Shown piece by piece: positions 1 through 64,000 of a stretch of DNA of 64,000 nt (positions are counted from its first letter, which is position 1; each line of letters starts with the position of its first letter). The translations under genes and the position numbers were made by a program. The stretch is taken from contig JAPYXD010000715.1 in NCBI GenBank assembly GCA_030998225.1, forward strand, positions 7,816,501 to 7,880,500. Reading direction: 5' to 3'. Under the pieces are notes generated by a model that did not search any database, had not been told where the DNA came from, and saw only the letters and a list, made by a program, of their open reading frames with translations. Source of the DNA: Diplolepis rosae. Its lineage: Eukaryota; Arthropoda; Insecta; Hymenoptera; Diplolepididae.

Positions 1-263
1 ATAGTATATTACATAACAAGGGCAGAAAGTTGAGATTCCTGCACTGCTCGCCATAATGCCCGAGGCGAAGCCGAGGGCATCATGGCGCGCAGTTCAGGGC
101 TCTCAAATTTCTGCCCATGTAGTGTATACCATTTTTCTTGCTACCCGGTCGAAAGTACGAAAATAATTGCATGTGTCCATTGGAATATATTGATGCCTGC
201 CCCGACATTTGCGGCACGAGCGGAGCGAGTGCTGCTGGTCGGGGGGGCAGGCATCAAATACAT
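1..263. repeat. GC-rich hairpin repeat region
   Basis: Two GC-rich inverted repeats stand out from AT-rich surroundings. One spans about 56-80, with arms ATGCCC/GGGCAT around a GAGGCGAAGCCGA core. The other spans about 192-255, with arms GATGCCTGCCCCGAC/GTCGGGGGGGCAGGCATC and an inner GAGCGGAGCGAG palindrome. They resemble the GCGCGAAGCGCG hairpins of the Helitron-like elements near 41.2 and 42.7 kb. They are probably the end of a transposon that extends left of the window. No gene is visible here. Confidence 0.5.
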
Positions 264-449
264 CTATAAATTAAGGTTTAGATTTCTATTTCCTTGTTTC
301 CATCTTTGGTAATTATCATAGACTAGCATGCATCTGTCAACGGACTTTTTGGGTAAGGTGTCAGTTTCTACTATTAATTGAGCTTCAGTTTCAAAGTTTT
401 TATTAATTTCTTCTTCATCTGTCGATTCATCAGATGATATGTCATTCAT
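264..449 (-). pseudogene. Truncated recombinase-like N-terminal ORF (possible Crypton/tyrosine recombinase relic)
   Basis: A 61-residue open frame starts with an acidic leader (MNDISSDESTDEEE) and continues into LPKKSVDRCMLVYDNYQRW. The pattern LPxKSxxRYxxxYxxFxxW recalls the N-terminal SAM-like segment of eukaryotic tyrosine-recombinase proteins. The frame ends soon after that motif, so the catalytic domain is absent. It abuts the GC-rich hairpins at 1-263, which fits a truncated transposon. The family call rests on one short motif and is tentative; it could also be a host gene's first exon. Confidence 0.3.
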
Positions 450-827
450 TTTTTTATTTTTATTTTTGTTACACTTCAGTCATTACTATTACATTCTAAA
501 TAATATCCACTCATTGCCACTAATAAACATTAGCAGAGAGCGGACAAATTTTGACGTTTGAGGTTATCGACGTTTTTACTCCCGCTATTATAGAGGGCGC
601 GCATATAGCTTGACCAATGCATGAAAGTTAGACTTTCTGCCGTGAATTTGGTGCCGAAACCACGTACTTTCGACTAGGGTAGTAAGAAAAAATCTATACT
701 CTTCTTCATGCATCTTACGTTTCTTTTTCATCATATCTGGTAAGTTTATTTAATTTTCCTCTTATTGTTAAGTGACCATCGTAGAAAAAGATAATAGTAC
801 CTCCTTGAAGCCCGTCGAGAAATCGCG
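450..827. other. AT-rich spacer, nothing recognised
   Basis: No open frame, repeat arm or RNA gene could be supported. The last ~60 bases may be the 5' end of the mariner fossil that follows. Confidence 0.3.
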
Positions 828-1480
828 ATGGAGCAAAGAGCAAGCATCAAGTTCTGTGTTAAATTGGGCAAGACGTTTACGAAAATGCTTGACATGTTGC
901 TGAAAGCTTACACAGATCATGTACTGTCAGATATAACAGTGTACAATTGGTTTGAAAGGTTTGAGGAAATGCGCACAGCGGACAACCAGCGTCGAGTCGT
1001 ACTTATGAATCGGTCTGTGCGCAATTGATTCTACACAGTTTGAGTGCCGAAAAAACATTCTCAGAGATTTGCATGTTCAAGACATAATTTCAATCGTTGA
1101 TAACGTCCCGAACTTTTTAAAAACAATTGTGGCTGGTGATGAAATATAGCGTTTCCAATAAGAATCACTTACAAAGCGACAAAGTACAATTTGAAAGAGC
1201 CCAGAAGACTCGCCACCAAGAAAAGTACGTTTGAAAAAATCAAAGGGCAAGACCATCGTGTTAATCACTTTCTTTAATTCGAAAGGATGATTCGTAAGGA
1301 ATTTTTTCTTGAAGGCTCCACGGTGAATGGGCAATACTAGTCAAGCGTGATGCAACGTTTGGTGGCCACAATTTATAAGGTTCGGCCTCAATACAAAGCG
1401 CAAGGCAGCTAGTCCCTCCTCCATGACAATGCACTGGCTCACAAATACATCGCCGTACGCAATTTTCCGGCTTTTAAAAT
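828..1480 (+). pseudogene. Mariner transposase fossil (older family)
   Basis: The frame opens with MEQRASIKFCVKLGKTFTKM, close to the MEQRANIKFCVKLGKSATET start shared by many insect mariner transposases, and runs as an open frame of 66 residues. Downstream, through stops and frameshifts, come relics of the catalytic region: VAGDEI near 1130 (first Asp of the DD34D triad), then a segment ending SKGKTIVLITFFNSKG (about 1225-1285), EGSTVNGQY (about 1312-1338), and LLHDNALAHKYI around 1410-1450 (second Asp). No full frame survives and no terminal repeats were found, so this is an old, inactive copy. Confidence 0.8.
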
Positions 1481-1663
1481 GTTTAAATTGGGATTTAAAA
1501 TTCAAAATCAGGGACTCTAAAATCCCTAGTAGTCCAGGCATCTGGTAGTTTTTCCCGTAACGATTCCCAAAGTCGATTTTTTTTAGATTGCTTCTTGAAG
1601 GGGTCCTGAATGACCTCTCAAAATTTGTAGAACATATCCATTGTTAAAGGGGGTATTTTTTTT

Positions 1664-2072
1664 TTAACCCTCCGTTACCAAACATATGAGGGATTCCCTC
1701 AGTGGGGTCAGTTTTTTCGAAATAACTTCTAAGTTACGCTTCACACAGTCTGGTCCGTTTGAATACCTTTGCACGAATTATTCCTGAAGCTTTTTGTAGC
1801 AATAAAAAATGTTCAAGTAGAATACTCATTCAATAATCACTTTACAAAACCAAAGGTGACGTGAATTCTGAGGGAATCCCTCCATAGTTTGGCTTTCGCG
1901 CAATGGAAATAGCTTGAGTTCTTGAGTGCGGTGTTGCCACATTTTGATATTACATGTTCAACCAAGTAGTCGCAACATTTGGCAACACTGCAGATGTTCT
2001 AACACGCAGAGGGAAATCCTCTAGGGTTTGGTAACCGTGTAACAATTTTTAAGTTTGGTCACGGAGGGTTAA
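1664..2072. mobile_element. TTAA-flanked MITE (piggyBac-like termini)
   Basis: The sequence is bounded by TTAA at 1664-1667 and 2069-2072. The inverted ends read CCCTCCGTTACCAAAC on the left and the complement of GTTTGGTCACGGAGGG on the right. Subterminal GAGGGATTCCCTC and GAGGGAAATCCTC motifs also mirror each other. TTAA duplication with CCC ends is the signature of piggyBac-type elements. The ~400 bp between the ends holds no transposase, so this is a non-autonomous element. Confidence 0.65.
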
Positions 2073-3113
2073 GGAATTTTTAAAATTTACGTTTGCGTGA
2101 ACGGACCATTTATATTTTGTTGCACAACAAAAAAAGTATAAATTAGAAAAGAAAGTGTACACCATTTTAAGAAAAACAGAAATGAAAGAACCTCCTATCT
2201 CCAATAAGTTTCAAGATACGAGTATTTCAAAATACTTCTATTTCCGAATTATGTCGAAAAATCACTATTTTTTATAACTTTGTGTATAGCATTCGACCAA
2301 ACTATTTTTAAAAAAAAATGTTTGAGAAACTTTTGAAAATTTAAGTGTTTATCTTTAATTTGCCACAAAGGACTAAGTACTAGCTCTAATAGGTCAGCAG
2401 TTATGATCTCTCAAAGTGGAGTTCATTTGACTTATTTTCCAAGGCAACTTCCCTCTACCAAGTTCTTTTGAAACAAGGCGTTCGATGGGCAAAGTACGAT
2501 AGTTATGCCAGAGAATGAGATGAAGTTAACAAAATTCTACGTAAATCAAATTTGAAAAGGGCCTTCTAAGTCCTATTAGTTTGTGATTTGTGATCTTTCA
2601 AAAAATCAATTTTCTGCATTTTTTAAAACTAAAATCAGAAAGGTTGATTTTTTAAAATACTTCGTTACCTGTTGATCCTCCAGTGAAAGGTCGAAGAAAG
2701 AAATCAAGGTAGAGTCAATTCTACGTGAAATGAGATAAAATAAAGTGAAATAACTCCTTAAATACTGTACGTTTCGCAATTTTCTTAATTTCGTTTTAAG
2801 GATTGGCAAATTGCTGGCAAATGATTGCAAATTGAGGTTGGCAAATTGCTAACAAAATACTTTAATGGCTTTTTTAAAATTTCGAGGGCACTATTATTTT
2901 AGGATCTTTATGAAGTTTTTTTTATTAAAATCCTAAATCTAACAAATTAACGTCTAGTGATGCTCAACAAATATTTTTTTGACATTCTGAAAATAATACA
3001 GCACGTGAGGAGTTAAAAAAAAATTCAAAATTTTCTCAAATTCTCTACCTCAACTTCAACTTTTTGCATGACCTAGGAAATTTTTTTCAAAATCTGAAAA
3101 TTATACAACATAA
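2073..3113. other. AT-rich intergenic stretch
   Basis: No gene recognised. A small tandem motif, GGCAAATTGCT-like, recurs about three times near 2803-2855. The rest is low-complexity AT-rich DNA with only short chance open frames. Confidence 0.3.
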
Positions 3114-3798
3114 AGTCTAAAATCTTATATTCAATTTAAGCAAAGAAAACTTAAAAAATATCCATGGGTACCCGAGATACGATTTAAAAATTTCAATTGT
3201 ATCTGAGTTGAATTTTAATCGACGATCACGGTTCTCGGCAGGTTTGTTGCTTGCCTTCTTCGTTGAGGCAGCACCGAATAGGCCACGCACAAAGGTGGCG
3301 CTTAAGTTGGGCCCTTTTATATGTATATTTGATTCTGTTCATTAGTAATTGTTATTTCTAATTATTCTAACTTTCAAAAAATATTTATTGTTATTTGTGA
3401 TTACTAACAATTATTTAAATCCAATATTATCCCCATATTAACAAATAGAACAATGATATGTAAACATTTTTTATTTCTTAATATTCTTATAAACTAGAAC
3501 ATTAATAAAAATGTTAGTTGTCATTGTCAACATGAACTAAGAATGGAAGGAAAGGAAATGAAGGAAAAATGTTCTTGGATCAAAAATACATATAAGAGGG
3601 CTCCACTTAAGCGCCACCTTTGTGCGTGGCCTATTCGGTCCTGCCTCAACGAAGAAGGCGAGCAACAAACCTGCCGAGAACCGTGATCGTCGATTAAAAT
3701 TCAACTCAGATACGATTGAACATTTTTAATCGTATCTCGGGTACCCATGAATATTTTTTAAGTTTTCTTTGCTTAAATTAAAAATAAGATTTTAGACT
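3114..3798. mobile_element. Foldback MITE, ~685 bp
   Basis: Two arms of about 215 bp are inverted copies of each other. The left arm runs from AGTCTAAAATCTTATATTC through GGGTACCCGAGATACGATT and the CGATGAT-like stretch to GGTGGCGCTTAAG. The right arm repeats this in reverse and ends AAGATTTTAGACT at 3797. The ~250 bp centre is AT-rich and codes for nothing. The arms are very similar but not identical, so insertion is not very recent. Confidence 0.75.
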
Positions 3799-4359
3799 CT
3801 ATTTCGTATATATATACAAGCACCGTGCGCACAATTTCCGACGGTAGTGTAGCTCTAGTACTTGCTCGAGCTTAGTGACCGTTATAGGCAAAAATTGCCA
3901 GTTCGGGCGCATGGAGTGGATATTGGAAATACAATTCTGAAGTACAAAATTATGGGTAGTCAAAGCCCGGGAAAGGGTTAATATTCATAGTTTAGACTAG
4001 TCTCTTTATGTTAATATTTCCTGAAATGTTCCTCTACCCATAGTAGAAAGGACGAAAGAAAAACGCGTGTGAATTAAATTCTAAATAAAACTTGTCAAAG
4101 CCGCTATAGAAACTTTCGAAATTTTGGAAATTGCTTCTGATGAGCGTACTTATTTGGGTGCAAATTACACTGGTTTTTAGCTTAGAGTCCAACTTAAAAT
4201 GGTACTGGTCTATCCAGAAAGTATCACCCCTTGTACTGTAACTTTGTACATTGGCACATTTGTAATTGGTACAGGCCATTCAAGGGGGACTCCTATGAGT
4301 GTCCCTGCGAACCTTCAGTCGACAACGGTACTTTGTTGTGTAAGCATAGAATCTCAACC
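3799..4359. other. Intergenic stretch with a Tc1-type end relic
   Basis: The motif GACGGTAGTGTA at about 3838 matches the CACTACCG terminal motif of Tc1-like elements seen elsewhere in the window (15489, 57014). No partner end was identified and there is no convincing coding frame. Confidence 0.3.
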
Positions 4360-4935
4360 ACGTCGTATTTCACAATGACCGAACGGATCCAATAAAGAAT
4401 CTACATCAAATTTTGCCAAAAGCTTGGCTATTCATGTTCTGAAAATATCGCTATGATTAGGAAAGCGTTCGGCGAAGAATCTATGAGTGAAACTCGAATC
4501 AAGGATGTGGTTTAGGTAATTTCGAAATGGTCGTACTTTCTTGGTAAGTGGCCCTCGTTTTGGCAGGCCCGCAACGAAAACAACTCCGGGAAATAAGGAA
4601 TTAGTGCGAGTTTTTTAATTCATCCAAATTTTAGTGTAACATGGCATTGTTCAGCTTTGTCAGCCCTCCTACAGTCCTGACCTGGCTCCCTGTGACGTCT
4701 GGCTATTTCCCAAACTGAGCCATTCACTGAAGAGGAAAATATTTCAGGACGTAGAATAAATAAAGTACGAAAAGGCAGCTGTTGTCCGTTTCGAAAGCTG
4801 AGTATTAGGAATGTTATCGAGAGTGAAAGGATCGCTAGAAGAAGGTTGTGATTTTGAAAATGATAACGTCGCCATTGACCACAATTAATTCTTTTTCCAG
4901 ATGCAGCACAAGAATCGATACTTTCCGGACAGACC
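4360..4935 (+). pseudogene. Mariner transposase fossil (second old family)
   Basis: Heavily decayed mariner sequence. Near the start it reads MTERIQ followed by a degenerate HTH region (IAMIRKAFGEESMSETRI). Near 4670-4745, across frameshifts, it reads YSPDLAPCDVWLFPKL and LKRKIFQD, the typical C-terminal catalytic block around the last Asp of mariner transposases. About 40% of the expected length is missing, chiefly the middle of the catalytic core. It differs from the copies at 828 and 5954. Confidence 0.7.
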
Positions 4936-4971
4936 TCATAGGGTACATATTATTATAGAAGTTGAGCCATT

Positions 4972-5592
4972 TTAAGGTAGTTGATCCACGAAAATTATAA
5001 CTCAGGCAAAAATAGATAATTTTGCTTTTAAGAATAGCAATATTATTATTGAAGGGCTATTTTGGAAGAGAAAATATTAATTTCTATGAAAAAAATTTGA
5101 AATACAGAAAAATAATTTTATTAATAAATTTTATTTTTGCCCCAACTTTTTTTCTTACCGCTTCTTACCAAATTTAAAAAAAATTATGCGATTTTAATAA
5201 ATTACAAATCACTTTTTCAAGAAAAAGATTCCCTACAACTTGACCATTTCCAATTTTCGAAAATGAATAAATTATTATCAAATTCAGCAATTTGTTTATA
5301 AAAATTTCGTTTTGGGAAATGTTTTTTTAATGGTTTCAGCCATTAAAGAATTTATTTCTAAAAATCAGAAACGGTAAAGTTGTTATGGAAATCTTTTCTC
5401 TGGAAAAATGATTCATAATTTATTAGAATCGCATAATTTTTTTTAAATTTGGTAAGAAGCGATGAGAAAAAAAGTTGGGTCAAAAATAAAATTTATTAAT
5501 AAAATTATTTTTCTGTGTTTCAAATTTTTTTCATGTAAAATAATCTTTTCACTTTCAAAATAGCCCTTCAATAATAATATTGCTATTCTTGA
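4972..5592. mobile_element. Foldback element family A, copy 1
   Basis: The left end reads TTAAGGTAGTTGATCCACG. An inverted arm follows (CAAGAATAGCAATATTATTA type), mirrored at 5560-5592. The right end is cut off before the terminal TTAAGGTAG-type sequence. Related copies lie at about 41818-42327 and 60789-61036, both ending GATCGTACTACCTTAA. None has a coding frame. Confidence 0.7.
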
Positions 5593-5953
5593 TGATTTCA
5601 TTAAAAAGGTAGACATTTGACAATATTAAGACGATTAAGTGTTACGTATTTCATAGAGCCAGTACAGGTATTTTTTTATCACGCCTCGTAATTGGTCACA
5701 TGAACCATGTATTGCGTACCCTTATATATTTTGCATATGAACATGTAGAGTCTTAAAATCAATAACATTTTCTATCGTCCTAGGTATGATATCCCTTTAA
5801 TCATTTCTTTACATCTGACTGAAATATTAAGTATATTTTATGCTTTAGTTTTCAAATAAATTTACAGAATATGACGTTTAGTATTTAAGGAGTAATCAAT
5901 CACTAAAAAAAGGGAAACAGCACAATTTAATATTTTTTAACAAAATTGAAATA
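5593..5953. other. AT-rich intergenic stretch
   Basis: No gene, repeat arm or RNA feature was recognised between the foldback element and the mariner copy. Confidence 0.3.
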
Positions 5954-6983
5954 ACACATCACTCAATAAGTTCGTTGGATGACTAATAAAACAACAATTT
6001 TTGCGCAAAATTCGACTTCTTTCATCAAAATAGTCTCCTTCAAGAGTGATACATTCACTCCAACGCTTCTCTAACACATTTTGATGCCTTTCTTGTAGAA
6101 TTTTGGTCTCAAAATTTCTTCCTCTAAACGCACCAATAACGCCATATAATATTCGCTAATTATGTTCCTTCCTTTCTCAAGGCAATCGATGAATAAAATA
6201 CCATGCGCATCCCAAAATACGGAGGCTAAAACCTTACCAGCTGACATTTGCGTTTTCGGTCGCTTTGGACGGTTTTCACCCTTTGCTGTCCACTCAGCTG
6301 ACTGCCGATTTCACTCTGGAGTGTAGTGATGGATCTATGTTTCATCCATTGTCACATACCGCATGAAAAAATCCTTTTTATTGCGCTGAAACAGCTCCAA
6401 ACAGCGCTCTGAATCGTCAACACGTTGTTTTAGATCGACTGTGAGTAAACGCGGTACTCATTTCGAACAGAGCTTTCTCATGCTTAAGTGTTCATGTAAA
6501 ATTGTGAATACATTGCTTTCTGATATCTTTAAGGTGTCAGCTATCTCATGCAACATCAATTTACGATGGGATTGTGGACTTTTGTTATGTTTTCCGGAAC
6601 AACTGCTGATTTTGTGCGACTAGAGCATTCAGCGTCATCGGTGTTTGTACGACCGCGTTTAAAATCAGCAAACCACTTCTCTACCATTTGTCTCTAAGGA
6701 GCAGAGTCCGGATAATACTTGTCAAGCCATTGCTTTGCTTGAGCGGTAGTTTTTCCCATTAAAAAGCAATGCTTTATCAACTCACGAAATTCATATTTTT
6801 CCATAGTTTTTAAAATTATAAAACTAGCGCCACTAAAACCACTGTAACTTGTAAAATAAACGTCAGATTGTCATGAAATTTTGACACGTATCGTTTGAAG
6901 GTTGGTACTTCCTAAAAATCATATGGATTTGTCAATAGTGGCGCCATCTTTATGTCATTCTACGAACTTTTTGAGTGATGTGT
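5954..6983 (-). pseudogene. Mariner element with a decayed transposase
   Basis: A 1,030-bp element flanked by TA on both sides (5952-5953, 6984-6985). Its inverted ends are ACACATCACTCAATAAGTTCG and its near-perfect complement. On the minus strand a transposase starts at 6804 with MEKYEFRELIKHCFLMGKTT and continues KQWLDKYYPDSAP, MVEKWFADFKRGRTNTDD, YVTMDET (first catalytic Asp), KVLASVFWDAHGILFIDCL. Several stops and frameshifts interrupt it, for example soon after PDSAP and after YVTMDET. It is a recognisable but dead Mos1/irritans-type mariner and the best preserved of the three mariners in the first 7 kb. Confidence 0.85.
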
Positions 6984-7072
6984 TAATCACATTAAATTGG
7001 ATTTATTTTACGAAGAATTTTGACACCTGAGTTCGAGAATATCGTGAGTTCGAGAAAACAAATTTTAACTCT

Positions 7073-7078
7073 TTTATT
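7073..7078 (-). promoter_or_regulatory. Candidate polyadenylation signal of SPT6
   Basis: AATAAA on the minus strand, about 113 nt beyond the SPT6 stop codon. Spacing and orientation fit a 3' end signal, but the DNA is AT-rich, so a chance match is possible. Confidence 0.35.
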
Positions 7079-7190
7079 ATTAAAAATATAACTTATGTTA
7101 AATTTTGAATCCAAAATCTAACTACTAGAAAATTAGATAGAATGTAAATAATACATTTTAATTAATGAGAAATTTAGAATTCAGGGATTA

Positions 7191-10100
7191 TTAGAATTTA
7201 GACTTAAACAATTTTTTAACTTTGTGCAGTAGTTTCCTCTTAAAGTTAATTTTAGATACTTCGAACATTTTACCTCTAACAAATTGATGGTCGTCGAAAC
7301 TATCTTTCGAAGCATTACTATCCCTCGGCGACCCAACAACAATAGGATCATCAAAAAGACGGTCATCAACAAAGCGTCGAATGGTGGTTGATTTCGAATA
7401 GGTATGCTTTTTTCCCCATTTAATAAATTTAAGATGAGGACCGCCAACCCCATTGTCGTAGCTCCTCTTAGGTTTCTTAGTCAAAGTGAATTTTGTGTCA
7501 TCAAAAACTGCAGCCGACACATTTGCATTTGATGACTTTGAAGAGTTAATCCAACTTGGATCACTGTTCCCAGGAACAGGTACAACTGGTTGCGGTTTGC
7601 TAAACTCAATGCTTTGAATCGGAGAAATTGATGCTGGCAAAAATAACGGCCGGGGAGTTGAATATGGGCTATTCAGATGAGAATTATTTCCTTCATATTC
7701 TGGAAGAGTTCCCGAAATTGGGTACCCTGTTTGCTTAGCTAATTGTGATAATGAATTAGAAATATGATGTGGCACATTTTGAGCAACTTTTTGAGTCGCT
7801 TCATGCGTCATTTCACTAAGTACCCCAGTAGGGGATGTCCTGGAAAACATGGTACCTATATGAGCAGTTGAAGGCACCTGGGGAGGAATTGGTTCTTTGA
7901 AATGTTCCTTAAACCATCGAACAAGATCGTTCAACTTTCCAAAAACTTGGGTTCTGAATTTAAAACCATTTGAGATGACTGAAAAATATTCATGTCTACA
8001 TTGAGTTCTTGGTAAGTATGAGAGCAAGAAATTTCCTGGATAACTTCGTGCAGTAGATATTATGTATGGAATGCTACTAGGATTTCCTTTCTTTTGTGTT
8101 TTAAGTATCTCTTCAGCTCTATCCTTGGAGCCTTCTACCATGGGTTTATAATATTTAAAACTGAATATTTCGTTGACAAAACTAACCATGGGGTTCACAT
8201 GCTTCGTGATTATTTCCTCTAGATCTTCAAACTCTTCATTTCCAATTCTTAACTTCGAACCTAAGACAAAGTCACTTGCTTTTCCTTCCTCTTTAACGTC
8301 GATGTGCTGGTTGACATAGTCAGTAATTTTCCAAGTTACTGTCAAGTTATTTGGACCTTTACTACTGGGCCTTATTATTATATCTCCAGGGTTCTTGTTT
8401 TTCATTAACTTCTCAGCTTCTGCAAAGTCTATATTGTGAAAGTTTGGATGATCAATAATGCGTTTTATATACGCCTGTCTCAGCTTCGACCTCTTTGCCT
8501 CTTCCTCCTGCTTTCTATCTTTTTCCTCTGCTTCTTTATCATAGAAGAGATCTCTAGAAGGTCTCCATTCGTTATCTTTATCAGCGAGGTCTCTACTTCT
8601 GCTAGTACATTCAACTCCAAACTTTTCTACGTCGATTTTAGTAATCCGGCAATGGATTGGTTGATTGATGCAGACTCTCTCCTTTGGATTAGTTACGTTC
8701 TTATCGGATAAATTTTTAACGTGAATGTAACCTGAGACTCCATTATCCAATCGTAATTTTACTCCAATCGCTTTTCCTGGACAGTTTGTATTGATGTGAC
8801 ACCAAACCTGTGAGAGCTCGAAAATGTCATTCTTGAAACAAAATGGACATTGCCAGAGTACGGTTTCTTCATTTTGCACCGGTTTTATATTGTCTAGTTT
8901 TTCCCCTATAGTTTTTTTGTAGCTAATTCCTATTACCTTAGCTAAAATTAACTTCCCCACACGGAACGTTTCCGCAGTTTCTTTTGTCAAAATATGGAAA
9001 AGCTCCTCATAATTCAGAGATTTGTAAGGCTCTCTTAAGTCCTTGTATCTGCAACTTAACTCAGCTCTGATATCATATAAAGTTATGCTCTTATTCCCGA
9101 ATCCCTGTTTAGATAGTTCGTTAGCAAAAGCATCTAAGTCGAGATCTTTAAGTTTTTCAGGCGCTTTCAAAATTTCTGCCAAAGCTTTATCAGGATTTTC
9201 ACCTTTTTCATCGTCATATTCTAAAGCGTCTACTGCCATCTTTCTTGCCCACTCGTAATTTTCTGGGTGAATCCTTGAGCTATCCAAGATTTCAACGTAA
9301 GCATGTGCATTGATTCCAAGACTGTTTGTGTCTATCTTAATGAATCCGGCGCAATTAATAAATATTTTTGGTCCTAAGTTACAAATTGTGACAAGCTGTG
9401 CTCTATTTTCCAACTTTTGCACCGTATGCTTCATTAGGACCTTAATCAATGCTCCGGCGGTCCTATGCCCCAAGCCTGTGACGAACTGTAAGAGGTTTGC
9501 ATAATAAGGATGCTGAACCGCTTTATTAATTTCTACTCCAACTTCATTTACTTGATTTATGAATTCCAGATAAATATTATCCAATAATTCCTCCTGTGAA
9601 ACGTGATCTTGTAGTGGATGACATTTAAGATTTAAGATTTTTTCACCATATGTACAAAGCTGGGAGAATTCGACAAGAGGATCCTGTAACCTACGAGCAA
9701 GAGAAATTGCCTCTCGAAGCTGGAAAGAATAATCTTGAAATTCATAAGTGCCTCTGTTGCTAATGGCGTACATTTTCGCAAGATTGTTATCACAAATTTC
9801 TATTTCAATCGCAGGAAATTGTTCCTCTTTTATGAGACATTCAATAATATTCTGAATTTCAGTTTGGATCATCAACGCGTCTCTAGATTCTCCACCAATA
9901 ACAACCACATGTGGTTTTTTTGTCGCTATAAAAGTTCGAATTGCTAGAAGGTCTACTTCTTTCATAAGTTTTTCGCTTCCTCTCAAACAGTTTCTTCGTT
10001 TTAGTAAATGGGAAAGTTTCAGAAAATCAGTGCACTCTCCACCTGGAGCAACAATACAGGCATAGGAAGCTTGACACTCATCGGAAGAGTAAGCTATACC

Positions 10101-10277
10101 CATTACTCGGATACCTTCCCTGATATTCCAATCCTCATTCTCTTTCTTGGAGAACTTAAAAGCATAGGGAGCGATTCGGATCCAGTTGTGTATCTTCCGG
10201 CAACAGACACGCATTACATATTCTTTTGCTTCGATCAGCAGATTTGATCGCAGCTCTTTCTTCAAGTTGGGTATCAC
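7191..10277 (-). CDS. Spt6: SPT6 exon 8: YqgF, HhH, S1, tandem SH2 and tail
   Basis: The exon encodes 1,028 residues. The acceptor is TTTCTAG just before GTG-ATA-CCC, so the protein enters as VIPNLKKELRS. In order: a helical segment (1-50); a YqgF/RNase H-like fold with PHVVVIGGESRDA (about 123-135); DPLVEFSQLC; the HhH region around LQFVTGLGHRTAG (about 263-275); LDLDAFANEL; a zinc-ribbon-like WQCPFC; the S1 domain with DNGVSGYIHVKNLSDK; and tandem SH2 with GDIIIRPSSKGPNNLTVTWK, where RPSS holds the phosphate-binding Arg, and PGNFLLSYLPRTQCRHEY. The tail from about 800 has a few SP/TP sites (NSPYSTPRP, SPIQS) and ends KLLHKVKKLFKSKF. Confidence 0.93.
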   Translation of the reverse strand: MIPNLKKELRSNLLIEAKEYVMRVCCRKIHNWIRIAPYAFKFSKKENEDWNIREGIRVMGIAYSSDECQASYACIVAPGGECTDFLKLSHLLKRRNCLRGSEKLMKEVDLLAIRTFIATKKPHVVVIGGESRDALMIQTEIQNIIECLIKEEQFPAIEIEICDNNLAKMYAISNRGTYEFQDYSFQLREAISLARRLQDPLVEFSQLCTYGEKILNLKCHPLQDHVSQEELLDNIYLEFINQVNEVGVEINKAVQHPYYANLLQFVTGLGHRTAGALIKVLMKHTVQKLENRAQLVTICNLGPKIFINCAGFIKIDTNSLGINAHAYVEILDSSRIHPENYEWARKMAVDALEYDDEKGENPDKALAEILKAPEKLKDLDLDAFANELSKQGFGNKSITLYDIRAELSCRYKDLREPYKSLNYEELFHILTKETAETFRVGKLILAKVIGISYKKTIGEKLDNIKPVQNEETVLWQCPFCFKNDIFELSQVWCHINTNCPGKAIGVKLRLDNGVSGYIHVKNLSDKNVTNPKERVCINQPIHCRITKIDVEKFGVECTSRSRDLADKDNEWRPSRDLFYDKEAEEKDRKQEEEAKRSKLRQAYIKRIIDHPNFHNIDFAEAEKLMKNKNPGDIIIRPSSKGPNNLTVTWKITDYVNQHIDVKEEGKASDFVLGSKLRIGNEEFEDLEEIITKHVNPMVSFVNEIFSFKYYKPMVEGSKDRAEEILKTQKKGNPSSIPYIISTARSYPGNFLLSYLPRTQCRHEYFSVISNGFKFRTQVFGKLNDLVRWFKEHFKEPIPPQVPSTAHIGTMFSRTSPTGVLSEMTHEATQKVAQNVPHHISNSLSQLAKQTGYPISGTLPEYEGNNSHLNSPYSTPRPLFLPASISPIQSIEFSKPQPVVPVPGNSDPSWINSSKSSNANVSAAVFDDTKFTLTKKPKRSYDNGVGGPHLKFIKWGKKHTYSKSTTIRRFVDDRLFDDPIVVGSPRDSNASKDSFDDHQFVRGKMFEVSKINFKRKLLHKVKKLFKSKF

Positions 10278-13200
10278 CTAGAAAATTTAATTCGATTATC
10301 ACTATTTTAATTAATGTAGGTGAGCGATATGTGAAATTAAGACCAATTAATATTTTACATTTTGCTATCCCTTCGTTCATTTTTTTGTCGGAACTAAAAT
10401 TATTAATTTATTTTAAGATAAAAATTCATCTGTAAGGACCTATCATTATTAGAGAGCTCTTCTATAAATAGAAAACTTAAGGGTTCAAATTAATTTAAAT
10501 AAGTTTTTATTGCTTAAATTATTTTAATCTATAAAAATGTTGATAACTCTGGATAAGTTTCTTAAGAAACTTCAAGACAAGTAACTTATTAAAATTTCTA
10601 AATTGTGTAAATAATTTCCAACTATATATAGATATATATAACTTCAATTAAAAACGTGTTAAAAAATCATATTTTTCTAAAAATTTTATACAAATTAAAT
10701 TTTTTTAAAAATATATATCTTTATATATTTTATGAGTAAATTAACTTCAGATACTTTGAGATATTTTTTTTTTAATTGAAGGGTTTGCACAAAAAACCTT
10801 CTAAAGGCCTAAAACAGGATAGAAAAGAAACTATAACATTTACACGTTTGATTTTAAACCAAATACAAGAAAATTTTTGCTATGAATGATAATAAAAATT
10901 AATAATCAGCCCAAGTAAGTCTTTGTTATTATTTATAATCTAAAACAAAACGTATACACTAACTGCATTGCTATTGGACCACTTACCGTGTAAGCTATTG
11001 AAAGTAAAAATGGACTGTAAAAGTTAATAGAGCCACCCCAAATGAAGCCAAAGTTGAAAAGAAAAAAATAAGTTTGCAAATATTCTGATTTTGAAAAAAT
11101 TGTTTACCTTAACTTTAATTCTTAGCCAGAACCAGGACAATTATTTGAAAAATTTACCAGTTTTTAAGGCGAATCTTTAGGATTGTGGCTTTCATTTAAG
11201 CAGTCAAATATTTAAAAAATTTCAAGAGTTCTGGAAATTTAAATTTAGAGTTCTAGCCAGGCGATTGGCGGATGTTGCTTTTGATCTCCAGACGCTCTGT
11301 GAGGAATATGTTTGGCGAGCCAGAGCCGACACGGAAGCCAGTTATTTATAATTATAGAATTTATACTTTAAAATAAATAATAGAAATTACGAGCAAATTA
11401 TTTTGGATAAGGAGAATGGAAAAAATCAATTTTAACATAATAAATGTTTATTTTTGAACTTTCAATGGATATAAACTGGTGTGCAGAAGGCGCCTGGCAC
11501 TTGTTTTTAAGCATTCAAATAAAAGCTTCTAATTTATAAAATACCTAACAATGATTTTTTTTTTTCAAAATAACATGAAAGGCAACGTTTTAAACATATT
11601 TTGATAGATTTTTTCTTGATACTATTAAAGTTAAAATTTAGAAAAACAAAGTTGTGAGAATACAAAGGATTCTCATACTTGAAAAATGGATTTTAAAAAT
11701 TATAAAATATGATACTATAAAAAAAATACAAAATATCATTAAAAAATACAATAAAATTATTTTCATAAATAATTTCAAAAAATTTGAAGTTTTACAACTT
11801 TTTTGTTCTGAGCTCAGATTTTTGTTGCATTCCAGAAAACATGATTACAATTTACTTGTTAAATTACTGACATTCTACGTAAATCTCATTTTAAAATGAG
11901 TCAAGAAAAGTTAAAAAGTATTCATTATTTCAAGAGTTATTCAAAATTTAAAAAAGCTTTGAATTTTTCCTTTTTTAAGTAAGAGAGGGGATACGCGTTG
12001 CCATGCGCTGCGTTTAATTGAACACGAAATTTAAAAATCACAGTTCCTCGAGTAATAATAATAATATCAAGTTGATTCTTTCGTAGAAATTTTCGTCAGT
12101 TTTTGCCGCTTCTTACGAATCTAGTCGCATGATTTATTTCGTAGAACTTCAATAAACAATGAACGAAGCTTTTACAAATTTAAGCTAAAAAAATTTTAGG
12201 ACAGCATGAATCGGGAATTTTACTCCTTGTTCGGCACAATTTTCTTCGTAGAGCGGCAAACACTCTTTAAAAATGAAAAATTCGGTTCAAAAACATTGTT
12301 TTTATGCTATGAATACTGTCGCTTGAAATCACATGATGTTTTTACGCTCTTAATTACAATTTCAATAATATGAAAATAACTATTTTTCAAGCAAAGCAAT
12401 AGAATGTCATTGCTGCAAAAATAATCCGATCGAGCTGAATTTTTGTTCCGTTATTACTAAATGTATGAGGAATAAAGCGATATTTTTGATTCTGGTCAAT
12501 ATGTAAATTTATAGCGAAGTTTTTGAACTAAAAGTTATGAAAATTTTGATTGTCAATGAAAAATTGAAGTTTTACCGAATCGACAATAATATTGATATCG
12601 GCAGAAGCAGCAAAGACTCGTGGAAATATCTGTGCAAATATTAACTCAATCTGATCATCATTACTCGAGAAACCGCGATTTCAAAATTTTGTGTTCAATT
12701 AAACGCAGCACATGGCAACGCGTATCCCCTCTCTTACCTACTAGGCAATTTCAGTTCACGCGCTCAGACCTTTATGTTTTCCGGAGGCTCAAATGCAGAA
12801 TTTTGTTACCTCCCATATTATTTTGAGAAAAAATCCATTGTTAGGTATTTTATAAATTCGAAGCTTTTATGTGAATGGTTACAAAGAAGTGCCCGGCAAC
12901 TTTTGCACAGCAGTGTATATATATGCTAGTGATAAAGACAAAGGGGTAATTTTATGAGGAGTCAAAAGTTTCAAGTATGTATTCATATTTCGAAACTTTT
13001 TATAATAATTTATCTTTTTTTAACAAAAATTTTTTAAATATTTTTTAGTCCTTCTTTATCCATGTAAAAAGTGAAACAGGGATTTATCCCAGCTTAAGCG
13101 GGCCTTTTACGTTTTAGGGTCGAAAAAATTGATTACTCTTGAGAATTTACTGGATAGGAACTATTAAAGTTACACTTACGAAATTGATTACACACATAAA

Positions 13201-16200
13201 AGATGCTCTGTTAATCTAAGAAATTCAATTAGAACCGAAAAAAATCTGAAAAACCTTGAATTCGTTATTTACGAAATTAAGTTTCAACTCTATAAATTCT
13301 ATTAGATTTTATTTCTAAAAAAATTTCTTTATATAATTAATTTCCATAATTCAAGTATTGTTTCTTGTATTAAATATTGTTGATGTTCTTAGTTGGCTTT
13401 GTTGTAAATTTAGTTATTTAGACCAATTTTATAGTTTCACACGTGCAATTCTTTTATATCATTTTTTACCACAATGTTCATCGGTTAAACGTGCAAATTT
13501 TTTTAAGTATCTTCCTTTGTATTTTTTATAGAAATAAATTTTCACTGATGAGAACTCCAAATCTGAGTCGAAACGTTTGAAAATATGAAACTTTGGGTTA
13601 CATTTTTTCTGGACCCTAAAGCCAACTAAGAACATCAACGATAATTAATATTGTTTTTTATTATAAAAAAAAAAACATACAATCCTAAGAAATAAAAAAA
13701 TTATCCTTCATTTTAAGTAGCGCTATTAACTTTTAAAGTCAAATCTCATTTTTTAATAGCTCTCACGATAAGTGTTCCGATAGCAATGGACGGTAGTGTA
13801 TACCAATTTGAGAGATTAATAATTATTTTTGTAGTAGCAATTTCGGTTATTGGTCGAAAGTAATTCCCACCATTTTCATTAGAATTAGATGACTTTTCCT
13901 AAAGAATTTATTTTACCGTAACTCATTAGTAAAATATTTCTAGAGTATTCTATTTTTATTTTGAATTGAAAATTCGATATTCAAGAACTTTCTTTGCATG
14001 TTCTATAAAGTTGGCAAAATTTACTTTTATGTCAAATTCAACAAATTCTTTAAAATGTGAATAACATTTCGATACTTTTTTCAAATGGCCTAATTAATAA
14101 ATTACCATTTTCGTCAAAGCCATTTCGACGCTTCCAACTCTAAGAGTATTCCACTCCTGAACAATTTTACTGAACTCATCCCTATAGTAATACTGTTTGA
14201 CTTCATCGATATAATTATCAGTAATAATTCCTTCAATACTGTCACTAAAAGTCATTGTGATCAACTCATCGTGTTCTGCAATTGTCAACTTTAGAAATTG
14301 ATCGGAAGTTAAATCCCTTACTGGCTTGTTTTTTAAATACTTCATACTATAAACTGGATGATTCTCATCGATTTCTTTTATCCCTTTCTTTGTAGCACGA
14401 ACTGAAAACGTTGCTCTTTCCATATAAAAATTTCTTACAGTTTTTCTTACGAGTGGTTCGCACGATAATTGAATTGCCACCATAAATTGAGCAGCTTTCA
14501 GAACTTTCTCTGGGGTCGTGAACTGTTTTCCACAGAATTTTCTTGCAACTGTCAACGGATCTAATCGTTCTTGAATCACTTCATTGCGAAGGCAATTATT
14601 GTGAAGGTTCTCTGCAAAATCCTCAGGTGGAAGACCAAACTTTTTAATCAAAGAATCTAGACGAGCCTTTTTACAAATGGAATATGGATCGCATCTCTCG
14701 AGTTGTTCGATAGATTTATTCGAATCTTGATCCTCTTGTTCTCCTACATCTTCATATGGAGACACTTCTCCGTTTCCTTCAGGTTCTTCGATAAATTGCT
14801 GTCTCTTTAATTTTTTCTCTTTTTCCTGTGCTTTACGTTTTTTTCGAAGCAAAACCTTCTCCATAGCTAAGATATCATGATTATAATATAACTTAAAATG
14901 GCAGTAAATATCATAAATTTCCTCACTGGTTTTAGCATTTTTTACCCTCTCAATATCGTCTTCCTTTATGACTCTCATATTGTCTGGGAGAGCAGAGTCC
15001 GCGTATTTTACAATTTCGTCCAATTGATAATTTCTTATTTTCTCAAACAGTTGCAGTAAGTGTTCTTTTATTTGCTGAAGTATGCTCCATTTTGCGTCGA
15101 ATTTGTAGACTTTCCATAAGTCGTTGATATCTAGCTCGGGTAAAACATGTTCTTTTCTGTAAAAAGCAATAAAAGGCACTTCGAAATGTTGGTTTCTTAT
15201 CAAATCTAGAGCCTTCTTTATCTTGACAATGGTATGAGGCCCATTTTTAATTTTATCCCTTGCTCTTTTCTTTGCTTCTTCAGTAAAATGAAGTTCTTGA
15301 ACAGAAATAGTTCGTTTGCAAAACGCCTGTTCATAGATCCATCTGGCTTCGAGATCCAATTCCGATGAACCTTCTGATACTGGTCTTACTGGTACTGAAC
15401 GAAGCTGCATTCGTTCCGGAATGTCAGTGATGTAAATCTAAAACATTAATTGACATTCATTTTTTTCATATTAAAGTTTAAATGAATACACTACCGCCAA
15501 AAGGTATCAGACCAGTTAGCAAGCAACCTATATAAAGTACATACATTATATTTATTGTTCAATCGTGCTAATGTTGTCATGTAATCAATTAGACACAGCG
15601 CTATGGACTAATTGCTGGAAATCATTTATAGCAGCGTGAACAATGTTCTTCTCTCCACGTGGGTATTAATTTATCACGTGAGAAAAACAAAAAAATCCAA
15701 TTTTGACGAAATTTCGTATCTCAACTCTAACCACTAGAAGAAGGTAGGAAAATTAATGTTTAGTGAAACAAACGTCTCCCACGAAAGCGCCCATTAGACA
15801 CTTTGGCCTTGCCTCGGCGGTTGAAGCACTTATCGAGACAGTGAACCAGGCGATCAATGATATAATCGTCGCTCAAATTTTGCACGCTCGCACGAAAAAA
15901 TTGATATTTTGTGAACCCGTGAAGATTTTTCGAAGTTTGATGGCTTAAATGAAAGCCATAGTCCAAAAGATGACTTCTGCAAAGTATCCAATTTTTCAAT
16001 TCAATTTTCAAACTAATTTTCCTACATTCTTCCAGTGATTAAAGTTGAGATACGAAATTCCATCAAAATCGGATTATTGTTTTTGTCTTTCTCACGTGAT
16101 AAGTCAATACCCAGGAGACTACATATATTCAACTAGGGATTTTTTAACGCACAATTTAATAAGCTTTCCAATGGTTTTTTAAAAATAATTTTTATCTTTA

Positions 16201-19200
16201 TTCTGGATGGCGATATCATCTTTCAAAGTCAACACTAATTTGTTATAGGCCGTGCGCTAATTGGTCCGATATCTTCTGGCGGTAGTGTAGGTACATAACT
16301 ATTGGATTCATCAAAAACTTATAATTTGTTTTAGAAGGTCCCCACCTGTGTGATGGCCGTATTTCGAGCGCTTTTTTAGAATTATCGTTTTTTTTGAGAG
16401 AACTACCAAAGATTTTTTAACAAATTTTAGGTCATTTAAAGGGGTTATTCTTCTATTTTACACAGTAATTTTGTCACTAGTGCTATCTGATATTCTCGAA
16501 CTTTAAAGGTGTTTTTCTCGAAACTATGTTTTCAAAATAGGTGTGCATGATTGTGAAAAATTTATTGAACGGATCAAGTTGGAATTTTAACTAAACAATC
16601 TACAAACATAACTCGAGGTCCTGATGTAGCGGATTTTGGGAATTTCAATTTTTGGCATTTTTTACAGCTGATGTCACGAAAAAAATCATGCAAAATATCA
16701 ATTTTCGGAAAAAAGACCGACATTTTGTACACTTTCAGTATTTCGAAAAACCCCTACGTAAATATCTCGACGACTCAACTACAAATAACCCAATTTTTTG
16801 GATTTTTGTTTCAGACAACTGGTCCGGGCACTATCGTATGCACCGTTGGGCATTTCGATTTTGAGATCATGTTCCAACGCCTGTAGGATAATATATATCA
16901 AATAACATTTCTAAAAAAGCGCTCAAAAAACGCCCTTCACACAGATTGACCCCCTCAATTTAAATTGTAATTTTCAAAATTAAATTTAAAGAATTCAAAA
17001 TCTTTCGTGGAAAAATAGATGCTGTCAAGATTCGAGCCTGGGTCTTTCGATTGCCGGTCAACTGTTCTAACAAACTGAGCTACATGAGTGTCCGACATCT
17101 CTCATTCCACAGGAAGACCTCACTATATCGCTTTTCGGCATAGCTCAACGGCTTTAATAATTTTAAATTAGAAGGTTAAATTAAAATTTTTGCCACTGTC
17201 TACATTATCGGAATATCACTAGACAGGTGCACAGTTGAAAGCGTTTTTTTGCCACAGAAAGATTTCAAATTCTTCAAATTTAAATTTAATTTGCATTATT
17301 GCGGTATAAGAGTTTGAAACTGTCTACGAGAACATATGTACCACACATATACTGCGCTCACATGCAAATTATGTGAGTTTTACGGTCTCTCCATAATAGG
17401 ACGACATAGACATTGGCTTATGTCGGACGAAAGTCGTACATCGTATTTGAACGTGTACGCATCATGGTATTGGTGGTATCTCGCATCTAAGTACGACGTA
17501 GGACTTGCGTCCAACATAAGCAATTGTCTATTTCGTCCTATTGTGGAGAGATCTTCAAGCATTAGCCACAAGATAACTCATTGTAAACATTAGAGGGTCA
17601 GTGTTCCAAACGCTTGAGTTTCACTCGCACCAGTTATTTCTCTCCATGCAGTGATCCTCCAATAATGTAGACAGTGACAAAAGATTCGAATTCAACCTTC
17701 TAATAAAATACAGTAAATGAATTTTATGTTTTCAGTAAAATAGAATGAGGAAATGCCAGTTCCGTTCCAGCTTTCACAAGAACAAGAACTGCTGAAGCTG
17801 TCAACTTGTGCGTTATCCAGCACAACCCTAACATTAATTCACAATTCAGCTCATATTTCCGGAACCAATAGTAATTTTTTGAGTCTTTCAAACTGAAATT
17901 AAGGATCGAATTCTGAAGATTATGGTCACAAAGTTTCAAATTTTTCCTAAAATTTACTTAGCTCTGGGACCAATCCGAAGTCAAGGAAAAAAATTCCGGA
18001 AAATTCAGATTTTTCAAAAGAATTTTCTATTATGATATCTTATTAACTTATTTCAGTTTAATTTAAATTGTGCTCATTTTCTTTGTTTCACAGGCTTTAC
18101 AATTCTTTTTTTTTTCGCGAAAATATCACCACTTAAAGACAGGGCGGCTTTCTAGTAGTCCTCTCGTTTCATGTGCACATGTTGAATGGCGGTAATGTGT
18201 ATTAAGTGGAAAATATCGTACTGTCAAATTTTTTTACAGCGTATCACAGAAATCATTACATCAAAGGTATTAAACTGTGAGAGAATAAAATGAAATATTT
18301 TGCTTGTAATAATTCAACGAGTAAAATTTTTTTTTTAAATACCTCATTATCTATATCCATAAAATTTCTACATTTGAGTCTACTGGTTTCATAAATTTTG
18401 AAGATGGTCTTCATAGTGGATTCCTTTTGGCATCTTTCGAGCCTACCAGGTTTCTCGGTATCCCCAGCATATTTTAGTTGCTCCTCTATGTTATCATCTT
18501 TTTCGTTTTCATCTTTCACGTATTTTCCAAATATTTCACCGACAAAGTCGATCCCAAAAATTTCTTTTGCTTCTTGTAAGGCTCTACAAAAAAATCACTT
18601 ATATAAAAGCTACAAAAGCTAACTTTGTAAATACGAGTACATGATATGGAAAAAAAGGTTGCCTACTCATCAGTAAAAATATCATCCATTATTGTTGGTA
18701 CATTCATTAGTTTGCTTTTTTCCTTAACAACGAAACCATCAGTAATTGAATCACCTTCTTGCATTACGTTTCTCTCAATATGGTTGCTCAATACGGTTTC
18801 ATCCTCGACCTTTTCATAAAAATGTATGTATAAAATTGAAAGAATACAAAGAATCTTTTTTCTTTTGATTAAACCTTTTGATAATCTGTACTTATATTAC
18901 ATATTTTCTTATAATCTTTAATATTTTACGCATGTATTGTAGACGCCGTGCTATTATGCTTATAAGATCGTTAAGCAAAATAGTATATTGCATACAATTC
19001 CTTACATGTTTCACACGATATTTTCTATAATAAATGTAAAAATATGCGATTTACCGTGCATGCATGTAGATCGTGCAAAACGAGATTCATCATTTTGAGT
19101 TATGGTTGTCAAAATTGATTCGACAACTAGAATTGATTTTCAATTTTTTCTATTCAGAAAAATAACTCAAGTTCTCAAAGTTTATCATGGCGGTATTTGG

Positions 19201-22200
19201 AAGAGAGTATGAAATGTAATTTTTTGCTTGAAGTGTGTTTTTGCAACAGTGGTAAATATTATTTCTCGAACTGACGTAAAGTTGTTCATTTTCTGCACGC
19301 TCTACATACGCAAAAAGTAGCACATCTCATGCACGTGTTATAAAAAAATAATTAATAAGATAAACGAAGGATGCATACATCTTGGACTTGAAGTTCACTT
19401 TCCTCTTCAGGTTCTGTTTTCATTCTGAGGACTCTTCTGAAACGTTCCTAAAAAAATATTTTATTCAATAACTGACATTAAATGGAATTATGAGAAATTA
19501 AAATTTTAATTTATAACACATGAATAAAATAATGAATCATCCTGATAACTTTAGTTACCAAGTTCTCTTTGAAATGTTTGCAGTCTTCTGTATCTAACGA
19601 TCCAAGAGAGATTTCATCTTCACTCTTTTGGCGTTTCTTAATTTCTTTGGAATCTTCACCATCGTCACTTTCTTCACCGTATTGGAGAACAAGATCTAAT
19701 TTTTGTTTATGAAATATGAAAAATACACTGAGTTAATAATCGCTTTTGCATTTTATAATCACTTTTCAGTTAACTGTACTTTTATAATTGAGTGGCCTGA
19801 TATCAAAGATTTAAAAAGGATATAAAAAATACGGTATAGAACAGTTTTATCAATTTGCAGTACTACTTTAGTATAAATTTCAATTCATTCATAAAATCAA
19901 TAATTAGTAGGGAAAATATCAAACCATGTATGAAACTGCAAAAATTAAACAATACGATTACTTTAGATACATTTTCACCAAAAGCAATACTCTTCAAGTG
20001 GAGTTTCATGAAGGCGTTAAAACGAAAGCACGAAGCGGAAAATTATAAAAGAAAAAGACAGAAATGGATATGTGTATCTTTTTTACTCTTATAATTTTCT
20101 GTTCTACGCTTTCGGGTTTACGCTTCCATAGGATAGCACCATCAGTTTTTATGGAAGCTTGTATTCGCCACCTGCCACAGTGTCGCTAGTTGTTGGTCTA
20201 TGCAGTCTAAGCGGCTTGTATAGTTGTATTCGCCAGTTCGCCACTCCCGACAGTGCCAAGTTTCTTCGGCCCTTGCGACTGTGTCGGAGGTGAATTTTGC
20301 TTATGCCACCTACATGGTACATGTTTTGTAGTGATGTGAAGCAAGGTAATTTAATTTTTCCATATATTACTTATTCTTAAGTTAAAGATTATTGTCAAAG
20401 ATAAGTCTAATTAACTTTACGACAATTACTGATATATAAGATAAGTAATACAAAAATACTTGAACATAAAAAGCAAGAATGATACCATATAACCTCTTTT
20501 TGAAAAATATGTTCGGTATAACTGAGTAACTTTTAAATTAACATGTTAAGAATTTTATAATACCTATCAAAGAAATTGTTTGATAGGTTTTGTTTGCATA
20601 AAAATTTTTCCGCATGAGCAAAATCCACCTCTGACACAGTCGCAAGTGCCGAAGCGACCAACAAAAACTTGCGATTGTGTCGGAAGGGCCGAAGAAACTT
20701 GGGACATTATTGTACAAGTACAAAAAGTTTTTTTTCACTTTATACAGAAGCAAAACTTTGAACGTGTTTTTCTCAAAACTATATTTTTTGGCCTTGCGGA
20801 AGTAATTTAAGCCAGACGAGTTGAGCAATGGCCACGAAATTTTTAACAGTCGTGTATCAAGGGCTTAGCTATGGCTCGTACTAGAATCTTCAAAAAATAT
20901 CAACAATTTTTCATTTTACATAACAATTTGTATCGAAAAAAGTGGGGAAAAATCGAGTTTTTCATTCAAAATCGCATAATTTTTTCATTTTTCATTTTTT
21001 TTTTCGAAATCCTAGTACCGGCCAAAGACAAAAGTATACAAACTAAGAATATATTTCATTTTCGTGTTTTAGGTCATCTGAAACAGCGGCAGGACTTCCG
21101 AGAGTGGAAAAAATTCGTTCGGCGCGCCGCCATTGCTTAATGCCCCTACCCCCATCCCCCTTGAATATTTCTACTAAAAACTTTTTGTACTTGTACAATA
21201 AACTTGTACCTACAACTGAAAAAAAATTTCAAGTGTCTATCTTAAATACGTTCCCCAAAAAAAATTTCTAAAAAAAGCACGTTTTTTCGGCCGAACAAAG
21301 TAGAAACCCCCCTTAATAAAATAAAGCTAGGTCTTCATGGGCATGAAAATGCTTAATACGCTCAGTGCACAACAAAATGAAGTTAGCTGTTGATGGAATT
21401 AAAAATTCCTAATTTCACCGAGGAAATCTTGTGTCTAATATTTGTCCTACATTGGCTTACTAATGACCGAAAAGAAAAAGCACAGCATGCCAAGGTTGTA
21501 ATTCAAGCAGCAGAGATCTAAACCACTAATATTCTAACGGCTGGCAGTGATAAACGATAGGCATATGGACGGACAGGCAGATTTACGTCCGACCGTCATA
21601 CAAGAAATCTAAGCAATTTATATCTAAGATATTTTGCTGTCTCAGGATAAAAATACTTACTCCAAACCGAATTTCAGCGCCTCTGCTGGACGGGATCTGA
21701 TATGTTTTTCGGCTTTTTCACATACACATAACAACCAATTTTTGTATTGACGTTTTCGTGACTTTTCGGTTTACGTTTTATTTGAAAATGAGTATTACAT
21801 GAAGTGCTTTATTCTTAGCTGTGACTACCACTGATATTAAATCTAAGTTTCGGAAGAATTGGTGGAAAAGCCATTTTTTTCGTGGACCGAGGACGGTAAG
21901 TAATTCTAACCTGAGTTGTAATATTTGTTTGTAACTATAATCTTTGATGCAGATTTTGTCTAACTTTTATTGAAATTAAATTTATAATTAAGTAGTTAAA
22001 CATGTGTGTAATGAATGACATTTCTTTATTTTCGTGTAGTTTTTCTATGCATTGGATTACATTTTTTTTATAAATAAAACTTATTTCAATATATTTCTCT
22101 GGCAGAAAGAAAAGCTTCAAATTTGGCAGAGTGCAATATCTGCATCCATGTGTAAGCCAAGAAATAAGTTACTAAAAAGTACTGATTTCATGCAATGATT

Positions 22201-25200
22201 CTTAAGAGCTTTTAAATATCTGATGCTTTCTGCATTTACTGCTCCTTTTAAGTTTTCCCAATTTAACACCCATATCTGCAAATGGAAAGCATACAAATAA
22301 ATTTAACATTGATTTTTATAATCCACTGAATCCCCGAGACCAATATATTTTTAAATCTATTATAAGAACATACATTACGTATGTTTTAACAAATTGAATC
22401 TAAAAATGACGTTTCAAATTAAAAACAAAGAGAAGAACTTTTTGAATCAAACGTATTTTACACAACTATTGACCGCATTTATAGCCAAACATATACAATT
22501 TTTATAGACAGATACTTACTTTCTTTTATTCTTCGGCTTTTTACACTTTCACTATTGAGCTCTTCTCTTTCTTATTTAATTGTTATCCTTTTTATTTTAT
22601 ACAGTAATATAAGAGATTCCTAACCTCGCTCTGTCACACAAACTTCTATTATTAATGCGCAGTGCGGCTGCAGTGACGCTGAAATTTGGTGCAGAAAAAT
22701 TGATTCATTTTGCGATTCCACGAATTATTCCAGAAAACTCGGACGTGACCAATGCACTGATCTCTATAATACACTGGATGGAGAATCAATGCAAAGTCGT
22801 GTGCTCCATTGAAGGCTGAACCGCCATATTTACTTAGGTTGATTACAAAGAATGTTGCGGTAAATTCAAATATAGTAAAAAGGGAAAAGTGTAAATATTA
22901 CAGAAACAATATGAAATCCACGCTTTTTTACCGGTATTAGTATTGGTAGTATACATAATTAAACTAATGAAATGAAATTTATTAAATAATACTAAAATGT
23001 AACTCGGTAATATTTATTATTATGATATATAAAGTTGTATATATTTAAATGGGCATATGTATTTATTTATTAACTATAATTAAATATAAATTTATTATAA
23101 ATTTATAAAATATAGATTATAGAATTCAACAATTAAACGTACCTTGGAGTAGTGTAAAAATTATCTCACGTTCTGAACGTGAACTATTAATAATAGTCAC
23201 ATATAATAACTATTTTTAGTATAAATTAATTCGCGTTTCATAATTCAACCCTTATGTACCTGTATATAAACGGTTTTAAAAACTGAAAAAAGCTCCATCC
23301 CTTTCTGTTTTAAAAAATGTTGAATTACTCGATCTTCTTGGCGTATTTCATCATACATTTAAATTGCTCAGGAGTAATAAGTTGCTCCAACTGAAAGAAG
23401 TTATAGAAATAATTTTAAATATATACAAAAATTATAAACTATTGTATTTTGGTCGTTTACGAACATTTTAATTTATTAGAAAATAATAAAATTGGAAAAG
23501 AAACAAACCCTAAAATATAATTAATACTGAATGCAGATATTACATAAAAATTAAGTATGTACATGCTGTGACTAGTATGTTACTAAATAATAGAATCCAA
23601 TTCTATAAAGACCAGGTATGTTAAGTTGACGTAACCACATCGCCCAATCGAGTCCCCACCTATATCAGAATTAAAGGCTCATTTAAGGCTAATTTAATGC
23701 CATATTGCTGAATTTAATGCTCCTTTATTTTTTAAAAAAACAATGGGTTCCGCTGGCTTAACGTTAAGTTGACGTAACCACACGTTAAAATAACATTTAA
23801 ACAGGTTAAGGCCTATACCAGAATTGAAGGCTCATTTAGGGCTCTCGAACTACCCCATTGCTGAATTTAATGCTCCATTATTTTTTAAAAAAACAATGGG
23901 TTCCGCTGGCTTAACGTTAAGTTGACGTAACCACACGTTAAAATAACATTTAAACAAGTTATCGCCGATACCAGAATTCAAGGCTCATTTAGGGCTCTCG
24001 AAATACCCCATTGCTGAATTTAATGCTCCGTTTTTTAGAAAAAAAACAATGGGTTCCGCTGGCTTAACGTTAAGTTGACGTAACCACACGTTAAAATAAC
24101 ATTTAAATAAGTTATCGCCGATACTAGAATTCAAGGCTCATTTAGGGCTCTCGAAATACCCCATTGCTGAATTTAATGCTCCGTTATTTAGAAAAAAAAC
24201 AATGGGTTCCGCTGGCTTAACGTTAAGTTGACGTAACCACAGGTTATAATAACAATTAAACAAGTTATCACCTATACCAGAATTTAAGGCTCATTTAGGG
24301 CTCTCGAAATACCCCATTGCTGAATTTAATGCTCCGTTATTTAGAAAAAAAAACAATGGGTTCTGCTGGCTTGACGTTAAGTTGACGTAACCACAGGTTA
24401 TAATAACAATTAAACAAGTTATCACCTATACCAGAATTCAAGGCTCATTTAGGGCTCTCGAAATACCCCATTGCTGAATTTAATGCTCCGTTATTTAGAA
24501 AAAAAACAATGGGTTCCGCTGGCTTAACGTTAAGTTGACGTAACCACAGGTTTAAATAACAGTTAAACAAGTTATCGCCGATACCAGAATTCAAGGCTCA
24601 TTTAGGGCTCTCGAAATACCCCATTGCTGAATTTAATGCTCCGTTATTTAGAAAAAAAACAATGGGTTCCGATGGCTTAACGTTAAGTTGACGTAACCAC
24701 ACGTTAAAATAACATTTAAATAAGTTATCGCCGATACCAGAATTCAAGGCTCATTTAGGGCTCTCGAAATACCCCATTGCTGAATTTAATGCTCCGTTAT
24801 TTAGAAAAAAAACAATGAGTTCCGCTGGCTTAACGTTAAGTTGACGTAACCACAGGTTATAATAACAATTAAACAAGTTATCACCTATACCAGAATTCAA
24901 GGCTCATTTAGGGCTCTCGAAATACCCCATTGCTGAATTTAATGCTCCGTTATTTAGAAAAAAAACAATGGGTTCCGCTGGCTTAACGATAAGTTGACGT
25001 AACTGCGGGTTATAATAACAATTAAATAAGTTATCACCTATACCAGAATTTAAGGCTCATTTAGGGCTCTCGAAATACCCTGTCCAATATTTCAATTTTA
25101 CTTTTTTAAACAACATTTGTTTAAACAACTAATGTTACAAACAGCTCCTTGAAAAATTAAATGTTTATTAGATCGATTTTGAGAAGACAATCATGCATGT

Positions 25201-28200
25201 TCCGTATATTATATGTCTTTTTTTATCTTCTTTGTTGTAATAAAACAATTAACAATATTCTTTCAAATAAACATAAACACTTCAATATCTATGGTTATAC
25301 AATGTATGGATTTACGAAAAATAGCAAAGTATCAAGTTATCACCTATGGCAGAATTCAGGGCTCATTTAGGGCTCTCTAAATACCCCATTGCTGAATTTA
25401 ATGCTCCGTTATTTTTTAAAAAAACAAGGGGTTACGCTAGCTTAACGTTAAGTTGACGTAACCACAGGTTATAATAACAATTAAACAAGTTATCACCTAT
25501 ACCAGAATTCAAGGCTCATTTAGGGCTCTCGAAATACCCCATTGCTGAATTTAATGCTCCGTTATTTAGAAAAAAAACAATGGGTTCCGCTGGCTTGACG
25601 ATAAGTTGACGTAACTGCGGGTTATAATAACAATTAAATAAGTTATCACCTATACCAGAATTTAAGGCTTATTTAGGGCTCTTGAAATACCCCATTACTG
25701 AATTTAATGCTCCATTATTTTTTAAAAAAACAATGGGTTCCGCTGCCTTAACGTTAAGTTGACGTAACCACAGGTTTAAATAACAGTTAAACAAGTAATC
25801 ACCTTTAACAGATTTTAAGGCTCATTTAGGGGTCATTGAATATCCCATCCAAAGTTCCAATTTTATTTGTTTAAACAACTTATGTTAAAAACGGCTCCTT
25901 GAGAAATTGACTGTTTAGATCGATTTTGTAAAGACAGTCATATATGTTCCGTATATCTCATGTTTTATTTTCTCATATTGTTTGTAATAAAAGTTTCAAC
26001 AATATGCTCTCAAACAACTAGAAGCATATTTATATATATGTTATATATGGTTATACAAATAATGCTTTTACGGAGGTCCGATCAGCTGGCACCTCCAGTA
26101 CATAAAAATGGTATGTATACATTGTACCATAGTTTTAGTTGCCCAAAGTTTTAATTGCCCATAAAATCACCAGACGTCACTATATTTGAAAAGCAGTGTT
26201 AGACGAAGATTATGAAAGGAATGTGTTGGCAAAAACTGCGAGGATTGCAAGATGCAGGATTCCTGTACATTTCCCTAAGGCGCTCTCTACCGCCTATATT
26301 TGATATATACTTGCAATTTTTGCCAACGCATTCCTTTCATAATCTTCGTCAAACACTGCTTTTCAAATATAGGGACTTCTGGTGATTTTATGGGCAATTG
26401 AAACTTTGGGCAACTAAAACTATGGTACAATGTATACCTACCCATAAAAACCTTAAAATTTGAAAAACTGACTATAACCGAATTTCGGGCTATTTTCGGG
26501 CTCTTGAAATACCCCGAAATCAATTTCGAAAAAACATTTTGAACAAAAAAAACTATTCGAGAATTCTGGTATAGGTGATAACTTGTTTAATTGTTATTAT
26601 AACCCGTGGTTACGTCAACTTAACGTTAGGGCAGCGGCACCCATTGTTTTTTTAAAAAAATAATGGAGCATTAAATTCAGCAATGGGGTATTTCGAGAGC
26701 CCTAAATGAGCCTTAAATTCTGGTATAGGTGATGACTTATTTAATTGTTATTATAACCTGTGGTTACGTCAACTTAACGTTAAGCCAGCGGAACCCATTG
26801 TTTTTTTTCTAAATAACGGAGCATTAAATTCAGCAATGGGGTATTTCGAGAGCCCTAAATGAGCATTGAATTCTGGTATAGGTGATAACTTGTTTAATTG
26901 TTATTATAACCTGTGGTTACGTCAACTTAACGTTAAGCCAGCGGAAACCATTGTTTTTTTAAAAAATAATGGAGCATTAAATTCAGCAATGGGGTATTTC
27001 GAGAGCCCTAAATGAGCCCTAAATTCTGCCGTAGGTGATAACTTGATACTTTGCTATTTTTCGTTAAAGCATACTTTGTATAACCACAGATATTGAAGTA
27101 TTTGTGTTTATTTGAGAGCATATTGTTAATTGTTTTATTACAACAAAGAAGATAAAAAAAAAGACATAAAATATACGGAACATGTATGATTGTCTATACA
27201 AAATCGATCTAGTAAACATTTAATTTTTCAAGGAGCTGTTTGTAACATTAGTTGTTTAAACAAACAAAATTAAAAATTTGTATGGTGTATTTCGAGAGCC
27301 CTAAAAAAGAAGAAGTTTTTAATGTCAACCGGAAGTAGTGACTAATTCAATGCCTTAATTTTTAAACTACATGCAAAAGTAATAAATAAACAATTCTTAA
27401 AAGAAAACAATGAAAATTTTTTTCCTTAACTCATTGGCGTTGCCAATGAGTTAAAGAAAATTTAACTATTAGAAATTATTGATTGAATAATATCACTAAA
27501 GCGTTTATAAATATTAATTCACAGCTGTGTTGCATTGACCTAGTGTATTGCCGCCATACTCAATTATGGAATCAACCTAAGTAAAGATGGCGGCTCAGCC
27601 TTCAATGAAGCACACGACTTTGCATTGATTGTGCATCCAGTGTATTATAGAGATCAGTGGTTTTTAAAACCGTTTATATACAGGTACATAAGAGTTGAAT
27701 TATGAAACGCGAATTAATTTATACTAAAAATAGCTATTATATATGACTATTATTAATAGTTCACGTTCATAACGTGAGATAATTTTTACTCTACTCCAAG
27801 GTACGTTTAATTGTTGAATTCTATAATCTATATTTTATAAATTTATAATAAATGTATATTTAATTATAATTAATAAATAAATACATATGCCCATTTAAAT
27901 ATATACAACATTATATACCATAATAATAAATATTACCGAGTTATATTTTAGTATTATTCAATAAATTTCATTTCATTAGTTTAATTAGGTATGCTATCAA
28001 TACTAATACCGGTAAAAAAGCTTGGATTTCATATTGTTTTTTTAATATTTACACTTTTCCCTTTATACTATATTTGAATTTACCGCAACATTCTTTGTAA
28101 TCAACCTAAGTAAATATGGCGGCTCAGCATTCAATTGGGCACACGACTTTGCGGACTTTTCCATATTGGCATTGTGCATCCAGTGTATTATAGAGATCAG

Positions 28201-31200
28201 TGGACCAATGCCTTTTGATATGTCTCCTTATACTACTTCGTGCCGCCTGCTTGCCTATCTTTTATCATTGCTAGTGAAAAGGAACTTCCTTGGTAATCGA
28301 TTGAGCTTGGCGGTTAACCTCAGACATATCAGACAAATACTCTTTTTTTGAATGTGACTTTACCACACAAAACCTTGTATATATTTAAAAAAGGGTCATT
28401 TCTCAGGAACTAGTAAAGCTGGAAAGTTGAAGTTTTGCATGACTACATAGACGATAAATACTTTTTCGTTGAATGCAATGTTACTGCAAATAACTTTGTG
28501 TGTGCTAAGAATAACAAAACGATAGCAAGCGATGTTAAGGCACATTTTTTCTCATTTGAATTTGAATAATAAAATCGAATGTTCAAAATTTTCGGTGGTA
28601 TTGGCATTAATAATGTATTGTAATGTATTTTTATGTAATAAAGTAACATCCTAAACCATATTAAGATTAGTCATGAATTCATTTTTAAGACTTCCGTGTT
28701 TCGCCTCTTCCTTTAAATTGCTAACTTTTTAATATAAATTTTCACATAATAATAATAATAAATTTGCATAAGCTTTGCGTTTCAGCAACTTATACCATAC
28801 GTTTTTCAATTACGGATTGGATTGCAAATCAACATCAATTATTAGGATAAAACATACATCAACGAAATTCAACTATTTTTGCACCTATTTTCGGTCCTAA
28901 TGACTTAAATGTTTGAAAAAGTCTTTAGTACACTGAAAAAATTTTGGTGCACCGGATGCACCACCTACAGTACGCCGGCTCCACTGCAGATTCGGAGCAA
29001 CCGTTACACAGATTTCGGGCGTACAGATGCGCGAAAGTAAGGGGCAAATGTTGTCCCTTATGTGTGTTCATTATAGGCTTCAATATATGCACAGGGCATT
29101 CAATCATATAATGAATTTAATAATGTGCCATTTATTTCATAAACCTCTTCACATGCAATGAAGAGGTTAAGTCACTATTTTTGCTTGAGGAATTTATAGG
29201 TTACAGGGCATCAGCTGCCCAGAACTGAGGTATAAGATTTATCACGACGTTTGGCGCTGCAGCTGTCCCTATAGGTGCAACCGCTGCACCGAAATTTTTT
29301 CAGTGTACAAATATTTGAAAAAATAGTATGACAGATACAAAAGCGTTCGAGGACGTATAAATAATTTTGAATAAAAGCGAAAACTTTGGACCATTAAATA
29401 AATAATATCAGTGCCATTTTTCTAACTATTAAAGCCTTACTAACTTCTTCCTCGAAAGCATTATTAATAATGATTTAATGCTTTATATTTTTCATCCAAA
29501 TAGAACTAATATTGTGATTGTGATATGATCTTATTACATTTTATGTTCTTTGTCTTATTAATATATGTAGTTAATAATTAGAAAAAAAAACAATTAAAAA
29601 TATTGTTAAAACTCATAGAAACAGGAATGTGATACACGGGATATTAAAAATAAGACGACGAGAGCGATAAGCGCTCTGCTTTGTTCAACTTTCACGACGT
29701 AAAAGCGGAATTTTCAAATTTGTTTTATGAGTACTGTTAAATTTTATTATAGAAAATCAAAAAATTGAACAATTAATATATGATTTGGCATGATTTACAA
29801 TTCTTATTAAGAAATTGTGTATACAATATCAATAAATTACATTTATACTAGAATTTACCATTTTTAAGGGCGTTGGACAATGGGGTCTTGGAAATTTTTC
29901 TGTGTGCCCTCAATTACAAATACGGCACTGTCTGCGTATATATTTTCCAACCACAAATGCAGGCTAAATTAAACAAAACTCACTAAATATCCGGGGCCTA
30001 AGGTGATTCTGCGATTGCCATATATGCCCGCATTTCTACCTCATGCTGAGTAACGGAATATTTAGTGCGAAAATATTCATTTTCTGATAGGGGGAAATGC
30101 GGCAACTGGACCTCCGTGCTCTGAAATATTCAGGCATATTTATTTCTTTGTGCACAAGTCCGACACTAGAGAAACATTTCTAATAAATACGGGAAATTCT
30201 AAGACTTCTGACTTTACATATGTTAAGAATGCTTCTCCAGTGTCGGACTTATGCGCAAAAAAATGAATATGCAACAGTATTTGAGAGCACGGACGTTCAG
30301 TCGCCGTATTTCTCCCTATCAGAAGAAGAATATTTTCGCACTAAATATTTATTTACTTAGCATAAAGAGGAAATGCGGGCATATATAACGATCCAAGGAT
30401 CACCTAAGGCCCCGGATATTTGATGAGTTTTATTTCGTTTAGTCTACATTTGCGGATGAAAAATAGATATGGGTAGGTATACATTGTACCATAGTTTTAG
30501 TTGCCCAAAGTTTCAATTGCCCATAAAATCACCAGACGTCACTATATTTGAAAAGCAGTGTTAGACGAAGATTATGAAAGGAATGTGTTGGCAAAAACTG
30601 CGAGGATTGCAAGATGCAGGATTCCTGTACATTTCCGTGAAACGCTCTCTACCGCCTATATTTGATATATACTTGCAATTTTTGCCAACGCATTCCTTTC
30701 ATAATCTTCGTCAAACACTGCTTTTCAAATATAGTGACTTCTGGTGATTTTATGGGCAATTGAAACTTTGGGCAACTAAAACTATGGTACAATGTATACC
30801 TACCATAGATATGCGTATGCAGGCAGTGTCGTATTTATAATTGGGGGCATCCAAAAAAATTTCAATGACCCCATTTGTCCAAGGTCCTTAATATTGAAAT
30901 AATGCCCATATCGAAAATCTTACCTAACTTTTCAAGTATCAGTTTTGTTAACAATTGTCGGTCAAATGTGAATTTGTACATAGGTGAGAGCGTATCGCTC
31001 TAGCTCCCGTATACACTTTCCCAATTATCAATCACCCTTTTTTCATTCATCCACACTTTTTATGCACAAATTGTGATGTGTGTATAACATTTTTGCTTCT
31101 ACGAGTTTTTACAATATTTTTGGCGGTGCTTATTCATATTATTGACTATATATTAAGAAGACGAACACGAGTTATAATATGTTCCTGAGGAAGAAGCCAG

Positions 31201-31697
31201 TGAGGCTTGGAAACGTTGAGCAGTGACAATGATATTAATTTAATGGTCCTAAGTCATTGACAACAATGAAACCAATAAAAAATAATCTTTTCAAATTTCT
31301 TATTAAGATAATGTAAAAACAAATATATCATACCTTCTTCTTCACTCTCTTCCAGTACATTTTTCTGTTTTTCTTTCAATCCTCTCTCTTCTTCCTAGAA
31401 TATCCAAACATAGTAACTTAAATATATCTAACCTAATTTTCATAAAGCAATATACAGAGATATAAAATAGATTTACAGCGCTTGCACGAAACTTACAAAT
31501 AGGTGGGAAGTAGAAGTAAAAATTAAAAACATGGTAATAAAAAGATGTATGCGAATCTAAATGCACTTCAAGGTTATCTTTATGCAGGAATTTATTTTTT
31601 ACACGGAATGCGAATCGAAAGTTGATCTGTATTTATTGAAAGTAAATTTGTTGCTTACTTCGCTTTCATCCTCTTCATTATGTATCATACATAACAT
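7191..31697 (-). CDS. Spt6: Transcription elongation factor SPT6, eight-exon gene
   Basis: SPT6 is the nuclear histone chaperone and elongation factor that travels with RNA polymerase II. I joined eight exons: 31697-31659, 31394-31334, 19695-19559, 19447-19379, 18809-18667, 18583-18343, 15437-14106, 10277-7191. All junctions have GT-AG ends and phases that add up to one frame of about 1,702 residues; the human protein has about 1,726. Domain order is canonical: acidic N-terminus, TDEALQEAKEIFG and TIFKIYE motifs, DIPERMQLRS, core, YqgF-like (about 730-870), HhH, S1 (about 1175-1240), tandem SH2 (about 1275-1475). Oddities are a divergent HhH hairpin (GLGHRTAG, usually GLGPRKG), a short acidic N-terminus, and a very basic C-terminal tail (about 1630-1702) without the usual ATPLYDE-type end. 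Exon 1 is the least certain. It may be a diverged paralogue rather than the only copy. Confidence 0.9.
11475..12915. mobile_element. Foldback element with a nested element inside
   Basis: The left arm (about 11475-11575) contains GTGCAGAAGGCGCCTGGCAC and TATAAAATACCTAACAATG. The same sequences recur in reverse at 12825-12915, ending TTTTGCACAGCAGTGTA. The arms differ at roughly one base in eight by eye. A second inverted-repeat element (11978-12740) lies inside. No coding frame was found. Confidence 0.6.
11978..12740. mobile_element. Nested MITE, 763 bp
   Basis: The left end AAGTAAGAGAGGGGATACGC, followed by GTTGCCATGCGCTGCGTTTAATTG-type sequence, is repeated in reverse at 12688-12740 (GCAACGCGTATCCCCTCTCTTACCT). 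It is inserted within the larger foldback element and has no coding capacity. Confidence 0.65.
13377..13641. repeat. Inverted repeat carrying a hammerhead-like motif
   Basis: The arms TTGATGTTCTTAGTTGGC (13380) and GCCAACTAAGAACATCAA (13621-13638) are perfect complements. Between them lies CTGATGAGAACTC, a short loop, then GAGTCGAAAC at about 13545-13577, which fits the CUGANGA - stem II - GAAA core of a hammerhead ribozyme. Stem III is only partly formed (GTTT/AAAC). Similar copies with the same flank (ACCCTAAAGCCAA) lie at 53.1 kb and, more decayed, at 57.1 kb. Confidence 0.5.
14106..15437 (-). CDS. Spt6: SPT6 exon 7: core and DNA-binding-like region
   Basis: The exon encodes 444 residues from IYITDIPERMQLRSVPVRPV to VEMALTKM. 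The acceptor TTTTAG precedes ATT-TAC. It carries the conserved SPT6 core: NQHFEVPFIAFYRKEHV, ELDINDLWKVY, KKFGLPPEDFAENL, VYSMKYLKNKPVRDLTSDQF and YYRDEFSKIVQEWN. A charged low-complexity insert (KKRKAQEKEKKLKRQQ and an acidic stretch after it) sits near residue 195, where other SPT6 proteins also vary. Confidence 0.93.
15489..16287. mobile_element. Tc1/mariner-type palindromic MITE, 799 bp
   Basis: The ends CACTACCGCCAAAAGGTATC and the complement of GATATCTTCTGGCGGTAGTG are inverted and flanked by TA (15487-15488, 16288-16289). Almost the whole element is a palindrome, including TTATCACGTGAGAAA on the left and TTTCTCACGTGATAA on the right. It contains no transposase. CACTACCG ends are typical of Tc1-like transposons. 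Confidence 0.75.
16337..16955. mobile_element. MITE with ~45-bp inverted ends
   Basis: The left end GGTCCCCACCTGTGTGATGG, followed by a GAGCGCTTTTTTAGAA segment, matches in reverse the right end TTTCTAAAAAAGCGCTC...CACACAGATTGACCCCC. Target duplications were not clear. The interior is not coding. Confidence 0.6.
17024..17098 (-). other. tRNA-like segment (SINE head or tRNA relic)
   Basis: The minus strand reads TGTAGCTCAGTTTGTTAGAA (box A-like, D-arm) and later CCAGGCTCGAATC (box B-like, T-arm), with about 35 bases between them as in a tRNA. Acceptor-stem pairing is poor, so it is more likely a tRNA-derived repeat than a working tRNA. A related segment lies at 37.9 kb. Confidence 0.4.
17168..17704. 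mobile_element. MITE with an internal palindrome
   Basis: Inverted ends contain AGAAGGTTAAATT and GCCACTGTCTACATTATCGGA on the left and the complements TCCAATAATGTAGACAGTG and TTCAACCTTCT on the right. Inside, 17360-17580 is another palindrome (GGTCTCTCCATAATAGGACG against CGTCCTATTGTGGAGAGATC). Both strands therefore give mirrored open frames that are not genes. The terminal motif recurs at 37.7 kb. Confidence 0.65.
18343..18583 (-). CDS. Spt6: SPT6 exon 6
   Basis: 241 nt encode EALQEAKEIFGIDFVGEIFG through KTIFKIYETSRLKCR to MDIDNE. These are hallmark SPT6 motifs (ALQEAqEIFGvDF and sIFemYEPSEL), so the exon is secure. The upstream codon is split across the intron, GA then A giving Glu. Confidence 0.9.
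18667..18809 (-). CDS. Spt6: SPT6 exon 5
   Basis: 143 nt run from VEDETVLSNHIERNVMQEGD through FVVKEKSKLMN to MDDIFTD. FVV followed by basic residues and TDEALQEA across the next junction fits the DDFIVDD...YTDAALQEA region of other SPT6 proteins, though it is shortened and less acidic here. The donor GA|GTAGG and acceptor AAAAG are both present. Confidence 0.8.
18810..19378 (-). other. SPT6 intron 4 (569 bp)
   Basis: Bounded by GAT|GTATGC at 19379/19378 and AAAAG at 18810. AT-rich, with no repeat or gene recognised. Confidence 0.7.
19379..19447 (-). CDS. Spt6: SPT6 exon 4
   Basis: 69 nt encode ERFRRVLRMKTEPEEESELQ and three more residues. RFRRVxRxxxEExEEE matches the basic-then-acidic stretch after LIEENLG in insect SPT6. 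Acceptor TTTTTTTAG, donor GTATGC. Confidence 0.8.
19559..19695 (-). CDS. Spt6: SPT6 exon 3
   Basis: 137 nt encode an acidic stretch (LVLQYGEESDDGEDSKEIKK) followed by KRQKSEDEIS and EDCKHFKENL. The order KKRxxSDDE - acidic - LxEENLG is that of the SPT6 N-terminus. The first codon is completed by the G ending exon 2. The donor is TTG|GTAACT. Confidence 0.8.
20250..20702. repeat. Inverted repeat (foldback)
   Basis: The left arm AAGTTTCTTCGGCCCTTGCG followed by ACTGTGTCGGAGGTGAATTTTGC (20260-20312) recurs inverted in two overlapping pieces at about 20605-20700 (GCAAAATCCACCTCTGACAC; GGCCGAAGAAACTTG). The centre is AT-rich. Confidence 0.5.
20706..21203. mobile_element. MITE with TATTGTACAAGTACAAAAAG ends
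   Basis: The left end (about 20708) TATTGTACAAGTACAAAAAG and its perfect complement at about 21178-21201 (CTTTTTGTACTTGTACAATA) bound ~495 bp without a convincing gene. Poly-purine/pyrimidine tracts continue the arms. Confidence 0.65.
23325..23390 (-). other. Possible terminal exon inside the transposon
   Basis: On the minus strand, TTCTTTCAG is followed by an open frame of 21 codons (LEQLITPEQFKCMMKYAKKI, then Glu and stop). The polypyrimidine tract, AG and coding-like composition suggest a 3' terminal exon, either of a lost transposase or of a captured gene. No other exon was identified. Confidence 0.3.
23618..25082 (+). repeat. 153-bp satellite array, forward orientation
   Basis: About nine and a half tandem units. 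The marker CAATGGGTTCC recurs (with single-base variants) at 23741, 23894, 24047, 24200, 24354, 24507, 24660, 24813 and 24966, giving a 153-bp period (one 154). Each unit contains TTAACGTTAAGTTGACGTAA and GGGCTCTCGAAATACCCCAT. By eye the units differ at a few percent. Confidence 0.93.
25330..25850 (+). repeat. 153-bp satellite, second forward block
   Basis: Three further units of the same repeat resume after a 250-bp spacer (25083-25330). The spacer sequence (TTTAAACAACTAATGTTAC...) recurs with changes after this block (25840-26050) and inverted at 27050-27290. Confidence 0.88.
26110..26442. mobile_element. Mutator-like MITE, copy 1 (333 bp)
   Basis: An almost complete palindrome with ends GGTATGTATACATTGTACCA and GGTACAATGTATACCTACC. 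It is flanked by CATAAAAAT (26101-26109) and CATAAAAAC (26443-26451), a 9-bp target duplication with one mismatch. A 9-bp duplication with long inverted repeats points to Mutator-like elements. Inserted within the satellite element. Confidence 0.8.
26565..27045 (-). repeat. 153-bp satellite, inverted block
   Basis: About three units in the opposite orientation (TTACGTCAACTTAACGTTAA, ATGGGGTATTTCGAGAGCCC). Together with the forward blocks they make the whole element a very large imperfect palindrome. Confidence 0.9.
28931..29305. mobile_element. TA-flanked MITE, 375 bp
   Basis: The ends CACTGAAAAAATTTTGGTGC and the complement of GCACCGAAATTTTTTCAGTG are flanked by TA on both sides. GC content is higher than the surroundings and the element is non-coding. 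Confidence 0.7.
29865..30892. mobile_element. Palindromic element with an inserted Mutator-like MITE
   Basis: The left end GGCGTTGGACAATGGGGTCTTG is mirrored by GACCCCATTTGTCCAAGGTCC at about 30870-30892. Inner arms (TATTTAGTGCGAAAATATTC; ATGCCCGCATTTC) are mirrored around 30180. The right arm is interrupted at 30472-30804 by a second 333-bp MITE. Confidence 0.7.
30472..30804. mobile_element. Mutator-like MITE, copy 2 (333 bp)
   Basis: Same length and nearly same sequence as 26110-26442. The perfect 9-bp target duplication ATAGATATG flanks it at 30463-30471 and 30805-30813. High similarity between copies suggests recent activity. Confidence 0.88.
31334..31394 (-). CDS. Spt6: SPT6 exon 2 (acidic)
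   Basis: 61 nt encode EEERGLKEKQKNVLEESEEE plus one base, with acceptor TTCTAG and donor GTATGA. The Glu-rich, Lys-rich, SEEED pattern matches the N-terminal EEELxxxERKRLKKLK...DSSEEEE of insect SPT6. The phase is right to join exon 3 across the 11.6-kb intron. Confidence 0.72.
31659..31697 (-). CDS. Spt6: SPT6 putative exon 1
   Basis: 39 nt encode MLCMIHNEEDESE and end at GAA|GTAAGC, a strong donor in phase 0 with exon 2. An in-frame stop lies four codons upstream. NEEDESE-EEE recalls the SEAEESEEEEE start of other SPT6 proteins, but the first residues differ, so the true start could be the second Met (31688) or another upstream exon. A transposon begins ~160 bp upstream. Confidence 0.5.
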
Positions 31698-32665
31698 TTT
31701 GTTGAATTATGATTATAAGACACTATTTCGTGATAATAACTCTTTCGGCCTATTACTTCAAATATAAATGAGCTGAGCTGAGTCTTCTTCTAATTTCATT
31801 TGATTGCATTGGTGTCATTCTCTATGGTGAGAAATAATGTAGACATGGAGACCAGCCCACGGTCGTATAGACAGGTCCGGCATCTCCCGTGGTGGGGGAT
31901 GTTCCCTTATTGAAGTCAGAATGTTTCATATTTATGCCACGGATAGCGCTGGTATTGAGTAGTGGCCCGATGAACGCACCGTAGCATGTATGTATATAGA
32001 TATACCCAGAACCAGCCCTGTCCGACTAAAAACAAAATGGCGGTTCATTAGTGATTATGGTTTCTATGTGCATTGTACTAATAGACAAATATTTAAAAAA
32101 AATTTAATAATTAAGTTTCTGAACAATATAAAATGAAAAACAGTTCCTAAAATGATTATAGGACATAAAATACATATTTTGCATAAATCAATTAATACAA
32201 AATAAAAAAAAGAACACATTAAACTTCGTAAAATATATATTGTGGATACGCATGAAGAATTCTTGAGGCCCTGAACAAAATTTTTTTTATGTTATCCCCA
32301 TATAACTGAAAATATATTTAAAAATAAATAAAAAGCTTAAGCTTAAAAATAGAAGTATTTTCCATTTTTATTTTCCAGCTTCAACCGAATGAAATGAAAA
32401 ATAAATATTTTGTTAAGCCCTGTGTTCAACATAAAAGACCATGCGAAGGGAAATATATACTCAATTAAAAATTTGTAAATGTAACAAAAAATATTCATTA
32501 CTATAAAATTTGCTAGTACATATTTTTACCATATTTTAAATTTTTAACATGTACAGATCGATGATGACTAGTTAAGTGTCGCAAACTTTGGCTGCTTTTT
32601 TTTTTCAAGACGCTAAATTTTTAAATTCAAGCCATTTCCTTTCTTACGAATTGTCTCATTCTTAT

Positions 32666-33073
32666 TTAAAATAAAATCACATATGCTGACATCTCTACAG
32701 CTTCATTGGCATGTTCTTTGCATTGAAAAATAAATTTTTTTTCATCAGATGAAATTAAATCGTCTAGAATTAGATCAAAAGAATTGCTAGACCGGCAATG
32801 TTTGTTAAATAGATATTCGACAACTGTGATAAGCTTGTATAACTTAACATTTGGATGTAGGAAATCTTTATTTATTTTTGCAAATCTACGTAAACTTTCA
32901 GGTAACTGATCACAAGAAAAAGATATCGTATCTGCATAAATTTCAGAAGTAGTCAAAAATGCATTTAAGCATGTCGAACACTGAGTGTGCTGTTTAATGT
33001 AAGCAGTTATACGACCGGTTGTGTAAAAAATCAAACAATCTCTAACATCTGGTAAACTGTTCACTGTTTTCAA
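32666..33073 (-). pseudogene. P-type (THAP9-like) transposase C-terminal exon
   Basis: An open frame of 135 residues. It contains YTTGRITAYIKQHTQCSTCL, the GY-x-A...C-x2-C motif at the C-terminus of P/THAP9 transposases, then LRRFAKINKDFLHPNVKLYK and FNKHCR. The last ~25 codons (FQCKEHANEAVEM) lie in the inverted arm and are repeated at 35880-35935 and about 39.5 kb. Catalytic motifs are absent from this exon; the matching upstream part is at 34.9-35.2 kb. Confidence 0.75.
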
Positions 33074-33429
33074 AGTAAAATATCTGTTTCCAAACTAGAA
33101 AATTTTTTCTGAGTAAATTGACAATACTTTTTCGTTACACGTACACCGAAAAAAAATCTCAGTAGGTTTGACTACTTTTTAACTTACATTCCGTAGTTTG
33201 TAAAGGCCCCAGTGTCATTTTTGAAGTTAAGTGAACTGCAGGAACATAGGTAAATCAAATAAGATCAGTAGTTGAATCGATGAATATTCTTAGTACATTT
33301 CAAAACTTTATTTACTTTCAAGCAGTCTTTAATTTACTATTTTTATATACAAACCTACCTACAAACACACATTCCCCCCCTCTACACTACACAAACGCTC
33401 GTTTGGGTAGTATTAAAAATTATTCTTAA

Positions 33430-33501
33430 CGCTGCGGGTTCGAACCCTCTCTACTTGTAATTAACGCATTACTAACCTAACGACTAAGCCTCTCGGCAGC
33501 G
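33430..33501 (-). other. tRNA-like relic
   Basis: A 72-nt segment whose ends pair (CGCTGC/GCAGCG). It has a perfect box B, GGTTCGAACCC, and a GTAAT/ATTAC anticodon-like stem with a six-base loop. The D-arm is poor and box A imperfect, so it is probably a tRNA-derived repeat or pseudogene. Confidence 0.35.
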
Positions 33502-33989
33502 CACGCTTGGAATACAAGGAAGAAAATAGCGCTTATAACCTTCAACTACTGCAGGGCTGTGTAAGAAGTGTATAGGCCCCGTGTAATCGGGAATTTTTAG
33601 ATTTTATCCCAATTTACGATTCAGATTAAAATTTTTAAGATTTTTAATTATTAAGTCGATTTTCTATAAAATAAAATATTTTTGAAGGAAAGCGATCAAA
33701 TTTTTGAATTTATTAAAGAACATTACATAATAAAAAGATTTGTATACATTTTAGAATTATTAACTTTGATTATTGTATATTAGTGATACATTATACAGGT
33801 TATGATTCCTTTAATTTTTGTTCTCAAGAGTAAAATCAACGTATGTTCAGAATCTAAAAATTTTGAGTTTATTCAATTCCAAAAATATGATGAAACTTTG
33901 GAATCAAGAAAATTATCTCATAACGAAATTATGCATTCAAGTTCGCAATATGTTATTCCAACTTATGAAGTACTATTAAAAAAAATAGT

Positions 33990-34135
33990 ACACATGGACT
34001 CCATACTGGGACAGTACTATACCAGTACCGCGCCAACGCTCGGCGCGGTACTAATGATCAGTGCTGGCATTGCTCCTCATTTACAACTGGCGCGGTACCA
34101 TGCCGTTCGTATGATCCGACATTTCCGGCTGGGTA
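33990..34135. repeat. Direct copy of the tandem-repeat end
   Basis: This GC-richer stretch (GTACCGCGCCAACGCTCGG, then GGCGCGGTACTAAT and TTTACAACTGGCGCGGTAC) is repeated in the same direction at 34780-34920. The two bracket the unrelated 34136-34440 segment and the tandem array. Confidence 0.7.
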
Positions 34136-34445
34136 CACTCGTTTACTTAAATCAGAATAATAATATCAAGTCGAAGCTAAGGAACGTCTTAAAGACGTTG
34201 GTTTTAAAACGCAGAAGCAGCTCAAGATGAACTTTGTATATTTCCAATATTTTGATAATAAATAAATTTAATTCTTAAATTACACTCTTTAAATCCGAAT
34301 TAGTCAGAACTGACTAATTGTTAGTTAAATTTAAGTAATTTTTAGTAGAAAACGTTACAGAAACATTAGTAAAAATAAAATTACTATAATTAATTAGTCA
34401 AATATATTAAACTATTAATTATTGTGAGATAAATCAATTTATCTA

Positions 34446-34830
34446 TATCTGTACTGGGGCAGTACTGAACCAGTACCGCGCCAACGCTCGGCATAAATCC
34501 TTGAGTCGGTATCTAGCCAGCATTTGGACACCATACAGGGGCAGTACTGAACCAGTACCGCGCCAACGCTCGGCATAAATCCCTAAGTCGGCTTCTAGCC
34601 AGCGTTTGGACTCCATACTGGGGCAGTACTGAACCAGTACCGCACCAACACTCGGCACAAATCCCTAAGTCGGCTTCTAGCCAGCATTTGACTCCATACT
34701 GGGGCAGTACTGAACCAGTACCGCGCCAACGCTCGGCATAAATCCCTAAGTCGGCTTCTAGCCAGCATTTGACTCCATACTGGGGCAGCACTATACCAGT
34801 ACCGCGCCAACGCTCGGCGCGGTACTAATC
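34446..34830. repeat. 81/82-bp tandem repeat, five units
   Basis: CAACGCTCGG-type markers at 34482, 34564, 34646, 34727 and 34808 give steps of 82, 82, 81 and 81 bp. Units contain GGGGCAGTACTGAACCAGTA and AAGTCGGCTTCTAGCCAGC. Overlapping open frames on the minus strand are only translations of this repeat. Confidence 0.9.
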
Positions 34831-34917
34831 GTCAGTACTGGCATTGTTCCTTATTTACAACTGGCGCGGTACAGTGCCGTTCGTAAGATCCGGCATAAGT
34901 CCGACTTTTCCGCCTGG

Positions 34918-35167
34918 GATCGATTATTGCTTTTAACTTTTCTCGAATTTCTTGAATTGCGCTTTTACTATTCGACTGATGTAATTCTTTCAATTTTGAA
35001 ATTGTTATTAAGGGCTGTGGAGGGTTGCCATCAAAAGTGCTAATATTTCCAAGCTTTGGAGGTTTCAAAATGCTAAAGGCAGCTAATATTTTGTATATTT
35101 GCAAGAAGGTTGGTGTACAAGGATGATCATTTGTTCCTCCAGCTAATCTGATAGTGCCAAAAAATCT
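34918..35167 (-). pseudogene. P-type transposase middle exon
   Basis: On the minus strand, after TTGTTTAG, the frame reads RFFGTIRLAGGTNDHPCTPT followed by FLQIYKILAAF. The FGxIRxxGGxNDHPxPxxF motif is characteristic of P/THAP9 transposases just after the catalytic region. It then runs about 80 residues to the edge of the satellite-like sequence, where homology stops. It should precede the C-terminal exon at 32666-33073. Confidence 0.65.
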
Positions 35168-36819
35168 CTAAACAAAAGGAAAGGAACAAAAAATTAGTGA
35201 AACTTTTATACAGTATTGATAATATTCCATTCGAAATCTCATACTGAATGAAATATTTTTATCTTGTTCAGTTAAATTTTCTGAAATTAAGGAAGCTAAA
35301 TAAATACTAAATGGATTTTGAATGCAACATTAACGACACTATATTTCTTATACAAATCCATTTTGTAAAAAAATATAAAAGTGCTTTCTTCGATATTTAT
35401 ATTTCACTGGAAGAATTCGGATGAAATGGAATGGATTGAAGGGATATAAAGATAAATTTTGGAGATAAATAAGTACCGTGATGATTAATATGAACGTATC
35501 TGGAAATAAAATATTAGACCAGATTTTATATAAAGATATTTTATTATACGCGTAAAAAATACTAAGTATGAATTAATTAAAATAAATATTTTAATATTAT
35601 TATTATAAACGGTAGTTTATCTTTCCTGCAAAGCACGTCATATTAAAATGAATACATATGTTCATATTTTTCCGCGAAGTTCAATACTTACAAAAATTGA
35701 TTGAATATAATGAAAAAAGACGAAGAAAATCAGCTATGTCTGATAAAGTATCTAATATATCTATATTCCCTGTACGAAATATGTCGAACATAACCGAAGA
35801 CATATATACATATGTTAAAAATGTGTACTAGCAAATTTTATAGTAATAAATATTTTTTCTCATGTGAAACAAAATTTATTTTTCAATGCAAAGAATATGC
35901 CAATGAAGCTGTAGAGATGTTAGCATATGTGATTTAATTTTATTTTAAATAAGAATGAGACAATTCGTAAGACAGGAAATGGCTGAAATTTAAAAATTTA
36001 GGGTTTTGAAAAAAAAGCAAGCCAAGCTTTGCGACACTTAACTAGTCATCATCGATCTGTACATGTTGAAAATTTAAAATATGTTAAAAATATGAACTAG
36101 CAAATTTTATAGTAATGAATATTTTTTGTTACATTTACAAATTTTTAATTGAGTAAATATTTCCCTTCGCATGGTTTTTTATGTTGAACACAGGGCTTAA
36201 CAAAATATTTATTTTTCATTTCATTCGTTTGAAGCTGGAAAATAAAAATGGAAAATACTTCTATTTAGAAGCTTAAGCTTTTTATTTATTTTTAAATCTA
36301 TTTTCAATTATATGGGATTAACATAAAAAAAAATTTGTTCAGGGTCTCAAGAATTCTTCATGCGTATCCACAGTATATATTTTACGAAGTTTAATGTGTT
36401 CTTTTTTTTATTTTGTATTAATTGATTTATGCAAAATGTGTATTTTATGTCCTAGAATCATTTTAGGAACATTTTTTCATTTCATATTGTTCAGAAACTT
36501 GATTATTTAAAATTTTTTAAATATTTGTCTATTAGTACAATGCTTTTGTAGAGCGTGCCGCGTGCAGCGCCGCCCTGGTGAGAAAACTTCGCACGTAGAA
36601 ACTATAATCACTAAGGGAATCAAGTTCTCGCCGTTGCAGGCAGGAAGTCGGATAGGGCTGCCCAGAATGTAGTCAGCTGTGAAAGCTGTCTGTAAACCAC
36701 GGGTATTCCTTCAACTACTCGATTGCAGCGCTGCCCAAGCGGTCACTTTCGAAACTACTAGTCACGATAAGGGAACATCGCCCACCACGGGAGATGCCAG
36801 ACCTGTCTATACGACCGTG

Positions 36820-37640
36820 GACCAGCCCTATCCGCAGGCTTGCGAAGGTAAAATACCTAACGTAATTTACATGGTTTTCTACACGTAATTTACTATATAT
36901 ATTACGTGGAGGTTTTCTACACGTAATTTACGTTAATAAATGTCAAAATTATAATTTAAACATAAGTAAGGGTGGTAGGCCAATGCACGAAAATTACTTT
37001 TTTCCAGGAAAAGATGCATTGCCATTGAAAATGATTTGCTACCAGATGAGCTGATGCATATTGACAAAAGGCAAGATAGCACTTGCACTTTAAGTATGAT
37101 GGTGCTTTTATACCTCTCCGGCTGCAGGCTGAGAAATTCATTTAGAGTATTTTATTGGCACATCCAGTTGCTCAACAAACAGGATTCAACCGAATGGACC
37201 AATCAACTTTTGTAAGATGAATTTGCCAGCCCGTAGCCGGAGAGGTATAAAAACACCTTGAGTCTTGTGCTTAATAAAAGCAATCTTTCTTCAGAAGGAA
37301 TAGTGCTGTTAAACAATAACGCTAAAGTAAGTCTTGTGCTTAATGCTTATATGAAATAAAACTTAAATATCATGTCATTTAAAAAGAATTTACCGTGGCT
37401 AAAATTATTTAATAGTAAAGATGGTTCACAAAAGAAATAAAAAATGTTCTTAATTTTGCACAAATTATAATATAACTATTAAATTTAGTTTATGTCTTTT
37501 TAGTACTTTTTTTCAATGAACAATTTTTTTCTTCAGTTAGAAATCGAATGATATAGACTTTATAAAACTATTTTTCTAAATCTCAAGATTTAACTACTGA
37601 TATGTGAAAAAATTAAGCTTATAAATAAAATAAAATTTGA
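36820..37640. other. Intergenic stretch with a short inverted repeat
   Basis: TTTTATACCTCTCCGGCT at about 37106 is mirrored by AGCCGGAGAGGTATAAAA at about 37231. ACACGTAATTTAC-type motifs recur near 36890-36940 and 38700-38770. No gene supported. Confidence 0.35.
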
Positions 37641-37699
37641 GTTTGAATTATTGAATATGAAATTATTAAATATGATTAATTTATTTCAAATTAATTAGT

Positions 37700-37985
37700 T
37701 GAGTTTAAAACTTCTGCCACTGCCTACATTATCGGAGAATCACTAGTCGCCTATCAGATAGGATAAGTTTCCAACAGGTGTCCTCGTAGACAATTTCAAA
37801 CTCTTATATCGCAAATAAATGCAAATTAAATTCAAATTTAAAGAATTTGTAATCTTTCTGTGGAAAAAAGACGCCACCGACTGCGCTGGGATTCGAGCCC
37901 AGGTCCAGCAGTCGAGCAGCAATCGAAATACCTGGGCTCGAATCCCAGCACAGTCGAAAGCGTTATTATTAAAGCTATCAATATT
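37700..37985. repeat. MITE/SINE-like repeat related to the 17-kb copies
   Basis: TGCCACTGCCTACATTATCG (37722) matches the end of the 17168 element. A tRNA-like box B palindrome (CTGGGATTCGAGCCCAGGT then ACCTGGGCTCGAATCCCAG) lies at 37888-37960. Same order and flanks as at 17.0-17.2 kb but rearranged. Non-coding. Confidence 0.5.
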
Positions 37986-38778
37986 ATTTTATTTTGATGT
38001 AAATAAAGGATCACTGAAAAGCTTATAAGCTTTACTTTACGTTTTTTAAAAGGATTATCTATTTCCGTAAGGTCCTCTTAAGATGGATGGTTGTTATTCC
38101 CAGAATTGTATATTTTCGTCGATTTCACTTTACAGACGTTTCTTAACATAAATTAAACAATAATTTAGTACAAGTATAAAGCAAAGTGATCACAGCATTA
38201 ACATACATTATAAAGTCTGTATATTACTATAATATTTAATGAAAGAAATTTACGTTATCCTGAATATAACATATTACAGTAGTTCGGTAAATATTTATAA
38301 CTTCTCTAGGTTTTCTATTAAAATTATTGATATTCCAGTGATTAGCAAAAGATAATAAACAAACAAATTAATAGATTTTAATTTTTATTTACTTACCTGT
38401 GACCTGAAAGCCGATCGTAAGCACTGTTTTTTAAAATTTTGTCACACTGTTATCATTTTTCCACAATTTTATCAGTTTCTTTTAAACATTTGAAATTCAA
38501 TTCCGATCATGGGATTTTATTTGCACATTTCATTCTTTTTCCTCCTTCAGATTTGCTCCTTTTATATTTTGATTTTAATTTCGACACTTGCCGAATTTAG
38601 GGGAATGCAGATTTAAATTTTAACTATAATTAATTGCATAAAGAAACACAACGAGAGAGATTATACATACTCTTTTAAGGTTCGCTACCTTGAATATGTA
38701 ATTAACTACAGTTTTCGACGTAAATTACGTATATTACGTAATTTACATGGATACCCTCAAGTTACGCGTAATTTTGCA
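37986..38778. other. AT-rich stretch, nothing recognised
   Basis: Only short chance frames and AT-rich sequence; no repeat partner was noticed except ACGTAATTTAC motifs at its right end. Confidence 0.3.
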
Positions 38779-39884
38779 ACCCTGCCTATCCGACTCCCTG
38801 CCTGCAACGGCAAGAACTTGATTCGCTTAGTGATTATAGTTTCTATGTGCAAAGTTTTCACACCAGAGTGGCGCTGCACGCGGCACGCTCTACAAAAGCA
38901 TTATACTAATGGACAAATATTTTTAAAAAATTTAATAATTAAGTTTCTGAACAATATAAAATGAAAAACAGTTCCTAAAATGATTATAGGACATAAAATA
39001 CATATTTTGCATAAATCAATTAATACAAAATAAAAAAAAGAACACATTAAACTTCGTAAAATATATATTGTGGATACGCATGAAGAATTCTTGAGGCCCT
39101 GAACAAAATTTTTTTTATGTTATCCCCATATAACTGAAAATATATTTAAAAATAAATAAAAAGCTTAAGCTTATAAATAGAAGCATTTTCCATTTTCATT
39201 TTCCAGCTTCAAAAGAATTAAATGAAAAATAATTATTTTGTTAAGCCCTGTGTTCAACATAAAAAACCATGCGAAGGGAAATATATACTCAATTAAAAAT
39301 TTGTAAATGTAACAAAAAATATTCATTACTATAAAATTTGCTAGTACATATTTTTACCATATTTTAAATTTTTAACATGTACAGATCGATGATGACTAGT
39401 TAAGTGTCGCAAACCTTGGCTGCTTTTTTTTTTCAAGACGCTAAATTTTTAAATTCAAGCCATTTCCTTTCTTACGAATTGTCTCATTCTTATTTAAAAT
39501 AAAATCACATATGCTGACATCTCTACAGCTTCATTGGCATGTTCTTTGCATTGAAAAATAAATTTTGTTTCACATGACAAAAAATATTCATTACTATAAA
39601 ATTTACTAGTACATATTTTAAATTTTTAACATGTACAGATCGATGATGACTAGTTAAGTGTCGCAAAGCTTGGCTGCTTTTTTCTTCAAGACGCTAACTT
39701 TTTTAATCTCAGCCATTTCCTGTCTTACGAATTGTCTCATCCGTATTTGAAGATAAGCGTCTTGAAAAAAAAAGCAGACAAGGTTTGCGACACTTAACTA
39801 GTCATCATCAATCTGTACATGTTAAAAATTTAAAATATGTTAAAAATATGTACTAGCAAATTTTATAGTAATGAATTACATTCT

Positions 39885-41290
39885 CATCATGGATGAGAAG
39901 GTATTGGTTTTATGTGAAAAATGACTTTCGAAATTTTCATCAAATCTTTACGTTTTGAGACCCCCTGAGTCAGAAAAAATGGTTTTTGCGAAAGTGTCTG
40001 TCTGTCTGTAGGTCGTGTGCGGCATAACTCTCGATAGAATTATCAGATTGAATTGAGCTTTGGTACACCTTATCGGAGCCGAAAAAGTAAGGACAAGTTC
40101 GTTAACCAGCCACATCCAATCAAAATTGAGGGGTTGAGCAGCACTTTTGTGTTTTTGAAAATAATTTTTTGAAAAAATCAAAAATTTCAATACTGGTTTT
40201 AGATAGTGCTCATAATACTCTAAAAATTATCCTGATAACATTTTTTGATTAAATCAAAATTAGAAATGTTACAGCATATTCAAATTCGAAAAAAGTCAAT
40301 ATCAAAATTCCATTTTCCAGTTAAATTATACGAGATACGAAAAAACGTTATGATACAATATTATTGAATAAATAAAGACCTACAAATTTGAATTGTAACA
40401 TTTTTTCATAAGATGCATATTTTTCTTTTTAATTAAAAAAAAAACTATTGAAAATCCAAAATTCAATTTTTTAACAATAATATTTAAAATAAGAAAAAAA
40501 ACGTAAGAATACAAAGTTGTTAGTTTCAAAAAGATCTACAAGTTTTGTCTGACACAGTTTCTGATAAAACATATATTTTTCGTTTCAATTCCAAAAAATA
40601 CGATTAAAATTCAAAAATTCCATTTTTTAGACAAAATATGTGAGATTCAAAAAAACTTTGAGATGAAAATTGTTTGGCTAAATAAGGTCTACACATTCTT
40701 ATCGAGAAATTTCTCGACAGGATGTATATTTTATGTTTTGAATTTTAATATTAAAAAAATTCGATTTTTTTCACCAAAATATGTGTTACGAAATAAGCGT
40801 TGTTCTGCAAAATCATTTCCTTAAATAAAGTCTACGATTGTTTTTCCTTTTTAAAAGATTTGGAAGAAAATAAATTTATCAATAATCATGAAATTTATTA
40901 AAAAGTTACTGAAATGTATACAGAAAATCGAGCGCGAAGCGCGAGTGTCATGATGAGAATGTATTCCTTAAGGCCGATAGAGCCTTAAGTAAATTGAATT
41001 TCCTGTTTCACTTAATCTGAAAAAGAAACTTAGTGAATTTGAGAAAATGACTAATTTACATCATCTTTAATATCATTAAATTGGTTTGAGCTTCAGTATT
41101 AAATTATAAGAAATAAACTTAAACGTATGCGAAGAGCACAAGACCGAGCGCGAAGCGCGAGGTCCAGAAAGAACGGAGCACGAAGCGCGACGATCGAATC
41201 GCGCTCCCTAGGCGCGCTCAAACTTGCGAGCGAAGCGAGCTGCGCGCGAAGTGCGCAATGAGAATGTGCCCGCAAAGCGGGCAGATTTTT
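39885..41290. mobile_element. Helitron-like non-autonomous element, copy 1
   Basis: The 5' end is ACATTCTCATCATGGATGAG. The inverse CATGATGAGAATGT occurs internally at about 40948, and a shorter AATGAGAATGTG occurs just before a 3' hairpin (GCCCGCAAAGCGGGC) at about 41258-41285. Comparison with the uninterrupted arm (about 36110) shows insertion into a T-run without a clear duplication. Asymmetric inverted ends, a 3' hairpin and T-rich insertion fit the Helitron2 group. The GCGCGAAGCGCG hairpins near 41150-41250 are notable. No helicase gene. Confidence 0.5.
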
Positions 41291-41576
41291 TTTTGTTACA
41301 TTTACAAATTTTTAATTGAGTAAATATTTCCCTTCGCATGGTTTTTTATGTTGAACACAGGGCTTAACAAAATAATTATTTTTCATTTCATTCGTTTGAA
41401 GCTGGAAAATAAAAATGGAAAATACTTCTATTTATAAGCTTAAGCTTTTTATTTATTTTTAAATATATTTTCAATTATATGGGAATAACATAAACAAAAT
41501 TTTGTTCAGGGTCTCAAGAATTCTTCATGCGTAACCACAGTATATATTTTACGAAGTTTAATGTGTTCTTTTTCAC

Positions 41577-42706
41577 ATTCTCATCATGGATGAGAAGGTA
41601 CTGGTTTTATGTGAAAAATGACTTTCGAAAATTTCATCAAATCTTTACGTTTTGAGACCCCTTGAGTCCGAAGAAAGGGTTTTTACGAAAGTGTCTGTCT
41701 GTCTGTCTGTAGGTCGTGTGCGGCATAACTCTCGATAGAATTATCAGATTGAATTGAGCTTTGGTACACTTTATCGGAGCCGAAAAAGTAAGGACAAGTT
41801 CGTTAACCAGCCACATCAAACTTGACCGTTTCCTATTTTTGAAATTGAATTAATTATTATCAAATACAGCCATTTGTTTATAAAAATTTTGTTTAGAAAA
41901 ATTGTTTTTTTATAATTTCAGCCATTATAGAATTCATTTTCTAATTGAATTAATTATTATCAAATACAGCCATTTGTTTATAAAAATTTTGTTTAGAAAA
42001 ATTGTTTTTTTATAATTTCAGCCATTAAAGAATTCATTTTCAAAAATCGGAAACGGTCAAGTTGTAGAGGATCTTTTTCCTAAAAAAATGAACCGTGATT
42101 TACTATAATCGCATCATTTTTAAAAATTTGGCTCGAAGCGATAAGAAAATAAGTTTGGGCAAAAATTAAATTTATTAATAACATTATTTTTTTTTGTTTC
42201 AAATTTTTTTCATGAAAAACAATCTTTTCTCTTTCAAATTAGCCCTTCAATAATAATATTGCTATTCTTGAAAGCAAAATTATCTATTTTAGCCTGAGGT
42301 CTAATTTTCGTGATCGTACTACCTTAAATAAAGTCTACGATTATTTTTTCTTTTTGAGAGATTTGGAAGAAAATAAATTATTTTAATCATGTAATTTATT
42401 AAAAAGTTACTGAAATGTATACAGAAAATCGAGCGCGAGTGTCATGATGAGAATGTGTTCCTTAAGGCCGATAGAGCCTTAAGTAAATTTAATTTCCTGT
42501 TTCACTTAAACTGAAAGAGAAAATTAGTCAATTTGAGAAAATGAGTAATTCACATCATCTTTAATATTATAAAATTGGTTTGAGCTTCAGTATTAAATTA
42601 TAAAAAATAAACTTAAATGTAAGACCGAGCGCGAAGCGCGAGGTCCAGAAAGATCGGAACGCGAAGCGCGCGATGAGAATGTGCCCGCGAAGAGGGCAGA
42701 TTTTTT
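41577..42706. mobile_element. Helitron-like non-autonomous element, copy 2
   Basis: It begins ACATTCTCATCATGGATGAG and ends GATGAGAATGTGCCCGCGAA with the GCCCGCGAAGAGGGC hairpin. The first ~240 bp, including GTGTCTGTCTGTCTGT and GTCGTGTGCGGCATAACTCT, match copy 1 closely. A family A foldback element is inserted at about 41818-42327. The flanks join to the arm sequence TTTTT...TTTATTTTG without a duplication. Confidence 0.55.
41818..42327. mobile_element. Foldback element family A, copy 2
   Basis: The right end GATCGTACTACCTTAA and the arm AATAATATTGCTATTCTTGA match copy 1. Inside is a tandem duplication of ~103 bp (ATCAAATACAGCCATTTG at about 41860 and 41963). The left terminal arm is missing. 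Confidence 0.65.
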
Positions 42707-42967
42707 TATTTTGTATTAATTGATTTATGCAAAATGTGTATTTTATGTCCTATAATCATTTTAGGAACTGTTTTTCATTTTATATTGTTCAGAAACTTAA
42801 TTATTAAAATTTTTTTAAATATTTGTTCATTAGTATAATGCTTTTGTAGGGCGTGACGCGTGCAGCGCTGCTCTGGTGAGAAAACTTCGCTCATAGAAAC
42901 TATAATCACTAAGGAACCGCCATTTTGCTGTTAGTCGGACAGGGCTGATGGAGACTACATATAAGGA

Positions 42968-43228
42968 GACCAATCTCTTATGGACGTACTTCACATAACA
43001 CGAAATGAAGTTCTGCCAAGTACTTAGCTACAAAACTTCCCGATAAGGGCACGTGTGTTCCCTGGGTGCAAAATGGTGGCATCCACGGCCTCACGGCCTA
43101 TAAGCATCGTGTATTAGGCGTCGCCATTTTTCACCCAGGGAACACACATGCCCTCATCGGGAAGGTTTGTAACTATGTACTTGGCAGAACTTCATTTCGG
43201 GAATGGATTTATGGAGATTGGTCTCCAT
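42968..43228. mobile_element. Foldback MITE, ~260 bp
   Basis: The arms GGAGACCAATCTC...GAAATGAAGTTCTGCCAAGT and ACTTGGCAGAACTTCATTTC...GGAGATTGGTCTCC are inverted. The central part is also palindromic (GTTCCCTGGGTG against CACCCAGGGAAC). Non-coding. Confidence 0.7.
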
Positions 43229-43724
43229 TAATGTAGAAATACGTTGTGATAGAATGATGAGAGTGCAATTATGTGGCCGTTTTTAATACTAGATACAAGG
43301 GACTCTAGAACCCTTTTAAAAATAACATACTTTAAAGGTAAAGAAGAAAACGACACAATCAATCGAAAGCTCACTGGAATTAAAGGTAGTCAACATTACC
43401 AACAGAATACGCGTTAGAATTCGAACGTAATGACTCACAGTGTCTCATAGCCTTGACGAAGACTTCTCTGTATGTTTATTAATTTCTTTTTATTATGGCA
43501 TAGAGCCAGTTTCTTTTAATTTTCATCATTTGAAAATTATCAGTGGTAGATATAAAAAAATGTAAAAAAAAAAGGCAAAAGTTTCGGTCACATATGGGGG
43601 CTCTCTTCAGTGCCATAAATTTAAAGGTTAATTCAAAATTTCTGTAAACGCTTAAAATATAGGAGATAATTAAAACAAGGAAAAACATAAAACTCAAAAA
43701 CTTATCTCATAGCTTGCAAATCAA

Positions 43725-44012
43725 AATGAAGCAGTCCAGTATGCACAACACGTCTTGAAAAAATATGTAGAATTCAATGTACATAAACAACCGGATAAAA
43801 CGAACAACTCTTGGAAATTTGCAAACGAACCGGCCAGGAAAATTTTTAAAAAATATGTGACATTGATTAATCATGATGAAACCGAACAATTACCATCAAT
43901 TTTGAGAGCTTTTCTTGAGGACTTTGTCACTGGAGTCTCAATGATCGAGTTAATCTGTTTTAAAAACCGACTAGGGACATGTGACTTTTCTGACCGACAA
44001 TTTTTTTTATAA
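43725..44012 (+). pseudogene. Coding relic, possibly gag of the downstream retroelement
   Basis: An open frame of ~95 codons after a TAG reads LANQNEAVQYAQHVLKKYVE and later FKKYVTLINHDETEQLPSIL. Composition looks coding (amphipathic, few rare codons), and it lies 5' of the pol remains in the same orientation, where gag would be. No diagnostic motif (MHR, CCHC) is visible, so the identity is a guess. Confidence 0.25.
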
Positions 44013-44204
44013 TGCTATTCTAAGAGGTTATTTTCCTCCTTGAAGAAGACTATTGACCTATACCTAGTTAAGAAATTCGTGGATGTTGTGGTGATTATTA
44101 TGGTGTATTTATTTTATATCTCTGTCTGCCTGTCCGGTGCGGACAGAAAATACATAAGAGCAAAAAAGATAGACGTCTTCTGTTTGTCCAATTACTGGTA
44201 ATTG

Positions 44205-44634
44205 AAATATGCAATAAGTTTATTTATTTACGCTAAAAATTGAAAAAAACATAATACCTGTAATTCAAGGCAGTGCAGTGGTTCATCACTTTCCATGTCT
44301 TCACCGTCAGGATTGAATATTTGTTAGAGTGAGATAAAGTATAGTTGTGTCTCACTCCAACCAATGGTCAACTTTAACGAAGAAGTTCCACAAAAGGTAA
44401 ACCACTGCACAGCCTTCAATGACAGGTATTATGTTTTTTTTAATTTTTAGCGTAAATAAATAAAATTATTGCATATTTCAATTACCAGTTAACGTTATTT
44501 TCAACGTAGAATTAGGATGAAAACATTTTGAATGTTTATTTTGCCTCATTCATGAGTTATAATGCTACTTTACGATAGCTTTACGATGGCTTTACGGTAC
44601 AGTGTAAAACTACCGTTCAGCCAGTTCGCTAGGG
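44205..44634. mobile_element. Foldback element family B, left-truncated copy
   Basis: It matches the complete copy at 56099-56676 and ends CGTTCAGCCAGTTCGCTAGGG. The left arm is cut at AACTGGTAATTGAAATATGC-type sequence. The pol remains start immediately after its right end. Confidence 0.75.
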
Positions 44635-44664
44635 TTAGGATCAGAATTTTTTCAAGATAAAAGT

Positions 44665-47600
44665 GTGAATATAAACTATACTTCAAAATGCTTAGTAATT
44701 GAAAACCATTGTTACCCTTTTAAATCTACCAATGCATTTACTATTCCAGCTCGAACAGTTACAACATTTTATGTTAATATAAAAAATACAGAAAAGAGTG
44801 AAGGGTATGTACCTCCATTACATATCCAAGATGGCGTCTACTTAGGTGACGCAGTTGTAAAAAATCACAAAGGAAAAGCTTATTTAAAATTTGCAAATAC
44901 AAATGAAACCCCAATTACATTATCCGTCCCATTAGTTAATTTAGAAGACTTTGAAGAACAAGAATGTTATAAACAAATTGAAAATTTAATTAACTTCAAA
45001 CAAACAAATAACGAAGATTTATCAAGTAAAATATTAAATAACTTTTTAAAAACTGACAATTCTCTAATTAACTCATGCAAATTTTATAATGTAACAGACG
45101 AAGACAGAGTAGAATGTATTAAAAAACTTCTTCGATTAGACCATTTAAATCAAGATGAATATGAACATGTAGAAAAATTAATTAAAAATAATGCAGACAG
45201 ATTTCAAATCCCAGGAGAACCACTTTTGAAGCTACTAATGTATTACAACATTCAATTCCTACTGTAGATGACGCTCCAATTTTTTCAAGACAATATAGAT
45301 TTCCCCCAGTTCATAAGGAAGAAATTACAAGACAAGTGGATGAATTATTAAAAAATAAAATAATCAAGCCCTCAAAATCACCATATAAAACTCCAGTGTG
45401 GATAGTTCCAAAAAAAATTGATTCTCAAGGAAAAATAAAATGGAGAATGGTTCTTGATTTTCGTAAATTAAATGAAAAAACAATTGGCGATTCGTATCCT
45501 CTACCTAATATAAATGATACACTTTATTCTCTAGGATCAGCAAAATATTTTTCAGTGTTTGATTTAGCCACCAGTTTTCACCATATAAAAATGGACCCAA
45601 AAGACTCTCATAAAACCGCATTTTCCACACCTCACGGTCATTACGAATTCGATAGAATGCCTTTCGGTATAAAAACTGCACCAGCCACATTTCAGAGATT
45701 AATGGATTTAACATTAACTTGATTAATCGGAACGGAACTTTTTGTATATCTTGATGACATAGTTATATATGCAAATACTCTAGAAGAGCACGAAATTAAG
45801 TTTAACAATTTAGCAGAAATACTTAGAAAAGCAAATCTTCACTTACAACCAGACAAATGCGAATTTTTACGACCCGAAGTAGGATATTTAGGTCATATAA
45901 TTGATAAAAATGGAGTACGTCCAGATCCAAAAAAGAAAATAGCTGTAAAAAAACTTTCCAGTCCCAAAAACACAAAAAAATATTAAACCATTTTTAGGCT
46001 TTGCATGATATTATAGACGTTTTATTGATGGATTCTCAAAAATTGCAAGTCTTTTAAATCAACTTCTAAAAAAAGATATACCTTTTAATTGGACAGAAAA
46101 ACAACAAGCAGCCTTCGACATTTTAAAAGCAAAATTATGTGAAAAACCACTTTTACAACGACCTGATTTTTCTCAACCTTTTATACTCACAACAGATGCC
46201 TCAGGATTTGCAATAGGAGGTATTTTATCACAAGGTAAAATAGGTAAAAATAAGCCAATAGCATATGCTTCACGTAGTCTAAGTGATACTGAGAAAAAAT
46301 ATGATACATATGAGAAAGAAGCTCTTGCTATAATATTTTGTGTAACTCATTTTCGTCCTTATTTGTATGGGAGAAAATGTACTTCAGTGACTGATCACAA
46401 ACCTCTAGTTTGGTTTCAAAATTCTAAAGACCTTTGTTCACGAGTTTCACGTTGGAGATTGAAACTCGCAGAATATGATTTTGTTGTAATTTACAAAGCA
46501 GGAAAAATGAATGTAAATGCAGACGCACTCTCAAGAAACCCTATTGATACTAACAAAGAGAAATCAAGATATTTACAAGTTGATGACAATGATACTTTTA
46601 TGACTTCCCAAGAAAAAATGTTTTCCAAGAAAACTTTTACAAGAAAAAAACAAGAAAACTCTAAAAATAAGGTAAGACCTTCAAAACGAAGAAACTTGAA
46701 TCCAGGAATCGTACCAGACGACGTTTATCGTTTTAGCGAAATTTCGGAAGCCCAAATATTAAATATCGACTCAAAAATCCCAGAATATTTCCAGAAATTT
46801 CTTAGTGAAGAATTATTTAGTGAGATTGGTAAGAATATTTTAAAATACACAAATTTATTCAAAAATATGGCTTCAAGACTTATTTTTATGACAATATTTT
46901 TATTAAGTCCAGTGTTTTCCAAAAAATACGAAAATTTATCATGGAAAACTATTACTACGAGAGCTCAAAAGAGAATACAACAAGAAAAAGCAAAAAATTT
47001 GAATGGAAATGACACTCAAGAAAAATTAGACGAAAATTTTTCTTCTAAACCTCTTGTGAAAAAACCACGAGGTAGGCCAAGAAAAAATCTACTTACAAAT
47101 TTGAAAAATATCCCCTCTCAAACAAAAAGAAAGAGAGGTAGACCAAGAAAACAAATATATGAAGATGAATTACCAGAAATAAATATGCAAAAGGGAAGCC
47201 GAACAAAAGTAGAATCAGATTCCGACTCTGATCCTGATTATTTAGATTATTTGAAAGAAACTCAAGCAGAAAACAAAAAGAAGAAGAATGCCAAGAAGCC
47301 AAAAAATATTAATGAATTTGAAAGTGAAGAAAGTGAAAATTATTTTTTAACCTCAGAAGATGAAATCAACGACATTGAAACCTCACACGAAGGAAATGAT
47401 GGAGAAAATTATGAAGAAAATTGGGAAGAGAATTTTGAAGATGATCTTGAAGACGATTTTGAAAAGAATTTCGAACAGAATTTTGAAGATAATTTTGAAG
47501 ACAATCTTGAGGAAAATTTTGAAGAGAAGTTTGCAGAAAACCAAGAAGAAAAATTGGAAGAAGAATTTGAAGAACCTTTTTTTGACGAAAATTTGAGATT

Positions 47601-49175
47601 AAACCGAAGATCTCAAATAAATTCTGAAAAAATCGATAAAGATTATGATAATTATATTCGTGCACCCCCAGAACCTCCTCCTATAAACTCTCAAACAGAA
47701 AAAATTATAACAAGGAAAAATTTAGTTGAATGTCGCGATCAATTAACTATGCGAAAAGATAATTATGCATATTTTGTTACAACAAATGGAACTCCTCGCG
47801 ACAACGGATCAAAAACTTTAGGAAAACGTGAAACATTACCAAAATTTAAAAATTTACAAAAGGGAATAGCAAAAGAGATTAAAAAAGGAAACTACTACCA
47901 TTTTGCACTTCCCATTGAAGATGAAACTAAGGACAATTTATCAGAAACTTTAAATAATATAAAATTACCAATTCACTCATTACATGAATTATCTCAAAAA
48001 TTTAAATTACGATCAATTAGTATTTCAAAACTTCCAGAATTAATCATACACCTTGGGAAGAAGTGAAATCAATTTTCGATTCAATTTTTTCAAATTCAAA
48101 TACAAAAATTATTGTTTGCAATGGAATAACGCAATATCCAACAAAGGAACAATGAACTCATTTAATTGAAGAAGCTCATTCTTCAGCATTAGGAGGCCAT
48201 AAAGGTGTCACAAACACTTATAGCCGAATTCGCCAAAAATTTTTTTGGGAAAATATGAAAGTAGACATTCAAAAATATATTCAAGGCTGTTTACAATGTC
48301 AACTGAAAAAATTAATCAGAGTCAAAACAAAAAATCCTATGGTAATCACTGACACATCCACTACTGCTTTTGAAAAAATATCAGTGGACATTGTTGGTCC
48401 ACTACCTGAAACAAAATCTGGTAACTTATAGATTCTAACGTCACAAGACAATTTTACAAAATATTCTTTAGCAATACCTCTTCCTAATCACCAAGCTAGT
48501 ACGATAGCAGATGCTTTCGTGAAAAAATTTATTTGCATATTTGGATCACCGAAAGGAGTACTCACTGACCAAGGCAGAGATTTTTTAAGTAATTTATTAA
48601 AAAGATTGGCAAAACGTTTTAGAATTAAACAATTTCGTACCACAGCTTTTCACCCTCAATCAAACGGGTCGTTAGAACGTTCACATCATGTTTTAGGAGA
48701 ATACCTCAAACAATTTGTTGCAAAAAATTCAGAATGGGATGATTGGCTTGAACTAGCAATGTTCTCGTATAATACTAGTGTACATGAAGGCACAAAATGC
48801 ACACCCTATGAATTGGTTTTTGGTAAACTAGCTCGTGAACCTTCCAGTGAACCTTTATCACAACAAGAAAAATCACAAACGTATGATGATTATTTAATTG
48901 ATTTCGTAACACAACTACACGAAATGCGAACACAAGCAAGAGAGAATCTTATTTCAGCAAAAGAAAAATCGAAAATATATTATGATAAAAAAATAAATCC
49001 TTTAGAAGTAAAAATTGGAGATAACGTATTTTTATTAAAAGGAGGTAAAATTAAAAAACTTCACAGCCATTATACAGGGCCTTATGAAATATTGGAAGTT
49101 TTAGGAAAAGAGAATGTAAAAATAAGCTATAAAGACAAACCTACTGTAGTTCACATTAATAGACTAAAACGCTAA
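44665..49175 (+). pseudogene. pol: Ty3/Gypsy-class pol of an endogenous retroelement (RT, RNase H, integrase)
   Basis: It opens in the protease-RT linker (44665-45267), then a frameshift leads to RT: WRMVLDFRKLNEKTI (about 45440), FSVFDLATSFHHIKMD, and after a TGA at 45721 the FVYLDDIVIYA box with catalytic DD (about 45740). Another frameshift near 45975 precedes KPFLGFA. RNase H has LTTDASGFAIGGILSQG (about 46190) and ADALSRN (about 46525). Integrase has the HHCC zinc motif (AHSSALGGHKG, CLQC; about 48175-48305), then catalytic residues in SVDIVGP, LTDQGRDF and SNGSLERSHH, and a GPYEI motif. Stops at 48154 and 48429 and several frameshifts show it is dead. gag, most of protease and the 5' LTR are missing. 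Lineage: Ty3/Gypsy with downstream env. Confidence 0.92.
46540..47625 (+). other. AT-hook and acidic-repeat insert within pol
   Basis: Between RNase H and the tether before integrase, the frame holds ~360 residues not usual for Gypsy pol. There is a basic part, then two AT-hook cores (KKPRGRPRKN at about 47059 and KRKRGRPRKQ at about 47128), then VESDSDSDPDYLDYLKE, then an acidic tract of imperfect NFED/DLEDDFEKNFEQ repeats (about 47400-47580). RGRP cores bind the minor groove of AT-rich DNA, so a chromatin-tethering role for pol or integrase is a reasonable inference. The frame is intact through all of it despite decay elsewhere. Confidence 0.75.
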
Positions 49176-49401
49176 CATATGCAAGTACAAAAGTAAATAA
49201 ATAAAAATAAAATATCTGTACTTTAATTATATATATATATACAATTTAAATAAAGATATAGAAATTTTATTTTGTCGATATTGAGTACAAATATAAAATT
49301 TGTTTTTTGAAAATATATATTTTATATATAACATAAAAAAAATATATATATGAAACAAAAGAAAAATGAAATTTCAGACATAACACATTATTCCAGATAT
49401 A
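49176..49401. other. AT-rich spacer between pol and accessory ORFs
   Basis: Short AT-rich stretch with TATATATA tracts. It ends in a splice-acceptor-like CATTATTCCAG at 49386-49396, a few bases before the next start codon. Confidence 0.4.
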
Positions 49402-49713
49402 ATGGAACAAATTCATCGCAAACGCATAGATGATCTCATTGAAATAGTTCCCTGTTTTATCGACATGGTATCTCTCTGGCCATATTTAATTCAAACTGTA
49501 ATTTTTAACCAAGACGACTGTAATATTCCCACATGGAGCAGAAACTTAAACAATCCAGATATAATAAAAGACAATTTTTCAACAATCAAAACAAGAGGAC
49601 CGGACGCATACAAAAATTTAATTCTCAGTTTACGGCTATCAAATCACATTGTCATAGCCGACATGTTGGATATAATGAACTGGGAACGCAAAATACAAAA
49701 AGTAAATCAATAA
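49402..49713 (+). CDS. CARD-like accessory protein of the retroelement, 103 aa
   Basis: An intact ORF. Residues about 4-92 fit a caspase-recruitment domain: HRKRIDDLIEIV (helix 1), a hydrophobic LWPYLIQTVIF helix 2, then DNFSTIKTRGPDAYKNLILS, where the RGPxAYxxLIxxL helix-turn is very like helices 4-5 of insect initiator-caspase (Dronc-type) and Apaf-1-type CARDs, and finally NHIVIADMLD (helix 6). The protein is almost only this domain, with no caspase or ATPase part. It lies between integrase and env, with a YAG acceptor-like TTCCAG six bases upstream of ATG, so it may be made from a spliced mRNA. CARD-only proteins can act as decoys in apoptosome assembly; that role here is inference. Another death-fold class is possible. 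Confidence 0.68.
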   Translation: MEQIHRKRIDDLIEIVPCFIDMVSLWPYLIQTVIFNQDDCNIPTWSRNLNNPDIIKDNFSTIKTRGPDAYKNLILSLRLSNHIVIADMLDIMNWERKIQKVNQ

Positions 49714-51562
49714 CTTCAAAAATATACATATGTAACGATAAAACATTTTTCTATCCTTATATTGCAAAGCAAGCTGCTAATTGGAACCTCCTTTTTCCAG
49801 AGATGGGATTACGAGGCTTCCTTCTGGCACTGCTCACTTGCAACTTCAACTATATAACAACAGTCTACGCCATCATAGGATTCGATTGCGGTTCAAATCG
49901 ATCAAATATTATGACATTATCTTTACTAGAGGTAGGAGAATGTGATCTACCTCGATCTCAAGTACATGGTGAAAGAACTTATATACAACTTTTACAATTA
50001 ACTGGATTTTCAAATACAAAAGTAATACAATGCAAAATAGAAATTCGACGCGCCATCTCTCATTGTGGTATGCATTCTCACAGTTCCATAGTTGCAAATG
50101 GCCACAGTGAATATATACATGATGTTACACGAGATCAATGTAATCAAATGCACACAATAGGAACATTTTTAGTAACCCCTTCTCTTCAGATATCAAAGTT
50201 AAAAGTAAATGAAATTTCATTTCATAGCGTTACTTTAGCAGGTTCTGTAACACCTAATGGAGACTGTACTGGTACACAATTTTCTGATCCATATGGAACA
50301 TGGAATAATGTCGTAGTCCAAGCAATATTCAAAATAACCTTACAAGAACATTACGCGACTATTCATTTAAATCCAAATAAAATTCAATTAGGATCTGGAA
50401 TGACATGCAGACTTTCATACACATTCTGTACAGACGTAGAATATGGACAAACATTCTGGGATACATTACCTAATGACGTATGTAATTTTAGGAAATATGA
50501 TATTATTTATGAAGGACCAGCAAATAAAACTTATGACTACACGACAGACAATTCTGAAACCTTTTATTCTTAAACGACTGAAGATATAACCTTTGTATTG
50601 GCTGAAAAAACAAGAAAACCAGTTTGCAGTTACGTTTTAATACAAACCGAACATCCAAAATTATTAATTTTTGAAACCAGACCTGGAAATTCATTTTTAT
50701 AAAACAAACATTTAGAAGTTAAAAATATGGACATTTTTACATACGTTAACTCTAAATTTATATATGTGGAACGACATATACGCACTGAAGTAAATAGACT
50801 TTATCACGATGTTCTTACTCAACGATGCATACTTGAACAGCAAGTTCTTAGAAATACATTAACCTTAGCAACCCAATCACCAGAGGAATTTGCATATCAT
50901 TTAATGAAAGGTCCAGGATATATGTCAGTAATTGCAGGAGAAGTAGTACATATCGTAAAATGTATACCGGTTGAAGTAAAATATCGCAAAACTGAACAAT
51001 GTTATCTACAACTACCAATATTTAGAGGGAATCAGTCCTTTTTCCTTTCTCCACAAACTCATATATTAACAAAATCCGGTATCCAGACAAATTGCAATTC
51101 TTTCCTTCCACCAATAGACCTTTTTGGAGAAACCTGGTACAAATTACTTCCAAATCCTGTCGAATCCATAGCACCAACTATAGTTAAACCTCGCACAAAA
51201 GCAACCTGGAAATAAACAAATCCTTCATCCATAGCAACAAGTGGCATTTATTCTCAATCTGATCTTGATAAACTGCGAGATCATATTATGTCAGTGATCC
51301 AAGATCGTGGGAGCTGGCGGCCCCCACCAGGCTCCCACGTGGGATCGTACACAATCAAGCGCGCCGTGTCGGTGTGTCCCCACTTCCTCGCTTTGATTTG
51401 ACGCTCTCGTCTGTTGAGCCAAGATCGAAAATTATGTTTTTGTCGACTTCGTGTCAAAGTGGCGCGAAGCAGACGATAAATTTTAAATCACTAAATATAT
51501 CATTTAAGATATTACCTTTCTTTCTTTGATATTTTTAAAAACATTTACCTTAAATGCTACTG

Positions 51563-52886
51563 AAGATATAGATGCAAGTACATATGTAGTATAAAATTAC
51601 AAAGGATTATTTATGAAAATTAGCTTAGAATTGCTAATACGAATTCTACACTGTTAGAATTTTCTACCGCAATTTCCCAGAACATGTGAGTGGAGTTTTA
51701 TTCAGCTACAGCCTCCCAAAATTTAGACAAAATTTCAGGAAATTCTGTTACTTTTTATAGTAAATTTATGAAAAAAATTTTTTTTATTAAACTTCAGTTC
51801 CAAAGTGTTGAATATTCTGTATATTCTTCCCGGGAAATACTGATACTTGTAATAGGAATAATTTTGCGTTTTGGTAACTGAAGTTCAATGCACTTACATG
51901 CACCTGAACATTCATCCACATGCAACTGAAACTCAGTTACAGTTACGCAATTTTATGATAATTTTATAAAAATTGTGTTACAATTTGGTAGTTTTTAAGA
52001 TACATTTTTTGAAAATGAAGAATTTTCTAATTAAAATAGGTTACTAACAAAGCTACAGAATTTCTAATCAATACCTTAACTTGAACTTTTAAACATTTAT
52101 TGACTATGGAATTTTATTGATATTTGTAAAAACATTCGCCTAATAAAAACATTTTTGAGATTATGTAAAATTCTTGGAAAATTCTCATCAAAATTTAAAG
52201 TCAATAAATATTTGAAGATTTAAATCAAGATATTAATAAAACATGTTTCCGGTTTAAAAATTTTATCAACTGCATCAATTAGAAAATTTTGCCTTTGTGT
52301 AAAGCATTTCTTTTTTTTCCATTAAAAAGTCTATGCATATAAGCCACTAAAACGTAAAATGAGAACTTGAAATTGGAAAAAATGTACTGAATTTTTATAT
52401 ATATAAAAAGAAAAGCTTTCTTAATATTATGAAGCTCAACTGAATTTTCAAAAAATGTATCTTAAAAACTACCAAACTGTAGCAGAACTTTTATAAAATT
52501 GTCATAAAATTGCGTAACTGTAACGGAGTTTCAGTTGCATGTAAGCGCATTGAACTTCAGTTAACAAAACGTAAAATTATTCCTATTACAAGTATCAGTA
52601 TTTCCAGGGAAAAATATACAGAATATTCAACACTTTGGAACTGAAGTTTAATGAAAAAATTTTTTTTTATAAATTTACAAAAGAGTAACAGAATTTCCTG
52701 AAATTCTGTCTAAATTTTGGGAGGCTGTAGCTGAATAAAACTCCACTCACATGTTCTGGGAATTTGCGGTAGAAAATTCTAACAGTGTAGAATTCGTATT
52801 AGCAATTCTAAGCTAATTTTCATAAATAATCCTATGTAATTTTATACTACATATGTACTTGCATCTATATCTTCAGTAGCATTCAG
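51563..52886. mobile_element. Near-perfect 1.3-kb palindromic element
   Basis: The left arm from CTACTGAAGATATAGATGCA through CACTGTTAGAATTTTCTACC and ACATGTGAGTGGAGTTTTAT is mirrored almost base for base from 52660 to 52886 and further inward. The arms are more than 500 bp with a short AT-rich centre near 52200. No gene. It is nested in the hAT-like element. Confidence 0.8.
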
Positions 52887-53079
52887 ACACTAATATATAC
52901 CAATTTTTTAGTTGATTTACATTAGAGTTATGTGAAAGAATTTTATTGTTATTCCTAAGGAAGTTTTTAGATAATTTACCGATGTTTTCTGTAAAATTTT
53001 ATGTAAATTTTCTTACGATATTTTAAATTTTTTGCATTACCAAAGTTTATTCAAAAATAGAGCTCATATGTGCAATATT

Positions 53080-53210
53080 TTATCCACTGTTTTAAAATTT
53101 TAGAAATAAAGATCACTGATGAGGACTCAGATTAGAGTCGAAATTGTGACTTCCTGAGTTATCATTTTTAAACCCTAAAGCCAATTATGAACAACAACAT
53201 CGTATACAAT
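53080..53210 (+). ncRNA. Hammerhead-ribozyme-like motif in a repeat
   Basis: ATCACTGATGAGGACTC, a short AGATTA loop, then GAGTCGAAAT fits CUGANGA, a 5-bp stem II (GACTC/GAGTC) and GAAA. It is followed by ACCCTAAAGCCAATTATGAA, the same flank as at 13.6 kb. Stems I and III are not convincing, so self-cleavage is doubtful. Confidence 0.35.
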
Positions 53211-53985
53211 TTCTATCTACTATCACCATGTAATTAGGAATGTAGATTTTTAACCTTAATTTCTTATTTTTTTTAAATCAAATATTTTCCACTTAATTTT
53301 TTAATTGATATAGTTGATTCACGTACTATAACATTTTTTAAAACTATTTCATTCGAAATAAATATTTTATATTTGTATTTTATATAAGAGAAATTTGGCT
53401 TTTTTTGGCTACTTTTTTGGCATTTAAAAAATATTTAAAACAATAATTTTATCTCGGATTTAGATTTACATAGAGCGTAATTGTATAAAAAAAGTATATG
53501 CCAATTTTTAAAGCGATCGGTCGAAAACTTTTTAAGCTAGAGTGTACACAAATTTGAAAAAAGTCATTTCGAGAAAAACGCGTTTAAGACAAAAATTCAA
53601 GAAATCAACAAAGTCGAGACTGTAATGAGATAAATTTTTAAATTCAAGAAAACAACAAAGTCGAGACTGTAATGAGATAAATTTTTGTACTTACTGATTA
53701 ATCAGCGATTCCAGCACCATATAGTGATCCTACTTCTTCTTCATAAATTTCATTTTGAGCTTGCAAATCATCTTTCCGAGTTTTCCGAGCTTCCTTTGTC
53801 TCCAAGGCGCTATGTCGATGTTGTCGGCATCCACTTAAAGACGATTGTAGCACCGGAACAAATTGAAATTTTTCATTGAAACTTTGGGAACATATTCTTC
53901 GATAGTTTTACTAACAATTTATGATATAGAAAAAAATTCGATTTTTTGAGTAATCTAAACCTATTTTCCCTCTTAAATCAACCTA

Positions 53986-54742
53986 AAGGGTTTCCCAATA
54001 GGGGTGATATGATTTTGAATGTCCCTATCGGGCTCATTTGAACTGAAATTTTTGACGTCTGCTGTCAGTTGTCATCAGTAAGGTTTGCCATTTAATCATG
54101 AGTAGTTTCACGCTTCCACAACGTTTGGAAATTGTCCAATTATTTTATCAAAATTCGAGAAGTTTTGTCGGTGTTCAAAGAGCATATCGTGCAAAATATG
54201 GTCGTCATTCTGCTCCATCCGCGCTCTCAATTCGTCGAATAATCTATAAGTTGGAGAGTGAATTTACTCTATTGGATACTAAGCCTAAAAATCGTATGCG
54301 TACCGCACGTTCTACACAGAATATAGCCGCCGTACAGGCCAGTATCGAGGAAAACCGTGAATTGTCCGTGCCACGCCGATCTCAGGAATTGGGCCTGTCC
54401 AGGATGACTACCTGGCGTATTTTGCGATTGGATCTTGGCCTGCATCCCTATAAGATGATTCTGGCCCAAGAACTGAAGCCTAATGACCATCGTTTGCGTC
54501 GGGAGTTCGCGGATTGGGCTCTGGAATCAATTGAAAATGATCCCAATTTTCATCAAAAAATCATCTTTTCTGATGAGGCGCATTTTTGGCTCAAGTCTCG
54601 GGGGACATTTGGCCGATATATTGTTTAAATCATAAATGGCATAGAATATCCAATATAATAAAAAAGATTTCGATCAATTCCGAATGAATATTCAGTGTTT
54701 TTTTTCAATTTCAAAACATATCACCCTTATTGGGAAACCCTT
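53986..54742 (+). mobile_element. Tc1/mariner deletion derivative, copy 1 (757 bp)
   Basis: The ends AAGGGTTTCCCAATAGGGGT and the complement of ACCCTTATTGGGAAACCCTT are flanked by TA (53984-53985, 54743-54744). It encodes a 176-aa transposase N-terminal part at 54098-54628: an HTH region (SFTLPQRLEIVQLFYQNSRS; LSVPRRSQELGLSRMTTWRI) and the first catalytic Asp in IIFSDEAHFWLKSRGTF, then a stop. The rest of the DDE/D domain is deleted. The almost identical copy 2 at 62452-63209 shares the same deletion, so the short form itself has been mobilised. Confidence 0.88.
54098..54628 (+). CDS. Truncated transposase (DNA-binding part), 176 aa
   Basis: Open frame of the derivative above, from MSSFTLPQRLEIVQLFYQNS to SRGTFGRYIV. 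It keeps the bipartite helix-turn-helix region and ends shortly after the first catalytic Asp, so it could bind ends but not cut. By eye it differs from the 62567-63097 copy at a handful of residues (for example Y/D in RIIxKLES, R/H in ENxELS, L/F in RLDxGLH). Confidence 0.75.
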   Translation: MSSFTLPQRLEIVQLFYQNSRSFVGVQRAYRAKYGRHSAPSALSIRRIIYKLESEFTLLDTKPKNRMRTARSTQNIAAVQASIEENRELSVPRRSQELGLSRMTTWRILRLDLGLHPYKMILAQELKPNDHRLRREFADWALESIENDPNFHQKIIFSDEAHFWLKSRGTFGRYIV

Positions 54743-55587
54743 TAAAATTCAAAATAAAATGTTTAGATATTCATTTTAGGTAAATGTTTTTAAAAATATC
54801 AAAGAAAGAAAGGTAATATCTTAAATGATATATTTAGTGATTTAAAATTTATCGTCTGCTTCGCGCCACTTTGACACGAAGTCGACAGAAACATAATTTT
54901 CGATCTTGGCTCAACAGACGAGAGCGCGAAATCGAAGCGAGGAAGTGGGGACACACCGACACGGCGCGCTTGATTGTGTGTGCTCCCACATGGGAGCGTG
55001 GTGGGGGCCGCCAGCTCCCACGATCTGGGATCACTGTATTATGTTTCCAGCAGAAAAACCAATGAGTCTAAATTCCTTAGCTAGAGAAATAACAGGACAT
55101 CCAACTATTAATCAAGGAATATCATTAACGAATTTATTTAATGAAGATGTAATTGTTAAAATTGCTGAATCCGCATGGGGTAGATTTTGGACAATTTTTA
55201 CAAGTTTTGGAACTACTAGTGCAGGCTTAATTGGATTAATAATAATAATTAGAGGGATTAAATTGATAGCGGATACCATTATTCATGGATATCCACTACA
55301 CAGATTATTTGGATGGTCTCTCTATCTACTAGGCGCCTTCTGGGATTCGGTCACTAACCTCTTATTACACTTAAGTACCCATCGACCATCTGGATCTCCT
55401 GCTGAGAGCCATCAAGAACTGCTGACAGCTTCAGCGCCACAAAGCTAGAAAGAGGCACCTAAAAGTCCATCGTATTACGCAAATACTACTTCAGGTAAAG
55501 ATCACAATAATATAAACACAACTCTTTATCCTGGCTCTGAACTAAAAGAAGAAGCTTAGTAGAACCCACTACTCTATCCAAATCTAA

Positions 55588-55911
55588 CATCTTCAGAATG
55601 TCGCATGTTCCTTTTACAACCTTATTAACAAAATTATTCAACAAAGAGGAGATCCACCCCTCATTTATGAGATACTCATTGAAGAAAGCAATAATAATGA
55701 ATGTCTATTTCACGTTAATTTACAATATAAAAACTATATAATAATGAATAGTGGCAAAGATAAAGAAAATGTAAAGCAAAAGGTAGCACAAAATTTATAT
55801 AATGCCTTAATTAATGAATCAAAGGAAACAAATCAAAACGTCCAACCAAATTCTACTAGTAAAAATTGCAAAAAATTAAACGAAATTTGCGCTCAAAATA
55901 AATTTGAGTAA
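55588..55911 (+). pseudogene. Double-stranded-RNA-binding-domain accessory ORF
   Basis: The open frame reads LINKIIQQRGDPPLIYEILI, then CLFHVNLQYKN and VKQKVAQNLYNAL. This is the alpha-beta-beta-beta-alpha plan of a dsRBD: helix 1 ending QRGDPP, a YEI strand, a FHV strand, and helix 2 with K-Q-K-x-A. A Ser/Asn/Lys-rich tail follows to the stop at 55909. The best ATG (55599, directly after CATCTTCAGA) is in another frame, so a single-base indel near the start has broken it. It lies ~40 bp after the env tail stop at 55557, in the same direction. dsRBD proteins of insect viruses suppress RNA interference; a similar role in this retroelement is inference. Confidence 0.65.
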
Positions 55912-56098
55912 CCAAAATATACAGTATTACGAATAAAAACCTCATCAAAAGACTCAACATACATAGCGCAAACAAATAGGAATAGCAAACTCGATAGTAA
56001 CAGCTAAGGATTTTGCTACCATAAAAGTTATTAATTCTCTTTCGCATAAAGACGAGAAATGTGAACTAAGTTTGATAAACTCAATATAACATTTACAT
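55912..56098. other. 3' region of the retroelement
   Basis: AT-rich, no gene. No LTR or polypurine tract is visible before the foldback element that follows. Confidence 0.35.
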
Positions 56099-56676
56099 CC
56101 CTAGCGAACTGGCTGAACGGTAGCTTTACGCTGTGGCGTAAAGCTATCGTAAAGCTATCGTAAAGTAGCGTTACAACTCATGAACGAGGCAAAATAAACA
56201 TTCAAACTGTTTTTATCCTTATTCTACATTGAAAATAACGTTAACTGGTAATTGAAATATACAATAATTTTATTTATTTACGCTAAAAGTTAAAAAAACA
56301 TAATACCTGTCATTGAAGGCAGTGCATTGGTTCATCACGTTCCATGTCTTCACCGTCAGGATTGAATATTTGTTAGAGTGAGATGAAAGTATAGTTGTGT
56401 CTCACTCCAACCAATGGTCAACTTTAACGGGGACGTTCCACAAAAGGTGAACCACTGCACTGCCTTCAATGACAGGTATTATGTTTTTTTAACTTTTAGC
56501 GTAAATAAATAAAATTATTACATATTTAAATTACCAGTTAACGTTATTTTTAACGTAGAATAAGGATAAAAACATTTTAAATGTTTATTTTGCCTCATTC
56601 ATGAGTTATAATGCTACTTTACGACAGCTTTACGCTATACAGCGTAAAGCTACCGTTCAGCCAGTTCGATAGGGTT
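56099..56676. mobile_element. Foldback element family B, complete copy (~578 bp)
   Basis: The ends CCCTAGCGAACTGGCTGAAC and GTTCAGCCAGTTCGATAGGG are inverted; the arms run almost to the centre (GTCTTCACCGTCAGG). Another copy abuts the 5' end of the pol remains (44205-44634), so the retroelement is bracketed by this family. Confidence 0.8.
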
Positions 56677-57277
56677 TGTATCATGTTTGACCCCAGGGTA
56701 GAATGCAAAAGAAAAATTCTAAAAATATCTTGATAAGTTCACAAAATACTATGAAGAGTAACCTTCAAAATGAGACCAAAAACGTTTAAAAATTTTAATT
56801 AATTTCAGTATTATTAATATTTTTCAAAAAGATCGAAATTTGACGTTTTTTTGCAATATATTCTTATAAAATTATCATTTTACCTTCAACTTGGGCTCAG
56901 ATGCAAAATTTTATTCACTTCCATGCTATCATGGGAAAAGAAACTTCGACTTGTTATTATAAAAATTAAGACACTTTAAGAATAGCTAAAACAGCAGGTG
57001 AATAAATAATTTTGACCGGTAGTGTATAGACTAGTCTTTTAGTTTAGGTATCTCAAATAGGGCTCATATGTATAATATTTTATTTATTGTACTTACAATT
57101 TAAGAAATGAAGATCACTAATGAGGACTCTGATCAGTCGAAAAGTTTGAAATTATATACAACATCGTATGAAATTAAATATATTGCTACTTACGTGAACA
57201 AACTGCACGCTACTTTCTCCAAAGTCTCGTGTGCCTTCTCTAGGTTTTTCTACTTGGGGGATCAAAATTTCAAAGTC
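56677..57277. other. Spacer with Tc1-end and hammerhead-like relics
   Basis: GACCGGTAGTGTA (about 57014) resembles a Tc1-type end. ATCACTAATGAGGACTCTGA then AGTCGAAAAG near 57110-57140 is a decayed copy of the hammerhead-like repeat. No gene. Confidence 0.4.
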
Positions 57278-57628
57278 TTATGGAGAAGAAACAGTCGCCG
57301 GTTTAATGTTCGCATCACTTTGACACTTTGACACATCACTACCCGACAATAAATTTAGCGTTGGAACCGAACCGTAGTTTAAAAGAAAAACGCCATTCCT
57401 CTTCTGGTAAAAACATTGTTCATTGAAATGTCGATGACAAACAAAATATTTTCTTTCCAATACTTGGAGGTATTCTAACCTCGACAAGTAGGGATTTACG
57501 CATGCTTCTATCCATCGTTGTCCATCATTTTCTTTCTTCGGAAACCGATGAATAGACAAATTGTTCTTCTGACCCCTTTTATAGGTACACCCACTAACCG
57601 CACACTGCATTTCGTACTTCGAATTCAT
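57278..57628 (-). CDS. THAP zinc-finger domain ORF, 116 aa
   Basis: A C2CH zinc-dependent DNA-binding THAP domain at residues ~9-92. C-x4-C (CAVSGC), IHRFPK, RWIEAC, CHRHF (Cys and His ligands) and SVPTLNL include all residues that define the family (C, C, P, W, C, H, F, P). After the domain comes a ~25-residue Ser-rich end. THAP domains occur in host transcription factors and at the N-terminus of P-type transposases; this ORF has no transposase behind it, so it may be a domesticated protein or a first exon. A GTAGTG after the codons for LSG could be a splice donor. Confidence 0.75.
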   Translation of the reverse strand: MNSKYEMQCAVSGCTYKRGQKNNLSIHRFPKKENDGQRWIEACVNPYLSRLEYLQVLERKYFVCHRHFNEQCFYQKRNGVFLLNYGSVPTLNLLSGSDVSKCQSDANIKPATVSSP

Positions 57629-57693
57629 TTTAAATGATTAAAAAGCGCAATCGCGTACGAATCGTTGATACTTGTTTGCACTTGTATACAACA

Positions 57694-58077
57694 ATGGCGG
57701 AACTCATACGAAGCCGTTCCCTTACCGCACTCCATACGCTTCCGACAACTAGCGCCGCGCATATCCGTTCAAATGAACTATCCTACGGGGACACCCAATA
57801 CATTAGAGGTTGACCTGCCCTGGAACTTAGCTTTTTTGAAACCCAAGTAACATTACCCGTCCGAATAGATCACATAGTTACTAAAGACTTATATTGTACC
57901 CTAAAACTATCTAGCCTCGACTGCTCCCTTTGCAATACACAAATTTTTTACATGCGGCAAAGAGCAGATTTATGCGTAACTTGTGCCGAACGTGTAATTC
58001 ATTTATACCAACAAGAAGCATTGTATAATGACGTCGATTCCGAAGCATCCACTATTATTTATAATAACAACGAATAA
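57694..58077 (+). pseudogene. Zinc-ribbon-like ORF of unknown origin
   Basis: One frame of 127 codons with a single internal TGA at 57811. The C-terminal half reads LKLSSLDCSLCNTQIFYMRQ then LCVTCAERVIHLY, a C-x2-C...C-x2-C pattern with 13 residues between the pairs, as in a small zinc ribbon. Around the TGA an alternative frame (MNYPTGTPNTLEVDLPWNLA) also looks coding, so a frameshift rather than a simple stop is possible. It lies 5' of the dsRBD-zinc-knuckle ORF in the same direction and may belong to the same retroelement. I do not recognise the family. Confidence 0.4.
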
Positions 58078-58181
58078 AAATAATAAATCAATCCATATTT
58101 TTTATTATTCTTTTTTCTAAATATGAACAATATCTATTAGTAACTTTTGTCAAAAAATTTTCCCTTTTAATTTTTTATTCG

Positions 58182-58607
58182 TTGTTTAAAACCATATTGC
58201 ATATACACCACTACTTCTTCCTTAATCGCTATAATGTAACGACAAACTTTAATCAATTAAAATGTTCTATCGGCAAAAAACAAACTTTTTTGGTAGATCT
58301 TAAAACAGACCACTGTTTTCTCTGCATGAAATATCTCTTTGAGTTAGGAAACGCGGAAAGTGAATATATCAACAAACGCAAAATTATTACCAAAAAAAAA
58401 CTAACTAACTTTAGAATTTTAATAAATTTAATCATCAACTCAACAGGTAATTCTTTTGCAGATCAAAACAATGGCTTTGCAGACAAGAGAACTATCGAAA
58501 GGTACTGCTGTACAAATTTAAAACGAGATAAACATAGAGTACGATTTCTCCGAACCCTCATATATTGTAAAATCGCTAGGGTTACAACAGGAGCTACCAC
58601 CATTTGA
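58182..58607 (+). pseudogene. Cys-containing ORF of unknown origin
   Basis: An open frame with LKTDHCFLCMKYLFELGNAE and a lysine-rich segment, overlapping the start of the dsRBD ORF. The C-x2-C after a short strand recalls the zinc-ribbon ORF just upstream (DCSLC). Only the part up to about 58440 looks coding; the rest is out of frame with the dsRBD and is likely fortuitous. Function unknown. Confidence 0.3.
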
Positions 58608-58920
58608 AGCAACTTGCGAAATTTTTAAAGATAATTTAACCTATGCTTGTATTGGGGAACCCGCGTCCCAAAGGAAAGTAGCTAAACAGAACGCAGCAGC
58701 GAAAGTCTTGGAAACACTTTTCACGAAATATGCATTTTTAGAAGAGAAATTAGAAAAATGCTTAGTAACAGAAACAAAATTTTTAACAATAAGTGATAAA
58801 AGCAGTAGAAAAGCTTTACAAAAATGGACTAATGTATGTAAAAGGTGTTTTGAAAGAGGACATTTAGCTCATAACTGCCGCAACCCTTTACGTAATAAAA
58901 AATATAAAAATAATTCTTAA
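58471..58920 (+). pseudogene. dsRBD-CCHC zinc-knuckle protein, 149 codons with one stop
   Basis: It starts MALQTRELSKGTAVQI, hits TAA at 58519, then continues in frame. The dsRBD includes ELPPFEATCEIFKDNLTYAC and KVAKQNAAAKVLETL, the typical K-x-A-K-x2-A-A helix that contacts dsRNA. After a ~40-residue linker comes CKRCFERGHLAHNC, a perfect C-x2-C-x4-H-x4-C retroviral-type knuckle, and a basic end. A TTCTTTTGCAG acceptor-like sequence lies 10 bases before ATG. A polypurine tract and LTR-like sequence follow 400 bp downstream in the same direction, so it is probably a retroelement gene. It is a nucleic-acid-binding protein, and RNAi suppression is a guess. Confidence 0.65.
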
Positions 58921-59320
58921 AAATCTACGACAATATAAAATTACGTTTTATATTACAGCATGTTATTTATAATTTACGAATATAAAATAAAAACTTATTG
59001 ATGTATTTAGTTATATAACAAAAAAATCATATGTAACCTTATGTTAAGTTCATACTATTTCAAAAAACTATGTAATTATTTATAACAAAAAAAATTATAA
59101 TATTAAGATAATATAAATTTTTATGACATCCAAAAAGAAATGGTCGATATTGAAATGTATCAAATAGTAGAATACAAATTGTAAAACAGACGCCGAAATG
59201 AATGTTATATTTTGTTACTATATCAGAGAAAGAATTTGCATGTATCTCTTCAAAAACATTAATGAATGTATTCTTCTTCCGAAGATTCGATCGCGGATGC
59301 TTCACCTCCGCGCTCGAACT
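58921..59320. other. AT-rich spacer before the polypurine tract
   Basis: No gene; it would be the 3' non-coding end of the retroelement. Confidence 0.35.
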
Positions 59321-59329
59321 AGGGGGGGG
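59321..59329 (+). promoter_or_regulatory. Polypurine tract
   Basis: AGGGGGGGG immediately precedes TGTGTCACGTCCCGCGACG. A G-run directly 5' of a TG-starting sequence is the usual primer site for plus-strand synthesis at a 3' LTR. Confidence 0.6.
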
Positions 59330-59960
59330 TGTGTCACGTCCCGCGACGTATTTGAATCTACTATAGGCACGGGCTAGGTCTAGAGAGAAATCTGGGGAAA
59401 TTACTAAAAGAGAGAGAAAACCACCTATTTAAAAGAGAGGTATAACTACGTCACACGTATCGGGAGACTGCGCAACGCGTGACGTCACCAAAAAATATAA
59501 TATAAAAAGGACACGCCACCAAGGGAAAACAAGTCTTGTGAGCAAAATTTAAGTGCGGCATTTTCTAAAAAACTAAAAAGGATTCTCAGCGTGAGATAAT
59601 TATACCGTGCAGTACGACAGTGTAATGACCCGAGAGTCATAAATTTACCGTGGTCCGTTTTACCGTTGAGTGAAGATAGGTATAGAAGAGACATCCAGGG
59701 CGTTTGAATGGTCTAAACCTTGCGGGGAAAGACGCCAGGGGTAGGTAAAGTTCCGGAACCAACCACGGGGATCGACACTTTCGAAAGTCGAAAAAATCTC
59801 ACGGATAAGAAGTAAGTTGCAGGAGTAAGGCCCAAACTTGTGTTGGTGAGTCTGCTGTATTCATGATGGGTCAGGTAGTCCTCGTCGATTCAACCCTAGC
59901 TTGTCGACAGAATTTCATAAAATAGCTTTTTACCTCTTTTCCTTCTACTTCGCTCTTTAC
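59330..59960 (+). repeat. LTR-like sequence with promoter elements
   Basis: It begins TGTGTCACGTCCCGCGACG after the polypurine tract. It contains a CRE-like TGACGTCA (about 59480) and a TATA-like AATATAATATAAAAAGG (about 59495), with GC-richer sequence downstream, as in a U3-R-U5. The 3' end is not defined: no clear CA end or target duplication was found. The first 16 bases recur at 60413, the start of a related LTR-like sequence. Confidence 0.5.
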
Positions 59961-60177
59961 TAGTCCTTTCCTAAAATCGGATATATATATATATCGGATA
60001 TATATATATATTTAAAAAAAAAAATATATATATATAAAATTAAAATAGTAAATTGTATTGACCCTTGATTTAATTCATAATACTTCTAAAGCTAATGCAA
60101 ACGTACCAAGTATTATGAATTATATATATAAAATAATACATAAAAGAGTAAACATGAAATATTTTATACTATAAATT

Positions 60178-60301
<124 letters not shown>

Positions 60302-60412
60302 GTATTATATTATAGTTTATGTTATAAATTTTATAATATAATTATATAAATATTTTATATTATAAATTTTGTATTATAATATATAAAAGAATATATATAA
60401 ATATCAAATATA

Positions 60413-60788
60413 TTGTCACGTCCCGCGACTCTACCGCCACAGGTAACAAGCAGATTAAGAAACCAATAAAGGGATCAAGACAGTATTATAGCGAGTGTGA
60501 TTTTATCGACGCAAGTTATAAACAAATCTACAGATCAATAGGATGATCAATATGAAATTACCATGTTTCGTTATAATACCTACACATGGTAACAAATCGA
60601 CTGACCCAGAGAGAAAGTGAATGAAGTCCTACAATACCAACACACTACCGTCACAACATGCGACTTGTAATAGCAAGTGACTTGTAATAACATGCGACTG
60701 GTCATAGACTTTGACAGTAAGAAAGGAAAGAAGTAAGAAAGTAATTATAAAATATTTTATATCATAATTTTTATAATATAATATATAT
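60413..60788 (+). repeat. Second LTR-like start
   Basis: TGTCACGTCCCGCGAC is identical to 59332-59347 but the following bases differ. It is probably the end of a related LTR element. No gene in it. Confidence 0.4.
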
Positions 60789-61036
60789 ATATAATTTAAT
60801 ATTTCCGATTTTTGAAAATGAATTCTTTAATGGATGAAATTATAAAAAAACAGTTTTTAAAAAAAAAAAATTATATAATCCAATTTGCTGTATTTGATAA
60901 TAATTAATTCAATTTCAGAAATAGGAAATGGTCGAGTTGTAGAGAATCTTTTTTCTAATAAAAATAATATTGCTATTCCTGAAAGCAAAATTATCTATTT
61001 TTGCCTGAGGTTTAATTTTCGTGATCGTACTACCTT
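60789..61036. mobile_element. Foldback element family A, copy 3 (partial)
   Basis: The right part matches the other copies (AAGCAAAATTATCTATTTTTGCCTG region; end GATCGTACTACCTTAA), while the left arm is missing. Non-coding. Confidence 0.6.
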
Positions 61037-61451
61037 AATAGTGATTATTTGAATTTATTTGCTACATTTCAATTTTTTACTCTAAAGGTTTTTTTACGCG
61101 TTTTTGCTAGATGTTGTTATTATTTTCATGCTTATTCGTGGCAGTGTTTTTTTAAGCGAGGGTCATTACTCTTTAAAGGCTTGCGCGATCTTTTTTTCGT
61201 TTGCCTCTTGTCTATAGATTCCCATTTCAAACCACGAGATACCCCCGAGACAACTAGTTTTCGAAGTAAGAAAAGTCTGTGCTTTTTGCAAGCTGTCTGA
61301 AATCATGTAGGATATTTTTCATTAGTTTTTTGTATAATATACTTTTCCAATTTTTCAATTTGACCGTAATCTGAACGCACATAAGCATATCTTTCAGCCA
61401 AAGCATTTAACTGCAATTCACAGACTTTTCGATACTCTTCGGTAACTACTG
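61037..61451. other. Downstream flank of the P-type transposase
   Basis: Probably the 3' region of the minus-strand transposase. One plus-strand frame (61049-61300) has no recognised motif and is probably fortuitous. Confidence 0.35.
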
Positions 61452-62451
61452 TCAGATTTCCTGTGGAAAATATATCACCAGAATATCTTTCGTTGGATAA
61501 GCTTTAAAGTGCGTAAGTAACTGATGTCCGAACTTTATTTGTTTACTACTATCAACAAGAGTTAAAAGACACTCTTTACAGTCCTGAAATCGTTTCCTAA
61601 GTGCAGAAACAGAAAATCCTGCACAGTAAGAAATTGCATTATCTTGCAGTGTCACTATTTTATAACAATTTAGGATGCTTTCCAATTCTTCTAGATTATC
61701 TTTGATGTCTTCATGTTCGTTATCGGTCTCAGTAACTGTTTCGTTAATAATGTCCTGTTCAAATTCATCATCGTCGTCAGTGTCTATGGCTGTGTCTACA
61801 ACGTTGATAACATCAGTTTTACAGTTATCATAGGAAGGTGTTTCTTGTGTAGAATAATTATTACTGTTAGAAATTTTATAATCAAATGATTCATTTAATC
61901 TACCAGGACTGACAAATAATTGTTCATCGTCATCTATTTCACAATTTGCAGATGTCGGAGGAGTTAGAAGACGATTCATTACAACGTATTGCAAATTTTG
62001 TCGAAATTGAGTTGCAGTGGGATTATTACCGTACGTAACACGCTGCCTTAAAACAGAAAATAGATTTTGAATGGGATCTTGTTGCAAATGGCTTGTTAAT
62101 AGATAATGAACTCCTTCCTCTTGTAGATCCTTCCACAATTGTAAAACTGCTGTCAGAGTAATTTTCATTGATATAAAAGTTGGAGGTGGCTTTGATTCTG
62201 GATTACTCATTTTCCACGTGTCAATCCAACTAAGAGCATCTCTTAATGTTTGTTCAACTTGATTATTTTTTCTACTTAAGGGTCTTCTCAAAGGACTGGG
62301 GTCACGAATTGTTCTGCTATTCATACAATCAAACAAATCGTTCATTTTCTTAATGAATGTCCCAAGTGAACGTGCTTCTTTTTTCGAAATGTTACTGCAA
62401 CTATTTATTAAATTTGACAAAGTTAAAAGTGCTGTGGAAACGTCATTACTA

Positions 62452-63209
62452 AAGGGTTTCCCAATAAGGGTGATATGTTTTGAAATTGAAAAAAAAACAC
62501 TGAATATTCATTCGGAATTGATCGAAATCTTTTTTATTATATTGGATATTCTATGCCATTTATGATTTAAACAATATATCGGCCAAATGTCCCCCGAGAC
62601 TTGAGCCAAAAATGCGCCTCATCAGAAAAGATGATTTTTTGATGAAAATTGGGATCATTTTCAATTGATTCCAGAGCCCAATCCGCGAACTCCCGACGCA
62701 AACGATGGTCATTAGGCTTCAGTTCTTGGGCCAGAATCATCTTATAGGGATGCAGGCCAAAATCCAATCGCAAAATACGCCAGGTAGTCATCCTGGACAG
62801 GCCCAATTCCTGAGATCGGCGTGGCACGGACAATTCATGGTTTTCCTCGATACTGGCCTGTACGGCGGCTATATTCTGTGTAGAACGTGCGGTACGCATA
62901 CGATTTTTAGGCTTAGTATCCAATAGAGTAAATTCACTCTCCAACTTATCGATTATTCGACGAATTGAGAGCGCGGATGGAGCAGAATGACGACCATATT
63001 TTGCACGATATGCTCTTTGAACACCGACAAAACTTCTCGAATTTTGATAAAATAATTGGACAATTTCCAAACGTTGTGGAAGCGTGAAACTACTCATGAT
63101 TAAATGGCAAACCTTACTGATGACAACTGACAGCAGACGTCAAAAATTTCAGTTCAAATGAGCCCGATAGGGACATTCAAAATCATATCACCCCTATTGG
63201 GAAACCCTT
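62452..63209 (-). mobile_element. Tc1/mariner deletion derivative, copy 2 (758 bp)
   Basis: Same ends (AAGGGTTTCCCAATAAGGGT), TA flanks (62450-62451, 63210-63211) and internal structure as copy 1 but in the opposite orientation. It encodes the same 176-aa truncated transposase at 63097-62567 on the minus strand. It is inserted in the P-type transposase, which dates it after that element. Confidence 0.9.
62567..63097 (-). CDS. Truncated transposase (DNA-binding part), 176 aa, copy 2
   Basis: Open frame from MSSFTLPQRLEIVQLFYQNS, nearly identical to 54098-54628 and ending at the same position after SDEAHFWLKSRGTF. Both copies remaining open may mean recent insertion, or selection for a binding-only protein; two copies cannot decide which. 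Confidence 0.75.
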   Translation of the reverse strand: MSSFTLPQRLEIVQLFYQNSRSFVGVQRAYRAKYGRHSAPSALSIRRIIDKLESEFTLLDTKPKNRMRTARSTQNIAAVQASIEENHELSVPRRSQELGLSRMTTWRILRLDFGLHPYKMILAQELKPNDHRLRREFADWALESIENDPNFHQKIIFSDEAHFWLKSRGTFGRYIV

Positions 63210-64000
63210 TATAAACTTGAGTTGCTGATTTTACATTCATTAAATCGAAAGGACCTGGAAATAAATGTGTTTCCGTTAGTTTAGGACACGCACGAACGAT
63301 ACCCTGGGAATCCTTTCGATATAATTGAACAAGGGTATTCCAGGAGATTTTTTCTCCTTTTTCCCCAAATAGAATATCATGTTTTTATGAGTATTCCTGA
63401 AGGTTTTCAGTAGGTGAACCCAATCGAAAAGAGCATAAATTTTCTTTCCGTTTAAATTGATGAAAGGTTTATTCATGGTAACCCCTAAGTTTTTGAACAT
63501 TTTTCGATTTGGAGCACCTTGATCGCAAATACTTGCTTTTACATCTAAACCAATTTTCAAAAGCTCCGAAACGACGGATCGCCATACCTTTTCTAGCATT
63601 TCAGCTTTAATAGGGCCAGCTGATAAATAATACGCAACAGGCAGTTTCCAATTGTATGTTAATCCGCGTACCATAAATACCAATACATGAGATGCTTGTT
63701 CTGAGTTTCTACTCCCAAACTCACCAAGATCTTGAAGTCCTTCTTCGAAATCCCATTCTTTATCATAAAAAACCCATTTTTTTATCGTCATTTCGTCAAA
63801 GATCACAACGCATTTTTTTTGCATTTTTGACATAGTTTTAACGAAGCTACTGAATTGTTTTATGACTGCATTGTCTATCCCGGCTTTCATACGCAACACG
63901 CTCACCCATCTTTGCACGGTTCTAACCGATGGTAATTTAAATCCCATTTTTTTAAATGCCTTATATTGTCTCGGAGATCTGTAGCACATAGCTAAAGAAA

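What the first reader, a model, noticed from the sequence alone, without database searches (positions are those of the whole stretch)
49402..49713. CARD-only gene inside an env-bearing retroelement
An intact 103-codon ORF between integrase and env reads as a caspase-recruitment domain (HRKRIDDLIEI at the start; KTRGPDAYKNLILS and IADMLD towards the end), closest in pattern to insect Dronc/Apaf-1 CARDs. I know of no described LTR retroelement with a CARD. It could be a captured apoptosis-decoy gene. It is the only accessory ORF here with no stop or frameshift.
Basis: partly seen in the sequence, partly recalled or inferred. Interest (0 to 1): 0.92.

Follow-up and report, generated by a model that had tools for sequence, protein, structure and literature searches.

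The report
CARD gene in insect retroelement
A large virus-like element that has copied itself many times through an insect genome carries, between its integrase and its envelope gene, a small gene with the fold of a cell-death switch, which probably keeps the host cell from killing itself.

The parts
49402..49680 (+). CARD-only gene, the 93 codons shared by the family
49681..49713 (+). 10 read-through codons and stop; the family stop at codon 94 is lost (TGG) in this copy
49390..49401 (+). splice-acceptor-like attccag|atata directly before the CARD ATG (AG at 49395-49396); an AG 5-6 bases before the ATG in 44 of 48 loci
49789..49802 (+). splice-acceptor-like sequence ending cctttttccag|ag directly before the probable env ATG at 49803
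44665..45267 (+). pol remnant that corresponds to the stretch between protease and RT in L050 (by eye)
45336..45722 (+). reverse transcriptase remnant (PF00078)
46363..48066 (+). RNase H end (PF17917) followed by an AT-hook-like/acidic spacer of pol
48519..49175 (+). integrase C-terminal half (PF22938; weak PF00665)
49803..51215 (+). chuvirus-type envelope (PF24664), first part, in two frames
51292..55036 (.). insertion that splits env, bounded by 265-bp inverted repeats (95.8%)
55037..55448 (+). chuvirus-type envelope, last part
55618..55968 (+). remnant of the dsRNA-binding-domain gene that follows env in fuller copies
   Evidence: 24% identity, E 1.9e-9

Best explanation
A CARD-only accessory gene of a multicopy gypsy-class endogenous retrovirus lineage (about 21 kb in three copies measured) in an insect, probably a cynipoid wasp. 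The protein has the predicted fold and the sequence profile of an initiator-caspase prodomain without the protease. Most likely it is made from its own spliced mRNA and binds the CARD of the host's Apaf-1/Dark, keeping caspase Dronc (the caspase-9 counterpart) off the apoptosome. A cell in which the element is expressed, or into which it has been carried, then survives long enough for particles or new copies to form. Shown here: the gene, its CARD family membership, its fixed place, its constraint, and a related host CARD-only gene; its fold is a confident prediction. Inferred: splicing, binding partner, anti-apoptotic effect.
Against: No binding or cell-death assay. No RNA evidence for the spliced message. 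No Foldseek match reached E 0.001, and helical bundles can reach middling Z without kinship (tool note). The window protein itself has no Pfam hit at E<=10 and a poor model (pLDDT 64). With the first, near-identical alignment the best solved-structure match was a designed helical-repeat protein (E 3e-4) and Dronc stood at E 0.38 beside T4 lysozyme. The caspase-9 surface residue R13 known to bind Apaf-1 (recalled) is C or I in the 20 rows; only the R56 position is kept basic (K or R in 18 of 20). The host's own Dronc and Dark CARDs were not found, so they could not be compared.
Confidence: 0.6

Rival explanations
1. The CARD copies the job of the host's own CARD-only gene (C395 in this genome; LOC117174601 in Belonocnema, LOC127278982 in Leptopilina) in some other CARD pathway, for example blunting or tuning an immune signalling assembly, and does not act on the apoptosome.
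For: That host gene is the nearest relative found that has no integrase or env beside it, with relatives in two named wasps. CARDs act in several pathways, and fold matches include MAVS, RIG-I and MDA5 CARDs.
Against: The diverse sequence profile points to initiator caspases ahead of all other CARDs. The function of the host gene is unknown.
Confidence: 0.2
2. The CARD self-assembles and serves the element itself, for example in particle assembly, RNA packaging or envelope traffic, with no host target.
For: CARDs polymerise (established knowledge). The gene lies between pol and env and is present in the four subfamilies seen.
Against: It evolves faster than the integrase in the same locus pairs (7 of 7 between-subfamily pairs where both ratios could be computed, for example L012-L017 0.12 against 0.035), as expected of a gene facing the host. 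Its profile is that of caspase prodomains, not filament CARDs.
Confidence: 0.12
3. Origin reversed: the host CARD-only gene was domesticated from the retroelement and later gained its intron, so the retroelement did not take the gene from this host gene.
For: Rooted on caspase CARDs, the host clade falls inside the retroelement CARDs.
Against: A tree with all retroelement-type CARDs held together is not rejected (AU p 0.304; p 0.208). The host gene has an 89-base GT..AG intron, and no intron interrupts the CARD in the 48 loci, which fits capture of a spliced mRNA better. The outgroups are on very long branches.
Confidence: 0.3
4. Passenger or chance frame without function.
For: The window copy is decayed and its stop is lost.
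Against: 93-codon frame intact in 45 of 48 loci (loci chosen as best matches and so biased); low dN/dS between subfamilies; same place in four subfamilies.
Confidence: 0.02

Closest known systems
Viral CARD-only proteins of iridoviruses (grouper iridovirus GIV-CARD, PMC4457926; lymphocystis virus CARDs in BFVD)
   Same: Stand-alone CARD of about 91-99 aa encoded by a virus; anti-apoptotic in the published case
   Different: Large DNA viruses; weak fold match only (E 2.5 and 3.7); GIV-CARD is said there to be like human ICEBERG, whereas this one resembles initiator-caspase CARDs
Anakin BEL-Pao elements with a chuvirus glycoprotein (PMC7642597) and Jingchuvirales glycoprotein copies beside Gypsy fragments in Hymenoptera (PMC10084718)
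   Same: LTR element carrying, or lying beside, a chuvirus-type envelope
   Different: Here a gypsy-type pol, plus a CARD, dsRBD genes and a second envelope. The passages read in PMC10084718 report no clear capture by Gypsy; three copies here show one unit, LTR to LTR. A term search of the main texts found no 'apoptosis' in either, no 'CARD' in PMC10084718 and no 'caspase' in PMC7642597
Errantiviruses and other env-bearing gypsy elements (PMC13172572, passages; Chary and Hayashi 2025, cited there, not held)
   Same: gypsy-type pol, baculovirus-F-type envelope (PF12259); 4-bp target duplication (recalled for errantiviruses); gypsy elements with type III fusion glycoproteins are mentioned there
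   Different: Both envelope types in one element, about 21 kb, with CARD and dsRNA-binding genes
Death-like TRADD-N genes associated with or fused to retrotransposons in animals (PMC8195603, passages)
   Same: An immune or cell-death adaptor domain near retroelement genes
   Different: Lineage-specific host fusions, not a CARD kept as an accessory gene of an env-bearing element
Host CARD-only gene (Belonocnema LOC117174601, Leptopilina LOC127278982, and C395 here)
   Same: CARD-only, about half identical

Membership tests
CARD (PF00619) | Score over the curated cut-off (23.9 bits) | tested here: met
   Met by relatives: 9 of 9 genome matches, 8 of them in this element family; L012 30.9 bits. 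Not met by the window copy itself: no hit
CARD (PF00619) | Six-helix death fold of CARD type | tested here: met
   (predicted model of the L012 copy; the model of the window copy was poor)
CARD (PF00619) | Homotypic CARD-CARD binding | not testable with these tools
   -
CARD-only protein / viral CARD | CARD without any other domain in the same ORF | tested here: met
   93-codon ORF, stop at codon 94 in 46 of 48 loci
CARD-only protein / viral CARD | Inhibits CARD-dependent caspase activation | not testable with these tools
   -
Ty3/gypsy-class LTR element | Protease, RT, RNase H, integrase in this order with gypsy-type domains | tested here: met
   PF00078, PF17917, PF22938 in the window; gag with PF00098; the protease motif in L050 was seen by eye only; no RT tree was built
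Ty3/gypsy-class LTR element | LTRs TG..CA, short target duplication, primer site, polypurine tract | tested here: met
   3 of 3 subfamily-B copies examined; 4-bp duplications; the tRNA-Gly match of the primer site is recalled
Jingchuvirales-type glycoprotein | PF24664 | tested here: met
   E 8.7e-83, 6.7e-69, 2.3e-37 for three window pieces
Anakin | BEL-Pao pol | tested here: inconclusive
   Pfam matches are gypsy-like but no RT tree was built
Errantivirus-type envelope carrier | Baculovirus-F-type envelope (PF12259) | tested here: met
   36.0 bits against cut-off 24.1 in a subfamily-B piece; not found in the window

The most novel reading that the evidence does not exclude
A lineage of complex insect retroviruses, gypsy by polymerase, that carries two unrelated envelopes, a caspase-prodomain mimic against apoptosis and two or more dsRNA-binding proteins against RNA interference, and that has exchanged the CARD gene with its wasp host. 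To my knowledge it would be the first retroelement seen to attack both of an insect cell's main antiviral defences with dedicated accessory genes.
Probability: 0.45. Interest if true: 0.95.

Novelty: new variant of a known kind. Interest (0 to 1): 0.86.

Why it matters
Accessory genes against host defence are the mark of complex vertebrate retroviruses; env-bearing insect elements are usually pictured as gag-pol-env. A conserved CARD gene, with dsRNA-binding genes and two envelopes beside it, would mean that insect retroelements face selection from apoptosis and RNAi as free viruses do. It also makes a question directly testable: does a retroelement block cell death in its insect host? The related host CARD gene offers a case of gene traffic between a virus and its host that more wasp genomes could resolve.

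Tried and rejected
Chance ORF or passenger: rejected on copy number, place and dN/dS. Non-death-fold protein: rejected by the Pfam scores and the predicted fold. Weak leads to a designed helical-repeat protein (E 0.0058; E 3e-4, where no single stretch passed and Dronc stood at E 0.38) were set aside as helical-composition matches; they vanished with the diverse profiles.

Led nowhere: viral-contig scans with the protein and with alignment A1 found no relative. A host Dronc or Dark CARD was sought among the caspase loci; a local profile gave nothing convincing. I considered that copy L007 might be a reverse-transcribed spliced message, but its junction leaves part of the acceptor in place, so it looks like a deletion. 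Nested insertion of unrelated elements as the cause of the 21-kb layout was rejected, because three copies have one pair of LTRs with target duplications and subfamilies A and A2 share the first dsRBD gene and the F-type envelope gene (26-30% identity) in the same order. Not tested: whether env-bearing copies without the CARD exist; RT phylogeny; expression.

Correction: the env query was translated one base out of frame; one search repeats the count in frame and gives the same tally (one search used only CARD and integrase positions).

Full report
What is there. The window holds, at 49402-49713 on the plus strand, an ATG-to-stop frame of 103 codons. Upstream lie frames for RT, RNase H and the integrase C-terminal half; downstream lies a chuvirus-type fusion glycoprotein (PF24664), cut by an insertion with 265-bp inverted repeats at 51292-51556 and 54772-55036. 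The window copy of the element is a relic. No gag match was found in the 7 kb upstream and no LTR pair was identified, similarity to a fuller subfamily-A copy stops at about 56098, and its pol is spread over separate frames.

The ORF belongs to a family. A protein search returned 50 relatives at E<=1 among 50 candidates; profile searches returned 79 of 243 and 88 of 607 candidates at E<=10. The window's own genome (757.7 Mb, 428 contigs) has 1165 first-look candidates, of which only the best 150 were scored, these being 89-100% identical. Two points follow. First, 145 of those 150 rows carry an in-frame stop within the 103 codons. In the loci read, codon 94 is a stop in 46 of 48, and the window copy has TGG. 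So the gene is 93 codons long and the window's last 10 codons are read-through. Second, the window copy differs from most relatives at several positions (for example V33 and N58), which may explain why it alone finds no CARD in Pfam.

It is a fixed part of the element. I examined 49 loci (L001-L049); 48 carry this CARD and L014 does not. Integrase upstream and env downstream within 1.5 kb: 40 of 48. Env only: 4 (L002, L007, L021, L045). Integrase only: 3 (L018, L032, L046). Neither: 1 (L028). The loci were chosen as best CARD matches and include four subfamilies (A with A2, B, C, D; D is one locus). An AG stands 5-6 bases before the ATG in 44 of 48 (missing in L019, L027, L045, L047), and where the env start was seen (A, A2, B, C) a similar acceptor-like site stands before it. 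I infer separate spliced messages; no RNA was available.

It is under selection. Seven loci were picked by hand as representatives. Between subfamilies pS is 0.64-0.83 and pN 0.16-0.33. dN/dS could be computed in 11 of 21 pairs (0.11-0.40; the two highest, 0.40 and 0.37, are within subfamilies); dS is saturated in the other 10. The integrase of the same loci (one stop codon in L040 skipped) gives 0.035-0.39 in 19 of 21 pairs. In the 7 between-subfamily pairs where both could be computed the integrase is lower in 7 of 7, for example L012-L017 0.035 against 0.12. So the CARD is constrained but changes faster than the integrase, as host-facing genes do.

The whole element is larger than the finding suggests. 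Three subfamily-B copies, read in separate pieces, end in LTRs of about 1.3-1.4 kb. Left-right identity is 98.1% (8 mismatches, 5 gap openings), 99.8% (2 mismatches, 1 gap opening) and 98.5% (3 mismatches, 1 gap opening). Each begins TG, ends CA and is flanked by a 4-bp duplication (GAAG, ATAC, CAAG). The spans are about 21.6, 21.1 and 21.2 kb, from the coordinates. A primer site follows the 5' LTR (complement of a tRNA-Gly end, recalled). The order is: gag with zinc knuckles; protease (motif by eye) and RT; integrase and CARD; chuvirus-type env; a 212-aa protein with dsRNA-binding motifs (PF00035, 34.2 bits, cut-off 23.0); a 105-aa ORF; a baculovirus-F-type env (PF12259, 36.0 bits, cut-off 24.1); a 161-aa ORF; and an ORF with a dsRNA-binding motif and a zinc knuckle, both below cut-off. 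In single pieces of subfamilies A and A2 the first dsRBD gene (29-30%) and the F-type env (26-27%) match in the same order; the other B ORFs gave no match there, though an ORF before the F-type env looks, by eye, like a further dsRBD with cysteines. The window keeps a fragment of the first dsRBD gene at 55618-55968.

Origin. The genome also holds a CARD-only gene at C395:2883529 (L076): two exons around an 89-base GT..AG intron, encoding 101 residues, with no integrase or env match in the 1.5 kb on either side. It is 85% and 69% identical, exon by exon, to LOC117174601 of Belonocnema kinseyi (Cynipidae) and about 59% to LOC127278982 of Leptopilina boulardi (a cynipoid wasp too, recalled); this is why I infer a cynipoid wasp. 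P0064 shows the same intron place unspliced. The gene is about half identical to the retroelement CARDs (45-73% by exon). In trees rooted on CED-3 and caspase-9 the host genes fall inside the retroelement-type CARDs, but holding those together is not rejected (p 0.304; p 0.208). Some database rows in the tree are on short contigs and their retroelement setting was not checked. The intron favours host-to-element transfer through an mRNA; the tree mildly favours the reverse. Undecided.

Mechanism. A caspase-type CARD without a protease can occupy the Apaf-1/Dark CARD and exclude the caspase (CARD-only regulators work so; recalled). An iridovirus CARD-only protein of 91 aa inhibits apoptosis and reduces caspase-8 and -9 activity (PMC4457926, abstract). 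I take the same to be most likely here, at about 0.6. Position 56, basic in caspase-9 (R56, recalled as an Apaf-1 contact), is K or R in 18 of the 20 rows and E in two; position 13 (R13 in caspase-9, recalled) is C or I in all 20.

Literature. Searches: (open-licence PubMed Central only; several found more papers than the rows listed). No listed title or abstract start describes a CARD in an LTR retroelement. Passages seen: PMC10084718, PMC7642597, PMC12440569, PMC8195603, PMC13172572; outline and abstract: PMC4457926. A likely relevant paper, Chary and Hayashi 2025 on env-bearing retrotransposons of metazoans, is cited in PMC13172572 but not held, so I cannot say whether it shows these accessory genes.

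Noticed in passing
L051:559-1197 and L071:1603-2031 (subfamily B); L057, L059; window 55618-55968: dsRNA-binding-domain genes behind the chuvirus-type env (PF00035 34.2 bits for the first, the second below cut-off); candidate suppressors of RNA interference
   Followed up: partly
L051:1830 to L071:299: Second envelope of baculovirus-F type (PF12259) in the same element as the chuvirus-type envelope
   Followed up: partly
window 46363-48066: Long spacer in pol between RNase H and integrase with two GRPRK (AT-hook-like) motifs and a strongly acidic repeat; function unknown
   Followed up: no
window 44194-44643 and 56244-56683: Two copies (91% alike) of a palindromic repeat of about 0.45-0.59 kb that border the element remnant on both sides
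   Followed up: no
window 53984-54744 and 62450-63211: Two inverted copies (99.5% over 762 bp) of a stretch whose ORF at 54098-54628 begins with a DUF4817 helix-turn-helix, transposase-like; one lies within the insertion in env
   Followed up: no
window 57278-57628 (-): ORF of 116 aa that looks like a THAP-type zinc finger (recalled pattern, not searched)
   Followed up: no
L014 (C284:24095373-24095615, -): A different CARD ORF (29.2 bits to PF00619) with no integrase or env frame seen beside it; probably a host gene
   Followed up: partly
P0072: A relative's frame in which the first half of the CARD runs into the chuvirus-type envelope (PF24664): looks like a CARD-env fusion by deletion
   Followed up: no
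P0068, P0069 (Belonocnema LOC117169146 isoforms X6, X5): Annotated isoforms that differ in sequence before and after a CARD of this family; may reflect spliced CARD transcripts
   Followed up: no
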